From the NCBI GenBank assembly GCA_033762625.1, contig JANRLI010000019.1:1-59409 (forward strand): a stretch of DNA of 59,409 nucleotides, given 5' to 3'. Position numbers and translations under genes: made by a program. Origin of the DNA: Alphaproteobacteria bacterium. Lineage in GTDB: Bacteria > Pseudomonadota > Alphaproteobacteria > UBA9219 > RGZA01. The notes under the pieces were generated by a model that was not told the DNA's origin, ran no database searches, and saw only the letters and a list, made by a program, of their open reading frames with translations. Shown here in pieces: positions 1 through 59,409 of this stretch; position 1 is the stretch's first letter; each line of letters starts with the position of its first letter.

Positions 1-123
1 GACATCAACCTCGATGAGGAAATTGTGAACAGCAAATTGGCTGATATTTCATACACGGCTAATGCCAAGGTTATTCAGGCACAGTTGAAAACCGAAAAAG
101 AACTCCTCAATATACTCGCGTAA
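1..123 (+). CDS. C-terminal end of a probable flagellar axial (rod/hook-type) protein, 5' end outside window
   Basis: Frame +1 is open from the first base to a TAA at 121-123 and gives 40 residues. The segment INLDEEIVNSKLADISYTA is followed by NAKVIQ and a leucine-rich end. This resembles the C-terminal helix shared by flagellar rod, hook and hook-associated proteins, where (V/I)xLDEExVN...Y.ANAKVI recurs and the helix packs in the core of the filament. Only this tail is visible, so FlgE, FlgF, FlgG, FlgK or another axial protein cannot be told apart. It lies 22 bases before hprK with no obvious terminator between them. Confidence 0.5.
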   Translation, partial: DINLDEEIVNSKLADISYTANAKVIQAQLKTEKELLNILA

Positions 124-145
124 GTTTTTAAAAATTCAAAATCAA

Positions 146-571
146 ATGACTTCACCACTTCATGCCACAAGTGTTGTGTTTTGCGGGCGCGGCCTTTTAC
201 TTTGCGGCGCATCGGGCACTGGCAAATCGGATTTGGCGCTACGTATCATCGATGCGGGTGGCAGTCTTGTGTCGGATGATTACACCCAGCTCACGGTAAA
301 AGAAAAACAACTCTTCGCTTCGCCGCCAGAGACAATCAAGGGAATGCTCGAAGTCAGTGGTGTCGGGCTGCTGAAAGTCGCCACTATTCCCAGTGCACGT
401 ATGGATTTTGTTGTCACCTGTGAATCGAAAGAGGCAATTGAACGACTGCCGCAACTGATTCACACCGAAATCGCAGGAATATGCTTGCCAGTACTTAAGC
501 TTTATCCGTTTGAGGCTTCAGCGGTTGCGAAACTGCGGGCATTCCTGCAAAATAAGCTCACTCATGAATGA
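146..571 (+). CDS. hprK: HPr kinase/phosphorylase, short alphaproteobacterial form
   Basis: The 141-residue protein is the catalytic domain alone, as is usual in alphaproteobacteria; Gram-positive HprK is about 310 residues with an extra N-terminal domain. A Walker A loop GASGTGKS lies at residues 21-28, and the family segment IKGMLEVSGVGLL follows near residues 63-76. HprK phosphorylates HPr on its regulatory serine and can remove that phosphate. The substrate HPr is encoded three genes downstream and keeps its SIMGLM serine site. The gene overlaps rapZ by eight bases, so the two are probably translationally coupled. No clear Shine-Dalgarno sequence precedes the ATG. Confidence 0.88.
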   Translation: MTSPLHATSVVFCGRGLLLCGASGTGKSDLALRIIDAGGSLVSDDYTQLTVKEKQLFASPPETIKGMLEVSGVGLLKVATIPSARMDFVVTCESKEAIERLPQLIHTEIAGICLPVLKLYPFEASAVAKLRAFLQNKLTHE

Positions 572-1466
572 TGCTATTGTAACCGAATTAAAACCCCGTA
601 ATACCAAGCGCCGCGTCGTGCTTATTTCCGGCATGTCAGGTGCTGGCCTTTCCTCGGTTTTAAAATCGCTCGAAGATTTGGGATACGAAGCGGTTGATAA
701 TCTCCGCCTCTCCATGGTGCCAACGCTGATTAAGGGCGCTAGCAAAAATAATAAACCGCTTGCGATTAGTGTGGATAGCCGCAACGCTGAATTCAACGCT
801 GAAATGTTTTTGCGTTATGTTGGGGAGTTCAAACTCGATCCGCATCTTGATGCACGTCTTTTATTTTTAGACTGTGATGACGAAGCGCTGCTGCGCCGCT
901 TTAATGAAACGCGCCGTCGCCATCCGCTCGCGGGCGACCGTCCGGTTAAGGAAGGTATCGCTATGGAGCGCAAAATGCTTGCGCCCGTGCAGGAAGCAGC
1001 CGATCACACGATTGATACATCCTTATTATCCGCACATGATTTGCGCCGTCTGCTGGTGGGCCATTATCGCACCGATAATAGCGGGTTAACGGTATCGGTT
1101 TCATCTTTTTCATATAAATACGGCGTCCCGCGCGAAGCCGACTTGATATTTGATGTCCGTTTTCTGAAAAATCCGCATTGGAATATGGAATTGCGCCAAC
1201 TCACGGGGCGTGACCAGGCGGTTGCCGATTACATCAAATCTGATCCTGATTTTGATGCGTTTTTCATGAGCATGCTCAATTTTCTTTTCCCACTTTTGCC
1301 GCGCTACAAAGAGGAAGGAAAAAATTATCTCACCATCGCACTCGGATGCACAGGTGGACGACATCGCTCGGTGTTTGTCGCCGAACAGCTTGGTACCATG
1401 CTTGCCGCGCAAGGATATGTGGTCGCACTCACACACCGCGACATGGATAAAAAAGAAACAAAATGA
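564..1466 (+). CDS. rapZ: RapZ/YvcJ-family nucleotide-binding protein (RNase adapter family)
   Basis: The 300-residue protein starts at the ATG overlapping the hprK stop; an upstream in-frame ATG at 510 would lie well inside hprK. The N-terminal P-loop-like segment reads GMSGAGLSS at residues 23-31, followed by LEDLGYEAVDN, diagnostic of the family. The C-terminal part carries CTGGRHRSV, another family signature. Enterobacterial RapZ steers RNase E to the small RNA GlmZ; the alphaproteobacterial role is less clear, but linkage to hprK and PTS genes is typical. Leu29 occupies the position of the canonical Walker A lysine, so ordinary P-loop nucleotide hydrolysis may be altered. Confidence 0.85.
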   Translation: MNDAIVTELKPRNTKRRVVLISGMSGAGLSSVLKSLEDLGYEAVDNLRLSMVPTLIKGASKNNKPLAISVDSRNAEFNAEMFLRYVGEFKLDPHLDARLLFLDCDDEALLRRFNETRRRHPLAGDRPVKEGIAMERKMLAPVQEAADHTIDTSLLSAHDLRRLLVGHYRTDNSGLTVSVSSFSYKYGVPREADLIFDVRFLKNPHWNMELRQLTGRDQAVADYIKSDPDFDAFFMSMLNFLFPLLPRYKEEGKNYLTIALGCTGGRHRSVFVAEQLGTMLAAQGYVVALTHRDMDKKETK

Positions 1467-1479
1467 AATGGAGGATAAG

Positions 1480-1887
1480 ATGATTGGAATGGTTCTGGTA
1501 ACGCATGGTGACTTAGGCAAGGAATTATTGCTCGCCACCCAGCATGTATGCGGTGAGCAAAAATTTGCGCAAGCCATTTCCATTGGTCCGGAAGATGATA
1601 TGGAGCAGCGCCGTGCGGAGATTTTGGCAAGCGTCACGGCCAATGACCGTGGCAAAGGCGTTATTGTAATTACCGATATGTTTGGCGGTACACCCAGCAA
1701 CCTTGCGCTGTCCATTATTGAGAAGGCGCATATCGAAGTGTTGGCAGGGGCGAATTTGCCGATGATGATTAAATTGGTCAGCGTGCGCGCAACCCATGCG
1801 CTTGATGAAGCAGTAGCCGAAGCGCAAGAAGCGGGCCGTAAATATATCACCGTTGCATCACAATTGCTCAACGCCAAAGCTTCCTGA
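1480..1887 (+). CDS. manX: PTS EIIA component, mannose (ManX) family
   Basis: The start is placed at ATG 1480 because GGAGG at 1470-1474 sits five bases upstream; in-frame starts further up would overlap rapZ. The 135-residue protein begins MIGMVLVTHGDLG, with His9 as the expected phosphoacceptor, and contains ITDMFGGTPSNLAL, typical of mannose-family EIIA domains. It should take phosphate from HPr. No EIIB, EIIC or EIID gene is in the window, so this is probably a regulatory rather than sugar-importing phosphotransferase chain, as in many alphaproteobacteria. Confidence 0.9.
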   Translation: MIGMVLVTHGDLGKELLLATQHVCGEQKFAQAISIGPEDDMEQRRAEILASVTANDRGKGVIVITDMFGGTPSNLALSIIEKAHIEVLAGANLPMMIKLVSVRATHALDEAVAEAQEAGRKYITVASQLLNAKAS

Positions 1888-1898
1888 CTGGCCAGCGA

Positions 1899-2183
1899 AT
1901 GTCCGAGCATCCCGAAATCTGCGAACAGGTCACAATTGTCAACCAAAAAGGGTTGCACGCCAGAGCCGCATCCAAATTCGTAAAATGCGTTTCTAATTTT
2001 GAAGCCGTGATGGAAGTCAGCCGCGGCGACATGAAGGTTGCCGCAACCAGTATCATGGGCCTTATGATGCTTGCCGCATCGAAGGGGACAACCTTGCGCA
2101 TTTGTGCCTACGGCAAAGATGCGGAAGAAGCATTATCCGCCATTTGCCAACTCATTTCCGACAGGTTTGAAGAAGATGAGTGA
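1899..2183 (+). CDS. ptsH: HPr phosphocarrier protein
   Basis: This 94-residue protein has both HPr regulatory sites. The active histidine is His20 in the motif NQKGLHARAASKFV, and the HprK target is Ser51 in ATSIMGLMMLAA. It relays phosphate from EI (ptsI, overlapping downstream) to the EIIA protein upstream, while phosphorylation at Ser51 by HprK would slow that relay. The C-terminus is acidic (FEEDE). Its stop at 2181-2183 overlaps the ptsI start, which fits one operon. Confidence 0.93.
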   Translation: MSEHPEICEQVTIVNQKGLHARAASKFVKCVSNFEAVMEVSRGDMKVAATSIMGLMMLAASKGTTLRICAYGKDAEEALSAICQLISDRFEEDE

Positions 2184-3921
2184 TGAACTGGTCTTGAAAG
2201 GCTTGGCGGTTTCAGCGGGGATTGCGATTGGCCCAGCCTTTATTCTGGATAGCGCACGCCTGCATGTTCCCGAATATGCGATTAAGGCCGATGGCGTTGC
2301 CGAAGAAACCCTGCGCTTTCAAGATTCTGTCACTAAATCCCTGCGCCAAATCAAACGCATCAAATCAAAAGCAGAAAATCTTCCCGCCGATGCTGCGGAA
2401 GAAATGAACATTCTGCTGGATGCACATATTGCGATGCTGTCGGGTTCGCGCCTGATACGCGGCGTTGAAAAACGCATTGCATCTGAAAAAATAAATGCCG
2501 ATGCGGCGTTACAGCATGAAATTGCGCATCTTGCGCAAAGCTTCGCCTCGATGGATGATGCATATCTTGCCTCGCGCATGAAGGATATTCAGGAAGTGGG
2601 GCAACGACTGCTGCGCAACCTGCAAACCGAAAATGCCGATTTCACCATCAACATTCCCGAAGGCAGTGTCTTGGTTGCCGAAGACATTACGCCTGCCGAT
2701 ACTGCGCAAATCAATCCTGAGGCCGTGCAGGGCTTTGTTGCCGAGCTGGGTGGCGTTGACGGTCACACGGCGATTATGGCGCGTGCGCTTGATTTGCCAT
2801 CGGTCCTTGGTGCCGCAGGATTAAAACTGCATTGCAAAGACGGCACGATGATTGCGGTCGATGGGCTCGAAGGCGAGATTATTATCAACCCGTCTGCGGC
2901 AACCCTCGCACGCCTTCGCAAAGCGCAACTGAAATTTAAAAAAGAACGCGAACAACTCAAAACGCTTAAACGCCTTCCAGCCATTACTAGCGATGGCGCC
3001 GAAGTCATGCTCATGGCCAATCTGGAATTGCCACGTGAATTGACCAAAGCATTAGATGCAGGCGCGCAGGGCGTTGGCCTGTTCCGCACCGAATTTATGT
3101 TCATGAACCGCAAAACATTACCTGATGAAGAAGAACAGTTCATCGCCTTGCGCGGCATGGTCGAGGGGCTGAAAGGCCGCGTCATGACCATTCGTACGCT
3201 TGATTTGGGCGGCGAAAAACTATCCTCTGCGCTGGGCGATGTGCATGGCGAAAGCACCAATCCCGCGCTGGGGCTGCGCGCTATTCGTTTGTGTCTCAAG
3301 CAACCCAAATTATTTGAAACGCAACTTGCCGCCATTTTACGCGCTGCCGTCTATGGGCCTGTGCGCATTTTGTTGCCAATGATTTCCAGTGTGGAGCAGG
3401 TAAAACAAGTGCGTGAAAAAGTACATCTGGTTGCCAAACGCCTGCAACGCCGCGGTGAGGAATTGCCGGACCCATTGCCGCCGGTTGGTGTGATGATTGA
3501 AATTCCGGGCGCGGCCTTGGCCGCTGATGCGCTTGCGCAGGTTTCTGATTTCTTTTCCATCGGCAGCAACGATTTAACGCAATACACGCTCGCGATTGAC
3601 CGCAGCGATGAACAGGTTGCCGATTTATATAATCCCCTGCATCCAGCGGTACTGCGTCTTATTCAATTTAGTACCGAGGCAGCGCTGCGCGCGCGTATCC
3701 CAATCAGCCTTTGTGGTGAAATGGCTGGCAACCCCCAGCTGGCTGCATTTCTTATCGGCATTGGCATTCGCGAACTATCGATGTCACCGCCACGTTTGCC
3801 GGAAGTAAAACGAACTATTCGCGGACTTAGCCTTCTCGAATCCACCCGCCATGCTGCCAAAATAATGAGCAGTAGTGACGAAACCCTCATCAAGCAGGAA
3901 ATGGCGAATAAGCAAGTCTAA
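2176..3921 (+). CDS. ptsI: Phosphoenolpyruvate-protein phosphotransferase (Enzyme I)
   Basis: The 581-residue protein is assigned ATG 2176, which overlaps the end of ptsH by eight bases; the open frame extends further upstream only inside ptsH. It takes phosphate from PEP and passes it to HPr. The phosphoacceptor His197 lies in GGVDGHTAIMAR (the usual form is GGxTSHTAI). The PEP-binding domain has GLFRTEFMFMNR, IEIPGAALAAD, SIGSNDLTQY and catalytic Cys513 in LCGEMAGNP. No GAF domain precedes it, so this is plain EI rather than EI-Ntr (PtsP). It is the last gene of the operon. Confidence 0.94.
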   Translation: MSDELVLKGLAVSAGIAIGPAFILDSARLHVPEYAIKADGVAEETLRFQDSVTKSLRQIKRIKSKAENLPADAAEEMNILLDAHIAMLSGSRLIRGVEKRIASEKINADAALQHEIAHLAQSFASMDDAYLASRMKDIQEVGQRLLRNLQTENADFTINIPEGSVLVAEDITPADTAQINPEAVQGFVAELGGVDGHTAIMARALDLPSVLGAAGLKLHCKDGTMIAVDGLEGEIIINPSAATLARLRKAQLKFKKEREQLKTLKRLPAITSDGAEVMLMANLELPRELTKALDAGAQGVGLFRTEFMFMNRKTLPDEEEQFIALRGMVEGLKGRVMTIRTLDLGGEKLSSALGDVHGESTNPALGLRAIRLCLKQPKLFETQLAAILRAAVYGPVRILLPMISSVEQVKQVREKVHLVAKRLQRRGEELPDPLPPVGVMIEIPGAALAADALAQVSDFFSIGSNDLTQYTLAIDRSDEQVADLYNPLHPAVLRLIQFSTEAALRARIPISLCGEMAGNPQLAAFLIGIGIRELSMSPPRLPEVKRTIRGLSLLESTRHAAKIMSSSDETLIKQEMANKQV

Positions 3922-3960
3922 ACAATCCGATAAATTGCCTGTAAATCACTTGCGCGAATA

Positions 3961-4002
3961 GATGTTGTCACCATTTCCCCCCTGTGGCAAAAGGTGAGCA
4001 TC
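3961..4002 (+). promoter_or_regulatory. Interrupted inverted repeat upstream of ahcY
   Basis: GATG (3961-3964) pairs with CATC (3999-4002), and TCACC (3968-3972) pairs with GGTGA (3993-3997) around a 20-base loop containing a C-run. The ahcY start is 46 bases downstream. A possible -10 box TATAGT lies at 4011-4016; if transcription starts there, the repeat would act as a DNA operator. If transcription starts further upstream it would be an RNA leader structure. It does not match the SAH or SAM riboswitch consensus sequences I know. Confidence 0.35.
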
Positions 4003-4047
4003 TGTAAACGTATAGTATCCTAAATCACATTATATATAGAGAGCCCC

Positions 4048-5361
4048 ATGCAAGCTGCCGCAGTAAATGCCGTAAAGAACGATTACAAAGTAAAAGACAT
4101 CACGCTGGCTGATTGGGGCCGCAAAGAAATTGCGATTGCCGAAAGCGAAATGCCCGGCCTGATGGCGCTGCGCACCGAATTCAAATCCAAACAACCCTTA
4201 AAAGGCGCGCGCATTGTCGGCTGCCTGCACATGACTATTCAAACAGCGGTGTTAATCGAAACGCTGATCGAACTGGGCGCTACCGTACGCTGGTCATCCT
4301 GCAATATCTTTTCAACGCAAGACCAAGCGGCAGCGGCGATTGCTGCCAAAGGCATTCCTGTCTTTGCATGGAAAGGCATGACCGAAGAAGAATTCTGGTA
4401 CTGCATTGAACAAACCTTGAAAGGTCCAGATGGCTGGACGCCAAATATGATTTTGGATGATGGCGGTGACGTAACCCAAATCATGCACGATAAGTATCCG
4501 GAAATGCTCAAAGACGTGAAAGGTTTGTCGGAAGAAACCACCACGGGCGTTCATCGTTTGTATGAAATGATGAAGGCAGGCAAATTAAAAGTGCCAGCCA
4601 TTAACGTCAATGACAGCGTGACGAAATCGAAGTTCGATAATCTCTATGGCTGCCGTGAAAGTCTGGTGGATGGTATTAAACGTGCAACCGACGTAATGGT
4701 GGCAGGTAAGGTTGCTGTCGTGTGCGGTTATGGCGATGTGGGCAAAGGTTCTGCTGCGTCACTCCGCAGCCAAGGCGCGCGCGTGATGGTTACTGAAATT
4801 GATCCTATCAATGCGCTTCAAGCCGCGATGGAAGGCTATCAAGTTACCACGATGGAAGATGCAGCGCCGCTGGGCGATATCTTCGTAACGGCAACAGGCA
4901 ACGTCGATGTTATTACGCTTGAACATATGCGCGCGATGAAAGACCGTTCGATTGTGTGCAATATCGGCCACTTCGATAGCGAAATTCAGATTGAATCCTT
5001 ACGCAATTACAAATGGGAAGAGGTAAAGCCACAGGTTGATGAAGTGGTATTCCCGGATGGCAAGCGTTTGATTGTGTTGGCCCAGGGTCGTCTTGTGAAT
5101 TTGGGCTGTGCAACGGGGCACCCCAGCTTTGTGATGAGTGCGTCGTTCAGCAATCAGGTCTTGGCGCAAATGGAATTGTGGAACAACCACAAAAACTACG
5201 AGAACAAGGTGTATGTTCTGCCCAAGCAGCTCGATGAAAAGGTAGCTCGCCTGCATCTTGAAAAGCTTGGCGTTAAGCTGACCAAGCTTAATGCAAAGCA
5301 GGCTGCCTACCTCAGCATTAATGAAGCAGGCCCATATAAGCCCGAACATTACCGTTACTAA
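4048..5361 (+). CDS. ahcY: Adenosylhomocysteinase (S-adenosylhomocysteine hydrolase)
   Basis: The 437-residue cytosolic enzyme splits S-adenosylhomocysteine into adenosine and homocysteine, relieving product inhibition of methyltransferases. Recognisable parts are the N-terminal substrate domain ([16 protein letters not shown]), the NAD-binding loop [10 protein letters not shown], and the conserved C-terminal tail ending [10 protein letters not shown]. Length is normal for bacterial AhcY. An adenosine kinase gene that could consume the product lies at 30989-32002, unlinked. A hairpin or operator-like repeat precedes the gene. Linkage of ahcY to divL and tsaE is, as far as I recall, common in alphaproteobacteria. 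Confidence 0.96.
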
Positions 5362-5445
5362 TTTTGGGCGAATCTACCTAAATCAAGTCTTAATCTTTAT
5401 AAGATTTGGTAACATCGTTGACCAACGAAGGTAGGTTTAGATTCC

Positions 5446-7917
5446 GTGAGAGAGCTGTATCGACGATATACACCATTATTAGGGGTGCTGCTGCTTATAG
5501 TGGTCGCGTTCCTTATTGTGCTGTTTCGTGGTGGAAATACAGGGCAGGCAGCGGTTGGACTTAGCCATCTCTTTTTGCTTGCGGTCGTACTGCTGATTGG
5601 TACCGCAACCGTCATCTTTTTTGAACAAGCGCGTTCATCGCGCAAGGCTGCTGCAAAGCTTCAGGAAGAATCCCAGCTTAAAGATGTGCTGCTTTCAGTT
5701 TCACCGGATGCGTTTGTGATTTTAGGTTCGCAAGGTCAGGCACTGCGGTTGCACGGGACAGAAAAACTATTGGGTGTTGAGCGCGTTGGCGTTTTGCAAG
5801 ATGTGTTATCTGCGCTGCAACCAGCCTCATCTGAGAAATTGCAGTTCCTGATTAAAGAGCTGTTGCAAAAAGGTGAAGAGTTCCGCTTGCAGGTGACCAG
5901 CATTTCCGGCGCGAAAGCGATTATGGTTCATGGCTCGCGCCGTCAACTGCCATCGCAGTCCCAACCGGTGGCATTATTGTGGTTGCGTGACACATCGCGT
6001 TTTGTAGAAGAAATTCGCCGCCAGAGCGAGAGTTTACAGCAAGCCAGCAACCAATTAGGTGAATTGCGCGCGGTACTAAACCAGGTGCCATACCCCTTAT
6101 GGCTGCGCGCCAAGGATTTCAAGTTGCAATGGGTGAACGAAGCCTATGCAAAATCTGTCGGGGCCAGCGTTGAAAACATCATCGCCGAACAAATCGAACT
6201 GGTGCCTTCATCCCAGCGCGGTAAGGCCAAAACACTTTCACAAATGGCGTTCGAAAAAAATGGCGCGGAGCATGAACAGCGTTTCGTTGTGATTGAGGGC
6301 GAACGTCGCTTGCTCCACATCATGGAAAGCTATAACGGTCCTGACCGTTCGATGATTGGCTTTGCCACCGATATTACACGGGAGTCGGAGCTTGATGCGG
6401 AATTAAAGCGCCACATCAAAGCGCATGAGCAAGTGCTGGATCAGCTCGGCACGCCGATAGCCATTTATGGATCTGATACACGTATTAAATTCTTTAACCG
6501 TTCGTATTTGAAATTGTGGTCAAGCGATGAAGAATTCCTCAAGAGCGAGCCAACCTTCAGTGAAATTCTTGAAGATCTGCGTTCCCGCCGCCGTGCGCCA
6601 GAACAGGCGGATTTCCAGAAGTATAAGAAAGAACGCACCGCGCTCTTTACCTCATTGATTGAACAACGCGAAGATTTGATGCATCTGCCAGATGGGACAA
6701 CGCTGCGCATTATGGCCGTGCCGCATCCGTTTGGCGGCATCATGTTCGTACATGAAGATGTGACCGATAAACTGGCGCTCGAATCCTCCTATAACACGCT
6801 TATCGCCGTGCAGCGTGAAACGCTGGATAATTTGGCCGAAGGCATCGCGGTCTATGGCGGCGATGGCAAGCTTAAACTTTATAATCCTGCCTTTGCCCGC
6901 ATCTGGAAGATTGCGGATGATATGCTTGCGCCCCATCCACATATTAGTGAAGTAGTGGAATTGATGAAGCCCTTGCTGAACTATTCCGGCGATTGGGCAG
7001 AATTCAAACGCGATACAGTCTCCGAAACACTGGATCGAACAACGCGCGCCGGCCGCTATGAATGCCAGCAAGAACTCGTCATTGAATTCTCATGCGTGCC
7101 GTTACCGGATGGCGCGGTGTTGATTTCCTATCTGGATGTAAGCGATAGTGTTCGTGCTGAAAAAGCCTTGCGTGAAACTAACATCGCCCTTGCGGCTGCC
7201 GATAAACTCAAGTCAGAATTCGTTGCGAATGTATCGTATCAACTCCGCACGCCGCTTAATACCATCATGGGTTTTGCCGAAATTCTGGCAAACCAGTATT
7301 TTGGAGCGCTCAACGAACGTCAACTGGAATATGCGCGCACCATGATGGATGCAAGCAAGAAGCTGCTTGCGCTTATCAACGACGTCCTTGATTTGGCAAC
7401 GATTGAAGCGGGCCGCATGGCCCTTAACCGCAAACCGGTTCCTGTGCGCAGTTTACTGGAAGGCACGGCGGATATGACACGTGAATGGACGCGCCAGCAA
7501 TCCTTGAGCATGGACATTCAATGCAGCGACCTTATCGGCAGTTTCGAAGTTGATGAACACCGCATGAAACAGGTGATGTTCAATCTTATTAGCAACGCCA
7601 TTCAATACACACCGCCAGGCGGTCATATTGTGTTATCGGCGGAACGTCAGGGTGATTGGGTATCGTTGTTTGTAACCGATGATGGCATGGGCATTCCCGA
7701 AGAAGACCAGTTGCGCGTGTTTGAAAAGTTCGAACGTACCAATCCACATGCCAAGCAGGGCGGGGCAGGGTTGGGTTTATCGCTCGTGAAAAGTTTTGTT
7801 GAATTGCATGGCGGTCGTATTTTAATTGACAGCACGAAGGGCAAGGGCACGCGTATTACCTGCACTTTGCCGGTGAAAGCGCCACAAGAACACCCACTTA
7901 AATCCATCACGGCCTGA
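5446..7917 (+). CDS. divL: DivL-like pseudo-histidine kinase with PAS domains and Tyr in the H-box
   Basis: The start is GTG 5446, and the protein has 823 residues. Two membrane segments (about residues 10-27 and 38-60) are followed by several PAS-like segments (about 75-560), a HisKA dimerisation region and an HATPase domain with NAIQYTPPGG, DDGMGIPEED and GAGLGLSL. The H-box reads VANVSYQLRTPL: Tyr598 replaces the phosphoacceptor histidine. In Caulobacter, DivL has the same Tyr substitution and controls CckA and cell-cycle signalling by binding DivK. Position between ahcY and tsaE supports the assignment. Upstream, 5392-5406 forms a short AATCTT/AAGATT hairpin. The PAS count is my estimate. 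Confidence 0.82.
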   Translation: MRELYRRYTPLLGVLLLIVVAFLIVLFRGGNTGQAAVGLSHLFLLAVVLLIGTATVIFFEQARSSRKAAAKLQEESQLKDVLLSVSPDAFVILGSQGQALRLHGTEKLLGVERVGVLQDVLSALQPASSEKLQFLIKELLQKGEEFRLQVTSISGAKAIMVHGSRRQLPSQSQPVALLWLRDTSRFVEEIRRQSESLQQASNQLGELRAVLNQVPYPLWLRAKDFKLQWVNEAYAKSVGASVENIIAEQIELVPSSQRGKAKTLSQMAFEKNGAEHEQRFVVIEGERRLLHIMESYNGPDRSMIGFATDITRESELDAELKRHIKAHEQVLDQLGTPIAIYGSDTRIKFFNRSYLKLWSSDEEFLKSEPTFSEILEDLRSRRRAPEQADFQKYKKERTALFTSLIEQREDLMHLPDGTTLRIMAVPHPFGGIMFVHEDVTDKLALESSYNTLIAVQRETLDNLAEGIAVYGGDGKLKLYNPAFARIWKIADDMLAPHPHISEVVELMKPLLNYSGDWAEFKRDTVSETLDRTTRAGRYECQQELVIEFSCVPLPDGAVLISYLDVSDSVRAEKALRETNIALAAADKLKSEFVANVSYQLRTPLNTIMGFAEILANQYFGALNERQLEYARTMMDASKKLLALINDVLDLATIEAGRMALNRKPVPVRSLLEGTADMTREWTRQQSLSMDIQCSDLIGSFEVDEHRMKQVMFNLISNAIQYTPPGGHIVLSAERQGDWVSLFVTDDGMGIPEEDQLRVFEKFERTNPHAKQGGAGLGLSLVKSFVELHGGRILIDSTKGKGTRITCTLPVKAPQEHPLKSITA

Positions 7918-7918
7918 T

Positions 7919-8377
7919 ATGCACATTTTGATACGTGAATGCGATGAACACCAGATGCAGAAGCTGGCAGAGGATTTGTCCGCGTTGCTTAAGGCGGGTG
8001 ATTGCCTGACATTCCATGGCGATCTGGGGGCTGGCAAAACTACATTTATCCGTGCGGTTATCCAAAAACTGGCGGGGGCACAATCCGTACCCAGCCCTAC
8101 CTTTACGCTGGTGCAGCACTATGATTCTCCCAAAGGCAATCTTTGGCATTTCGACCTCTACCGCCTAAAGACGGCGGAGGAGCTATATGAGCTTGGTTAT
8201 GAAGAAGCCCTCATCAACAGTATTCTTTTTATCGAATGGCCTGAACGTGCAAAAGGCCTTTTACCGCCCAATCAACTACAGCTACACTTGGATCCGGCGC
8301 AGGATAATCAAAAGCGCAAGGTATCAATGACAGGTGATGATGTATGGGCACAACGGCTGAAGCCCCTCACGATATAA
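7919..8377 (+). CDS. tsaE: tRNA threonylcarbamoyladenosine biosynthesis ATPase TsaE
   Basis: The 152-residue protein has the Walker A loop GDLGAGKTTFIR near residue 37 and the family motifs VPSPTFTLVQHY and LWHFDLYRL. TsaE works with TsaB, TsaC and TsaD to make t6A at position 37 of ANN-decoding tRNAs; those partners are not in this window. The start lies one base after the divL stop, and the end overlaps the next gene by 34 bases, so it is part of one tight operon. Confidence 0.92.
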   Translation: MHILIRECDEHQMQKLAEDLSALLKAGDCLTFHGDLGAGKTTFIRAVIQKLAGAQSVPSPTFTLVQHYDSPKGNLWHFDLYRLKTAEELYELGYEEALINSILFIEWPERAKGLLPPNQLQLHLDPAQDNQKRKVSMTGDDVWAQRLKPLTI

Positions 8378-9354
8378 ACGAACAGGAATTTTTTCTTAGC
8401 ATTCATGGCTGGGAAAAAGCCCAGCGTACCCCTTTACCTGGTGATTTTTCTGCGCGGCATTACATCCGCTTATCCGATGCCAACCGTAAGGCATTGCTCA
8501 TGGTTATGCCAAAACCTGAAGAGCTTGCCCCGTTTTTATCCATGCAATCGGTATTGCAGGCGGGCGGTATGCGTGTACCTGCCATTTACGCCGTTGATAA
8601 GCACAAAGGCTACGCCATTATCGAGGATTTGGGCGAAAATGACTTTGGCACCATTATCCGCAAATCTGCGCAGCCCGAACATTTATATTCCGTTGCCGTC
8701 GATGCATTACAGCATTTGCATGCGTCACGTGTGCCGCCAACTGACCATCTAACCCAATTCACGGCAGAATTATTTTTGCAGCAAGTGCGCTTTTTTTTAG
8801 ATGCCTATGGCAGCTTCGTGATGAAACACGCGTTTTCGCCGCAAGCGGTTTCTGCATTCCAGCATTCATGGGAAAGTGCACTTCAAGAAGCCTGTGCCAT
8901 TCCGCGTTCGGTGATGCTGCGGGATTATCATGCGGCTAATATTATGTATCTGGAATATGAAGAAGGGCACAGAAAAGCAGCTGCTATTGATTTTCAAGAT
9001 GGCGGTATCGGCCCGATTTCCTACGATATTGCGTCATTGCTTGAAGATGCACGGCTAGATGTATCGCCTGTGTTGCGTGCCCATATGTTGAAAACCTACC
9101 TTGATGCGTCCACGTTTAAGGATAGGGTGCGGTTCATGACGTCTTATCATATTCTTGCCTGCCAACGGCACATGCGCATTTTAGGTATTCTGGCAAAACG
9201 CTGGGTAACGCAGGATAGTCCTGCAACCGAAGATTTTTTCAAGCGCACATGGGGCTTGCTCATGTTGCACACTGCCGAACCTGCGTTGGCTCCTGTCTAT
9301 CAATGGCTTGATGAATATGTGCCCCCTAATTTTCGCGAGCATTGGAAGCCATGA
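8344..9354 (+). CDS. amgK: N-acetylmuramate/N-acetylglucosamine kinase AmgK-like (aminoglycoside phosphotransferase fold)
   Basis: The 336-residue kinase has the phosphotransferase catalytic loop LRDYHAANIMYL and the metal-binding AIDFQDGGIGP. Together with the MurU-like gene that follows, it would phosphorylate recycled MurNAc at the anomeric position and feed UDP-MurNAc synthesis, bypassing de novo, fosfomycin-sensitive synthesis. The assignment rests on fold motifs plus this pairing; other APH-family functions are possible. The start at 8344 lies inside tsaE, and the stop overlaps the murU start by four bases. Confidence 0.82.
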   Translation: MGTTAEAPHDINEQEFFLSIHGWEKAQRTPLPGDFSARHYIRLSDANRKALLMVMPKPEELAPFLSMQSVLQAGGMRVPAIYAVDKHKGYAIIEDLGENDFGTIIRKSAQPEHLYSVAVDALQHLHASRVPPTDHLTQFTAELFLQQVRFFLDAYGSFVMKHAFSPQAVSAFQHSWESALQEACAIPRSVMLRDYHAANIMYLEYEEGHRKAAAIDFQDGGIGPISYDIASLLEDARLDVSPVLRAHMLKTYLDASTFKDRVRFMTSYHILACQRHMRILGILAKRWVTQDSPATEDFFKRTWGLLMLHTAEPALAPVYQWLDEYVPPNFREHWKP

Positions 9355-10076
9355 GTTTTATTCCGCACACAGCTTTTGTATTGGCGGCCGGGCTTGGCAT
9401 GCGTATGCGCCCGCTCACGCTTGAAACGCCAAAGCCATTGCTGAAAGTGGGCCGTGAAACCATGCTCGATCAGGTGTTAGACAGGCTGGTGGATGCTGGT
9501 GTAAAACGTGCCGTGGTTAATGCCCATTACAAAGCTGAACAAATTGAAGCGCATGTAAAATCAATCAATCGTTTGGAGATTATTTTATCGAAAGAAGACA
9601 TATTGCTTGATACCGGCGGGGGTATAAAGAACGCGTTGCCGCATTTGGGTAATGACCCCATTTTTGCCATTAATTCCGATTTACCATGGCGCGACGGCGC
9701 CGTATCCGCGCTACAGCGCCTTGCAAACACCTTCAATCCGGAAACGATGGATTGCCTGTTACTGCTTATGCCGCTTGAAAAAGCGCTAGGTTTTAAAGGT
9801 GCCAAGGGTGATTTTTTTATGGCCACAGATGGCCGTATTACCCGAAAAGATACGGAGCCACCCCGTCCTTACGTCTTTATTTCTGCGCAGATTGTTAAAC
9901 CATCCTTATTTCGCGACGTCACACAAACGGTTTTTTCCAATAATATTGTATGGGATGCCGCCGAAGCCAAAGGACGTTTATACGGCCTCGTCCATGATGG
10001 AACCTGTTTTCATGTCGGTACGCCCGAAGATTTAGCCGAAGCCAATCGCCGACTTGCTGACCATAGCGGGTGGTAA
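9351..10076 (+). CDS. murU: N-acetylmuramate alpha-1-phosphate uridylyltransferase MurU-like
   Basis: The 241-residue protein starts at ATG 9351 in an ATGA overlap with amgK; an ATG three codons earlier is less likely. The N-terminus FVLAAGLGMRMRPLT is the nucleotidyltransferase signature, followed by FAINSDLPW at the metal site. With AmgK it would turn MurNAc-1-phosphate into UDP-MurNAc during peptidoglycan recycling. Without the neighbour it could only be called a sugar-1-phosphate nucleotidyltransferase. Confidence 0.82.
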   Translation: MSFIPHTAFVLAAGLGMRMRPLTLETPKPLLKVGRETMLDQVLDRLVDAGVKRAVVNAHYKAEQIEAHVKSINRLEIILSKEDILLDTGGGIKNALPHLGNDPIFAINSDLPWRDGAVSALQRLANTFNPETMDCLLLLMPLEKALGFKGAKGDFFMATDGRITRKDTEPPRPYVFISAQIVKPSLFRDVTQTVFSNNIVWDAAEAKGRLYGLVHDGTCFHVGTPEDLAEANRRLADHSGW

Positions 10077-10077
10077 C

Positions 10078-12996
10078 ATGCCACCAAAATCCAGAACCAT
10101 TTTTAATATTCCTGCCGGCGAACCGTTTCTTGAAAATCTGGTTGCAGGATTGAAAAAATTACCGCCGACTGAATTTCAATCTGCGCTAATTCTGCTGCCT
10201 ACGCGCCGTGCATGCACGGCGCTACGCGATTTGTTTTTGGCCATGCAAAAAGATGGCGCGGCGATGTTGCTCCCAGCCATTCGCCAGCTTTCTGCGATTG
10301 ATGAAGATGAATTGGTGTTGTCGGCCGATGCGGAATTGGCAAAAGCCGTGCTGGATATTCCTCCCGCCATTTCGCCAATGCGCCGCCGGCTGCTGCTCAC
10401 ACAGCTAATTATGGCACGAAAAGAACCAGATGTATCCCATACGCAAGCCTTTTTATTGGCAGGCGATCTTGGCCGCTTGATGGATCAGGTATTAATTGAA
10501 AATTGCGATTTCAAAAATCTCGCCAACGTGGTTCAAGAAAAAGAATTGGCGAAGCACTGGGAAACCATTGTCGCCTTCCTTGGTGTGATTACAGAAGTTT
10601 GGCCAAAAATTTTGGAAGAACAGAATGTGATCGAGGCGGTTGATCGACGCAAGCGTCTATTCGCGTTACAGATCGAGCATTGGAAGAAAAACCCGCCCAG
10701 CCATTATGTAATCGCTGCGGGTTCTACGGGTTCGCATCCATCCACGGCTGACTTATTGCAAACGATATCAACATTGCCAAAGGGAGCGGTTGTTCTGCCA
10801 GGGCTTGATGCTGCGCTGGATGAAGCAAGCTGGAATGCAATTAGCGAAACACATCCACAATATCTGCTGAAAAAACTGATTAAAAAATTAAATGTCGAGC
10901 GTGAAGATATCCCCATATGGGATGGCACACCGCAATCGCAGCCGCGTCAGCATTTCCTTTCGGAAATCATGCGCCCGGCAGAACACAGCGATGATTGGGA
11001 AAAATTGGCAAAAACCTTCGCTAACGCACAACCATGGCAGGGAATGCAGAGCCTGACCGCAGCGCATGACCAACATGAAGCCCAGCTTGCGGCCCTTATC
11101 TTGCGGCATGTACTGGAAACGCCTGATGAAACGGCTGCACTTGTAACGCCAGACCGTTCACTGGCAGTACGCGTTGCAACCCAGCTTCGGCGCTGGAATG
11201 TCGTAGTTGACGACAGTGCGGGCACGCCTCTATCTGAAACAGCACTGGCTGCTTATTTCACGTTGCTGCTCCATTTGCCACGCCATGATTTAAAACCGTC
11301 GGACGTAATGGCGTTTTTAAAGCATCCGCTAACGTCGCTGGGTCTTTCGCGTGAAGAATGTTTGCGACTTGCGCGCGAAATGGAAACTGATTTTTTTCGC
11401 CAGCAGATATGTGGGCATGGTATTGGTACTTGGCTTTCGATTATGCCTGCGAACAAGCCTTACGCAGTGCTGTTGCAAACCATCCGCAAAGGCATTTCTG
11501 AAATCACCAGCATCAACCATATAAAATCGTTCTCGCACTGGCTCGACATGCATCTAGCGCTTGCAAATGCGTGGTGCAAACAAGACGTATGGCAGGGCGA
11601 AGCAGCGGAGGTGCTTTCCCAGTATATGGACAGTCTTCGCGCGCATAGCCAGAATTACCAATGCAGTTTTGAAGATTATATAGGTATTTTCACAGCTGGC
11701 TTGCGCCAGGAGCCTGTCCGTCTGCGCTATGGGCAACACCCGCGTGTTCATATTCTGGGCCTTATCGAAGCGCGCATGTTGTCGTTTGACCATATGATAC
11801 TGGCAGGCCTTAATGAGGGCTCCTGGCCGGAAGCGCCTATGCTGGACCCGTGGATGTCACCTGCGATGCGTAAAACCTTCGGGCTTCCTGTTCCTGATCA
11901 GCATATTGGGCAAACCGCGCATGACTTTATCCAGCTTGCCGCGCAGAAAAATGTAACGCTGCTCCGCAGTGAACGCAGCGGGGTTACTCCTACCAACCCA
12001 TCACGCTGGCTGCTTCGTTTGCAGGCGGTTTTAAAAATGCTTGGCGCAGAACATGCACTAAAGCCTGTGATGCCTTGGCATGAATGGGCAAAGGAATTGG
12101 ATAGGGTAGAAGATGTTGCGCCTTGTGAACCGCCCGCAGTCAGTGTTGTACATACTGCTTTGCCAGCAAAGCTTAGCGCAACAGATATCGAGCTTTGGGT
12201 GCGTGACCCTTACGCATTTTACGCAAAACGCGTGCTGGGCCTTAATGCACTTAAGGAACTGGATGCCGAACTCAGCGCAATGGACAGAGGAAATATTTTC
12301 CATGCCGTGCTCGATGCGCTTGCAAAAACTTATCCATTCAATTGGCCGGAAGATGCCAAGCATACATTTATGCACCTGCTAGGCGAAGGGTTTTTAAAGC
12401 ACGGGGTCAGTGCCGATGAACTGCATATGATGCAGCCACGTCTTATGCTGCTTGCAGAAGAAGTATGGGAATATGAACGCGCGCGCCGCGCCGAGGTGAC
12501 AGCCTTTTTTGCTGAAAAGCGCGGCGAAACAAAGCTCAATATTCAAAATTATCATCCGGTTGTCCATGCCAAGGCTGACCGCATTGATGTGCTGAACGAT
12601 CATACGGTGCATATTTCCGATTATAAAACGGGTGCAATCCCAAGCAAAGCAGAGGTGGAAACTGCGCTAAAACCCCAATTGCTGGTGGAGGCAATTATTG
12701 CGTCCAATCAGGGTTTTCCAGATCTTGCGCAAACGCATGTCAGCAAAATTGGCTATGTGCGCATAACCGAAGGTGAAAAGTTACTAGATTCAAAAGCACC
12801 GATGAATTTGCATGCGGACGCCATCGTATTGCATCAAAATGGTCTAACGGCTTTTATCCAAGCCTTTTTACAAAAGAATGCGCTATTTCGTTCTGCGCCG
12901 CGCCAAAATCTTCTCGAAGCTTCGCCTGATTATGCGCGCCTTGCCCGTGTTGCCGAATGGTCGAAAGGCGAAATCGAGCAGGAGGATGCCGGATGA
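10078..12996 (+). CDS. addB: Double-strand break repair nuclease subunit AddB (alphaproteobacterial type)
   Basis: The 972-residue protein starts at ATG 10078, right after the murU stop. An inactivated helicase-like N-terminal and middle region is followed by a C-terminal RecB-type nuclease domain with HISDYKTGAIP. AddB pairs with AddA, whose start overlaps this stop by four bases, to resect DNA ends and load RecA. The four-cysteine iron-sulfur staple of Firmicute AddB is not evident; the corresponding region reads DPYAFYAKRVLGL. That fits the alphaproteobacterial subgroup. Confidence 0.9.
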   Translation: MPPKSRTIFNIPAGEPFLENLVAGLKKLPPTEFQSALILLPTRRACTALRDLFLAMQKDGAAMLLPAIRQLSAIDEDELVLSADAELAKAVLDIPPAISPMRRRLLLTQLIMARKEPDVSHTQAFLLAGDLGRLMDQVLIENCDFKNLANVVQEKELAKHWETIVAFLGVITEVWPKILEEQNVIEAVDRRKRLFALQIEHWKKNPPSHYVIAAGSTGSHPSTADLLQTISTLPKGAVVLPGLDAALDEASWNAISETHPQYLLKKLIKKLNVEREDIPIWDGTPQSQPRQHFLSEIMRPAEHSDDWEKLAKTFANAQPWQGMQSLTAAHDQHEAQLAALILRHVLETPDETAALVTPDRSLAVRVATQLRRWNVVVDDSAGTPLSETALAAYFTLLLHLPRHDLKPSDVMAFLKHPLTSLGLSREECLRLAREMETDFFRQQICGHGIGTWLSIMPANKPYAVLLQTIRKGISEITSINHIKSFSHWLDMHLALANAWCKQDVWQGEAAEVLSQYMDSLRAHSQNYQCSFEDYIGIFTAGLRQEPVRLRYGQHPRVHILGLIEARMLSFDHMILAGLNEGSWPEAPMLDPWMSPAMRKTFGLPVPDQHIGQTAHDFIQLAAQKNVTLLRSERSGVTPTNPSRWLLRLQAVLKMLGAEHALKPVMPWHEWAKELDRVEDVAPCEPPAVSVVHTALPAKLSATDIELWVRDPYAFYAKRVLGLNALKELDAELSAMDRGNIFHAVLDALAKTYPFNWPEDAKHTFMHLLGEGFLKHGVSADELHMMQPRLMLLAEEVWEYERARRAEVTAFFAEKRGETKLNIQNYHPVVHAKADRIDVLNDHTVHISDYKTGAIPSKAEVETALKPQLLVEAIIASNQGFPDLAQTHVSKIGYVRITEGEKLLDSKAPMNLHADAIVLHQNGLTAFIQAFLQKNALFRSAPRQNLLEASPDYARLARVAEWSKGEIEQEDAG

Positions 12997-15900
12997 GCGC
13001 CACTGCCCAAAAAAATATACTGCCCCAATCATCGGAGCTTGCGCAGCAACAGGAAGCGCAGCGCTTGCGCGCATTAAATCCAGCGCAATCCGTTTGGGTT
13101 TCTGCATCGGCAGGCAGTGGCAAAACCACGTTGCTTACACAGCGCGTGCTGCGTTTATTGCTGCAAAACCGTATCGAAAAACGCACACATAAAAATAAAG
13201 TACTGCCCAATATCCTCTGCCTTACCTATACCAAGGCAGCAGCAGCAGAAATGCAAAACCGCATCCGCATGCAGCTGCAGCAATGGGCTATTTTACCGGA
13301 AGGTGATTTGCAAAACAGACTCGAAGAAACCTTTGCGCTCAAAACCAATCCCACGGTTTTAAAAGAAGCGCGTCGTTTATTTGCCTTTGCGCTGGAACGC
13401 CCCGATGCCATTCGCATTATGACGATGCATGCATTCTGCCAGATGATTTTAAACCGCTTCCCGCATGAAGCCGGTCTTGCGCCGCATTTCACGCTGCTAG
13501 AAGGCGAAGCAGAAAAATTATTCCATGAACAGGTGCTTTCCGAATTTTATGGGCAGATTAAAACCAGCCCTGCATTAAATGATGCGCTGACCACACTCGG
13601 ATACAGCCAAGCAACATCCCGCACAAAGGAAATGCTGGGGGAGGTGTTTAAAAACTCCGGCAAATGGGCAGCGCATTTTGCTGCGCATCCAACGCCTGAA
13701 AATTTTGCAAAATCCCTGCAAACAAAGCTTAATCTTGTTTTTATTGGCAGTGAGCGCGAATTGCTCGAACAACAATCGGTGCCCGAAAATGAACTGCTAC
13801 AGGCAGCAGATTGGCTACAGGCTGGCAGTAAGACCGACAAAGAACGCGGCGTAGCCATTTCTAAATGGGTGCATGATAAACAAAACCGCGCGCCACATTT
13901 TGATGAATACGCCTTGGCCTATCTCACTACCGAAGAAACGGTACGTGCCAAGTTATTTACCAAGGATATTGAAAAAAATAATCCATCCATCGCTGATATT
14001 TTGAATAGGGAAGCGCAGCGCGTGCTAGCACTCGTGCAAACCCGCAATGCCCTGCGTTTTTATCATCAGCACGTTGCATTTTACATTCTTGCGCAGCATC
14101 TATGGCAGCTGGTCAAGGACGTTAAGCGCCGTAATGCGCAGCTCACCTATGATGATTTGATTTTAACAACCCGTGATGTGTTTACGCAGCCCGAACTCGC
14201 GCCGTGGGTATTGTATAAGCTGGATGGTGGTATCGATCATATTTTAATTGATGAAGCGCAAGATACCAGCCCGGAACAATGGGACATCATCTTTGCTCTG
14301 CTCGATGAAGTTTTATCAGGACGCGGCGCCAGGGAGGATGAAGCCCGCACTTTATTTGTCGTGGGCGATGAAAAGCAATCCATCTACAGTTTTCAAGGTG
14401 CCAATCATCGTCATTATCTGGAAGTAAAAGCGCAGCTATTTGCACGGTTCAAGCATTTGTTAAAGCCGATGATTGAAGTTGACCGCATTCAATCCTTCCG
14501 CTCCACCTCCGCTGTTCTGGAATTTGTTGATGAAGTGTTCAGGCGCGATGAAATCCGCAAAGGGGTTAGCAATACAGCTTTGCGGCATTATCCATATCGC
14601 GCCATGCGCGGTATGGTGGAGCTGTGGTCGCCTGTAAAAACGGAAATGAAGCCGTTGCCGCAACCATGGGAAGCGCCGTTAGAACGCGATGATTCAAAGC
14701 ATGCCTATGTGCGCTTGGCGCAACGCATTGCCGATACAATTGCAACCTGGCTATCACAAAGCTACCAGCTTAAAACACGCGAAGGGCAACAGCGCGCAGT
14801 AAAGCCGGATGACATCATCATTCTGCTGCAAAGGCGCAGTCATTTACTCTCGCCCATCATTCGCGCGCTAAAGGAACGCAATATTCCAGTAGCTGGCATT
14901 GACCGCATGGTTTTGCATAAGCAGCCGGCAGTGCAGGATGTGCTTAGCCTTTGCCGTTTCTTGCTGTTACCGCAAGATGATTTAACACTGGCGGAGGTGC
15001 TGCGCGGACCATTCATTCGCATCAGTGATGAACAGCTTTTTGCAATCGCGCATCGGCGCAGCGGCTCATTGTGGCAGGCATTACAAGACACACAAAGCCT
15101 GAATACAATATGTGATTACCTGAAACATTTGCTGGCTAAGGTTGATACGGTTTCATCCTTTGCCTTGCTATCACATATCTTCGTGATGCCGTGCCCCGGT
15201 AATCCGGCTGGCGGAAAAACCGCGCTTATCCATCGTTTGGGGATGGATGCCATAGACCCCTTGGAACAATTACTATCTGCTGCGCGTCAGCATGATGCAC
15301 AGCATCCATTATCCTTGCAATTATTTGTGCGCGCGATTGCGCAGGACGACAGCGAATTAAAGCGCGAACAAAGCGAAGCCAACTGCGAAGTGCGCATCAT
15401 GACCACCCACGGCGCAAAGGGGCTGGAAGCACCTATTATTATCATGCCTGATTTAATGCGTGACCCGCATAAGCAAGGAAAACAACCCTCGGTGTTTTGG
15501 GATAGTGACGGATTTGTATTTCCCGCAACACCCGTTGCAAAAAAAGTTCCAGCAGTCGAAGCGTGCAAGGCATTTTCAAAAGAAGCGCGCGATGAAGAAC
15601 ACCGGCGTCTGTTATACGTTGCCCTCACCAGAGCGGCAGATGTGTTGATATTATGCAGTGCAATCAAAGACGAAGAAGCCAAGCCCCAGCCATGGCAAGC
15701 CCATATCCAGGATGCCATGAACCAACTTGCGGCGGATGCTACCGAACTAAACGGCGAACCCATCTGGAAATTTGGTGATGTGCAAACATTATCGCCTCCG
15801 GTTGCGCCCGTGCCAAATATTACAACCGACCTTCACCAACCGCCCGCATGGCTTTTGCAGCCTATTCCCCCCATATCTGCAAAACAGCCGATTTACAATC

Positions 15901-16472
15901 CATCCATGCTGCAGCGTGGCGATGAAACGCAATTAAGTCCATCGGCATCCGGTACTGCGTCATCCTTTATGCGTGGGCGCTTATTGCACCGTCTGCTGCA
16001 ACTGCTACCCAATATTCCCGATGACCAGCGCGAAGAAGCTGCGGCACGCTTTTTAATTCAAAGTAGTGGAAGCGATCGTGATGTCATGCTAAAGGATGTT
16101 CAGGAAGTTATGGCAGTACTGCGCAATCCTGTTTTCGCAGATGTTTTTTCAAAAGATGCGCAGGCCGAAGTTCCCATCATTGGCACAATCAATGGCAAAT
16201 ATTTTTCAGGGCAGATTGACCGCTTGCTGGTGACCGATACAGAAGTGCTCGTGATTGATTTTAAAACCAACCGCCCGCCGCCACGCACAACCGCCGACGT
16301 GGAGCATGGATATGCTGCGCAAATGGCATGTTATAAAATCCTGCTGGAGCAGATTTATAAGGGCCGCAAACTACGCGCGGGCTTGCTGTGGACACATAAC
16401 CTTACCTTAATGGAGCTGGATGATGCCTCATTGCAGCGCGGCATGAGGATTCTGGACAATTTGAGCTCTTGA
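12993..16472 (+). CDS. addA: Double-strand break repair helicase-nuclease AddA
   Basis: The 1159-residue UvrD-like superfamily 1A helicase has motif I SASAGSGKTTLL near residue 40, motif II LIDEAQDTSPEQW, and the motif III region VGDEKQSIYSFQGA. A later motif is MTTHGAKGLEAP. The C-terminal RecB-type nuclease core is VIDFKTNRPPP. The start at 12993 forms an ATGA overlap with addB. It is the motor and second nuclease of the AddAB complex. A consensus promoter for trxA begins eight bases after the stop. Confidence 0.95.
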   Translation: MSATAQKNILPQSSELAQQQEAQRLRALNPAQSVWVSASAGSGKTTLLTQRVLRLLLQNRIEKRTHKNKVLPNILCLTYTKAAAAEMQNRIRMQLQQWAILPEGDLQNRLEETFALKTNPTVLKEARRLFAFALERPDAIRIMTMHAFCQMILNRFPHEAGLAPHFTLLEGEAEKLFHEQVLSEFYGQIKTSPALNDALTTLGYSQATSRTKEMLGEVFKNSGKWAAHFAAHPTPENFAKSLQTKLNLVFIGSERELLEQQSVPENELLQAADWLQAGSKTDKERGVAISKWVHDKQNRAPHFDEYALAYLTTEETVRAKLFTKDIEKNNPSIADILNREAQRVLALVQTRNALRFYHQHVAFYILAQHLWQLVKDVKRRNAQLTYDDLILTTRDVFTQPELAPWVLYKLDGGIDHILIDEAQDTSPEQWDIIFALLDEVLSGRGAREDEARTLFVVGDEKQSIYSFQGANHRHYLEVKAQLFARFKHLLKPMIEVDRIQSFRSTSAVLEFVDEVFRRDEIRKGVSNTALRHYPYRAMRGMVELWSPVKTEMKPLPQPWEAPLERDDSKHAYVRLAQRIADTIATWLSQSYQLKTREGQQRAVKPDDIIILLQRRSHLLSPIIRALKERNIPVAGIDRMVLHKQPAVQDVLSLCRFLLLPQDDLTLAEVLRGPFIRISDEQLFAIAHRRSGSLWQALQDTQSLNTICDYLKHLLAKVDTVSSFALLSHIFVMPCPGNPAGGKTALIHRLGMDAIDPLEQLLSAARQHDAQHPLSLQLFVRAIAQDDSELKREQSEANCEVRIMTTHGAKGLEAPIIIMPDLMRDPHKQGKQPSVFWDSDGFVFPATPVAKKVPAVEACKAFSKEARDEEHRRLLYVALTRAADVLILCSAIKDEEAKPQPWQAHIQDAMNQLAADATELNGEPIWKFGDVQTLSPPVAPVPNITTDLHQPPAWLLQPIPPISAKQPIYNPSMLQRGDETQLSPSASGTASSFMRGRLLHRLLQLLPNIPDDQREEAAARFLIQSSGSDRDVMLKDVQEVMAVLRNPVFADVFSKDAQAEVPIIGTINGKYFSGQIDRLLVTDTEVLVIDFKTNRPPPRTTADVEHGYAAQMACYKILLEQIYKGRKLRAGLLWTHNLTLMELDDASLQRGMRILDNLSS

Positions 16473-16479
16473 TAGGCTC

Positions 16480-16509
16480 TTGACCCCAGTAAAACCAGCG
16501 CCATATAAT
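16480..16509 (+). promoter_or_regulatory. Sigma-70 promoter for trxA
   Basis: TTGACC at 16480-16485 and a perfect TATAAT at 16504-16509 are separated by 18 bases. This is near consensus. It lies in the 78-base addA-trxA gap and would start transcription about 35 bases before the trxA ATG, so thioredoxin can be made independently of the upstream operon. Confidence 0.75.
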
Positions 16510-16550
16510 TAAGACAGAGATTGTTTTTAAAGGACTTTTTGGAGAACCAA

Positions 16551-16880
16551 ATGGGTAACAATACCATTGCCGTAAGCGACGCAAGTTTCGAAGCAGATGT
16601 TCTAAAATCAGAAAAACCTGTGCTGGTTGATTTCTGGGCGGAATGGTGCGGCCCATGCAAAACGATAGGCCCCTTTTTGGAAGAGATCGCCGGTGAAATG
16701 GGCGCAGAATTAAGCATCGCTAAGGTCAATATCGATGAAAATCCGATGACGCCAAGCAAATATGGCGTGCGCGGTATCCCAACCTTGATGTTGTTCAAAG
16801 GCGGCCAATTGGTGGAAACCAAAGTTGGCGCAATGCCAAAATCCCAGCTATCGGCATGGGTTAAGTCAAAGCTGGCTTAA
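16551..16880 (+). CDS. trxA: Thioredoxin
   Basis: The 109-residue cytosolic disulfide reductase has the active site WCGPC at residues 32-36 within DFWAEWCGPCK, and the cis-proline loop VRGIPTLMLF. The start at 16551 is chosen over an in-frame ATG at 16521 because GGAG at 16541-16544 is correctly spaced. It has its own strong promoter just upstream. It ends six bases from the convergent hypothetical gene. Confidence 0.95.
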   Translation: MGNNTIAVSDASFEADVLKSEKPVLVDFWAEWCGPCKTIGPFLEEIAGEMGAELSIAKVNIDENPMTPSKYGVRGIPTLMLFKGGQLVETKVGAMPKSQLSAWVKSKLA

Positions 16881-16886
16881 CTGCAA

Positions 16887-17498
16887 TTAGAACTCTAATG
16901 GCGGTGGTGGATCGATCGGCACATTGAGGTCTTCGAGCAGAAGTTCCTCATCCGTCAATTCCATCAATCCATCGGGTGCAACGCGGATATTCGTTTTAAA
17001 TAGCGCGTTTTTAAACACCACGCTGGCGGTCAATAAATAGCGGTTATCGCGTCCAATACCTTTATAGGTCACAGGCATCAAGCGGTCATTCACCTTTTGC
17101 ATTTCTTCGGCGTTCGCATTATCCAGCCACGCCACATCATCTGGTTTCTCTACAATGATGAAACGGCCTAATTGGCCACGTACATAGTGGAAAAAGAATT
17201 TGGCATACGCGATAACATTTTTGCGATCCAAACGGATGGGCGCCTTGTCATTCACGCGGTAGATGATTTCATTGGTCCAGTTCAGTAATTCCGCATCACC
17301 TGGCTTGTACAGCATATACCGGGTTTGCTCATGATCCTGTAAAATATAGAATTTGAAATCTTCATACCATGGAAGGCTTGCTGCGCGGATATCCAGCGCA
17401 TTCAAATTCATATTTTTTGCTTCCAGCAACGGTTTGATTTCCGCAATAATCGGCGCGGCCGCTTCTGCGTCTAATGGCTCTGGCTTCAGTTCTTTCAT
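16887..17498 (-). CDS. Conserved-looking hypothetical protein
   Basis: I do not recognise this family. The 203-residue reading from ATG 17498 is preceded by a modest AGAAAGA ribosome site; a GTG at 17564 would add 22 residues. The sequence is soluble, with no signal peptide or membrane segment. It contains PWYEDFKFYILQDHEQTRYM, a central FFFHYVRGQLGRFIIVE segment and an acidic, proline-rich end (DPPPPLEF). Codon use and composition look like a real gene. It is convergent with trxA, with six bases between stops, and lies downstream of folC on the same strand. Confidence 0.7.
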   Translation of the reverse strand: MKELKPEPLDAEAAAPIIAEIKPLLEAKNMNLNALDIRAASLPWYEDFKFYILQDHEQTRYMLYKPGDAELLNWTNEIIYRVNDKAPIRLDRKNVIAYAKFFFHYVRGQLGRFIIVEKPDDVAWLDNANAEEMQKVNDRLMPVTYKGIGRDNRYLLTASVVFKNALFKTNIRVAPDGLMELTDEELLLEDLNVPIDPPPPLEF

Positions 17499-17591
17499 TG
17501 AATGTCTTTCTGGCGTGAACTGGGTATAAGGACTGGTAAAAGATAGAATAGGGGTGGTTAACACTCAATAAATATCGATTTATTACTTATA

Positions 17592-18893
17592 TTATTTGTT
17601 CTTCTGCAATATTTGACCCGCCAAATAGAGCGAGCCGGTAATCAAAATGCGTGCAGGTTGCGGCGAAAGGCTGATGAGCCATTTCAATGCATCCTGCGCG
17701 TTTTGGTGGTTTTGTGTGATTTTGATGCCAGTTTCCCGCGCGGTTAATGCAAGGGTATCTGCGCTTTGTGTTTTTTCATTGGGAATGGGAATAGCCGCAA
17801 GCGCCGAAATATGCGATGCAAGTGATGCCAGAAATTCTTCCGGATGTTTGCTTGCCAACATCCCCAGAATAACCATCAATGGTTTTTTATCCTGCGCGGC
17901 CCAACTGGCGGCTTGAATTGCCAGCATATCCCCCGCGCTGTCATTATGTCCGCCATCCAGCCAAAGCTCATACCCTTGCGGCAGCAAATCCACCAAAGGT
18001 CCGTTTTTCAATTGTTGTAACCGTGCCGGCCATTCGGCGTGCTGAACACCGTGAGCAATTGCTGCATCATCAATGTTGAATTTGGTTTGTTGTTTTAAAA
18101 CCGCAATCGCGGTTGCGGCGTTTGCGTATTGATGCATCCCGATTAAGTTGGGTTTTGGAAACTGGGTTGCTTTGCCATTCACAACAAACTCAAGGCCGGT
18201 GCTGTTGGGTGTGTATGACCAATCCGTGCCGTATGCATGTAACGGCGTTTGTGTGGCAGCTGCCTTTTCAATCAGTGTTTGCGTGACTTCTTGTGCAAAT
18301 TGCGGGGCGATAATCGCGGGGATGTTTTTCCTGAAAATCCCGGCTTTTTCACTGGCGATTTCGTGAAGGCTGTTGCCTAAAAAATCGCGGTGATCATAGG
18401 AAATGCGGGTAATTACACTCGCCAATGGCTGGGAAATCATATTGGTGGCATCAAGCCGCCCGCCAAGCCCGACCTCAAGCAGCAATACATCCGCAGTCAC
18501 GCGGGAAAAGGCAAGGAACGCGGCGGCGGTGGTGATTTCAAATTGGGTGACAGGTGCGCCGTCATTCAACCGTTCGCATTCCAGCAGCACGTCACATAAA
18601 TCATCTTCGCTAATCAATTGACCAGCAAGCCGGATGCGTTCATGGAATGAGACTAGATGCGGGGATGTATATACATGAACCTTTAGCCCAGATGCTTCCA
18701 GCATCGCGCGCAAAAACGCAATGGTGGAACCTTTGCCGTTCGTGCCCGCAACGTGGATGATAGGTGGCAGCTTAAGTTGCGGATTACCTAACGCACCCAG
18801 CAATTGGGCATAGCTATCACGCAACGATAAATCGACATTAACCGAATGATACGCATTTAATCGCGCAAGTATGTCTTGCGAAGAATGCCGCAT
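17592..18893 (-). CDS. folC: Bifunctional folylpolyglutamate synthase/dihydrofolate synthase
   Basis: The 433-residue Mur-ligase-fold enzyme adds glutamate to dihydropteroate and to folates. Visible motifs are the P-loop HVAGTNGKGST, YTSPHLVSFHERIR, LLEVGLGGRLDATN and LDGGHND. The ATG directly abuts the TAA of accD (TAAATG), which indicates translational coupling. The accD-folC pair behind trpBA is an arrangement I recall from many alphaproteobacteria. Confidence 0.94.
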   Translation of the reverse strand: MRHSSQDILARLNAYHSVNVDLSLRDSYAQLLGALGNPQLKLPPIIHVAGTNGKGSTIAFLRAMLEASGLKVHVYTSPHLVSFHERIRLAGQLISEDDLCDVLLECERLNDGAPVTQFEITTAAAFLAFSRVTADVLLLEVGLGGRLDATNMISQPLASVITRISYDHRDFLGNSLHEIASEKAGIFRKNIPAIIAPQFAQEVTQTLIEKAAATQTPLHAYGTDWSYTPNSTGLEFVVNGKATQFPKPNLIGMHQYANAATAIAVLKQQTKFNIDDAAIAHGVQHAEWPARLQQLKNGPLVDLLPQGYELWLDGGHNDSAGDMLAIQAASWAAQDKKPLMVILGMLASKHPEEFLASLASHISALAAIPIPNEKTQSADTLALTARETGIKITQNHQNAQDALKWLISLSPQPARILITGSLYLAGQILQKNK

Positions 18894-19787
18894 TTATCTG
18901 CCAGAAATAACAGGCAGATTTCTTTTTTTCTTCTTTTCTTTTTCCGGCATTAACAGGCTTAACACCTTAATCAGGGTGTCGCGCAAATCCTTGCGGTGAA
19001 CCACAATATCAACCATGCCATGGTCACGCAAATATTCCGCGCGTTGGAAATCCTGCGGCAGGGTTTCGCGAATGGTGCTTTCAATCACGCGCGCGCCCGC
19101 AAATGCAATCTGCGCTCCTTTTTCGGCAATATGAATATCGCCTAACATTGCGAATGATGCCGTCACACCGCCCGTTGTTGGGTCGGTCAATACCACGATA
19201 TAGGGAAGGCCAGCTTGCTTGACCATGTTCACGGCAATTGTTGTGCGCGGCATTTGCATCAGCGATAAAATGCCTTCTTGCATGCGCGCGCCGCCGGATG
19301 CCGGAATGATGACCAGCGGGGTTTTATTCGCAACGGCTTGCTTGGCGGCGGTAACGATACCTTCGCCAACAGCGGTACCCATGGAACCGCCCATGAAACC
19401 GAAATCGAATGCTGCGATGACAACAGGGCGCGCGGCCATCTTGCCTTCGGCGACAAAAATCGCATCGCGTTGCCCGGTGCGCTTGCGTGCATCGCGCATA
19501 CGGTCGGAATATTTCTTCATGTCTTTAAAGTTAAGCGGGTCACTGACTGTTTTCGGCAAGGTCAATAATTTGAAATCCCCATCATCAAACAGCATATGCA
19601 GGCGACGCAGCGGCTCCAAACGCAAATGGTGGCCACAGGCGCGGCATACATTAAAATGATCTTCCAGTTCGCGCTTGAACAGCATAGCGCCGCAACCGGG
19701 GCATTTTTCCCAAAGATTATCCGGCACATCTTTTTTGGTAACCAATGCGCGAATTTTCGGGCGAACAAAATTACTGATCCAGTTCAT
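18894..19787 (-). CDS. accD: Acetyl-CoA carboxylase carboxyltransferase subunit beta
   Basis: The 297-residue subunit starts at ATG 19787, behind AGGAAAG; a longer reading to 19844 would overlap trpA. The zinc ribbon is CPGCGAML near the N-terminus and CRACGHH about 20 residues later. The crotonase-fold carboxyltransferase core includes ASGGARMQEG and TDPTTGGVTASFA. It forms the carboxyltransferase of acetyl-CoA carboxylase with AccA (not in the window), the first step of fatty acid synthesis. Confidence 0.95.
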   Translation of the reverse strand: MNWISNFVRPKIRALVTKKDVPDNLWEKCPGCGAMLFKRELEDHFNVCRACGHHLRLEPLRRLHMLFDDGDFKLLTLPKTVSDPLNFKDMKKYSDRMRDARKRTGQRDAIFVAEGKMAARPVVIAAFDFGFMGGSMGTAVGEGIVTAAKQAVANKTPLVIIPASGGARMQEGILSLMQMPRTTIAVNMVKQAGLPYIVVLTDPTTGGVTASFAMLGDIHIAEKGAQIAFAGARVIESTIRETLPQDFQRAEYLRDHGMVDIVVHRKDLRDTLIKVLSLLMPEKEKKKKRNLPVISGR

Positions 19788-19803
19788 GGGTTTCTTTCCT
19801 GTA

Positions 19804-20631
19804 TTATGCCGCAGCTTTATTGCGGGCTTTGTGTACTGCTGCACTTAAATTTTCAACATAAGCGCATACGTTTTTGACGAGATCTTGTTTGGTTGGGATA
19901 TTGGCTTCCACCTTTTGCACAATCGCGCTGCCTACAACTACGGCGTCAGCATGGCGTGCTACGGTTTGGGCTGCCGCTGCATCTTTAATGCCAAAGCCAA
20001 CGGCAACCGGAAGGTTTGAATGCTGTTTCAGGCGTGATACCGCAGCTTGCACCTGTTGTTCGCTGGCGGTTGCTGCGCCAGTAATGCCAGTAATGGATAC
20101 ATAATATAAGAACCCGCCCGAATTGCTCAGCACCACCGGCAGACGTTTATCATGCGTCGTGGGTGTCGTCAGGCGAATAACATGCATGCCGGCCTTTTGC
20201 GCGGGCACACGAAATTCCTCATCTTCTTCGGGGGGTAAATCAACAATGATCAACCCGTCCACGCCAGCGGCGGCTGCATCGTGCGCGAATTTTTCTGCGC
20301 CATAGGAATAAATGGGGTTGTAATAACCCATGAGTACGATGGGTGTGGTTGAATTGGTTTTGCGGAATGCCTGTACCATGCCAAGTGTTTTGACTAATGT
20401 CATACCACCAGCTAGGGCACGTAAATCCGCAGCTTGAATGGCAGGACCATCGGCCATCGGGTCGGTGAATGGCATGCCCAGTTCAATTACATCAACGCCG
20501 GCAGCTGGAAGTGCTTCAAGCAGTTTTTGTGATGTTTCCAGATCAGGGTCGCCCGCAACGGTAAAGCTGATGAAGCCAGCCTGATTATTTTTGCGTAATT
20601 CTGCAAAGCGCGTGTCGAGACGGTTCGTCAT
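19804..20631 (-). CDS. trpA: Tryptophan synthase alpha chain
   Basis: The 275-residue TIM-barrel protein cleaves indole-3-glycerol phosphate. The catalytic glutamate is in [16 protein letters not shown] and the catalytic aspartate in [11 protein letters not shown]. The phosphate-binding loop GFGIKDA is present. The start overlaps the trpB stop by an ATGA, matching formation of the alpha2-beta2 complex. No trpF is adjacent. Confidence 0.95.
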
Positions 20632-21845
20632 AATGTAACCCCTAATTTTTCGGCCACATTGAAAATATCCTTATCGCCGCGTCCGCACAGGTTCATTACC
20701 AAAATATGATCTTTTGGCAGGGTTGGTGCAAGTTTGGTTACGTAAGCAAGCGCGTGTGATGGTTCAAGTGCAGGAATAATTCCTTCCATCTTGCAGCATA
20801 ACTGGAACGCATCTAATGCTTCTTTGTCCGTCGCATAAACATATTTCACGCGCTTGGTATCGAACAGGTAGGAATGTTCTGGCCCAATTCCGGGGTAATC
20901 CAAACCAGCGGAGATGCTATCGCCTTCCAGAATCTGGCCATCTGAATCCTGAAGTAAGTAGGTGCGGTTGCCATGTAACACACCGGGGCGTCCACCATTT
21001 AATGATGCTGCATGCTTTCCGGTTTCAATTCCATGTCCACCTGCTTCAACGCCGTACATTTTAACATTTACGTCATCCAAAAAGTCATAGAACAGTCCAA
21101 TGGCGTTGGAACCGCCGCCAATGCATGCTACCAAACTATCCGGTAAACGCCCTTCGGCCTTCATCATTTGCTGGCGCAATTCTTTGCCAATCACCGATTG
21201 AAAGTCGCGCACCATCGCAGGGTATGGATGCGGACCCGCGGCTGTGCCGATGATGTAGAATGTATCTTCCACATTGGTAACCCAGTCACGCAACGCTTCG
21301 TTCATGGCGTCTTTTAATGTGTGGGAGCCTGATTTAACCGGAACGACGGTTGCGCCCAACAGTTTCATACGGAATACATTCGGCTTTTGACGTTCAATAT
21401 CTACCGCGCCCATATATACAGTGCAGGGCAGATCGAACAAGGCTGCAACGGTTGCTGTTGCCACACCATGTTGTCCAGCGCCGGTTTCGGCAATAATACG
21501 TTTCTTGCCCATGCGGCGTGCCAGCAAAATCTGCCCCATGCAGTTATTGATTTTATGGGAGCCAGTGTGGTTCAATTCGTCGCGCTTAAAATAAACCTTT
21601 GCACCACCCAAATGCGCGGTCAGGCGCTTTGCAAAATAGAGTGGGGAAGGGCGCCCCGCATAATGCTCTAGATAATAATCCAGCTCTTTTTGAAATTCGG
21701 GGTCGGCCTTGGCGGCGTTATAGGCTTTTTCAACTTCCAGAATGAGCGGCATCAAGGTTTCAGCCACAAACCGCCCGCCAAACAGCCCAAAATGCCCGCG
21801 TTCATCGGGGCCTTGGCGATACGAATTTGTTGCAGCTTTGGTCAT
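20628..21845 (-). CDS. trpB: Tryptophan synthase beta chain
   Basis: The PLP enzyme condenses indole with serine. The PLP lysine is in [12 protein letters not shown] and the phosphate cup is [11 protein letters not shown] 21845 (405 residues) is preferred because AAAGGA lies seven bases before it; an ATG at 21863 adds six residues and sits inside an inverted repeat. It is the first gene of trpB-trpA-accD-folC, divergent from hrcA. Its leader holds several potential hairpins, described separately. Confidence 0.94.
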
Positions 21846-21860
21846 ACCTACGTCCTTTAT

Positions 21861-21902
21861 CATACCAACGGCATCATCTCTTTATGTAGGCTCGTTGGTA
21901 TG
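21861..21902 (-). promoter_or_regulatory. Perfect 10-bp inverted repeat in the trpB leader
   Basis: CATACCAACG at 21861-21870 and CGTTGGTATG at 21893-21902 are perfect inverted arms around 22 bases. In the trpB transcript the hairpin would end two bases before the AAAGGA ribosome site. It could be a repressor operator or a translational control hairpin. No poly-U tract follows, so it is not a simple terminator. Confidence 0.45.
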
Positions 21903-21924
21903 CCGAGCCGCCCCATTTATTTAA

Positions 21925-21972
21925 TTGGCAAGGCGGCGGCTTATGCCGCCGAACCAATCCTAAAGAGGCGGC
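21925..21972 (-). promoter_or_regulatory. GC-rich mutually exclusive hairpins upstream of trpB
   Basis: CGGCGGC (21934-21940) pairs with GCCGCCG (21945-21951) over a four-base loop, extended by ATTGG/CCAAT. The same GCCGCC arm can instead pair with GGCGGC at 21967-21972. Two alternative pairings of one central arm resemble an attenuator layout. I found no Trp-rich leader peptide and no U-run, so regulation by tryptophan is only a possibility. Confidence 0.35.
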
Positions 21973-22056
21973 AGTTTGGCTTTTTTCTGCTGCCCTTGCA
22001 AGGGATGCCGGAAATCCCTAAATAAGTACGAATTAGCACGTAAAACCTTGTAATCA

Positions 22057-22074
22057 ATGTTAAAAGCTTAACAT
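22057..22074 (+). promoter_or_regulatory. Inverted repeat over the hrcA start codon
   Basis: ATGTTAA (22057-22063) and TTAACAT (22068-22074) form a seven-base palindrome with a four-base centre. The right arm covers the first two bases of the assigned hrcA ATG. It may be an operator or a start-occluding hairpin. It is not a CIRCE element: only a half-match TTAGCACG is seen, at 22033-22040, without its partner. Confidence 0.3.
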
Positions 22075-23128
22075 GAGTGTTATCTCGAAAATGAACGAAC
22101 GCAGCCGCGAAATTCTGCGGCAAATCGTGGATAGCTTCCTCGAAACGGGGGAGCCGATTGGCTCGCGTACACTATCGCGCCGCCTTGCACATTCCCCGGT
22201 GGGTAATTTATCACCCGCCAGCATCCGAAATGTCATGGCGGACTTGGAAGATCTAGGATTATTGGAAGCGCGTCATACCTCAGCGGGCCGTCTGCCCAGC
22301 GAAGCGGGCATGCGGCTATTCGTAGATGGCATTCTGGAAGTTGGTGCAATCAGCGATGATGAACGCCGCGAACTGGAAAGCCTGACCGCCCCAAAGGGAA
22401 AGAATCTCAATCAGGCGCTGGATGAAATGACGCGCACATTGTCGGGCTTATCATCCTGCGCGGGCATGGTGGTTGTGCCAAAGGCAGAAGAACGCCCGCT
22501 TAAACAAATCGAATTTGTCAGCCTTGCACCTGACCGCGTGCTGGTCGTTCTGGTCAGTGAAGGCGGGCTGGTTGAAAACCGTGTGATTGATTTGCCTTAT
22601 ACTTTACCCGCGCACTCACTCACCCTTGCCGCAAATTTCATCAACGCGCATCTGTCGGGGCGCGGGTTAAGCGAAGCGCGCAAAATCATCAGTGAAGAAA
22701 TGGCAAAACAACGCAACGAGCTGGATAGCTTGACTGCAAAAGTTGTCGAAGCAGGACTTGCCATATGGTCCGGCGAAGTGGGCGGCGGGCATCTGATTGT
22801 ACGCGGTCAGTCCAAACTGCTTGAGGATGTAAATGCGGTGGAGGATCTGGAGCGCATCAGGGGCTTGTTCGAGGTATTGGAGACCCGCGAAACGATGCTG
22901 AAACTGCTGGATGCAACGCAAGTCGCGGAAGGCGTGCAGATTTATATCGGTGCAGAAAATCGCTTGTTTAAGGGTAGCGGTTGCAGCATGATTGTCTCGC
23001 CCTATATGAACAGCAAAGAAAAAATTATCGGTGCAATCGGTGTCATTGGCCCGATGCGTATGAATTATGCGCGAATTATTCCAATGGTGGATTATACCGC
23101 AAAACTAATTGGTAAAATGGTAGGTTAA
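22073..23128 (+). CDS. hrcA: Heat-inducible transcription repressor HrcA
   Basis: The 351-residue protein has an N-terminal winged helix (ERSREILRQIVDSFLETGEP through SPASIRNVMADLEDLGLL) and the HTSAGRLPSEAGMRLFVD segment diagnostic of HrcA. The C-terminal GAF-like effector region ends IGVIGPMRMNYARIIPMVDY. HrcA binds CIRCE elements, typically before groESL, which is not in this window. ATG 22073 is used; ATG 22091 is an alternative, since neither has a strong ribosome site. It begins the hrcA-grpE unit. Confidence 0.94.
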   Translation: MSVISKMNERSREILRQIVDSFLETGEPIGSRTLSRRLAHSPVGNLSPASIRNVMADLEDLGLLEARHTSAGRLPSEAGMRLFVDGILEVGAISDDERRELESLTAPKGKNLNQALDEMTRTLSGLSSCAGMVVVPKAEERPLKQIEFVSLAPDRVLVVLVSEGGLVENRVIDLPYTLPAHSLTLAANFINAHLSGRGLSEARKIISEEMAKQRNELDSLTAKVVEAGLAIWSGEVGGGHLIVRGQSKLLEDVNAVEDLERIRGLFEVLETRETMLKLLDATQVAEGVQIYIGAENRLFKGSGCSMIVSPYMNSKEKIIGAIGVIGPMRMNYARIIPMVDYTAKLIGKMVG

Positions 23129-23143
23129 GTTAAAAGGTGAGTC

Positions 23144-23746
23144 ATGAGTGATAGCAACGCAGCAGAAAATCTTCCCGAAGACGGCACACCGGAAGTGCAG
23201 CCAGCTGAAACCAAGCAGGATGCAAAAGCATCGGCTGATCCAAAAGCGCGAATTGCCGAATTGGAAAAGCAATTGGCCGATATGAAAAATGAAGCCTTGC
23301 GTTATCTGGCGGATGCTGAAAACACCCGCCGCCGCGCCGCCAAGGAAAAAGAAGATACCGCGAAATATGCTGTCTCCAAATTCTCCCGTGATTTATTGGA
23401 TGTTGCTGACAACATGCAGCGCGCGCTGCAATCGGTAACACCGGATATGCAAAACAATGCCAGCGTGAAGAATTTGTGTGTGGGCATCGAAGCAACCGCG
23501 CAGCAGCTTTCATCGGTATTTGAACGCTACGGCATTCAAAAGAACGACCCCATGGGCCAGATGTTTGACCCCAATCTGCATCAGGTGGTCAGCGAAGTGG
23601 ATGCGCCAGATAAAGTTCCTGGTACCGTCGTGCAGGTTCTGCAAACCGGTTATATGATTCAAGGCCGCCTGCTGCGCGAAGCAATGGTTGCCGTTGCCAA
23701 GGGCGGTCAGGCCGCGCCGCCCCAACATGTCGATCAAAAAGTCTAA
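23144..23746 (+). CDS. grpE: Nucleotide exchange factor GrpE
   Basis: The 200-residue DnaK cochaperone has a charged, flexible N-terminus, a long coiled coil (ARIAELEKQLADMKNEALRY onward), and the beta-wing signature FDPNLHQVVSEV with the end GYMIQGRLLREAMVAVAKG. AAGGTGAG lies upstream of the ATG, 15 bases after hrcA. It releases ADP from DnaK, encoded 1.2 kb downstream. Confidence 0.95.
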   Translation: MSDSNAAENLPEDGTPEVQPAETKQDAKASADPKARIAELEKQLADMKNEALRYLADAENTRRRAAKEKEDTAKYAVSKFSRDLLDVADNMQRALQSVTPDMQNNASVKNLCVGIEATAQQLSSVFERYGIQKNDPMGQMFDPNLHQVVSEVDAPDKVPGTVVQVLQTGYMIQGRLLREAMVAVAKGGQAAPPQHVDQKV

Positions 23747-23758
23747 ACTATAATCCTT

Positions 23759-24802
23759 ATGCAATATCGTCCGCTTGGAACATCGGGTCTGCAAGTCAGC
23801 GCTATCTGTCTGGGTACCATGACATGGGGCGAACAAAATTCCGAACGCGACGCCCACGAACAGATGGATATGGCTGTGGCGGCAGGTATTAATTTTTTCG
23901 ATGCCGCCGAAATGTATCCCGTGCCCCCCAAACCGGAAACCTATGGCCGCACCGAAGAATATATTGGCACATGGTTTGCGGCGCGTAAAAATCGCGACAA
24001 GGTTATTTTGGCTACAAAGGTGTTTGGTCGTTCCGAAGCATATAATTATGCGCGTGGCGGCAAACCCACCATGCTTGACCACAAGAACATCACGGCGGCG
24101 CTGGAAGCAAGCCTAAAGCGTCTGCAAACGGATTATGTGGATTTATATCAGCTGCACTGGCCTGACCGGAATATTAATGCCTTTGGCCAGCTGGGCTATA
24201 CGCATATCGAAAACGAAGCATCTATTCCTTTGGAAGAAACCCTGGGCGTTCTTCAAGATTTGGTGGAAGCAGGAAAAATCCGTCATGTCGCGCTTTCCAA
24301 TGAAACGCCCTATGGGGTTGCGGCTTATCTGCACCTTGCCCAGACCAAAAAATTTCCGCGCATGCAATCGGTTCAAAACCCTTACAGTCTTTTGAACCGC
24401 ACATACGAAATCGGCCTTGCCGAAATTTCCATTCGTCAACAATGCGGGCTTCTTGCCTATTCACCATTGGCAATGGGTGTCTTGTCTGGAAAATATCTTG
24501 GCGGACAAAAACCGGCGGGTTCGCGCATGGCCCTGTTCACGCGGTTTCAGCGTTATAATAATCCGCGTGCCGAAGCGGCAACCCAGCGTTATGTGAATAT
24601 CGCAAAAGAAGCAGGGCTTTCCCCTGCACAAATGGCATTGGCATTTGTGAACCAGCAACGGTTTGTGACCAGCAACATCATCGGCGCCACGACGCTGGAG
24701 CAGTTAAAAAGCAACATCGAAAGCATTCATGTTAAACTGGGCGCGGAAGTGCTAAATGCCATCGATATTGTCCACCGCGACATACCCAATCCGTGCCCTT
24801 AA
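23759..24802 (+). CDS. tas: NADP(H)-dependent aldo-keto reductase, Tas-like
   Basis: The 347-residue TIM-barrel oxidoreductase has GLGTMTWGEQ-like strand 1 (here CLGTMTWGEQNSE), AAEMYPVPPKPET, the catalytic lysine region ILATKVFG, and LYQLHWPDR. The C-terminal cofactor region reads SNIIGATTLEQLKSNIES. These closely follow E. coli Tas. Substrate is unknown. It is inserted between grpE and dnaK, and its start is 12 bases after grpE, so it may be cotranscribed with that chaperone unit. Confidence 0.85.
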   Translation: MQYRPLGTSGLQVSAICLGTMTWGEQNSERDAHEQMDMAVAAGINFFDAAEMYPVPPKPETYGRTEEYIGTWFAARKNRDKVILATKVFGRSEAYNYARGGKPTMLDHKNITAALEASLKRLQTDYVDLYQLHWPDRNINAFGQLGYTHIENEASIPLEETLGVLQDLVEAGKIRHVALSNETPYGVAAYLHLAQTKKFPRMQSVQNPYSLLNRTYEIGLAEISIRQQCGLLAYSPLAMGVLSGKYLGGQKPAGSRMALFTRFQRYNNPRAEAATQRYVNIAKEAGLSPAQMALAFVNQQRFVTSNIIGATTLEQLKSNIESIHVKLGAEVLNAIDIVHRDIPNPCP

Positions 24803-24842
24803 CGGTCTAGCAAAAAACCTTTATTTCCAAGCAAATAGACCC

Positions 24843-24873
24843 GTTGCGGCGCGGTGTCACATGTCCTATATAT
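24843..24873 (+). promoter_or_regulatory. Candidate heat-shock (RpoH-type) promoter of dnaK
   Basis: GTTGCGG at 24843-24849 and CCTATATAT at 24865-24873 resemble the alphaproteobacterial sigma-32 pattern (CTTGnn, then CYTATnT). The spacing is slightly long and the -35 is imperfect. Position before a leader of about 115 bases to dnaK supports it. Confidence 0.4.
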
Positions 24874-24884
24874 ACGGGCATGGA

Positions 24885-24907
24885 GGACTGGCAAAAACAT
24901 CCGGTCC
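24885..24907 (+). promoter_or_regulatory. Hairpin in the dnaK leader
   Basis: GGACTGG (24885-24891) pairs with CCGGTCC (24901-24907), including one G-T wobble, around a nine-base A-rich loop. If transcription begins near 24880 it sits at the very 5' end of the dnaK mRNA, where it could stabilise the message. It is about 90 bases from the start codon, so direct occlusion of the ribosome site is unlikely. Confidence 0.3.
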
Positions 24908-24995
24908 GCTCTAAATTATTCAATGAAAAGAAGTCCATCGGGGTGCTGCGATTGCGGGCCTTGATAATCACTTGCTTAACAACAGGAGAAAAAAT

Positions 24996-26906
24996 ATGGG
25001 TAAAGTTATTGGTATCGATCTTGGAACCACCAATTCATGCGTCGCAGTCATGGAAGGCAGCAGCGCAAAGGTAATCGAAAATTCCGAAGGCGCGCGCACA
25101 ACGCCGTCCATTGTGGCATTTTCGTCTGCCAATGAACGTCTGGTCGGTCAGCCTGCAAAACGCCAAGCCGTGACCAACCCCGAAAACACATTCTATGCCA
25201 TCAAGCGCCTGATTGGCCGCAACTTCGATGATCCGATGGTCAAGAAGGATATCGGTCTTGTTCCTTACAAGATCATCAAGAATGACAATGGCGATGCTTG
25301 GGTTGAATCGAACGGCAAGAAATACAGCCCGTCGGAAATCTCGGCATTCATTCTGACCAAAATGAAGGAAACGGCTGAAAACTATCTTGGCGAAAAAGTT
25401 TCACAGGCGGTTATCACCGTTCCTGCCTATTTTAACGACGCGCAGCGTCAGGCAACCAAAGACGCTGGCCGCGTTGCAGGCCTTGAAGTTTTACGTATCA
25501 TTAACGAACCAACTGCAGCCGCATTGGCATACGGTATGGAAAAGAAGGGCAGCGGCATTGTGGCCGTGTATGACCTTGGCGGTGGTACGTTCGACGTTTC
25601 CATTCTCGAAATCGGCGATGGCGTGTTCGAAGTAAAATCCACCAACGGCGATACATTCCTTGGCGGCGAAGATTTCGACAGCCGCATCATCGATTTCTTG
25701 GCTGATGAATTCAAACGCGAACAGGGTATTGATTTGCGTAAAGACAAACTCGCGCTGCAACGTCTGAAGGAAGCAGCCGAAAAAGCAAAAATTGAATTGT
25801 CGTCCACCATGCAAACCGATGTGAACTTGCCGTTCATCACCGCAGACGCATCGGGTCCAAAACACTTAAATGTGAAGTTGACCCGTGCGAAGCTTGAAGC
25901 GCTGGTTGATGACCTCATCAAGAAAACCGTGGAACCATGCAAAGCTGCACTGAAAGACGCAGGCATCAAGCCTTCCGATGTTCAGGAAGTGATCTTGGTT
26001 GGCGGTATGACCCGCATGCCAAAGATTATGGAAACAGTGAAGGAATTCTTTGGCCGTGATCCACACCGCGGCGTAAACCCTGATGAAGTTGTTGCAATTG
26101 GTGCTGCTATTCAGGCCGGTGTACTTAAGGGCGAAGTGAAGGATGTGTTGCTGCTCGACGTAACGCCATTGTCCTTAGGCATTGAAACCTTGGGCGGTGT
26201 GTTCACGCGTCTCATTGACCGCAACACCACCATCCCGACGCGCAAGTCTCAGGTGTTCTCAACTGCCGAAGACAATCAGAACGCAGTGACCATTCGCGTA
26301 TCCCAAGGTGAGCGCGAAATGGCCGCCGATAACAAATTGCTCGGCCAGTTCGATTTAGTGGGTATCGCGCCCGCACCGCGCGGTATGCCGCAAATCGAAG
26401 TGACCTTCGATATCGACGCAAACGGTATCGTGAGCGTGACCGCCAAAGACAAGGCGACAAACAAGGAACATCAAATCCGCATTCAGGCATCGGGTGGTCT
26501 TTCCGAAGCCGATATCCAGCGCATGGTGAAAGAAGCCGAAGCGCATGCGGGTGATGACAAGAAACGCCGCGAATTGGTGGATGCACGCAATCAGGCTGAT
26601 TTGCTTGCGCATTCAACGGAAAAGACGCTGAAGGAAAACGAAGGCAAAATCCCAGCTGCTGATAAGGAAGCGATTTTGGCAGCCGTTGCCGAACTTCGCA
26701 CAGCGACAGGTGCTGATGATGCAGCAGCAATCAAATCGAAGATTGATGCATTGAACCAAGTTGCCATGAAGATGGGCGAAGCCTTGTATAGCCAGCAGCA
26801 AGCAGGCGGCCCAGCACCCGGCGCAACCGAACAGCCAGCTGATCCTGGCGTGGTGGATGCCGAATTCACGGAAGTGAAAGACAAAGACGGTAAGAAGTCT
26901 GCGTAA
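24996..26906 (+). CDS. dnaK: Chaperone protein DnaK (Hsp70)
   Basis: The 636-residue ATP-dependent chaperone has N-terminal [15 protein letters not shown], the phosphate loops [15 protein letters not shown] and [11 protein letters not shown], and the linker and substrate domain from [18 protein letters not shown]. The C-terminal lid ends with the usual acidic [15 protein letters not shown]. The start is ATG 24996, preceded by AGGAGAA; an in-frame ATG 24 bases upstream is not used. It works with GrpE and DnaJ. A strong terminator follows immediately. Confidence 0.98.
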
Positions 26907-26913
26907 TGCAACA

Positions 26914-26945
26914 TGAGGCGAGGCTAAATCCCTCGCCTCATTTTT
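26914..26945 (+). terminator. Intrinsic terminator after dnaK
   Basis: TGAGGCGAGG (26914-26923) and CCTCGCCTCA (26931-26940) form a perfect ten-base stem with a seven-base loop, followed by TTTTTC. It separates dnaK from dnaJ, so DnaJ is made by partial readthrough or from its own start. Confidence 0.92.
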
Positions 26946-26969
26946 CAATTCCTACCTGTTCTTTAAAAC

Positions 26970-28193
26970 ATGGCGACGAAAACCGATTATTATGAATTGC
27001 TTTCTGTGTCCCGTGATGCCAGCGGCGACGAGGTGAAACGCGCGTATCGTAAACTGGCTATGCAATATCATCCGGATAAAAATCCGGGCGATAAAACAGC
27101 CGAAGTTAAATTCCGTGAAATTACCGAAGCCTATCAGATTTTATCCGACGACCAGAAACGCGCGGCCTATGACCGCTATGGTCATGCCGCCTTTGAACAA
27201 GGCAGCCCGTTTGGCGGGGGCGGTATGGGTGGTTTTGATTTCAACGGCTTTCCCGGCGGGCTATCCGACATTTTAAACGAAGTGTTCGGCGAAATGATGG
27301 GTGGCGGCCAAGGGCGTTCGCCTACCGGCGCGCAGCGCGGCAATGATGTGCGCTATGATTTAGAAATCACGCTCGAAGAAGCGTTTAAGGGCATTGAAAA
27401 AAATATCAAGGTTGCAACACCGCTGACCTGCGAAACCTGCAAGGGTAATGGCGCGAAACCTGGCACAACGCCATCCACCTGCAAACAATGCGGCGGCGCT
27501 GGCAAGGTACGAATCCAGCAGGGATTCTTTTTGATGGAACGCACCTGTCCGGTTTGCTCGGGCGCTGGCCGCGTCATTGAAGATGCATGCAAGGATTGTC
27601 GTGGCCAAGGCCGCGTGCGCAAGGAACGCACATTAAAAATTTCAGTTCCTGCTGGCGTCGATACCGGCACGCGTATCCGTATTGCAGGTGAGGGGGAGGC
27701 AGGATTGCGCGGAGGCGCAATGGGTGACCTCTATGTGTTCATCACCGTAAAGCCGCACGCATTTTTACATCGCGAAGGCGCAAACCTGCTCGCTCGCATG
27801 CCGGTCAGTTTTGTCCTCGCATCCCTTGGTGGCACGCTGGAAGTCCCGACCCTGGATGGCAGGCCAGCGAATCTCACCCTTCCCGAAGGGGCGCAAAATG
27901 GCCAGCAATTCCGCCTAAAAGGGCAGGGAATGACCACCTTGCAGCAAGCCCGTACGCGCGGCGAGGTGACACGCGGCGATTTATTTGTTGAGATAAGTAT
28001 CGAAACGCCCGTTAATTTAACCGCAAAGCAAAAACAGCTTCTTGAAGAATTCGATACCTTATCTGAAGCCAAGAAAAACAACCCGGTCACACACGGGTTT
28101 TTGGAAAAGGTAAAAACATTCTTTGCCAAGCAAAAAGAAACTGCCGAGCAAGAGCATAGAACTGGCGAACAACGACAGGGCGCCCAAAAGTAG
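26970..28193 (+). CDS. dnaJ: Chaperone protein DnaJ (Hsp40, type I)
   Basis: The 407-residue cochaperone has an N-terminal J domain with the HPD motif (YHPDKNPG), then a Gly/Phe-rich region. Four zinc-binding repeats follow: [24 protein letters not shown] and CKDCRGQG. The C-terminal substrate-binding barrels come last. It delivers substrates to DnaK and stimulates its ATPase. The C-terminus carries an extra charged Gln/Glu-rich tail (about 20 residues) beyond the usual end. Confidence 0.97.
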
Positions 28194-28220
28194 GGTAAAG
28201 CCCAAAAACAGGATAAGGAT

Positions 28221-29039
28221 ATGACGATCAAGATCGGTATTTTTGGGGCAACAGGCCGTATGGGTAAAATGCTTGCCCGCGAAATCCTTGATGACCCACA
28301 ATGCACCTTTGTGGGCGGCACGGTTCGTGAAGGCAGTCCGTTTATGGACAAATCATTGAACGATGTTCTGGGGCTGCCTGCCAGCGTGGTGTTACCAAAA
28401 CATGCCATCAACACCATCTCGCCGGAAAAGTTATTGGCGACATGCGATGTGGCGATTGATTTTACGCGCGCTGAAGTTTCCGTGCATCATGCTTATGTTG
28501 CCGCTGCAATGGGTAAGCCGATTGTCATTGGCACAACCGGCTTCAATCAGGAACAGGTCCAAATGCTGGCTGATGCCGCTAACCACATTCCCATCGTGCT
28601 GGCCCCGAATATGAGCGTAGGCGTTACATTGCTAACCGCAATTACTGAAATTGTCGCGCAAACGCTTGATGCTAAATATGATATTGAAATCGTTGAAATG
28701 CATCATCGTCACAAGATCGATGCGCCATCTGGCACCGCGCTATTGCTTGGTGAAGCAGCCGCGCAAGGCCGCAGCATCAATCTGAAGAACCGCGCGGTCT
28801 ATGACCGCAAGGGAAATTCCGGGCCTAGAAAACGTGGTGATATCGGTTTTGCCACGCTGCGTGGCGGCGATGTGGTCGGCGAACACACCGTTATTTTTGC
28901 TAATGATGGTGAACGCGTGGAACTGACGCATAAAGCATCCGACCGCCGCATTTTTGCACAAGGCGCTGTCGTTGCCGCAAAATGGGTTGTGGCCCATCCG
29001 GCGGGCCGTTATTCGATGAAAGATGTATTGGGCATTTAG
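28221..29039 (+). CDS. dapB: 4-hydroxy-tetrahydrodipicolinate reductase
   Basis: The 272-residue enzyme reduces the dipicolinate precursor in the lysine and diaminopimelate pathway, using NAD(P)H. The N-terminal nucleotide loop is GIFGATGRMGKML. The catalytic segment EIVEMHHRHKIDAPSGTAL contains the conserved HHxxKxDAPSGTA. Its stop overlaps the end of the convergent alkyltransferase remnant by four bases. Confidence 0.95.
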   Translation: MTIKIGIFGATGRMGKMLAREILDDPQCTFVGGTVREGSPFMDKSLNDVLGLPASVVLPKHAINTISPEKLLATCDVAIDFTRAEVSVHHAYVAAAMGKPIVIGTTGFNQEQVQMLADAANHIPIVLAPNMSVGVTLLTAITEIVAQTLDAKYDIEIVEMHHRHKIDAPSGTALLLGEAAAQGRSINLKNRAVYDRKGNSGPRKRGDIGFATLRGGDVVGEHTVIFANDGERVELTHKASDRRIFAQGAVVAAKWVVAHPAGRYSMKDVLGI

Positions 29040-29455
29040 GCCGCGTTTGGCCGCTTAACCAGCCTTGTTACTTCCGCATAGCTCATGGCTTGCCCTTGCG
29101 GCATTTTCAGCATCGCTTTCAACACATTCAACTGGAACGATGCGCCATATAACGCAAAGGTGGCGGGGCTTATATTCTGCGGGTTCATCTGGCTGATGCG
29201 GCACGCATAGGGTGCAGTGCGCGCTGAATCGGGAACAAATTCCGTATCCGGCCATTCATCCTTCCAGGCTGAAAGGTCGTAAAGTGTGCCATAACCGGAT
29301 GAGAACCCGATTTTGCATAACCCTTCATCTTCACTTATCCCCAACATTATGGGGCCCATTGGGCTATCATGGCAGCCCCAAAATACGCGTGTGGGAATGG
29401 ATTCCAAAGCATCTTGGCTGGTAAGGCACTCAACTTGTTTGGCAATTGCCATCAT
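29036..29455 (-). pseudogene. Truncated O6-alkylguanine-DNA alkyltransferase (Ogt/Ada-type) lacking its active site
   Basis: The 139-residue reading resembles the N-terminal part of the MGMT/Ogt family: GPIMLGISEDEGLCKIGF, then FQLNVLKAMLKMPQGQAMSY and AEVTRLVKRPNAA. In intact members the last segment continues RAVGxAxxxNPxxxxxPCHRVI, which carries the methyl-accepting cysteine. Here a stop codon falls right after PNAA, and the next bases on this strand are the antisense of dapB, so the catalytic half is absent. It therefore cannot act as a suicide alkyltransferase. It may be a decayed gene, or a small non-catalytic alkyltransferase-like derivative, although those usually keep the C-terminal half. 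Confidence 0.65.
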
Positions 29456-29546
29456 CCGCGTTAAAACCTGAATTCCTTAATAAACGGCTCAAACCGATTC
29501 GCTGGGCCGCATGTGTATCAATGAATCAGAAGTTAAAAACTTGTCA

Positions 29547-30182
29547 ATGAACAAAGAATCCGCGCTGCGCTTTTTCACCGCTCTTGCGGCACAGATGCCG
29601 CAACCCAAGACCGAATTGCACTATTTGAATCCCTATACCCTCTTGGTGGCTGTGTCTTTGTCAGCACAGGCGACCGATGTAAGCGTGAACAAGGCAACCG
29701 CGCCGCTCTTTAAAAAAGTCAAAACACCGCAAGCGATGCTTGCATATGGTTTGGACAATCTGCGCGAGCAAATCAAACGTATTGGTCTTTTCAATACCAA
29801 AGCCAAAAACATTATTGAAATGTCAAAAATACTGATTGATGAATTCGGCGGGGAAGTGCCGCGTGATTTGAATGCGCTTCAAACGCTGCCGGGCGTTGGT
29901 CGTAAAACCGCGAATGTTGTGATGAACGAAGCGTTCGGGGTTCCGACCATCGCGGTAGATACGCATGTATTCCGGGTAGCCAACCGCACGGGCCTTGCGC
30001 CCGGAAAAACGCCGCGTGAGGTCGAAGAAAAATTGATGAAGGTCGTGCCGAAAAAATTTTTAAGCGGCGCGCATCACTGGCTCATTCTGCATGGGCGCTA
30101 TGTCTGCAAAGCGCGCAAGCCCGATTGCCCCAATTGCGTGGTACGAAAAGACTGTAAATATAAGGATAAAACGGTGATTTAG
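29547..30182 (+). CDS. nth: Endonuclease III (DNA glycosylase/AP lyase)
   Basis: The 211-residue base-excision repair enzyme removes oxidised pyrimidines. The helix-hairpin-helix LPGVGRKTANVV carries the catalytic lysine, the catalytic aspartate is in VDTHVFRV, and the [4Fe-4S] cluster ligands are in CKARKPDCPNCVVRKDC. ATG 29547 gives the usual family length; ATG 29511 would add 12 residues, and neither has a strong ribosome site. It ends directly against the convergent bactofilin gene. Confidence 0.93.
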   Translation: MNKESALRFFTALAAQMPQPKTELHYLNPYTLLVAVSLSAQATDVSVNKATAPLFKKVKTPQAMLAYGLDNLREQIKRIGLFNTKAKNIIEMSKILIDEFGGEVPRDLNALQTLPGVGRKTANVVMNEAFGVPTIAVDTHVFRVANRTGLAPGKTPREVEEKLMKVVPKKFLSGAHHWLILHGRYVCKARKPDCPNCVVRKDCKYKDKTVI

Positions 30183-30830
30183 TTATTCACCGGCTAAGCG
30201 GTCATTCGTCGTGTCTTCATCATCTTGTGAAGAAGAATTATACGATGATGTTACGTTCGGGCGAACACTTGGCTGCATGCCTTGCAACTCACCATTCACT
30301 TGTCCACCTGCATTGATTTCAATTTCGCCGTAGCGCACCGTGCCGGTAATGCGGCCGGTCGGGCGAATGGTCAAACGACCACGCACAACAACAACGCCTT
30401 CAAAGTTACCGGCGATTTCTGCGGTATCTACTTCAATCGAACCGTTGAATGAACCGCCTTCAGTAACTTCCAAGGCTTGGCCATCATAACGCATGCCCTC
30501 AACGCCGCCTTCAACCACAAGGTAGTCGCATTTTGAAATCTGCCCGGCAAGGGTAATGTCCTTGGCAACGACCATGCGGCGGCCTTCACCACCACTGGTT
30601 CCAAAGCGAGGGCCATCGGCTGGTGGGCGGCGCATGCTTGGGCCTGATGGCATATCCACGACGCGGCGAACAGATGTTGGCGGGGTTGCGCGTAATCCTT
30701 GGCGCGGCGCTTCGCCGCTGCCGTTACGTAGCGCTGGTCCGGCGCTGCCCACATTCGGATTGCTTGATGCGTTGTTATTATTCGGATTGGTCGGTGAAGT
30801 TTCGGAGCGCGGATCGAGTGGGCGATTCAT
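30183..30830 (-). CDS. Bactofilin (polymer-forming cytoskeletal protein)
   Basis: The 215-residue protein has a central beta-helix domain (about residues 85-190): AKDITLAGQISKCDYLVVEG, then ALEVTEGGSFNGSIEVDTAE and later GRLTIRPTGRITGTVRYGEI. This repeating pattern is the bactofilin (DUF583) fold, which polymerises without nucleotide. The N-terminal 85 residues are a disordered Pro/Asn/Gly tail, and the C-terminus is Ser/Asp-rich. Bactofilins scaffold peptidoglycan enzymes and stalk- or shape-related structures. No peptidoglycan hydrolase is adjacent. It is divergent from the adenosine kinase gene. Confidence 0.88.
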   Translation of the reverse strand: MNRPLDPRSETSPTNPNNNNASSNPNVGSAGPALRNGSGEAPRQGLRATPPTSVRRVVDMPSGPSMRRPPADGPRFGTSGGEGRRMVVAKDITLAGQISKCDYLVVEGGVEGMRYDGQALEVTEGGSFNGSIEVDTAEIAGNFEGVVVVRGRLTIRPTGRITGTVRYGEIEINAGGQVNGELQGMQPSVRPNVTSSYNSSSQDDEDTTNDRLAGE

Positions 30831-30988
30831 GGCGTTTTTCCTATAAATACAACTATAAAAATCGGTGCATGCGTGAGGCTTGTAACATCATCACAAGCAA
30901 GGTTAACTTAGCACGTTTTCCGAAACGGATTCAACAACAGACCACAACTGATTTGTGCCCTAATTTAAGCCCACCAGAAGGATATAGA

Positions 30989-32002
30989 ATGCCTGAATTG
31001 AAATATGATGTCGTTGGCATCGGTAATGCGATTGTCGATATTCTGGCGCAAGCGGAGGATGACTTCCTGCGCCGCGAAGATATCCATAAGGGTTCCATGA
31101 CGTTGATTCATGCTGCAAGGGCCGCTGATTTATTTGATAAAATAGGGCCGACGACTACTGTTTCCGGTGGCTCTGCCGCCAATACGGTGGCGGGTATTGC
31201 GGGGCTTGGTGGCAACGCCGCCTATATTGGCCGTGTGCATGATGACCAGCTGGGCAAAGGCTTTGCGCATGATATGAAGGCACTAAAGATACACTACCCC
31301 ACAAAAGCAGCAACAACAGGCGCCCCAACCGCTTGCTGTATCATTATGGTAACGCCCGATGGCCAGCGCAGTATGAATACCTTTTTAGGCGCCAGCACTG
31401 ATTTCAGTGCCAGCGATGTCGATGAAGATACCATAGCAGCATCACAGGTTACGTATCTTGAAGGATACCTTTTTGATAAGCCGCCGGCGATGGAAGCATT
31501 TTATCTAGCAGTGAAACTTGCGCACAAACATGGCCGCAAAGTTGCGTTGACGTTGTCAGATGGATTTTGTGTGGACCGGCACCGCGCCGAATTTCAAGCC
31601 CTGCTTAAACAGGGCGTTGATATTTTATTTGCCAATGAAGTCGAAGCGATGGCGCTCTATGAAAAAAACAACCTTGAAGAAGCATTACCGCTGATTGCCG
31701 ATGCTTGCCCGCTCACCATCATCACGCGCTCTGAAAAAGGCGCATATATTCTAAGTGGCGGGCGAACCATCACGGTTCATGCTGAACCGGTTGCCAAGGT
31801 TGTCGATACCACAGGCGCGGGAGATAGTTTTGCCGCAGGGTTCCTTTATGGCCTGACCCATGGACACGCCTTACCGGATTGCGGACGTATCGCATCCATT
31901 TGCGCTGCCGAAGTGATTAGTCATCTCGGCCCGCGCCCGCAGACAAATCTGCAAAAACTGGTGGAAAGCAAAATGGGCGTCGCGTTTAGTAAAGCGTCTT
32001 GA
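30989..32002 (+). CDS. PfkB-family carbohydrate kinase, probable adenosine kinase
   Basis: The 337-residue ribokinase-fold enzyme has GIGNAIVDILA at the N-terminus, the GGSAANTVAGIAGLGG substrate loop, and the anion-hole motif DTTGAGDSFAAGFLYGL near the C-terminus. ATG 30989 is chosen because AGAAGGA lies just upstream; the open frame to 30623 runs through the antisense of bactofilin. This subgroup is usually annotated as adenosine kinase in alphaproteobacteria, which would suit removal of adenosine released by AhcY. Substrate specificity cannot be proved from sequence. Confidence 0.85.
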   Translation: MPELKYDVVGIGNAIVDILAQAEDDFLRREDIHKGSMTLIHAARAADLFDKIGPTTTVSGGSAANTVAGIAGLGGNAAYIGRVHDDQLGKGFAHDMKALKIHYPTKAATTGAPTACCIIMVTPDGQRSMNTFLGASTDFSASDVDEDTIAASQVTYLEGYLFDKPPAMEAFYLAVKLAHKHGRKVALTLSDGFCVDRHRAEFQALLKQGVDILFANEVEAMALYEKNNLEEALPLIADACPLTIITRSEKGAYILSGGRTITVHAEPVAKVVDTTGAGDSFAAGFLYGLTHGHALPDCGRIASICAAEVISHLGPRPQTNLQKLVESKMGVAFSKAS

Positions 32003-32011
32003 ATAAGCGCG

Positions 32012-32923
32012 CTAAATCAATGCACTCGCAATAATACCGGATTCATGGCCGAGTGACTCGCGCACATCATCCATATCCAGCTCGGTTTTGCCCGCCATAA
32101 CGGAACGTGCGCAAGCTTGGTCTAACATCAAAATCGCCTTATCAGGGTGGTTTCTGCGGCGCAGGTATTTCGATGTTAAATACACAATCTGGTCGCACAC
32201 TTCATCCGACACATTCAAATCATAATGCGTTGCAAAGCGTTGCTTCAATCCACGCAGAATGACTTTGCATTCTTCTTCCGATGGCGGGTCCATGTAAATT
32301 TTCTGGAAGCGGCGGTCAAGCGCAGGGTCAGCCTTCACATAATCATCATATTCATCGCGCGTCGTCGCGCCAATCATCAGCAAATCGCCGGTGGTCAAAT
32401 ACGGTTTCATCAAGTCGGCAACACCCGCCGCGCCTGATGCGATACAGGTTGGCATAATCATGTGAATTTCGTCGATGCAAAGGATAATTGGCGGGAACAT
32501 CTTTGATGCGTTGCGTTCGGCAACGCCCTTAATCATCGGAACAAAACGGCCTTCGAAATCGGAACGTGAACCGGCGCCAGCAGAAAGCGAAGACATTTCA
32601 AGTTCCAGAATGCGCGCACCCGCCAGTTTTTTTGGCACTTCGTTTTTAAAAATCTTTTGTGCAAGGCCAACGAACAATGCGGTCTTACCCACACCAGCAC
32701 CCGCGAGCAACAACACGTTCTTGCGTTCACGTTGCAGCAAAATCATCACAAGGTCATACAGTTCCTTGTCACGGCCAATGATGGGGTCAAAACGGTCACG
32801 CGCAACCTGCGCGGAAATATCGCGGGAGAATTTGAAAACCAGATCTTCCAACTGCGCATCGCTTACCTTGAATTTGGGCGCGCCTTTGGCATCTTTGGTG
32901 GGGGCTAAATCGGAAATATCCAT
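32012..32923 (-). CDS. Single-module ClpA/ClpB NBD1-like AAA ATPase
   Basis: The 303-residue protein matches the first nucleotide-binding domain of Hsp100/Clp unfoldases: RFDPIIGRDKEL, Walker A GAGVGKTAL near residues 75-83, Walker B ILCIDEIHM, sensor GATTRDEY and the arginine-finger region DPALDRRFQKI. The Clp N-domain, the middle domain and the whole second AAA ring are absent, yet both ends look natural, so this is not obviously a fragment. The first 40 residues are family-specific. Partner and substrate are unknown. An inverted repeat sits just before the start codon. Confidence 0.82.
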   Translation of the reverse strand: MDISDLAPTKDAKGAPKFKVSDAQLEDLVFKFSRDISAQVARDRFDPIIGRDKELYDLVMILLQRERKNVLLLAGAGVGKTALFVGLAQKIFKNEVPKKLAGARILELEMSSLSAGAGSRSDFEGRFVPMIKGVAERNASKMFPPIILCIDEIHMIMPTCIASGAAGVADLMKPYLTTGDLLMIGATTRDEYDDYVKADPALDRRFQKIYMDPPSEEECKVILRGLKQRFATHYDLNVSDEVCDQIVYLTSKYLRRRNHPDKAILMLDQACARSVMAGKTELDMDDVRESLGHESGIIASALI

Positions 32924-32928
32924 GGTCT

Positions 32929-32955
32929 TTTTCTACCGCAAAATTGTGTAGAAAA
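32929..32955 (-). promoter_or_regulatory. Inverted repeat immediately upstream of the AAA ATPase gene
   Basis: TTTTCTAC (32929-32936) and GTAGAAAA (32948-32955) are perfect eight-base inverted arms with an 11-base centre. The near arm ends five bases from the start codon on the minus strand and overlaps the A/G-rich ribosome-binding region. It could be an operator, a translational hairpin, or a weak terminator for the upstream apt-SBP genes. Confidence 0.35.
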
Positions 32956-32981
32956 GATTGAGTTAATCGCTTGTTAAGTCC

Positions 32982-34787
32982 TTAAGGCGAAGCGGCCCAC
33001 CAACTTTCAACGACAGGGCCGTAAAGCGGGGTTTGTTGCGGCGTCATAACATTTTGCCAAATCGCGAATAAATCTGTTCCACGATAGAAAAGCGGCACCA
33101 CGTAATACCCTGATAACAAGACGCGGTCGAGTGCATGCAGCGCTGCCCGCAGCTCATCGCGGGTATGTGCGGCCGTAATCTTGCGCGTCATATCATCCAC
33201 GACCGCACTTTTAATGCCTGCGTAATTGCGACTGCCTTTTATGTCGGCCGCGGTGCTGCCCCAATACTGCGCCTGTTCATTTCCGGGCGAAAGGCTGTTG
33301 ACCCATTTGAACAACACCATGTCGTAATCGAAATCGGAAAGCCGTGCTTGAAATTGTGATGCATCTACCGTACGCACCCGCGCAGTAATCCCGATACGTT
33401 GCAAAGTACGCGCATATTCCAGCGCGATTTTTTCTTCCTGCGGATCGGATAATAAAATTTCAAAAACAAACGGTTCGCCTTTTGCATTTTTTAATATGCC
33501 ATTCTGGATTTTATATCCGGCTTCGTCGAGTAATCCGCTGGCAGCGCGTAAATTATCGCGCAGCGGGTGTGTATCATCCGTGCGCGGCAGCGCGAATGGT
33601 TTGGTAAACAATTCTACGGGCAAATTGTTTTTCCATGGAGCAAGCAGTTTTAATTCCGCGTCACTTGGAAGCCCGCTGCTCGCCAAATCCGAATTGGCAA
33701 AATAGCTATCCAGCCATTTATATGCGCCGTGGAATAGCGTGCGGTTGATCCATTCAAAATCGAACGCGTAGGAAAGCGCCTTGCGTACGCGCACATCGCT
33801 AAAGTTGGTTCTGCGCGTGTTAAAAATGAACCCACGAATGGGTTCGGGGCGGTGATGCGTAAAGGCCGTGGTGCGAAACGCATTTTTCTTTTCGGATGAT
33901 ATGCGCTGTAATTCGGCCCAGCGTTTGGGGTCGGTTTCCCTGCGGGCATCCAAGGCATGCGCGGTGAATGCTTCCTGCGCTACATTTTCATCGCGGTAAT
34001 AATCATACCGGATCGTATCAAAATTACATGTGCCGCGCCGCGCTGGTAAATCCTTGCCCCAGTAATTCGTATCGCGTTCAAATACCATGCTGCGTCCCGG
34101 CTGCACATCTTTTACGCGGTATGGTCCGCTAGCAATCGGCGGAACCAAGGTGGTTTCATCAAACGGTTTATTCTGGAACATATGCTTGGGAAGAATTGGC
34201 ATCAGCCCGAGGATAAGCGGCATTTCACGGTCAATGCTGCCGTCATCATTTTTCTTGAACAAAAACGTGATGGTGTGGGTATCATTCACCGTTGCGCTCA
34301 AAACTTTCTTGTAATAGCTGCGGTGGGTGGGTTTGCCCTTATCGCGTAAACTTTGCCACGAAAAATAAACATCATCCGCCGTTACGTCTTTGCCATCTTG
34401 CCATTTGGCTTTGGGGTTGATGTGAAAGCGAATACCGGAACGGTCGGATTTCACATCAATTTTCTCAGCCAGCAGCGGGTAGAGTGTAAACGGTTCATCC
34501 TGCGTTCGTGCCAGCAACGTCTCATATACATAAGTGAGGCCTTCTGCCGGACGCCCTTTGACAATGTATGGATGCAAACTGTCAAACGTACCAACGATAT
34601 TGAGGCGCAATGTGCCACCTTTGGGCGCATCGGGATTTACATAATTGAAATGCGTGAAGCCTTCACTTTCCTTGGGTGTGCCATGCATGGAAATCGCAGT
34701 CGCACTTATCCATTCCTGTGCAAAAAGCAGGGTCGGCGCTGCAAGCAACAGCATAAAAACAATCGCGGATAAAACCCTAGCTATCAT
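32982..34787 (-). CDS. Periplasmic oligopeptide-binding protein, SBP family 5 (YejA-like)
   Basis: The 601-residue ABC-transporter substrate-binding protein has a Sec signal peptide (MIARVLSAIVFMLLLAAPTL, then LFAQ). Family-5 features include HFNYVNPDAPKGGTLRL, YETLLARTQDEP and WQDGKDVTADDVYFSW. The opening resembles YejA, the binding component of YejABEF, which imports peptides such as microcin C. No permease or ATPase genes are adjacent, so its transporter lies elsewhere. Its start overlaps the end of apt by 11 bases, suggesting cotranscription. Confidence 0.88.
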   Translation of the reverse strand: MIARVLSAIVFMLLLAAPTLLFAQEWISATAISMHGTPKESEGFTHFNYVNPDAPKGGTLRLNIVGTFDSLHPYIVKGRPAEGLTYVYETLLARTQDEPFTLYPLLAEKIDVKSDRSGIRFHINPKAKWQDGKDVTADDVYFSWQSLRDKGKPTHRSYYKKVLSATVNDTHTITFLFKKNDDGSIDREMPLILGLMPILPKHMFQNKPFDETTLVPPIASGPYRVKDVQPGRSMVFERDTNYWGKDLPARRGTCNFDTIRYDYYRDENVAQEAFTAHALDARRETDPKRWAELQRISSEKKNAFRTTAFTHHRPEPIRGFIFNTRRTNFSDVRVRKALSYAFDFEWINRTLFHGAYKWLDSYFANSDLASSGLPSDAELKLLAPWKNNLPVELFTKPFALPRTDDTHPLRDNLRAASGLLDEAGYKIQNGILKNAKGEPFVFEILLSDPQEEKIALEYARTLQRIGITARVRTVDASQFQARLSDFDYDMVLFKWVNSLSPGNEQAQYWGSTAADIKGSRNYAGIKSAVVDDMTRKITAAHTRDELRAALHALDRVLLSGYYVVPLFYRGTDLFAIWQNVMTPQQTPLYGPVVESWWAASP

Positions 34788-35292
34788 ATTGAAGAAGGCT
34801 CATTTGCGGTACGTGCAGCTTCTTTGAACCATTTAAAAATGTCAGTTCGATGATGAAGGCTGCCAGCTTTACATCGCCGCCAAGCTTTTTAATCAGCGTG
34901 ATGGCTGCTTCCATCGTGCCGCCCGTCGCCAGCAAATCATCAACCAGCACAATCTTTTGTCCCTTCAATACCGCATCAGCCTGTACTTCGATGATGTCTT
35001 GACCATATTCCAGCGCATAGGCATGCGAAATAACCGGACCTGGCAATTTGTTTTTTTTTCGGATCATTGCAAATCCACATCCCAGTTTGTAGGCAACGGC
35101 AGCGGCCACCATCAGCCCGCGGGATTCAATTCCCAGAATGCGGTCGGGTTTTTCTTTTGCAATACCTTCCGCCAGCGCATTGACCGCGTGTTCCCACGCC
35201 TTGCCATTCATCAAAAGCGTCGAAATGTCATAAAACAGGATACCTGGCTTTGGAAAATCAGGAATGGAACGGATATGTTCTTTTAGGTTCAT
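34777..35292 (-). CDS. apt: Adenine phosphoribosyltransferase
   Basis: The 171-residue salvage enzyme converts adenine and PRPP to AMP. Motifs are FPKPGILFYDISTLL, GIESRGLMVAAAVAYKLGCG, RKKNKLPG and the PRPP loop VLVDDLLATGGTM. ATG 35292 gives the normal family length; the open frame to 35388 adds 32 non-family residues and would run into the divergent gene. It shares adenine and adenosine metabolism with ahcY and the adenosine kinase. Confidence 0.94.
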   Translation of the reverse strand: MNLKEHIRSIPDFPKPGILFYDISTLLMNGKAWEHAVNALAEGIAKEKPDRILGIESRGLMVAAAVAYKLGCGFAMIRKKNKLPGPVISHAYALEYGQDIIEVQADAVLKGQKIVLVDDLLATGGTMEAAITLIKKLGGDVKLAAFIIELTFLNGSKKLHVPQMSLLQYDS

Positions 35293-35388
35293 GGAATACC
35301 TGCATATAGGGTGGAGGCCGTATCTTATCGGAGAGTATGCGAATCTTCGATATTGAAAAATTAACGAAACTGGTGGCAAACTATCCAT

Positions 35389-36495
35389 ATGGAACTTACA
35401 AAAGAAGACGTTACCCGCCTGATGACCCAGCCATCTGCCGAAGCACGGGCTGAAGTGGCATCCAAAATCGGCCGCACACTTGATGATGCGGGGTTGTCGG
35501 AAACCGAACTGAAATTAGCGCAGGATATTATCCGCCACATGGCTGCGGATATTGCGGTGCAGGTTCGCGCAACTTTGGCGAGCAGCGTCAAGAATGCCAA
35601 AAAACTTCCCCATGATGTGGCGATGAAACTCGCGAAGGATGTTGAGGAAGTATCATTGCCGGTGCTTGAATACTCATCCTTATTCAGCGATGAAGATTTG
35701 ATTTCCATCGTCAAAAGCCAATCGCCTGCAAAGCAGGAAGCGATTGCGCGCCGTGAAACGATTTCGGAAAAAGTCGCACACGTCATCGTGGAAGAGGGCG
35801 GGGAAAAAGCCGTCACCACACTGGTCGGTAACAAGAATGCGCAGATCAATGAACGATCATTGGAGCGCGTGACCGAACGCTTTGCCGATAACCAGAATAT
35901 CAATAATACAATGGCAAAGCGTGATCATCTGCCGCTGGCTGTTGCTGAACGCTTGGTGGGTAAAGTGTCGGATGCGCTAAAAGAATATATCGTCTCGCGC
36001 CATGCTTTACCGGATGCGATTGTCAGCCAGGTTATTTCGCAAAGCCGTGAACAATCAACGGCCAGCTTGCTCGGCGCAAGCAAGAATGAAGAAGAATTGG
36101 AAAAGCTGGTGCATCAATTGCAAAGCAGCGCGCGGCTGACGCCAAGTCTCATCGTGCGTGCCCTGTGCGTGGGCGATGTTCCGTTCTTTGAAATGTGCAT
36201 GTCGGTATTGGGCGGGGTGCCGCTGCACAATGCGCGGGTGCTGTTGCATGATGCGGGCAAGCTGGGGCTTAAATCCATTTATGATAAAACGAATTTGCCG
36301 CAGGGCATGTTCCCGATAATCCGCGTGGCACTGGAAGTTGTTAAAGAAATCCAGCTGGATGGCGCAGATCATGATCAGGTACGTTACCGCGCAAAAGTGA
36401 TTGAACGCATCTTGACCCAGTATCAGGATTTTAATGCGGATGATTTGAATTATCTGCTTGATAAGCTCAGCGATTTGGTTGAAGTAGCTGCATAA
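35389..36495 (+). CDS. DUF2336 family protein
   Basis: The 368-residue all-helical soluble protein is typical of the alphaproteobacterial DUF2336 family. It has HEAT-like helical repeats in the first half (VTRLMTQPSAEARAEVASKI, then LAQDIIRHMAADIAVQVRA, and later HDVAMKLAKDVEEVSLPVL). The second half contains TPSLIVRALCVGDVPFFEMC. Biochemical function is unknown; members have been linked to cell-cycle and signalling contexts in alphaproteobacteria. No membrane segment is present. Divergent from apt, 27 bases before uppP. Confidence 0.82.
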   Translation: MELTKEDVTRLMTQPSAEARAEVASKIGRTLDDAGLSETELKLAQDIIRHMAADIAVQVRATLASSVKNAKKLPHDVAMKLAKDVEEVSLPVLEYSSLFSDEDLISIVKSQSPAKQEAIARRETISEKVAHVIVEEGGEKAVTTLVGNKNAQINERSLERVTERFADNQNINNTMAKRDHLPLAVAERLVGKVSDALKEYIVSRHALPDAIVSQVISQSREQSTASLLGASKNEEELEKLVHQLQSSARLTPSLIVRALCVGDVPFFEMCMSVLGGVPLHNARVLLHDAGKLGLKSIYDKTNLPQGMFPIIRVALEVVKEIQLDGADHDQVRYRAKVIERILTQYQDFNADDLNYLLDKLSDLVEVAA

Positions 36496-36522
36496 GCTTC
36501 AGCTATAGTTGAGTCGTATATC

Positions 36523-37323
36523 ATGGAATTTTCCCTTTACGTAAAAGCCATTCTCATGGGCCTTGTCGAAGGCCTGACTGAATTCCTGCCTGTATCATCC
36601 ACGGGGCATCTCATTTTATTTGGCGATGCCATCAAGTTCAATACCGCCAGTGCATCGGTGTTCGATGTAGTTATTCAAATGGGCGCGATTGCTGCTGTCC
36701 TCATCGCCTATTTCAAACGCTTTTCACATGTTGCGGTTTCGTTTTTTACTGAAAAGAAGTCGCAACATTTCATGGTGCTGCTCTTGCTTGCGTTTCTTCC
36801 GGCCGCTGTGTTTGGTGCCTTGCTCCATTCCGCAATAAAAGAACATTTATTCAATCCGGCTGTGGTTGCCTACAGCTTGATTGTTGGCGGTGTTATCATG
36901 CTGGCCATCGACCGCTTGCCGCTTAACATCAAGGTGAATGATGTAGACAGCATGACCCTCTGGGATGCTATCAAAATTGGTTTCTATCAATGCCTTGCTA
37001 TGATTCCAGGGGTGTCACGTTCCGGAGCCACAATCATTGGCGGCATGTTATCTGGTCTTGATAAAAAGACTGCCGCTGAATTTTCCTTCTTTCTTGCGGT
37101 TCCAACCCTTTCAGCTGCCGCGCTATATGACCTTTATAAAAGCTGGTCGTCATTGACCATGGATGATTTAGGTTTGATGGCCACCGGGTTTGTTTCATCA
37201 TTCGTATTTGCGATGCTTGTCATAACTTTTTTTATCAAGCTCATCGTTCGTTTCGGGTTCACGCCTTTCGCGCTCTACCGTATTGTTTTGGGGGCGGTTA
37301 TTTTGTGGTTGATTCCGGCTTAA
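36523..37323 (+). CDS. uppP: Undecaprenyl-diphosphatase UppP/BacA
   Basis: The 266-residue integral membrane enzyme dephosphorylates undecaprenyl diphosphate, recycling the lipid carrier for peptidoglycan and surface polysaccharide. The signature EGLTEFLPVSSTGHLILFGD lies at residues 16-35, and PGVSRSGATIIGGMLSGL later; several hydrophobic segments follow the family pattern. A strong terminator closes the transcript and marks the edge of the housekeeping block. Confidence 0.95.
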   Translation: MEFSLYVKAILMGLVEGLTEFLPVSSTGHLILFGDAIKFNTASASVFDVVIQMGAIAAVLIAYFKRFSHVAVSFFTEKKSQHFMVLLLLAFLPAAVFGALLHSAIKEHLFNPAVVAYSLIVGGVIMLAIDRLPLNIKVNDVDSMTLWDAIKIGFYQCLAMIPGVSRSGATIIGGMLSGLDKKTAAEFSFFLAVPTLSAAALYDLYKSWSSLTMDDLGLMATGFVSSFVFAMLVITFFIKLIVRFGFTPFALYRIVLGAVILWLIPA

Positions 37324-37336
37324 AAACAGCTTGCTG

Positions 37337-37373
37337 GGCGGGGTGGTTGCCATGACCCCGCCATAATTTTTTT
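37337..37373 (+). terminator. Intrinsic terminator after uppP
   Basis: GGCGGGGT (37337-37344) pairs with ACCCCGCC (37355-37362) around a ten-base loop. ATAA and seven T residues (37367-37373) follow. It isolates the giant fibre gene from the upstream housekeeping genes. Confidence 0.85.
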
Positions 37374-37452
37374 GATGATTTATTAGCTATATTATTGGTG
37401 TTTTTGGCGGTTTTTGTGCAAAAAAATACTTCGGTTTTCAAAGCAAATTAAC

Positions 37453-37483
37453 TGCAATTAGATTGCAATTTAACAAAGTTAAA
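37453..37483 (+). promoter_or_regulatory. Two adjacent short palindromes upstream of the giant fibre gene
   Basis: TGCAAT-TAG-ATTGCA at 37453-37467 and TTTAAC-AAA-GTTAAA at 37469-37483 are two perfect six-base palindromes, each with a three-base centre. They are separated by a single base and end 26 bases before the ATG. Paired 15-base palindromes are typical of dimeric repressor or activator sites, although AT-rich sequence makes chance matches more likely. No clear -35/-10 pair is seen. Confidence 0.4.
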
Positions 37484-37509
37484 CCACTTCTTAAAGCTTT
37501 CCGCCGAAC

Positions 37510-40500
37510 ATGGTCGATATTGCGGATGTGTTCTCCGCTAAAACCATGTGCGCATTGATGGAAACTGTGTTGAGAAATCAACCGAATAAACAATCCGGCT
37601 TTATGCTGGCACCTTTGCTTTATATGTTGGCATTGGGCGGTATTGGCGCGGCCGTGATGTTCTCCGGATATTCCCAAGTCTTGCGCAGTAATGCGGAAAT
37701 GACTGCCGTTAATACGGTTCGCCAACAACTCAACTCCGCAGGACAAACCTTATCTGCTTCCGCTGCGTTAGATAGTGCGACCAGCACTATCGTACAACCA
37801 CCCAACGTACAATTATTCAGCGCTGTCACCGATACAAGCCGTCTTCCTGGAAACTATGCCGCCGTAAACGCGACAGGTACCCCGCATGATTACGGTGTGA
37901 TTGATGTGAGCAGTGGTGTGCGCCAACTTGACCCGTGGGGTAAATATTATGTGTATTGCCGCTGGGAAAATCCTGTTTCAAATGCTTCCGCACCATCCAT
38001 CATGGTCATCTCCGGTGGTCCTGACGGATTGCTTGGAACAAAATGCGGCGATACAGTTGCGCAAGGCGATGACCGTATCAATAAGTTAACCGTCGCCGAA
38101 GCCATCAACCGCGCCAATGTGTGGCAAGTCAACAGCTCCAGTCAGGTGAAATTCGGTATTCAGGCCGATGCCGTAAAGGTCAATGATGACGGTTCAATGC
38201 AGGCAAAAAGCCTTACGCTTTCAACACCGCTTGCGATCACTTCGGGCGGTACGGGTGCAGCCGATGCAGCAACCGCACGCACCAATTTAAGCGTGCCAAG
38301 CAATACCGGTAGCGGCGCAAGCGGTACATGGAACATCGACATATCGGGCAATGCGGCAACCGCAACAGTACTTCAAACCGCGCGTAATTTCTCAATCGCG
38401 GGTTCAACGGGTTTAACTGCGCCAACCGTTTCGTTTGACGGTTCGGGCAACGTCGCGCTTGCACTTACCGGAACACTTGCACTGGCAAATGGTGGTACAG
38501 GTGCAACCACAGCGCCGGGTGCGCGTACTAATTTAGGTTCAACGGCAGTGGGTGATGCACTGTTCACTGCCGCATCGGCATCAGCAGGTCGCGGAACCTT
38601 GGGCGCAACAGCAATCGGTGATGCGTTATTCACTGCGGCTACGGCTGCTGCCGCACGCTCCACCCTTGGGCTTGGTACCATGGCCGTTCAGGATGCAAGC
38701 AATGTTGCAATTACGGGCGGTACGATTACCGGTGTAACCATCAGCGGTTCAACCATCAATGGTAACGTAAATGGTAATGCAACCTCCGCCAGCTCTGTTC
38801 CAGCATCGGGTATCACCGGTGTTGTTTCGATTGCCCAAGGTGGTACAGGCCAGACGACAGCTGGCGCAGCGCTTATTGCACTTGGCGGTAATAATGCATC
38901 AAACCTTACAACGGGTACTTTAAACCCTGCGTTGTTACCGGTTATCAGCCCGACATCAGCTGGCATGTATAACTGGGGTACGGTTGATATTTATGGCCGC
39001 GTGACTGCTGCAAATAATCTTTCGACCAATTCTATTTCCCAAGGCAATTCCGGCGTGTCCGTTTCCGATACGGGAACTGATGGCACCGTGACCATTTCAA
39101 CCGAAGGGTTAGCACGCCTCACCATCGATCAAAACGGCAATGTGGGTATCGGTACGATAACGCCAGCTGATAAACTTGATGTAAATGGTAATATTCGTGT
39201 GCGCGGCGCAGCGGGTACTGACCGCTCATTATTCTTCTCGACACTAAGTAACAAACGCTGGGCGCTTTCCGAAAACAATGTGGCGGAAAGCGGCAGCAAT
39301 CTGGGTTCAAACTTTGTTATCACCCGTTATGATGATGCGGGCACATCACTTGGTAACGCACTTGCGATTGCACGTAACACCGGCGCAATTTCAACATCAG
39401 GCGATTTAACCATTGGCGGCGCCGCCACGGCAACAGGCGGTTTCTTTGGTAGCTTCAGCGGTACATTCAACGGCACCTTCACAGGAACGGTTGCAGCAGC
39501 GGGTTCCGATAAACAGGTGCAGTTCAACAGCGGCGGTAACCTTGGCGCCGACAGCAATTTCAACTGGGATAATACCAATAAGCGTTTGGGGCTTGGTACG
39601 GCGACAGTAACAACACCGCTTGACGTAAAAGTTGATGGTGCTGGTAGCGGTATAAAAGTAGTGGGAACAAACGGAAATCTATTAGTACAAGCTGGCGGTG
39701 TAAATGGTGCTGGATTAATTTCCCAATCAAATACATCTACTAACGGCTTTGTAATTGGGACTGATTCAGGCTCGAATGCTGCTGGCTCTGTGCTACGTTT
39801 TCAAACTGCTGGTAATAATGTAGCGATAATTGATAACGCTGGAAAATTCGGAATTGGCACAACAGCACCAAATAGCTTGCTGCAGGTAAATCAAAGCGCG
39901 CCGATAACCAGTACATATTTCCTTGGTTCAAATTATGGCTGGACTACATCCGGCGGTGCTGCCTCGGTGGTCACGTATCGTAGTGCAGGTACGCAAACAG
40001 GTCTAACATCTGCCTTCGCAGCACAAAATCTTGCATATCCAACTGGCGCGGGTATGACATTCGCATCCGGTATACTTGGTGAGCTTGCGCATGGTTCAGG
40101 CACAACCGATTTCCAAAACGGCTATGGTGTATATGGTAATTGGTCGGGTGGTAGCCAAACTAATACATTCACAAATGTAGCGGCGCTGGGTGCTGGCTTC
40201 CGCGTTGGCGGCGGCACAGTGACCAATGCTTATGGCTTGCGCATCACCGACTTTGCAAATGCGAATAACGGTACCTTAACAAATACCTACGGTGTATATG
40301 TCGGCGATATAACGCCAGCCAGTGTTACACAAACGAATACACCATTTTCATTTTATGCATCCGACGCAAATGCCTATAACTATTTTGCGGGTAATGTAGG
40401 TATCGGCACAAGCGCGCCTGTTGGTAAGCTAGACATCAGTGGCCGTGAACAACATTTTGACACCAGCTTCAGCGTGTCGTCTGCGCAAGGTAGCTACACC

Positions 40501-43500
40501 GAATTCTTTGACGTTGCAAGCAGCAATAACAATGGTGCAATCAATCTAAGCGTTCGTTTAATCGGTGGAGGGTATGCTCATTACAGTGAATTCTATCATA
40601 TCTCCATGAACTATGACGATATGGGTGCCGCAGTAGGCACTGTGTATCGCTTATTGCCCGTAAACTCTACGGGTAGACGTACTTCAGCAACTTCGGGTTG
40701 GGGTAGCGGTGATTTTGCATTAGAAATGGTAAAAGCAAACATATCGACATGGACGTTCCGTGTTCGTCAGGTCGGTGCTACTGACCAAGCAAGCGGTATG
40801 GGTTATGACGCAATTATCATTGGTGATAAAACTGCAATCACCACTAAAAGTGTTACAGGCAGTGATACAAGCAATTATGCATATAATATTTTCCGTGGCA
40901 CACAGCTGACAGCAACTAATAGTGGTGTAGGTATCGGCACTGCAAACCCCGCAGCGAATTTAGATATCGGTGCACCTGGCGCAAGCCCAAGCCTGCGTCT
41001 AACGGGTACAGGCAGCATGGAATTCTACCGCCCCGCGCAAAGCCATTGGAAATTCCAGCATATGAATAATGGCTTTACATTGCAGAACAGCTGGACGGGT
41101 GCTGGCTATAATAGTGTGATTTCATTGGATGACGGATTGGGCATCGCAACAACGCCTACGTTGCGTATGGCATATGATGCGCTTGGTAACCGTGTGGGTA
41201 TCAATACCGCCACGCCAGCCGCCAGCGCGGTGATGGATCTGACATCCACCACCAAAGGCTTCTTGATGCCGCGCGTGACGACTGTTCAGCGCGATGCCAT
41301 CGCATCCCCCGCAACCGGTTTGATGGTGTATAACACCACCACCAACCTTGTGAACATTTATAACGGTTCGGCGTGGAGTGTGGCTGGCAATGATGGCACC
41401 ACTGCATTCAGCTTCCCGCAGGGAACCGTTACCGCGCCCGGCTTATATGTGACCGGTGACAGCGATACGGGCTTCTATCAATCCTCTGCGAATAAACTTT
41501 CAGTGACTGCCGGCGGCACAGAAGTCATGCGTTGGAACACGCTGGCATCTGCCGTGAATTATTTCAGTGCAACACCCGCAATCACGGGCGGTGGCCCAAC
41601 CTTGGCCGTTGATGGCAGTGATACGAATATCAATATGAATATCTCGCCCAAAGGCACCGGATCAGTAATTGTAAATCCGCAGGCTGCCGGCGCAGTTGGA
41701 TTAACGGTTAAAGCAACCGCATCACAAACCGCAGATTTGTTGCAAATTCAAAATTCATCCAGCGTTGCATTAGCTGAATTCAATTCATCAGGTTATCTGG
41801 GCATCGGTACCACCACGGTCGCTTCTACCGCGATGCTAGATTTGGTTTCAACCACCAAAGGTATGCTTATTCCGCGCATGACTACGGTGCAACGCAACGC
41901 CATTGCAACCCCTGCAACCGGTTTAATGGTGTATAACACCACCACCAATACCAGTGATTATTATAATGGTACGTCATGGGTATCATCGCTTGCCAACGCA
42001 AGTGGCGGTGAACTTGATCCCAAAGTGGGTGCGCTCACTTCCAACAATTTCTGCACGGCCAATGCCGGCGCAACCGCCATCGTGTGCAGCACCAGCGTGA
42101 TTCCGGTTGCCAATCTGGGTACGGGCACGCCATCTGCTGCAACCTATCTTCGCGGCGATGGCACATGGGTAAATACGTCCACCATTCAAAGCTTGCCTGC
42201 GGGTTCAACCGGCCAAGTGCAATTCAATAACGCCAACGCCTTCGCAGCCGATGCAGCATTCAATTGGGATAACACCAATAAACGTCTGGGCATTGGCACG
42301 GCAACGCCAGCATCAGCATTGCACGTTCAAGGTGCTTCACCTCGACTAACAATTCGTAATACTACGGCTAATGATGCTTCCATCGTTCTACAAAACAACA
42401 CGCCAACGGATATCTTTAGTATCGTGACAGATACAGGCGCAACGACTGCATTAACATCATATGGCTATATGACACTTAATGCTTCGGGCGCTTCAAGTAT
42501 GATGATGTTTAAGACAGGTGGTGGCACTGAACGTATGCGTATTACAGATACTGGCAGTGTCGGTATCGGTTCAACTACACCTGCTGCATCATCGCTTCTT
42601 GATATGGCTTCCACCTCCAAAGGCTTCCTGCCACCACGCATGACCACCGCGCAGCGCGATGCGATCGCATCGCCCGCAACCGGTTTGCAGATTTATAACA
42701 GCACCACCGGAGCGATCAATGTTTACAACGGAACCGCATGGACCGAATTAGGCGCTAGTGGTGGCACGCTTGTTACAAATGTTAGCGCATGGACAACCGC
42801 AACCTGCCCTGCAGGTTATCAGGTTTTAACATGTAACAGCTCTGCATATAATTCGGGCGGTAATGCGGTGTGCGGCGCATCGATTTCCGGTAATACATGT
42901 ACTTCGGGTTGCGGTGGTGGGCCATATATGGTTACGGCAACCTGTTATCAAAACATGTCACCCATCGGCGGGCAATGGGGCACAGCAACTAACGACCTTT
43001 ATTATACTACCGGATCTGTGGGCATCGGAACCAACGCTCCATCAGCTAAAGCGGTGCTTGATTTGACCAGCACCACCAAAGGTTTCTTGCCACCGCGCAT
43101 GACCACCGCACAACGCGATGCGATTGCATCGCCCGCAACGGGTTTGAATATATTCAATACAACCACCAATCAAATGAACGTATATGACGGGTCGGCATGG
43201 GCTGCTGTTGGTGCGGGTGCGAGTGGTGGAGCAAGCATCGCATGGTCGGTCGTAAATGTAACGGGTTCCAGCCAGTCGTGTAACACGATGTGTGCAAGCT
43301 CCGGAAAATTATGCGCCGCATCCTTCTATCAGGATGAAAGCTATACAGGTAATGGTACTGAAGTAACGCGTTACCCAGTTGCATGTTCAGGCACAATGCC
43401 AGCAGTTGGAGCGGGTGCGCATGGTTCGTGTCTTTGCTATACTGGCGGCACGGGTGCAGGTCCAGGTGGAGGCACGGGGCTTGTACAATACAATAATGGT

Positions 43501-46500
43501 GGCACTTTTACAGGGGCAGCTACACTTATATGGGATAGTATAAACAGTGCGCTCGGCATCGGCACGGCAACACCATCGACCAAAGCGGTGCTTGATTTAA
43601 CCAGCACCACCAAAGGCTTCCTGCCGCCCCGTATGACCACCGCGCAGCGCGATGCAATCGCTTCACCAGCCGCTGGTTTGCAGATCTATAACACCACCAC
43701 CAACGCATTGAACCTTTACAATGGTACATCATGGGGCGGTGTAGGCGGCGGAACCTTGGCATCGTTAACTGATGCAACCATCACATCGCCAGCCAACAGC
43801 GATATTCTGCAATATAACAGTGGCACATCTAAATGGGTGAATACGCCACTTGTATCAGCGGTCGCTGGCGCGGCAGGGCCAAGCTTCTCAGCATATATAG
43901 CTAGCGATCAGACTATTTCTGCTTCGACGTGGACAAAAGTTACGCTCGGCACAGAAGAATTTGATACCAATAACAATTTTGCGACTGGCCGATTTACACC
44001 TACGGTTGCAGGAAAATATCAACTGTCTGGAACATGTAATATCAATACACTAAATTCAGGCAACACGGTTTACTGCGCTATCTATAAAAATGGCAGCCTT
44101 GCAAAACGCTCTGTTAACTTACAAGGATCTAGCAACTCAGAGTTAAGCGCATCGGTAACGGCTATTGTTGATGCCAACGGAACAACAGATTATTTTGAAT
44201 TGTATGTCTGGTCGCAAAACACCAATCTTTATGGTGGCAGCAATGTTACCTATTTCACCGGTGGTATGCTTGCTCCACTTGCATCTGGTACTGTGGCCGG
44301 TACTGGTTCAGCAGGGTATGTTCCTGTGTGGACATCGGGCAACGCCATTACCTATGACAGCACGGCGGGCGGTCAATTCGCATGGGATTTAACAAATCAC
44401 AGCCTTGGCATCGGCACGGCAACACCATCGACCAAAGCGGTGCTTGATTTAACCAGCACCACCAAAGGCTTCCTGCCGCCCCGTATGACGACGGTTCAAC
44501 GCGATGCGATTGCATCGCCAGTTGCAGGGTTGCAGATCTATAACACCACCACAAACGCCGTGAACGTCTATAATGGCACCGCATGGGGCGCTGTTGGCGG
44601 CGGCGGGGGTTCGATTGCAACCGATACCGACGTAGCACTGACCAGTGTCGCCAATAACGACATTCTGCGTTATGACAGCGGGACATCGAAATGGAAGAAC
44701 GTGAACATCGGCACCGCGATGAGCACCACGACGATGGTGGCGAACTGGCCGGATGCAATTTACTGCCTTGACGGTGCAAGCGAAAATGTAGTCGCGATTG
44801 CCACAACTATTCCAGACTCCAATGGTCAATACCGTTATGATCTTGCAAAAGGTCCTGGCAATTACATGCTATTTAATGCCGATGGCACCTTCAACACTCA
44901 GGTCAGTCATAACTTTGGCAGCTGTAATGGTCAATCCATCACACAGTTATATGCAGCCGGAAAAGCATTCAACTTCATCGGCTCATCGCTTGCGTCGGCT
45001 GCTGCGCCTGCGGGCGGGTTGCAATTCAACAATGGTTCTGGCGTACTTGCAGGTGACTCTGCGATTATCTGGGATAACTCTAATAAAGCTCTTGGTATCG
45101 GCACGGCAACGCCATCCACCAAAGCAGTGCTTGATTTAACCAGCACGACCAAAGGCTTCTTGCCACCACGCATGACCACCGCGCAGCGCGATGCAATTGC
45201 ATCGCCAGTGGCAGGTTTGCAGGTTTATAACACAACAACAAACGCATTAAACCTTTACAATGGTACGTCGTGGGGCGGTGTTGGCGGCGGAACCTTGGCG
45301 TCACTGACTGATGCAACCATCACAACGCCTGCGAATAATGACATTCTGCAATATAACAGCGGTACTTCCAAATGGGTGAATACGCCTTTGACTGCCGCTG
45401 TTGCTGGTGCATCCGGGCCCAGTTTCTTGGTCAACAGAAACGGGGTGAACCAAACCGTATCAACCGGTGGATGGACTAAGATCCAATTCACCAATGAAGT
45501 ATTCGATACGAATAATAACTTCGATAATACAACTAATTATCGTTTTACGCCAACGGTAGCTGGCAAGTACATATTTGTGTTGAATGTAAGTTCACCCAGT
45601 GACTCGACTTTGGCTGCTGCAATATTCAAAAATGGCGTTGTTCAGTCCGTTCAATCCAGCACTTATTATCGCAATGCAGTATCCATCGTGTTGGATATGA
45701 ATGGCACAACCGACTATGTCGAAGGTAACATATACAACTACGGTGGCTCAACATTGTATGGGTTATCTTCAGAAACAAATTTTTCGGGTTCGCTTTTAGT
45801 GCCATTGGCTTCGGGTACTGTTGCTGGTACGGGTAGCGCGGGCTATGTCCCTGTATGGACCAGTGGCAACGCCGTTACCTATGATAGCACAGCGGGCGGT
45901 CAATTCGCATGGGATCTAACCAACCATAGCCTTGGTATCGGTACCAATGCTCCATCGACCAAAGCCGTTTTGGATTTGACCAGCACCACCAAAGGTTTCT
46001 TGCCACCGCGCATGACCACCGCGCAGCGCGATGCGATCGCATCGCCAACAGCCGGGTTGCAGATCTATAACACCACCACAAACGCCGTGAACGTCTATAA
46101 CGGCACCGCATGGGGCGCGGTTGGCGGCGGCGGTGGTTCGATTGCAACCGATACCGACGTAACGCTGACCAGCGTCGCCAATAACGACATCCTGCGTTAC
46201 GACAGCGGGACATCGAAATGGAAGAACGTAAACATCGGCACCGCGATGAGCACGACGACGATGCAGTCAACATGGCCGGATGCCATTCAGTGTTATGGAA
46301 CAACAGGATCATCAACTGCTTATTATAAATGGCGCAACACTTCAACAGGCCAAGTCAACTATAATATCGGGTATGGTGCCAGCGGCGCAGAACTGATAAT
46401 TAGTTTCAACAGCAGCGGTACTGTGACTTCAGCTAACGATGTTTTAGGTTCGTCATGGAGCGGCTGGTATGAAACAAACTGCTCTGTTGGCGCAACAATC

Positions 46501-47649
46501 ACAAATTTATATGCTACAGGCCGTGCCTTCAACTTCATCGGCTCCTCGCTGGCATCTGCCGCTGCGCCTTCGGGTGGTATCCAGTTTAACAACGGCTCTG
46601 GCGTATTGGCGGGTGATACTTCGTTCATTTGGGATAACACCAATAAGCGTTTGGGGATTGGTACGGCAACGCCAAGTCAATTGCTTGAAGTGCGTAAAGA
46701 TCAAGCAGGCGCTGCAACAATTGCCAAAGTTATTAATGCAAATGCAACATCGGGTTCGCAAGCAAGATTTGATTTGGCCACAGTAACTGCAAACGCATAC
46801 TCCATAATGAGTATGACAGAAAACGGTGGTGGTGTGGCTTCATTTGAAATATCAACGGGTGATGGTGTAACAAACGGAATGTACTTCACCGCCGGTTCAA
46901 CGGTAACCAATCAACCCATAATATTCCGCCAAGCCACGAACGAGCGTATGAGGATTAATTCTTCAGGTGCAGTAGGCATCGGCACGAACGCCCCAGTTGC
47001 ATCTGCATTGCTTGATATTACCAGCACCGCAAAAGGTTTCTTGCCGCCGCGCATGACCACCGCGCAACGTGATGCGATTGCTTCACCAGTGGCTGGTCTT
47101 GAAATCTATAATACCACCACCAACGCGCCGAACTATTACAACGGCACCGCATGGAGTGCGGTTGGCGGTGGTGGCTCCAGCCAGTGGACAACCGGTGCGG
47201 GCAACGTCATTTATTATAACACCGCCAATGTGGGTATCGGTACGGCAACACCGGCCGCCGCGCTGGATGTAGTGGGCGATATTCAATATACCGGCGTGAT
47301 CACCGATATTTCCGATAAACGCCTGAAAACCAATATCAACCCGCTGGCCGATGGCTCGCTTGAAAAAATATTGAAGCTGCGTCCCGTTTCATTCAATATG
47401 AAGAGCGATTTAACCGCGCTTGAATTTGGTTTCATTGCCCAAGAAGTGGAAGACGTATTCCCCGATCTGGTCAAGACCGCCAAAGACAAGGATCAAACCA
47501 AATCTGTCAATTACATTGGGTTGATTGCACCATTGGTAAAATCGGTTCAGGAATTGAACGCCACCGTTCAGGATCTGAAGAGAGAAAACGAATTACTCAA
47601 GGCCCGTCTCAATTCGATTGAAACAAAGCAAATTGAAACAAAGCACTAG
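37510..47649 (+). CDS. Giant pilin-headed, phage-tail-fibre-like adhesin with C-terminal Peptidase_S74 chaperone
   Basis: The reading frame encodes 3379 residues. Near residue 30, KQSG is followed by FMLAPLLYMLALGGIGAAV, a prepilin-like hydrophobic segment, and DPWGKYYVYCRW begins at Asp141, as in GspG/PilV-type pilin heads. GGTG tail-fibre repeats occupy about residues 240-470. VGIGT repeats and nine KGFLPPRM-type modules span about 1240-3220, with Cys-rich inserts and two C1q-like domains (about 2125-2258 and 2637-2770). The end is a Peptidase_S74 domain (SDKRLK, Ser3268 and Lys3273, FGFIAQEVEDVFPDLV) plus a coiled coil. It is probably exported, trimeric and self-cleaving. ATG 37558 (leader of about 14 residues) is an alternative start, and neither has a good ribosome site. 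Glu5 of true pilins is absent. Confidence 0.85.
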   Translation: MVDIADVFSAKTMCALMETVLRNQPNKQSGFMLAPLLYMLALGGIGAAVMFSGYSQVLRSNAEMTAVNTVRQQLNSAGQTLSASAALDSATSTIVQPPNVQLFSAVTDTSRLPGNYAAVNATGTPHDYGVIDVSSGVRQLDPWGKYYVYCRWENPVSNASAPSIMVISGGPDGLLGTKCGDTVAQGDDRINKLTVAEAINRANVWQVNSSSQVKFGIQADAVKVNDDGSMQAKSLTLSTPLAITSGGTGAADAATARTNLSVPSNTGSGASGTWNIDISGNAATATVLQTARNFSIAGSTGLTAPTVSFDGSGNVALALTGTLALANGGTGATTAPGARTNLGSTAVGDALFTAASASAGRGTLGATAIGDALFTAATAAAARSTLGLGTMAVQDASNVAITGGTITGVTISGSTINGNVNGNATSASSVPASGITGVVSIAQGGTGQTTAGAALIALGGNNASNLTTGTLNPALLPVISPTSAGMYNWGTVDIYGRVTAANNLSTNSISQGNSGVSVSDTGTDGTVTISTEGLARLTIDQNGNVGIGTITPADKLDVNGNIRVRGAAGTDRSLFFSTLSNKRWALSENNVAESGSNLGSNFVITRYDDAGTSLGNALAIARNTGAISTSGDLTIGGAATATGGFFGSFSGTFNGTFTGTVAAAGSDKQVQFNSGGNLGADSNFNWDNTNKRLGLGTATVTTPLDVKVDGAGSGIKVVGTNGNLLVQAGGVNGAGLISQSNTSTNGFVIGTDSGSNAAGSVLRFQTAGNNVAIIDNAGKFGIGTTAPNSLLQVNQSAPITSTYFLGSNYGWTTSGGAASVVTYRSAGTQTGLTSAFAAQNLAYPTGAGMTFASGILGELAHGSGTTDFQNGYGVYGNWSGGSQTNTFTNVAALGAGFRVGGGTVTNAYGLRITDFANANNGTLTNTYGVYVGDITPASVTQTNTPFSFYASDANAYNYFAGNVGIGTSAPVGKLDISGREQHFDTSFSVSSAQGSYTEFFDVASSNNNGAINLSVRLIGGGYAHYSEFYHISMNYDDMGAAVGTVYRLLPVNSTGRRTSATSGWGSGDFALEMVKANISTWTFRVRQVGATDQASGMGYDAIIIGDKTAITTKSVTGSDTSNYAYNIFRGTQLTATNSGVGIGTANPAANLDIGAPGASPSLRLTGTGSMEFYRPAQSHWKFQHMNNGFTLQNSWTGAGYNSVISLDDGLGIATTPTLRMAYDALGNRVGINTATPAASAVMDLTSTTKGFLMPRVTTVQRDAIASPATGLMVYNTTTNLVNIYNGSAWSVAGNDGTTAFSFPQGTVTAPGLYVTGDSDTGFYQSSANKLSVTAGGTEVMRWNTLASAVNYFSATPAITGGGPTLAVDGSDTNINMNISPKGTGSVIVNPQAAGAVGLTVKATASQTADLLQIQNSSSVALAEFNSSGYLGIGTTTVASTAMLDLVSTTKGMLIPRMTTVQRNAIATPATGLMVYNTTTNTSDYYNGTSWVSSLANASGGELDPKVGALTSNNFCTANAGATAIVCSTSVIPVANLGTGTPSAATYLRGDGTWVNTSTIQSLPAGSTGQVQFNNANAFAADAAFNWDNTNKRLGIGTATPASALHVQGASPRLTIRNTTANDASIVLQNNTPTDIFSIVTDTGATTALTSYGYMTLNASGASSMMMFKTGGGTERMRITDTGSVGIGSTTPAASSLLDMASTSKGFLPPRMTTAQRDAIASPATGLQIYNSTTGAINVYNGTAWTELGASGGTLVTNVSAWTTATCPAGYQVLTCNSSAYNSGGNAVCGASISGNTCTSGCGGGPYMVTATCYQNMSPIGGQWGTATNDLYYTTGSVGIGTNAPSAKAVLDLTSTTKGFLPPRMTTAQRDAIASPATGLNIFNTTTNQMNVYDGSAWAAVGAGASGGASIAWSVVNVTGSSQSCNTMCASSGKLCAASFYQDESYTGNGTEVTRYPVACSGTMPAVGAGAHGSCLCYTGGTGAGPGGGTGLVQYNNGGTFTGAATLIWDSINSALGIGTATPSTKAVLDLTSTTKGFLPPRMTTAQRDAIASPAAGLQIYNTTTNALNLYNGTSWGGVGGGTLASLTDATITSPANSDILQYNSGTSKWVNTPLVSAVAGAAGPSFSAYIASDQTISASTWTKVTLGTEEFDTNNNFATGRFTPTVAGKYQLSGTCNINTLNSGNTVYCAIYKNGSLAKRSVNLQGSSNSELSASVTAIVDANGTTDYFELYVWSQNTNLYGGSNVTYFTGGMLAPLASGTVAGTGSAGYVPVWTSGNAITYDSTAGGQFAWDLTNHSLGIGTATPSTKAVLDLTSTTKGFLPPRMTTVQRDAIASPVAGLQIYNTTTNAVNVYNGTAWGAVGGGGGSIATDTDVALTSVANNDILRYDSGTSKWKNVNIGTAMSTTTMVANWPDAIYCLDGASENVVAIATTIPDSNGQYRYDLAKGPGNYMLFNADGTFNTQVSHNFGSCNGQSITQLYAAGKAFNFIGSSLASAAAPAGGLQFNNGSGVLAGDSAIIWDNSNKALGIGTATPSTKAVLDLTSTTKGFLPPRMTTAQRDAIASPVAGLQVYNTTTNALNLYNGTSWGGVGGGTLASLTDATITTPANNDILQYNSGTSKWVNTPLTAAVAGASGPSFLVNRNGVNQTVSTGGWTKIQFTNEVFDTNNNFDNTTNYRFTPTVAGKYIFVLNVSSPSDSTLAAAIFKNGVVQSVQSSTYYRNAVSIVLDMNGTTDYVEGNIYNYGGSTLYGLSSETNFSGSLLVPLASGTVAGTGSAGYVPVWTSGNAVTYDSTAGGQFAWDLTNHSLGIGTNAPSTKAVLDLTSTTKGFLPPRMTTAQRDAIASPTAGLQIYNTTTNAVNVYNGTAWGAVGGGGGSIATDTDVTLTSVANNDILRYDSGTSKWKNVNIGTAMSTTTMQSTWPDAIQCYGTTGSSTAYYKWRNTSTGQVNYNIGYGASGAELIISFNSSGTVTSANDVLGSSWSGWYETNCSVGATITNLYATGRAFNFIGSSLASAAAPSGGIQFNNGSGVLAGDTSFIWDNTNKRLGIGTATPSQLLEVRKDQAGAATIAKVINANATSGSQARFDLATVTANAYSIMSMTENGGGVASFEISTGDGVTNGMYFTAGSTVTNQPIIFRQATNERMRINSSGAVGIGTNAPVASALLDITSTAKGFLPPRMTTAQRDAIASPVAGLEIYNTTTNAPNYYNGTAWSAVGGGGSSQWTTGAGNVIYYNTANVGIGTATPAAALDVVGDIQYTGVITDISDKRLKTNINPLADGSLEKILKLRPVSFNMKSDLTALEFGFIAQEVEDVFPDLVKTAKDKDQTKSVNYIGLIAPLVKSVQELNATVQDLKRENELLKARLNSIETKQIETKH
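43553..45090 (+). repeat. First unit of a 1.54-kb tandem module duplication (A-B)
   Basis: Unit A (43553-44404) has the KGFLPPRM module, a GGGTLASLTDATIT spacer and a C1q-like insert. Unit B (44405-45090) has the module, a GGGSIATDTDV spacer and a Cys-containing WPDAIYC insert. The same order recurs at 45091-46650 with similar length. Confidence 0.8.
43555..43637 (+). repeat. 83-bp perfect direct repeat, copy 1 (copy 2 at 44407-44489)
   Basis: The 83 bases from GGCATCGGC to CGTATGAC are identical at 43555-43637 and 44407-44489. They cover the end of a VGIGT repeat and the start of a KGFLPPRM module. Such perfect identity 852 bases apart, in frame, is a substrate for recombination that would remove or add one insert domain. 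Confidence 0.9.
45091..46650 (+). repeat. Second unit of the tandem module duplication (A'-B')
   Basis: A' (45091-45930) and B' (45931-46650) repeat the A-B layout. The flanking modules match almost residue for residue, with many synonymous base changes, while the C1q-like insert and the WPDAIQC insert differ strongly from their counterparts. Confidence 0.8.
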
Positions 47650-47661
47650 GAACTGCGCGTT

Positions 47662-48693
47662 ATGAAAAGAATTCTACTTCTTATTGCAGCGTTTATCTTT
47701 GCTTCACCGGCAGCTTTTGCGGCATGCACATCGCCCGCGGGTGTCCTTGGCTCTATGAACTGGGGTGGTGGATCGTTCCAATATTGTGATGGCACGAACT
47801 GGACAGCGTTCAGCTCCGCATCGCCTGCATCGACGCCATCGGCATACAGCTTCACCAACGTCACCGGCCAGCCACTTAATGCGGTTATAACATCGAATAC
47901 CATCACCATTTCTGGTCTTGGTGTTGTGCCGGTGCTTGTTACCGCATCGGGCGCTGGCTCGCCGCAGGTGAGTGTGGGCGGCGGCGCATGGGCAACCAGC
48001 GCAATCTTGTTTAACGGGCAAACCTTGCAGGTTCGCCAAACCTCATCCACATCCATTTTAACTGCGCGCACGGCAACCATAAATGTGGGATCTGGTACAA
48101 CAACATGGACTGTTACCACCGTTGGCGTGGTGCCCGGTTCGCAAACATTCACATCTTCTGGCACATTTACTGTTCCTGCCTTCAACTCCCTCACCGTGAC
48201 TGTAAAAGGTGGTGGTTCAGGCGGGCAAGGTGGTAATGGCGCATCTTATCCATGCGGTTACAGCTCATGTTCGAATCCTGGGGGTGCTGGTGGCTCTGGC
48301 GGAAACAGCAGCTTCAATGGAACGGTGTTCGGTAATGGAGGCGTATTCGGTGCGAATGGTACAGCATCGGGCGGTGATACCAATACGGCTGGTGCGGGTG
48401 CTGCGGCAGGTGGCGGTGGTACAGGCGGATGCCGCAGTTATGGCTGCGGCTACAGCACATGTACCACATGTGGCAGTAATGGCTCGGCAGGCAACCCCGG
48501 CGGACAGGCCGTTAAAACATATACGCCGGCCATGTTGACGGGTGGCAGTTCTATCAGTGTAGTGGTTGGCGGCGGTGGCGCTGGTGGTGCAGGTGGATGT
48601 TACAGCTATGGCTGTGGTTACAGCACATGCACCAGTTGTGCAGGCAACGGTGGAAACGGAACTGCGGGCAGTGTCGCTATCACTTGGAACTAG
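47662..48693 (+). CDS. Secreted glycine-rich protein, possible tip adhesin of the fibre
   Basis: The 343-residue protein has a Sec signal peptide (MKRILLLIAAFIFASPAAFA). A short domain, CTSPAGVLGSMNWGGGSFQY followed by CDGTNW, comes next, then an Ig-like domain (about residues 55-155: SAYSFTNVTGQPLNAVITSN). The C-terminal glycine-rich domain begins TFTSSGTFTVPAFNSLTVTV, as in phage tail glycine-rich adhesin domains. It contains runs of Gly and repeated CGYS(T/S)C motifs, with SYGCGYSTCT present twice. It starts 12 bases after the giant gene, so they are probably cotranscribed. T2/S16 gp38 adhesins cap fibres with a polyglycine sandwich; a similar role here is inference. Confidence 0.75.
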   Translation: MKRILLLIAAFIFASPAAFAACTSPAGVLGSMNWGGGSFQYCDGTNWTAFSSASPASTPSAYSFTNVTGQPLNAVITSNTITISGLGVVPVLVTASGAGSPQVSVGGGAWATSAILFNGQTLQVRQTSSTSILTARTATINVGSGTTTWTVTTVGVVPGSQTFTSSGTFTVPAFNSLTVTVKGGGSGGQGGNGASYPCGYSSCSNPGGAGGSGGNSSFNGTVFGNGGVFGANGTASGGDTNTAGAGAAAGGGGTGGCRSYGCGYSTCTTCGSNGSAGNPGGQAVKTYTPAMLTGGSSISVVVGGGGAGGAGGCYSYGCGYSTCTSCAGNGGNGTAGSVAITWN

Positions 48694-48719
48694 TAATTTA
48701 GCCGTGTCGGGAGTATTTC

Positions 48720-49280
48720 ATGGTCAAAGCTAAAGTTTTATCCCTAGTCCTTGCTTGCGGCGTTTGCATCACAATTGCTGGACCTGCTTTCGCGCAGGCT
48801 CAACCCGCTGCGGATGTCAAACAAGAGCAATTAACAACCATAAAAGATGAAAAGGTGCCTGAGCCGGTTGTTGTCTTAAAACAGGACCCATCCGAGGATC
48901 CTCCAAAAGTTACCCGCAAAATGCGCAAAATGGGCATGGGCACGAATGGCGGCGATCGTACAGGTGGCGCTGCGCAAGCGTTGCAGCAATCGATCTTCGC
49001 ATTTCCTGGTACCAAATGCCCCGCAGGCTCAAGCATTTACAAGGGGCCGGAAACCAAAATGGCGGCCGCTGACAATGCGGTTTATTGTGTATTCACCAAA
49101 GAAGTCATCGTGCTTCCAAAAAGCGCAAGGGAATGCAAAGGCCGTCTAAAGCCCTATAAGGATGATTCTGTAAAACCTGATGATGATGTGATCTGGTGCA
49201 AAAAGTCTATGGACTTCTTGAAGGATGCCGCTGTCAAGTCGGGTGGTAAGTTCGAAGAAAAAAAAGATAATCGAAGATAA
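48720..49280 (+). CDS. Small secreted Cys-containing protein of unknown function
   Basis: The 186-residue protein starts behind GGGAG, 26 bases after the glycine-rich gene. A signal peptide ends near AGPAFAQA. A charged, proline-rich stretch (DPSEDPPKVTRKMRKMG) follows, then a compact domain with KCPAGSSIYKG, AVYCVFTK, ECKGRLKPY and WCKKSMDF. Its four cysteines could form two disulfides. I do not recognise the family. Its position suggests a periplasmic or surface accessory factor of the fibre locus. Confidence 0.65.
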   Translation: MVKAKVLSLVLACGVCITIAGPAFAQAQPAADVKQEQLTTIKDEKVPEPVVVLKQDPSEDPPKVTRKMRKMGMGTNGGDRTGGAAQALQQSIFAFPGTKCPAGSSIYKGPETKMAAADNAVYCVFTKEVIVLPKSARECKGRLKPYKDDSVKPDDDVIWCKKSMDFLKDAAVKSGGKFEEKKDNRR

Positions 49281-49334
49281 TCAACCTCGTTACGCTACAG
49301 CCCTTCATTCTGACCAATCATCCTTGGAGACATC

Positions 49335-50333
49335 ATGGCGTCGCATAAAAAGCTGTTGCTTTTGGCTTTGATGTTTCTGGCTTTTTTTACATTCGAACAT
49401 GCGAATGCGGCAGGTGATGCTGCGCAGGCTCCATTAAAAAACAAAGCCGTACCGCACGATCCGCATGCTGGCCTCGACCGCATGAATGGCTACAGCATCA
49501 AGGACGTTGCGGATTTCACATCCAAATGGGCATTCGTCACTGTGCGCTACCGCAAGGATACGGGTGAAATGCGCCTTACCTATGCGAATGACAGCGCATG
49601 GAAAGCGTTGCAAGAGGGAAAAACCGATTATCCTGATGGTGCCATGTTCGCCAAGATCGGTTTGATGACCGCCGATGATCCGGGCTTCGTTTCTTCGCTC
49701 GTTCCATCGGGCGCAAAGCGTTACCAGTTGATGGTGATGGACAGGGCAAAGAACAAAGACACCGATGGCTGGGGTTATGCCGTTTTCGATGCGAATGGCA
49801 AAACATTCGGCGATGACCCCATTGAAAAACAAAATGCATGTCATGCATGTCACAAAATGGTGCCGGAACGTGGCTATGTGTTTTCACAACCTGTAAAACT
49901 GAATATGGGCTTGCCCATGCAGTTAAAGATCAGCGCCAAAGACGATGCGGATAAGATCCTTTCCAGTCGTTTGGTGTTTGAAACCGTTGGTCTTGATGCC
50001 TTGCCGGAAAAACTGAAAAAGGAATTACCTGATGGCACAACTAAACTGCGTCAATTGCGCGGTGAGCTGGAAAAAACATTCTTTGTAGGTACATTTGGCG
50101 AAATTCGCCCTTCCTTGGCGAAGGAAGCACTGAAAAGCGATATGCCCGCCGCCTTGGTCAGTAATGATGGACGGTTTTTTTCTCTGGCATTCAAGGAGCC
50201 GAATAAACCTGCCTGTGATTTACCTAATGGTAAAAAGGGTGTGATGATGAAGGTGTTGTTCGTAGAAATCCAACGCGGCGATAAAAAAGATACCGACATA
50301 ATCGACCGCCAATCCTATTGTGATGGGCTTTGA
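49335..50333 (+). CDS. Periplasmic cytochrome P460-like c-type haem protein, copy 1
   Basis: The 332-residue protein has a signal peptide ending at ANAA. A P460-like domain follows: FVTVRYRKDTGEMRLTYAND, AKIGLMTADDPGF, YQLMVMDR and GWGYAVFD. The haem-attachment motif CHACH is at residues 169-173. Cytochrome P460 proteins bind c-type haem and act on hydroxylamine or nitric oxide; the function here is unproved. The extra C-terminal 130 residues, with an LPEKLKK element and a two-Cys end, lie beyond the usual P460 length. A good ribosome site, TTGGAGA, precedes it. Its stop overlaps the start of the paralogue. Confidence 0.82.
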   Translation: MASHKKLLLLALMFLAFFTFEHANAAGDAAQAPLKNKAVPHDPHAGLDRMNGYSIKDVADFTSKWAFVTVRYRKDTGEMRLTYANDSAWKALQEGKTDYPDGAMFAKIGLMTADDPGFVSSLVPSGAKRYQLMVMDRAKNKDTDGWGYAVFDANGKTFGDDPIEKQNACHACHKMVPERGYVFSQPVKLNMGLPMQLKISAKDDADKILSSRLVFETVGLDALPEKLKKELPDGTTKLRQLRGELEKTFFVGTFGEIRPSLAKEALKSDMPAALVSNDGRFFSLAFKEPNKPACDLPNGKKGVMMKVLFVEIQRGDKKDTDIIDRQSYCDGL

Positions 50334-51337
50334 TGCGACTGATGAAATCCACTCATGCATCGATCTCTGCGGCATTTTTTCTCTTCGCACTGATGCCTGC
50401 AATGCTAATGGCTGAGGAAAAGCCCGCGCAAATAGCGTCCTCACATATGCCCGCTATGCATCATGACCAATTTGGCGGTCTGGATTCCATGAACGGGTTC
50501 AAGTTCAAGGATTATTCCGATTTTGCGACCAAATGGAATTACGTCACCGTGCGCTACCGCAAGGATACCGGCGAAATGCGCCTGACCTATGCCAATGATG
50601 CGGCGTGGAAAACACTCATGTCGGGCAGTATCGATTATCCAAAGGATGCCGCCTTTGCAAAGATCGGTCTGATGACCGCGGATGATCCCGGCTTTACCAG
50701 TTCGCTGGTGCCATCGGGCGCACAGCGTTACCAGTTGATGGTGATGGATAAGGAAAAATTCAAAGACACCGATGGTTGGGGGTATGCGCTGTTCGATGAA
50801 AACGGCAAAACCTTTGATGGTGATCCAACCGAAAAATCCGCTGCATGCCATGCCTGCCATAAAATGGTGCCGGATCGCGGCTATGTGTTTTCACAGCCAG
50901 TAAAATTGAATATGGGATTGCCGTTCAATATCAAAATGAAGATAGCAACGCCCGAACAAACTGTTGCTGCACGCGTCACTTTTGAAACGGTAAAGGTGGA
51001 TACGTTGCCCGAAAAACTGAAAAAGCAGGTCCCAGCAGAATTCAAAGAGGTTCGCCTGCTACGCGGGGAAATGGAAAATGCCATCTTCTATGGCACCATT
51101 GATGAAATACGCCCGACACTTGCCGTTGAATTGCTGCGCAGCAAATTGCCAACCGCACTGGTGGGGAAGGATGGCAAACTGTTCTCATTGGTCATAAAAG
51201 GCCAAAAGACTGAATGCGAATTGCCTGATGGTAAAAAAGGGATGCCGGTACGCGGTATTTTCACCGATGTTGTGCGCGGTGAAAAGAATCCCAAACTTTT
51301 TGTGCGCGATCTTGCGTTCTGCGAGCCAACGCCTTAA
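50333..51337 (+). CDS. Periplasmic cytochrome P460-like c-type haem protein, copy 2
   Basis: The 334-residue paralogue of the previous gene arises from tandem duplication. The central domain is nearly identical (YVTVRYRKDTGEMRLTYAND, LMTADDPGFTSSLVPSGAQR, ACHACHKMVPDRGYVFSQPV). CHACH is at residues 172-176. The signal peptide and the 130-residue C-terminal extension diverge more. ATG 50333 overlaps the previous stop by one base (TGATG). Its stop overlaps the convergent beta-propeller gene by four bases. Confidence 0.82.
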   Translation: MRLMKSTHASISAAFFLFALMPAMLMAEEKPAQIASSHMPAMHHDQFGGLDSMNGFKFKDYSDFATKWNYVTVRYRKDTGEMRLTYANDAAWKTLMSGSIDYPKDAAFAKIGLMTADDPGFTSSLVPSGAQRYQLMVMDKEKFKDTDGWGYALFDENGKTFDGDPTEKSAACHACHKMVPDRGYVFSQPVKLNMGLPFNIKMKIATPEQTVAARVTFETVKVDTLPEKLKKQVPAEFKEVRLLRGEMENAIFYGTIDEIRPTLAVELLRSKLPTALVGKDGKLFSLVIKGQKTECELPDGKKGMPVRGIFTDVVRGEKNPKLFVRDLAFCEPTP

Positions 51338-52638
51338 CCCAGACACATATGGCTATGTTCGCCAAGAGCCACGGTGAATGAACGCTCCGGCACAAATTCG
51401 TGTGTGCTGCGTTTGAATGTCATGAACCCGTTGGTGCATGATGCGATATAATGGATCCCATCGGGGTGGAATGCCAATCCTTGCGGCTTTTTATACGCAT
51501 TGAATGCAGTGGGTGCGGACTTCTTCATCTCTTGCGGTGTGCTCAATGCCCCGTATGACATCGCGCTCTCACGTGTATTGGCCAAGATGAATTGTTGATG
51601 TGTATCATCCACTACCACGGTCGTTCCTGTTCCTCTAAGACGATGCTGGCTGAACATCTCCGTTGTACATATCTTATTTTCCGTGCCTTCCGCATAAACA
51701 GGGTTTTGCATTTCATCGCCTCTGCGCATCAGAAATGGCGGAAGGCGCGTTAAAAAAACCTGCCCCGTTGATGATGGTGCTAAGTGCCCCTGCGGGCCGT
51801 TGCGGTCACTGCTTTGGCGGTCGATCAATGTTTTGTTGTCCAAGCTGATGGCGCTGACACTGCCAGGATAAAACGTCATGGGCTTTGCCTGACCATCGGG
51901 TGCACGTAGCCTTATCTCGTTTTGCTGCGCCAGATGCTTATACGGACCGGAAGAATAGTTCGAGCCATAATGCCCGACATATAACGTCTTTTTATCAGGG
52001 GTCAGGGCCAATTCATGCGCCTGAAACCCGTATGAATTGATCTGTTCGATCTTCTTCAATGTGGTTGCATCATATACATCCACGCGGTCATATGCACCTT
52101 CGCGCTGGATGTTGACAGTGATGGCAACTTGTCCGTCATTCATCCACGGGATCATGTGCCCGCCGAATAATGTGCCGCTTTCAGGGAATACAACACTGGC
52201 AGGTTGTAATGTTTCTGTGTCCAGCGCATAAAAATATCCGGGATTGCCGCGCGTCAGACATAAAATAGTTGTGCCGCTAAACATTGCATTGTGCAGTGAC
52301 CCGGGCACAAAAACGCGGCGAATGCGTTTACCGTCTTCATCGGCAACGGTAAGCAGTGTGCGTTGGGTTTTATAGTCACTTTCCGGGATTTGCGCGAAGG
52401 GAATGGCTTGAATTGATTCTCCGGCAGCCAATCCATTATTCATGGGAAGGGGCGTTGGCGACAAATCATCCATGTAAGGCGATGTCACACAATACCGGAT
52501 GGGTTGCCCTGCCTTCGCGTATGCAACATTATTGCCGGCGGCAAGAAACACAGCGCTTGCAGCCATAAATTGTCGGCGTGATATCGTAAAGCCAGCTTTG
52601 AATCCCATCATTCGAAAATCATATAAAAACCTTAACAT
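51334..52638 (-). CDS. Tat-exported beta-propeller protein (DUF1513-like)
   Basis: The 434-residue protein has a twin-arginine signal (SRRQFMAASAVFLAAG, arginines near residues 21-22). The body resembles DUF1513/YVTN-like propellers: SGTLFGGHMIPWMNDGQVAI, then VDVYDATTLKKIEQINSYGF, AHELALTPDKKTLYVGHYGS and GLAFHPDGIHYIASCTNGF. The role is unknown; it may bind a cofactor or assemble with the neighbouring haem proteins in the periplasm, which the Tat signal would allow. ATG 52638 is used, with ATG 52611 or 52608 as alternatives, since no strong ribosome site marks the start. Confidence 0.75.
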   Translation of the reverse strand: MLRFLYDFRMMGFKAGFTISRRQFMAASAVFLAAGNNVAYAKAGQPIRYCVTSPYMDDLSPTPLPMNNGLAAGESIQAIPFAQIPESDYKTQRTLLTVADEDGKRIRRVFVPGSLHNAMFSGTTILCLTRGNPGYFYALDTETLQPASVVFPESGTLFGGHMIPWMNDGQVAITVNIQREGAYDRVDVYDATTLKKIEQINSYGFQAHELALTPDKKTLYVGHYGSNYSSGPYKHLAQQNEIRLRAPDGQAKPMTFYPGSVSAISLDNKTLIDRQSSDRNGPQGHLAPSSTGQVFLTRLPPFLMRRGDEMQNPVYAEGTENKICTTEMFSQHRLRGTGTTVVVDDTHQQFILANTRESAMSYGALSTPQEMKKSAPTAFNAYKKPQGLAFHPDGIHYIASCTNGFMTFKRSTHEFVPERSFTVALGEHSHMCLG

Positions 52639-52686
52639 TTAGTCAAAGCTGGGTATGATACGAATACAGAGTATGAAAGGCTTTTG

Positions 52687-54354
52687 ATGACTTATCCTGC
52701 CGGCGTCAACTGGAACGCCCCGTTACCCGAATATCCCGCCCATGAAATGCTGATCAAGGCATCGGCACGTTTTCCGCGCCGCATCGCGCTGGATTTTTTT
52801 GATAAAGTCACGACCTATGCACAACTTGAAAGTCAGGTGGAGCATGCCGCCAAAGGCTTGCAGGAACTGGGTGTGAAAAAAGGAACGCGCGTCGGGTTGC
52901 TGCTTCCGAATACGCCATACTCGGTGATTTTCTATTATGCGATTTTAATGGCGGGCGGGGTAGTTGTGAATCTCAATCCGCTTTATGCTGCGCGTGAACT
53001 TGAACATTTGATTGCAGATAGCGAAATGGAAATTGCCATTACGCTGGATTTAAAAATTACCTATGAAAAAATTGGCAAGATGGTTGGCAAGACTGCGTTA
53101 AAGCGCCTCGTCGTGTGCAAGCTATCCGATGCCTTGCCGCCGGTGAAAGGTTTTCTATTTGGTCTTTTGAAGAAAGGCGAATGCTCCTTCATTCCGCGTG
53201 ATAATTATCATGTGACCTATGACGCGCTCATGAATAATGACGGAATGCCGCAAGCGGTCGCAATTGACGCGCATAATGATGTCGCGGTGCTGCAATATAC
53301 GGGCGGAACCACGGGTATCCCAAAGGCCGCGATGCTAACACACGGTAATCTTACCGTGAATGCGCAGCAATCACGCCTGTGGTTCACCATGGCCAAGGAG
53401 GGGGAGGAAGTTTTACTAGGCGTGCTGCCATTCTTCCATGTCTTTGCCATGACGGTTGCAATGAATTTGGGAATTCTGATTGGCGCCACGATTGTCGTTG
53501 TGCCGCGTTTTGAATTAAAGCAGGTCGTCCATTTAATTCACCGCAAGAAACCCACATTGTTTCCTGCGGTACCCACCATTTATGCGGCGATCAGTAATTT
53601 CCGCCGCTTGGGCGATTATGATATTTCATCAGTCAAATATTGTATCTCCGGCGGCGCGGGGCTGCCGATTGACATCAAGCGCGCCTTTGAAGCCGTCACG
53701 GGATGTGTTGTGGCAGAAGGATACGGTCTGACCGAAAGCTCACCCGTTGCTACATGCAACCCGCTGGAAGGAATAAACAAGGCTGGTTCAATCGGTCTGC
53801 CATTACCCGGCACGCGTATTGAAATCGTTAGCCTTGAAGATAAAAAAACCGTATTGCCCATGGGGGAACGCGGCGAGGTTTGCATTCTTGGTCCGCAGGT
53901 TATGAAGGCTTATTGGAAGAATGAAGCTGAAACCGCAGATACGCTCATCCCCACAGATAAAGGCATGCGCCTTCACACCGGCGATGTGGGCTATATCGAC
54001 GAAGATGGATATATTTTTATCGTTGATCGCATCAAGGATATGATTTTATGCGGCGGTTATAATGTGTATCCCCGCAATGTGGAGGAGGCGATTTATCTGC
54101 ATGCATCGGTTGCCGAATGCGTTGTTGCAGGGTTGCCCGACCCTTACCGTGGTCAGACTGTAAAAGCATACATTGCCTTGAAACCCGGAACCAGCTTAAC
54201 GCGTGATGAGTTGATGGCGTTTTTATCCGATAAGCTGTCACCCATTGAAATGCCAAAGCTAATTGAATTCCGCGACAGCCTGCCAAAAACCATGATCGGA
54301 AAATTATCGCGCAAAGCATTGCTGGATGAAGAGAAGCAGAAAAAAACCGGATAA
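52687..54354 (+). CDS. Long-chain fatty acid--CoA ligase (AMP-forming)
   Basis: The 555-residue ANL-superfamily enzyme activates fatty acids to acyl-CoA through acyl-adenylate. The P-loop is YTGGTTGIPKAAMLTHGN. The adenine motif is YGLTESSP, and the hinge region is VDRIKDMILCGGYNVYP. The catalytic lysine lies near the C-terminus (PKTMIGKLSRKAL). ATG 52687 follows GAAAGG. It is divergent from the propeller gene and eight bases upstream of the radical SAM gene, so it may supply an acyl group to that cluster or act in general beta-oxidation. Confidence 0.9.
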   Translation: MTYPAGVNWNAPLPEYPAHEMLIKASARFPRRIALDFFDKVTTYAQLESQVEHAAKGLQELGVKKGTRVGLLLPNTPYSVIFYYAILMAGGVVVNLNPLYAARELEHLIADSEMEIAITLDLKITYEKIGKMVGKTALKRLVVCKLSDALPPVKGFLFGLLKKGECSFIPRDNYHVTYDALMNNDGMPQAVAIDAHNDVAVLQYTGGTTGIPKAAMLTHGNLTVNAQQSRLWFTMAKEGEEVLLGVLPFFHVFAMTVAMNLGILIGATIVVVPRFELKQVVHLIHRKKPTLFPAVPTIYAAISNFRRLGDYDISSVKYCISGGAGLPIDIKRAFEAVTGCVVAEGYGLTESSPVATCNPLEGINKAGSIGLPLPGTRIEIVSLEDKKTVLPMGERGEVCILGPQVMKAYWKNEAETADTLIPTDKGMRLHTGDVGYIDEDGYIFIVDRIKDMILCGGYNVYPRNVEEAIYLHASVAECVVAGLPDPYRGQTVKAYIALKPGTSLTRDELMAFLSDKLSPIEMPKLIEFRDSLPKTMIGKLSRKALLDEEKQKKTG

Positions 54355-54362
54355 GGTGTGCC

Positions 54363-55367
54363 ATGCTGAAACTGCCTACGCTTGATGGGTTGAAAATCAA
54401 AAAAGCCAAGCATGCGTTGCAGCCGGGTGAAACCGGCATTGACCTTCATGCGTTGACCACTGCGCCGTTCCAGGCGAAAACCAAACGTGCGCCAAATTTT
54501 GCACCCGGCGCAATCACCACCAATGAAGTGTGTAATCTTTCCTGCGTCATGTGCCATTTCAACGGCCCTAATGCCGTAAAAAAGGGGAAATTGCTAAAAC
54601 CTGAACTCGTTCGAAAAGCGATGGATGAATATCCGGCTGGTTCGCATATCTATCTCGCATCCACCGGCGAGTTTTTCCTTGATCCCAATTCGCTTGACCA
54701 TTTGCGCTATGCCATTTCGCGTGGTCTTAAACCACAGGTGTTAAGCCACGGGCAATTTTATACACCAAAACTAATTGATGAGTTGCTGGCAATTGGCCTG
54801 CGTTCCTTCCGCATCAGCTGCGATGCGATTGATGCCAGCCACTATGAACGTATCCGCCGCGGCGGAAAGTTTCAGGTTATTCTCGATGCGCTGGCATATA
54901 TCAACACGCGCCGCGCTGAATTTCCTGATCTTGATATTGAAATTGGCTGTACGCTATTTAAAACAAATTTCCATCTGCAACCGGAATACGAAGCATTCTG
55001 GCGTGAACACGGTGTAGACAAAGTGCATTTCAATGCCGAGTACTTTGATACCTTCCGTTACCGCAATTTGCTGGCCACCCCAAAAAAGCGTGTCGATTGC
55101 GCCATTCAGACCTATGTGTTGCCATCGGGCAAGGTTGCGCCATGTTGCGCGATGATTGTCTATGCCCATGACCACGATGTGAGCTGGCTCCCTGATTTAG
55201 AAACCCATACGCTGAAAGAATCCTACGATAAGCTGTGTGATATGTATGATGACCCCAAAAGCGAGCTTTCAAAGTTATGCGCAAAATGCGATTGGTGGAT
55301 CATGTTTGATCAGGATCCCGCAGGAAACAGCCCATATTTCCGCACCGCCATATTGAAAAAGAGGTAA
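54363..55367 (+). CDS. Radical SAM protein with SPASM-like C-terminal cysteines
   Basis: The 334-residue protein has the radical SAM cluster CNLSCVMC (Cys57, Cys61, Cys64). Further motifs are STGEFFLDPNSLDHL, FRISCDAIDASHYERIRRGG and a C-terminal auxiliary cysteine region, VDCAIQTYVLPSGKVAPCCA plus LCAKCDWW. The layout is typical of radical SAM/SPASM proteins that modify peptides or sugars. The substrate is unknown and no precursor peptide was found. It is packed between the acyl-CoA ligase and an FkbM methyltransferase, with one base to the latter, so it is probably one pathway. Confidence 0.85.
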   Translation: MLKLPTLDGLKIKKAKHALQPGETGIDLHALTTAPFQAKTKRAPNFAPGAITTNEVCNLSCVMCHFNGPNAVKKGKLLKPELVRKAMDEYPAGSHIYLASTGEFFLDPNSLDHLRYAISRGLKPQVLSHGQFYTPKLIDELLAIGLRSFRISCDAIDASHYERIRRGGKFQVILDALAYINTRRAEFPDLDIEIGCTLFKTNFHLQPEYEAFWREHGVDKVHFNAEYFDTFRYRNLLATPKKRVDCAIQTYVLPSGKVAPCCAMIVYAHDHDVSWLPDLETHTLKESYDKLCDMYDDPKSELSKLCAKCDWWIMFDQDPAGNSPYFRTAILKKR

Positions 55368-55368
55368 C

Positions 55369-56394
55369 ATGGCAACCCGAGACATCGTTTACAACCCTGT
55401 ATTGCCTTACAGTTTTCGCAATATTGGTAATTTTGGCCTTCCGGATTTCATGTTTCTGGATATAGGGGCGAGTGGAGGGGTGGAACAACACTGGCTATCC
55501 CTGGGCGATAAATTTAATGCGATAGGGTTTGATGTGATTGTGGAAGAAGTCGCACGTCTTAATTCGATCAATCAAAATCCGCGTATCAAGTATGAGAATT
55601 ATTTTGTCGGTTTTGAAGGCTATGAAGAACTGCTTTCCCAAAAGCTGTTCGCTGACCCCATCGCATCGCGCACCAACGATCCACAAAAACGCACCAGCTA
55701 TGAGCGGGCATGGAAGGCGATGAATATCAACTACACCGACACCTATTTTAACAACAATCAGAAAACAACGCTGACTGATAAACGGATATCGATTGATGCC
55801 TATGTTGAACAGCATGGCATCAAAGATGTGGATTTTATCAAAATCGATACCGATGGGCATGATTACGAAGTGCTGCTGGGCGCTGAAAAAACGCTCAAAA
55901 GCAGCGTGCTGGGCGCATCAATCGAGGTGCCGTTTCATGGCCCCGCGCACCCGCATGCCAACGTCTTTTGCAACATTGACCGCTTCATGCGGGATTTAGG
56001 TTTTTCATTATATGTGCTGGATAGTTATCCGTGCAGCAAAGGCGCACTGCCTGCGCAATTTACCTATAAGCTTCCGGCGCAAACCATCAAAGGACAAATC
56101 CAGTGGGGGGATGCAATCTATTTCCGTGATGGCGGCGATATAACCTATTCGGATAAATGGAAATTTGATTTTGACCGAACGCGCCTTCACAAACTGTGCT
56201 GCCTTTTTGAAATTGCAGGGCTGGGTGATTGCGCAGCAGAAGTTCTGCTTCATTTGCGTGATACAACGGAATTCAAATATGAATACAATGCGATGCTCGA
56301 TTTATTGACGCGCGGCTTTGCGCAAAGCTTGCTCAGCTATGATAACTACATCAAAGCATTCGATACAGACCCAACCCGTCTTTATCCGAAGTAA
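55369..56394 (+). CDS. FkbM-family methyltransferase
   Basis: The 341-residue protein has the SAM-binding start FMFLDIGASGGVEQHW. The FkbM core follows: ISIDAYVEQHGIKDVDFIKI, TDGHDYEVLLGAEKTL and LGASIEVPFHG. FkbM enzymes O-methylate sugars or polyketides and are frequent in surface polysaccharide clusters. A C-terminal extension of about 85 residues, with LCCLFEIAGLGDCAAEVLLH, is of unknown role. The start lies one base after the radical SAM stop. Confidence 0.85.
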   Translation: MATRDIVYNPVLPYSFRNIGNFGLPDFMFLDIGASGGVEQHWLSLGDKFNAIGFDVIVEEVARLNSINQNPRIKYENYFVGFEGYEELLSQKLFADPIASRTNDPQKRTSYERAWKAMNINYTDTYFNNNQKTTLTDKRISIDAYVEQHGIKDVDFIKIDTDGHDYEVLLGAEKTLKSSVLGASIEVPFHGPAHPHANVFCNIDRFMRDLGFSLYVLDSYPCSKGALPAQFTYKLPAQTIKGQIQWGDAIYFRDGGDITYSDKWKFDFDRTRLHKLCCLFEIAGLGDCAAEVLLHLRDTTEFKYEYNAMLDLLTRGFAQSLLSYDNYIKAFDTDPTRLYPK

Positions 56395-56418
56395 GGCCAA
56401 GGCGCGCGTAAAAACGGA

Positions 56419-56468
56419 AAAATGGTCTTGATTCCAAGCGAATAGCGCATTCAAGACTCTTCCATTTT
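56419..56468 (+). terminator. Probable hairpin terminator after the FkbM gene
   Basis: GTCTTGA (56425-56431) pairs perfectly with TCAAGAC (56451-56457) over a 19-base loop. AAAATG (56419-56424) can pair with CATTTT (56463-56468) beyond a five-base bulge. The T-rich tail is short, so termination may be weak. It sits 25 bases after the stop codon. Confidence 0.45.
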
Positions 56469-56483
56469 GTTCCTGCGATTTGC

Positions 56484-56489
56484 TATAGT
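56484..56489 (+). promoter_or_regulatory. Candidate -10 box for the SNase-like gene
   Basis: TATAGT at 56484-56489, in the context TGCTATAGT (extended -10-like), is the best -10 candidate before ATG 56567. The -35 region is poor, so the call rests on the -10 alone. A leader of about 70 bases would follow. Confidence 0.35.
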
Positions 56490-56566
56490 GTCCGTTAATG
56501 ATTTGGGGCATTCCTGAATCGTTAAGTTTTTGTGCAAATTTTTTCGCCAGTTTTGGAACAATTTTC

Positions 56567-58480
56567 ATGCGCGTTTTGGCAGTCACTTTCGCAGCTTTGC
56601 TAAGCCTATCCACGGCTCATGCATTCGCAAAAAGTGATGTTATGCCCGCACCGCACAAAGCACCCCGCGAACCCGTTCAACAAGTTACGCTTTACGAAGC
56701 CGCTCCTGATTATACGCCGCCCCCCAAACCAACAGGTTCGCTTAGCAATGCAATAAAGGTTGCCGCAAAGACAGCACTCTCAACCGATCCCAATGCGTCG
56801 AAACCAAGCAAGCAATCTGCCAAGGAAATGGCCAAGGAAAGCATTGCCAAGGCAAACGCCAAGCAATTGGCCAAGCAAAGTACGGTGGCCAAGGAACCTA
56901 AAGAATTTGAAGGTGTTGCCAAGGCTTTGGACGGTGAGCGCCTGATGATTGGCGAAAAGGAAATTCGCCTGTTTGGTATCGTAACCCCTGGGATTTCATC
57001 GAATTATGGACCTCAAGCCCGCCAGAAGCTTGATGCGATTATCAAGGGCGCCGTGCTCTGCAAAGTAACCGACAAGGATAAGGATGGTCGCCCCATCGCA
57101 TTCTGCGGAACCGTAGATACGCCTGATTTATCCTACGAAATGCTCCGCCAAGGTTGGGCAATGGTTGACAGAAAAGCATTGAAAAACAATTCACTCGCCG
57201 AAGTTTATGAGAAAGTGGAACAAGAAGCGCAATCGTTGAACAAAGGGTTGTTTGCTCCCATGCCGATGGTGAATTCGGTTCCGCTCAGCAACCCTTCCAA
57301 CACCGTAACCGTTCCGCTTGTTGCCCCGACAACTGCGCAGGCGGTCCAAGCGGCAGCACAACAATCTGCGGCAACTAACGCCCAGCCTACAGCCCAGCCC
57401 ATTACAGCCATGGGTGCAAAAGTTGAAACCATCAAGGGCGGCTCGCGCCCGGCAGAAAGAGACCCTGTTGCACGGGGCGAAGAACCACGCACTGCACTTT
57501 CATTGATTGTGCCTGAAACCAGTGTAGCGACACCTGCGCCTAAGCAAGCCGAAACAGCAACAGCTCAAGCTGCGCCGCAACCTGCTGCACAACCGGCAAC
57601 CAAACCTGCCCAACCTCAACCGGCTGCAGTAGCGCCGAATGCTGCTGCAGCAAATGCATCAGCGCAAGGCGGCTTCTTCGAACGCTATCAAGGCATTATT
57701 GGCGGTCTGTTGTGGATTTTCGGCGCGCTTGCATTTGGCGCCGCTGCGGTTATTCGTGACCGGATGCAGCTTGCAGAAAAGCGCAGAGCGCTTGCGGCCG
57801 CACTTAATGGCGAGCTGACATCCGCGCGTCATATTTGCCGCACGCGTGCCCGTGAACTAATGCGCCAGCGCCGACTTGGTGAAGCAGAAAACCAGCCGCG
57901 CCCATCGCAACTTTGGCCGCGCATTCGCGCCGTTGTGTATCAGGCGCATGTGGGTTCAATCGGCTTGCTCGGTTCCGATTTGGCGCGCCGTGTGGCATCC
58001 GTTTATGGCCAATGTGCCGATTATGCTGCTTACTACCAGCAAACCGCGATGCAACGCCTTCCATCTGCCACAGCGGTCAGTGAAACCCTGTCAACCTTGG
58101 CTGACCATATTGATAATATACTTGATGGCCTTGCGCAGATTGAATATACGGGTCGCCCATTTGTTGCCGAAATCATTGAAGATGCAATTCCAACCGATGA
58201 TGGCAGCGATCAGCAACCAGAACCAACCGCAGAGCAACAACAGCACACCCGCAATTCGGTGAATGAAGAAGCTCAGATAATCAAGGAACGCTTTGAACGC
58301 ATGGCTCAATCCATGGTTGGCATGCTGGGCCGCAAGCGTGAGGCCGCTATTGATCCATCCGTTGCGCCTGTAGCTGAAACCGCGGTTGCACAAGCAACGC
58401 CGGAACCTGCGAGCGATATCGCAACGGAAGACGCGCCAGAAGCGTCAAGCGAAGAAACAAAGCCATCGCAGGCCGCTTGA
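56567..58480 (+). CDS. Secreted, membrane-anchored protein with degenerate staphylococcal-nuclease domain
   Basis: The 637-residue protein starts at ATG 56567, which gives a clean signal peptide (MRVLAVTFAALLSLSTAHAF); an upstream ATG at 56498 would bury it. An Ala/Lys/Ser-rich linker precedes a SNase-like domain (about residues 115-225: EIRLFGIVTPG to YEMLRQGWAMV). A long Ala/Gln/Pro/Thr stretch follows, then a membrane segment near 378-398 (GIIGGLLWIFGALAFGAAAV) and a helical C-terminal domain. In true SNases the R-x-x-x-x-D-x-P-E pattern supplies Asp40 and Glu43; here they are Val139 and Gly142, so nuclease activity is unlikely. Only Arg134 and a GRPIA arginine remain. Confidence 0.78.
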   Translation: MRVLAVTFAALLSLSTAHAFAKSDVMPAPHKAPREPVQQVTLYEAAPDYTPPPKPTGSLSNAIKVAAKTALSTDPNASKPSKQSAKEMAKESIAKANAKQLAKQSTVAKEPKEFEGVAKALDGERLMIGEKEIRLFGIVTPGISSNYGPQARQKLDAIIKGAVLCKVTDKDKDGRPIAFCGTVDTPDLSYEMLRQGWAMVDRKALKNNSLAEVYEKVEQEAQSLNKGLFAPMPMVNSVPLSNPSNTVTVPLVAPTTAQAVQAAAQQSAATNAQPTAQPITAMGAKVETIKGGSRPAERDPVARGEEPRTALSLIVPETSVATPAPKQAETATAQAAPQPAAQPATKPAQPQPAAVAPNAAAANASAQGGFFERYQGIIGGLLWIFGALAFGAAAVIRDRMQLAEKRRALAAALNGELTSARHICRTRARELMRQRRLGEAENQPRPSQLWPRIRAVVYQAHVGSIGLLGSDLARRVASVYGQCADYAAYYQQTAMQRLPSATAVSETLSTLADHIDNILDGLAQIEYTGRPFVAEIIEDAIPTDDGSDQQPEPTAEQQQHTRNSVNEEAQIIKERFERMAQSMVGMLGRKREAAIDPSVAPVAETAVAQATPEPASDIATEDAPEASSEETKPSQAA

Positions 58481-58504
58481 AAAATCCAAATTTTAAATTA
58501 AAAT

Positions 58505-58541
58505 AATGATGCTACACGCGGCAATATTCGACCGCATCATT
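58505..58541. terminator. Probable bidirectional terminator between the SNase-like gene and tRNA-Leu
   Basis: AATGATGC (58505-58512) and GCATCATT (58534-58541) are perfect eight-base arms around 21 bases. Read on the minus strand, the hairpin is followed by a T/A-rich tract (ATTTTAATTTAAAATTT), a reasonable end for the tRNA transcript. On the plus strand the tail TCTTGTT is weaker. Confidence 0.5.
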
Positions 58542-58591
58542 CTTGTTGCGAGTGTTGTCGGATAACTTCTTCAGCATGTCTGGGTATTAAA

Positions 58592-58678
58592 TGGTGCGGT
58601 CGAAAAGACTCGAACTTTCACAGGTTGCCCTACAGCGACCTCAACGCTGCGCGTCTACCAAGTCCGCCACGACCGCAC
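58592..58678 (-). tRNA. tRNA-Leu (anticodon GAG)
   Basis: The 87-base minus-strand gene folds as a class II tRNA. The acceptor stem GTGCGGT pairs with ACCGCAC, followed by an encoded CCA. The D loop contains TTGGTAGACGC. The anticodon stem CAGCG/CGCTG encloses TTGAGGT, giving GAG. A long variable arm and the T arm AAGTTCGAGTCTTT complete it. It reads CUC and CUU leucine codons. Confidence 0.93.
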
Positions 58679-58733
58679 TTTATAGGTAGGGGGGTAATAA
58701 AAGGTTTTTTGCCGATAAACGCAAGCCCTTTTA

Positions 58734-59405
58734 TTAGATATTCAAAACCATTATGTGATCAAGAACCAAGCCCAAACGCTGTCCGCCCGTATATTGTGGG
58801 GAACCATGCCATAAATGCTTGGGGCGCTGTTGGGAAATAAACACCATATCGCCTGGGCGTGCACAAACCGTGGGAACATCCCCCAGTAAAATTTCTTCAC
58901 GGCGCGTCGCCCTGCGCAGGCGCAAATATTGGATATGGGCTTTATTCCCCGCATCGTTGTGCCATGCTTCATCGGATTTGCGTTGGGCTACACGCAATTG
59001 CTTTCTGCTTTGGTGTCCACTTTGTTGAACAACTGCTGGCGGTGTGGGTATAGGAAATTCTGCCTCGGCAATGCGTATGGCTTCCTCATATTTTGGTGTG
59101 CCGCGCCGGCACGCATCTTTCAGTTTTTTCTCTTCGATAATTTTTGTGCCTGCTCCAATTAATGTAATCACGGTGCGCCATTGAACAGGAGCATCCGGCA
59201 CGGGGTCTCCGTTGAAATCGGCGTGGTATCCAAAAAACGGACTAAAACTTCCATCATAGATGCTGCGCGTTGAACAATATGTGGTGGGCAGGGTGGGGTT
59301 TGCTTTTGCGGCGATTTCGCGCAGGGCTGAAAACCATGATCTCACCTCATCATAGCCGGATGTTCCAGCCAGAGCTGCATCAGAAGCGGTGATTTCTGCA
59401 ATCAT
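58734..59405 (-). CDS. Uncharacterised protein at window edge (DUF1826-like at most)
   Basis: The visible 223 residues begin at an ATG at 59405, but the frame is open to the window edge, so the true start may lie outside. No signal or membrane segment is seen. Conserved-looking parts are GYHADFNGDPVPDAPVQWRT, VITLIGAGTKIIEE, PGDMVFISQQRPKHLWHG and QRLGLVLDHI. The spacing of His/Asp and a late His, with a GDMVF turn, recalls DUF1826 or 2-oxoglutarate-oxygenase-like barrels, but I cannot assign a family firmly. It ends 55 bases from the tRNA, which is on the same strand. Confidence 0.6.
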   Translation of the reverse strand: MIAEITASDAALAGTSGYDEVRSWFSALREIAAKANPTLPTTYCSTRSIYDGSFSPFFGYHADFNGDPVPDAPVQWRTVITLIGAGTKIIEEKKLKDACRRGTPKYEEAIRIAEAEFPIPTPPAVVQQSGHQSRKQLRVAQRKSDEAWHNDAGNKAHIQYLRLRRATRREEILLGDVPTVCARPGDMVFISQQRPKHLWHGSPQYTGGQRLGLVLDHIMVLNI

Positions 59406-59409
59406 TGTG

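Follow-up and report, generated by a model that had tools for sequence, protein, structure and literature searches.

Among the closest described systems are the mosaic adhesive trimer (MAT) prey-recognition fibres of Bdellovibrio bacteriovorus. These proteins, typically of about 1000 residues, comprise a mosaic shaft, TNF-like or C1q-like modules and an S74 end, with a conserved N-terminal and a variable distal part. Their N-terminus consists of a signal peptide plus a beta N-domain of about 130 residues. The authors who described them could find no structural relative of this region, and did no more than raise the possibility of an interplay with type IV pili (PMC10769870).

The modular type IV pilins, such as PilB and PilC of Streptococcus sanguinis, join a pilin module to functional domains (PMC8179133). 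A survey published in 2021, which found such proteins via the N-terminal motif IPR012902, listed pilin plus IPR030392 (S74) among the 15 commonest architectures, took the S74 domain to be a peptidase and named a protein of 860 residues as its extreme multi-domain example (PMC8179133). TcpB and CofB, which combine a pilin head with beta domains, form homotrimers at the pilus tip (PMC9565799, PMC5207764), and it is known that filament growth proceeds from the tip and that tip complexes end in a capping subunit devoid of the glutamate at mature position 5, Glu5 (PMC10191384; PMC5207764). The Micavibrio genome paper, in the part of its text considered here, notes pilins and no fibre of the kind described below (PMC3189940). 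PilV of IncI plasmids, represented by the Shufflon_N profile, carries a variable adhesive C-terminus on a pilin head. We know of no pseudopilin with an attached fibre, and in the literature, searched within open-licence papers only, we found no MAT-like fibre with a pilin head described.

Results

The window analysed here, a stretch of 59,409 nucleotides, belongs to an alphaproteobacterial genome of 2.23 Mb in 26 contigs. The fibre gene lies on its plus strand (37510..47649), and the frame of 3379 codons that had been predicted was confirmed to be open and uninterrupted throughout. The ATG at 37558 (METVLRNQPNKQSG) yields a 14-residue leader that is closer to the short leaders of the relatives than the product of the first ATG; with this start the protein would have 3363 residues. 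A chimeric assembly join was ruled out because the same fusion of head and fibre recurs in 27 of the 33 genomes of the order.

The shaft contains a segment (39085..39393, plus strand; residues 526–628) that is homologous to Bd3182, a MAT fibre whose crystal structure is known (8ojn; phmmer E 1.6e-8). This is the best PDB match and qualifies the shaft as MAT-type, trimerisation being inferred. Matches to PHROG tail-fibre and virion families are distributed along it. The original prediction had reported GGTG, VGIGT and KGFLPPRM repeats, and these were indeed present, as five GGTG, fourteen GIGT/S and nine KGF/MLxPRM copies; the nine KGFLPPRM/AQRDAI repeats (41254..47065, plus strand; residues 1249–3185) correspond to nine stretches of PHROG 1325. 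A block of about 515 residues is duplicated in tandem (43552..46650, plus strand; residues 2015–2527 and 2528–3047), with 70% amino acid identity between the copies and 86% between the DNA blocks, which suggests that the fibre has grown by repeat expansion. There are also two C1q/TNF-fold modules of about 135 residues each, both on the plus strand. The first (43876..44337) was modelled by AlphaFold with moderate confidence (AF2 pLDDT 71), and its model matched C1QL1 in Foldseek (E 8.8e-8, TM 0.67/0.77); the second (45421..45885) is 52% identical to the first and scored just under the Pfam C1q cut-off (3.7e-4).

The predicted C-terminal fibre-folding chaperone was readily recovered: Peptidase_S74 matches residues 3268–3322 with a Pfam E-value of 6.8e-17 and 62 bits against a cut-off of 22, and in a genome-wide search (7.7e-19) it was the sole S74 domain of the genome. 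This intramolecular chaperone (47311..47475, plus strand) carries SDKRLK at residue 3268, in agreement with the SDxxxK catalytic motif that we required of an S74 domain. Compared with the closest species, identity is 88% over residues 1–710, falls to about 60% in part of the middle and is only about 35% at the S74 end. The N-terminal end, composed of the head and the proximal shaft, is thus conserved and the distal end is variable.

The first 200 residues or so constitute a divergent GspG-like (pseudo)pilin, to judge by sequence comparison. A probable class III leader (37558..37599), basic and ending in G^F, with cleavage after the glycine inferred, is followed by a hydrophobic alpha1-type helix, FMLAPLLYMLALGGIGAAVMF (37600..37700), and by a GspG-like globular head (37700..38223), all on the plus strand. 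In the alignment of the heads from the order, glycine occupies position −1 in 27/27 and phenylalanine position +1 in 26/27, while mature position +5 holds proline in 26 heads, alanine in one and glutamate in none. The heads therefore meet the definition of a class III signal, a short basic leader with G at −1 and then a hydrophobic stretch; the Glu5 criterion of the type IV pilin superfamily is not met. Its absence does not exclude the head as a tip subunit, since GspK-type tip subunits are also without Glu5 (PMC5207764, PMC10191384). The globular part bears the motif QLDPWG.YY.YCRW...ISAGPDG, which includes DPWG..Y.Y and GPDG, and two invariant cysteines, Cys150 and Cys179 of the protein (Cys129 and Cys158 in alignment numbering).

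Single sequences barely reveal this relationship. Pfam T2SSG gave only E 0.18–0.19 against single heads and, over the whole genome, had this fibre head as its sole match (E 0.18); no single-sequence profile reached a curated pilin cut-off for the head, the Pfam N_methyl search of the genome did not list it, and NCBIfam and PADLOC returned nothing relevant. In the profile–profile comparison with an alignment of 11 alphaproteobacterial GspG sequences, the globular part aligned with E 8.8e-6 and a score of 38.4, the best of 60 column-shuffled controls scoring 19.4. The N-terminal helices formed a separate alignment (E 2.5e-4) collinear with the globular one; each of our profile–profile E-values for the head refers to a single comparison. 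Against the PDB, the head profile matched only pilin chains, and weakly (E 0.5–1.7). AF2 modelling with only four sequences gave pLDDT 31, and the model was not used. The pilin/pseudopilin-like head of the original prediction thus stands as a relationship detectable only through alignments. On these sequence comparisons we have little doubt that the head is related to pilins, and consider this well supported; its fold is unproven, the structure prediction having failed. The proposed search of the first residues with Shufflon_N gave no match among 25 heads at E 10, and identity with PilV was rejected. The fibre also differs from PilV in its S74 end and far larger size, and no recombinase was seen among the window genes scanned.

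A class-wide search revealed two further giant frames, of 4765 and 5041 residues, in another alphaproteobacterial family (loci L134:8905-19902 and L135:1-11690; genomes G348 and G267). Their divergent heads, G^N(I/V)FFTLFGAV...DPWG..YGYC, align over 168 columns with the present head (E 7e-18) and over 101 columns with GspG (E 2.8e-6); upon shuffling only the globular GspG columns, the latter score dropped from 45 to at most 30. No SDxxxK motif was present in the part of these two fibres inspected. Elsewhere, among 398 genomes sampled across the phylum, two marginal matches were the only trace of the head.

Within the order, the 27 full heads start long frames, many of which are cut by contig ends; a 28th genome with only a short prepilin match was left out of the count. 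S74 was found in 31/32 relatives of the order and in 0/26 other genomes of the class. The longest frame, of 9801 residues, has the same pilin head and S74 (genome G010; L127:2-6856 with L126:9481-16002), and its extreme C-terminus beyond S74 resembles a transmembrane segment. Two congeneric drafts (L136:8445-15007 and L137:1229-10781) have the frame broken between shaft and S74, the copy in the window being intact; inspection by eye made no repeat tract or slippery site evident in these two draft assemblies, and nothing was concluded regarding a programmed frameshift.

The fibre gene lies outside any pilus operon. Its conserved surroundings are bacA and a DUF2336 gene, both upstream of it in many relatives. 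Here bacA (uppP) occupies 36523..37323 on the plus strand; the same upstream synteny is seen throughout families f1 and f3, and for some members of f2. A companion gene on the plus strand (47662..48693), probably co-transcribed with the fibre, begins 12 bases past the fibre stop and encodes a Sec signal, a CxxPxG..QYCxGxxW domain and a Gly-rich C-terminus (PHROG short tail fibre, 5e-5). In genome G006 (L130:2204-9952), Sec-signal fibre genes, two of which end in S74, lie downstream of the pilin-headed fibre. Their CxxPxGVAGD N-terminal domain resembles that of the companion protein, and they are possible heteromeric partners. Two adjoining cytochrome P460-domain genes (49335-51337) are found downstream in the window.

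The flanks on both sides and the remaining window genes are housekeeping, no capsid, tube, sheath or integrase genes were found nearby, and phage and viral collections contain no relative of the head, in accordance with the host-encoded, non-prophage setting originally proposed. Neither of the outcomes that would have refuted the prediction, a head unrelated to pilins or a locus inside an intact prophage, was obtained. A tail-fibre gene of a phage or tailocin, as a remnant of a prophage or of an extracellular contractile injection system, could account for the S74 domain and the PHROG matches on the shaft. The housekeeping flanks, the lack of a viral relative of the head, the occurrence in 27/33 genomes and the bacA/DUF2336 synteny make this origin hardly tenable. 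Owing to the flanks, the order-wide distribution and the absence of phage or viral relatives, we consider the fibre gene to be a resident chromosomal gene.

The prepilin peptidase and pilus genes that the prediction proposed to look for elsewhere in the genome were located. An operon on contig 11 encodes a secretin, GspC-like, GspE, GspF and PilN/PilO-like proteins and ends with a Glu5-less prepilin, G^IAIGPILF; a second operon encodes secretin/GspE/GspF, Glu5 pilins and a GspB-like protein, and PilT-type ATPases are also encoded. The one A24 prepilin peptidase detected, on contig 12, adjoins two Glu5-less prepilins, G^IAIG(V/M)ILF. The genome thus holds the full set of components sought: prepilin peptidase, assembly ATPase, platform and secretin. 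The short G^IAIG prepilins are not listed by the N_methyl model because they are without Glu5. Prepilins with the near-invariant G^IAIGPILF start, which have no Pfam family, are found throughout the order, here beside pilus genes and the peptidase (L058:5092-7045, L059:3133-11990). The start motif of the Glu5-less prepilins was present in 33/33 genomes of the order; some of these matches are due to chance, and the reversed control pattern was nearly absent. Being common to the short prepilins of the lineage, the absence of Glu5 is not sufficient proof of a position at the tip.

The N-terminus of the head aligns without gaps to these short prepilins (E 4.6e-7 in hhalign), which are also the only other matches, weak ones, of the head profile in several genomes. 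Since they are linked to the assembly machine, the alignment ties the fibre to that machine by sequence.

Discussion

We take the gene product, on the best reading of our data, to be a giant modular pilin, in which a Glu5-less GspG-like module is joined to a mosaic fibre of the MAT/phage type and to an S74 autochaperone. We file it as a variant of the modular pilins joined to a MAT kind of fibre; it is not a MAT member by its N-terminus, where a pilin module stands in place of the signal peptide and beta N-domain, and it is more than three times longer than a typical MAT. Contrary to what the original prediction implied, a combination of pilin and S74 is not without precedent, the survey of modular pilins having already counted it (PMC8179133). 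That survey would miss heads such as this one, which does not match the Pfam model of the IPR012902 motif. The fibre differs from TcpB and CofB as well, which possess Glu5 and have neither S74 nor tail-fibre repeats, TcpB being only about 420 residues long.

In the mechanism we propose, three chains would cross the inner membrane and remain anchored there by their heads, the fibre would trimerise in the periplasm with the help of S74, which may cleave itself at Ser3268, and the prepilin peptidase would remove the leader after the glycine. The three heads would next serve as the first or the capping subunits of a type IV filament built by the secretin/PilB/PilC-like machine, and this machine would drive the folded rod through the secretin to the outside, where it would be a tip adhesin. 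By analogy with the homotrimeric tip pilins (PMC9565799), the heads might fill the last three positions of the filament, which would explain how a trimeric rod sits on a helical filament. Domain content, conservation and the presence of the machinery are observed in the sequences rather than inferred; cleavage, incorporation into a filament, tip location and export are inferences, made without expression or microscopy data.

It is probable that the fibre is borne by a type IV filament of one or the other operon. Two other routes have to be weighed. The protein may form the tip of a pseudopilus built by a type II secretion system, that of the second secretin/GspE/GspF operon, or be released by that system, instead of belonging to a long pilus. 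The similarity of the head to GspG and the existence of that operon, with its GspB-like protein, are consistent with such a role. The N-terminus, however, has its closest counterparts in the short prepilins encoded in the first operon and beside the peptidase rather than in the second operon's own Glu5 pilins, and there is no T2SSG match elsewhere in the whole genome, so that we regard this role as unlikely but not negligible. Nor do we favour an ordinary signal anchor, by which a MAT-type surface protein merely resembling a pilin would reach the surface without any type IV filament. The signal peptide and beta N-domain of the Bdellovibrio MAT fibres (PMC10769870), the Sec-type signals of the companion fibres of G006 and the weak single-sequence pilin scores could be cited in its support. 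The invariant glycine at the cleavage site, the collinear GspG-like similarity in two lineages and an N-terminus shared with machine-linked prepilins nevertheless render it improbable.

We lean, with some reserve, towards a position at the pilus tip, where the fibre would act as a tip adhesin. To our knowledge, no tip pilin approaches a rod of about 3000 residues, let alone the 9801-residue frame of one relative, and this counts against the tip. The T4 distal fibre has about 1000 residues, by analogy with which the rod might be, as a rough guess, about 200 nm long. Recognition of targets, be they other cells, glycans or surfaces, is inferred, and the variability of the distal part is what would be expected if the targets vary. 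Prey recognition in particular is doubtful, the lifestyle of the organism being unknown.

We suggest, as a tentative generalisation that may well fail, that these proteins form a lineage-wide class of Glu5-less GspG-like pilins bearing giant trimeric fibres (3,000 to about 9,800 residues) at type IV filament tips, which would be a retractable counterpart of the Bdellovibrio MAT fibres and would have been missed by the published survey of modular pilins. The covalent union of a MAT-type shaft with a pilin module offers, for one lineage, a testable answer to the question of how MAT-type fibres are attached to the cell. Our results also suggest that the S74 domain of modular pilins acts as a chaperone of fibre folding and not as a secretory peptidase, and that many adhesins of this kind lie hidden among Glu5-less pilins. 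They suggest, too, that rods several thousand residues long may be exported, already folded, by type IV filaments.
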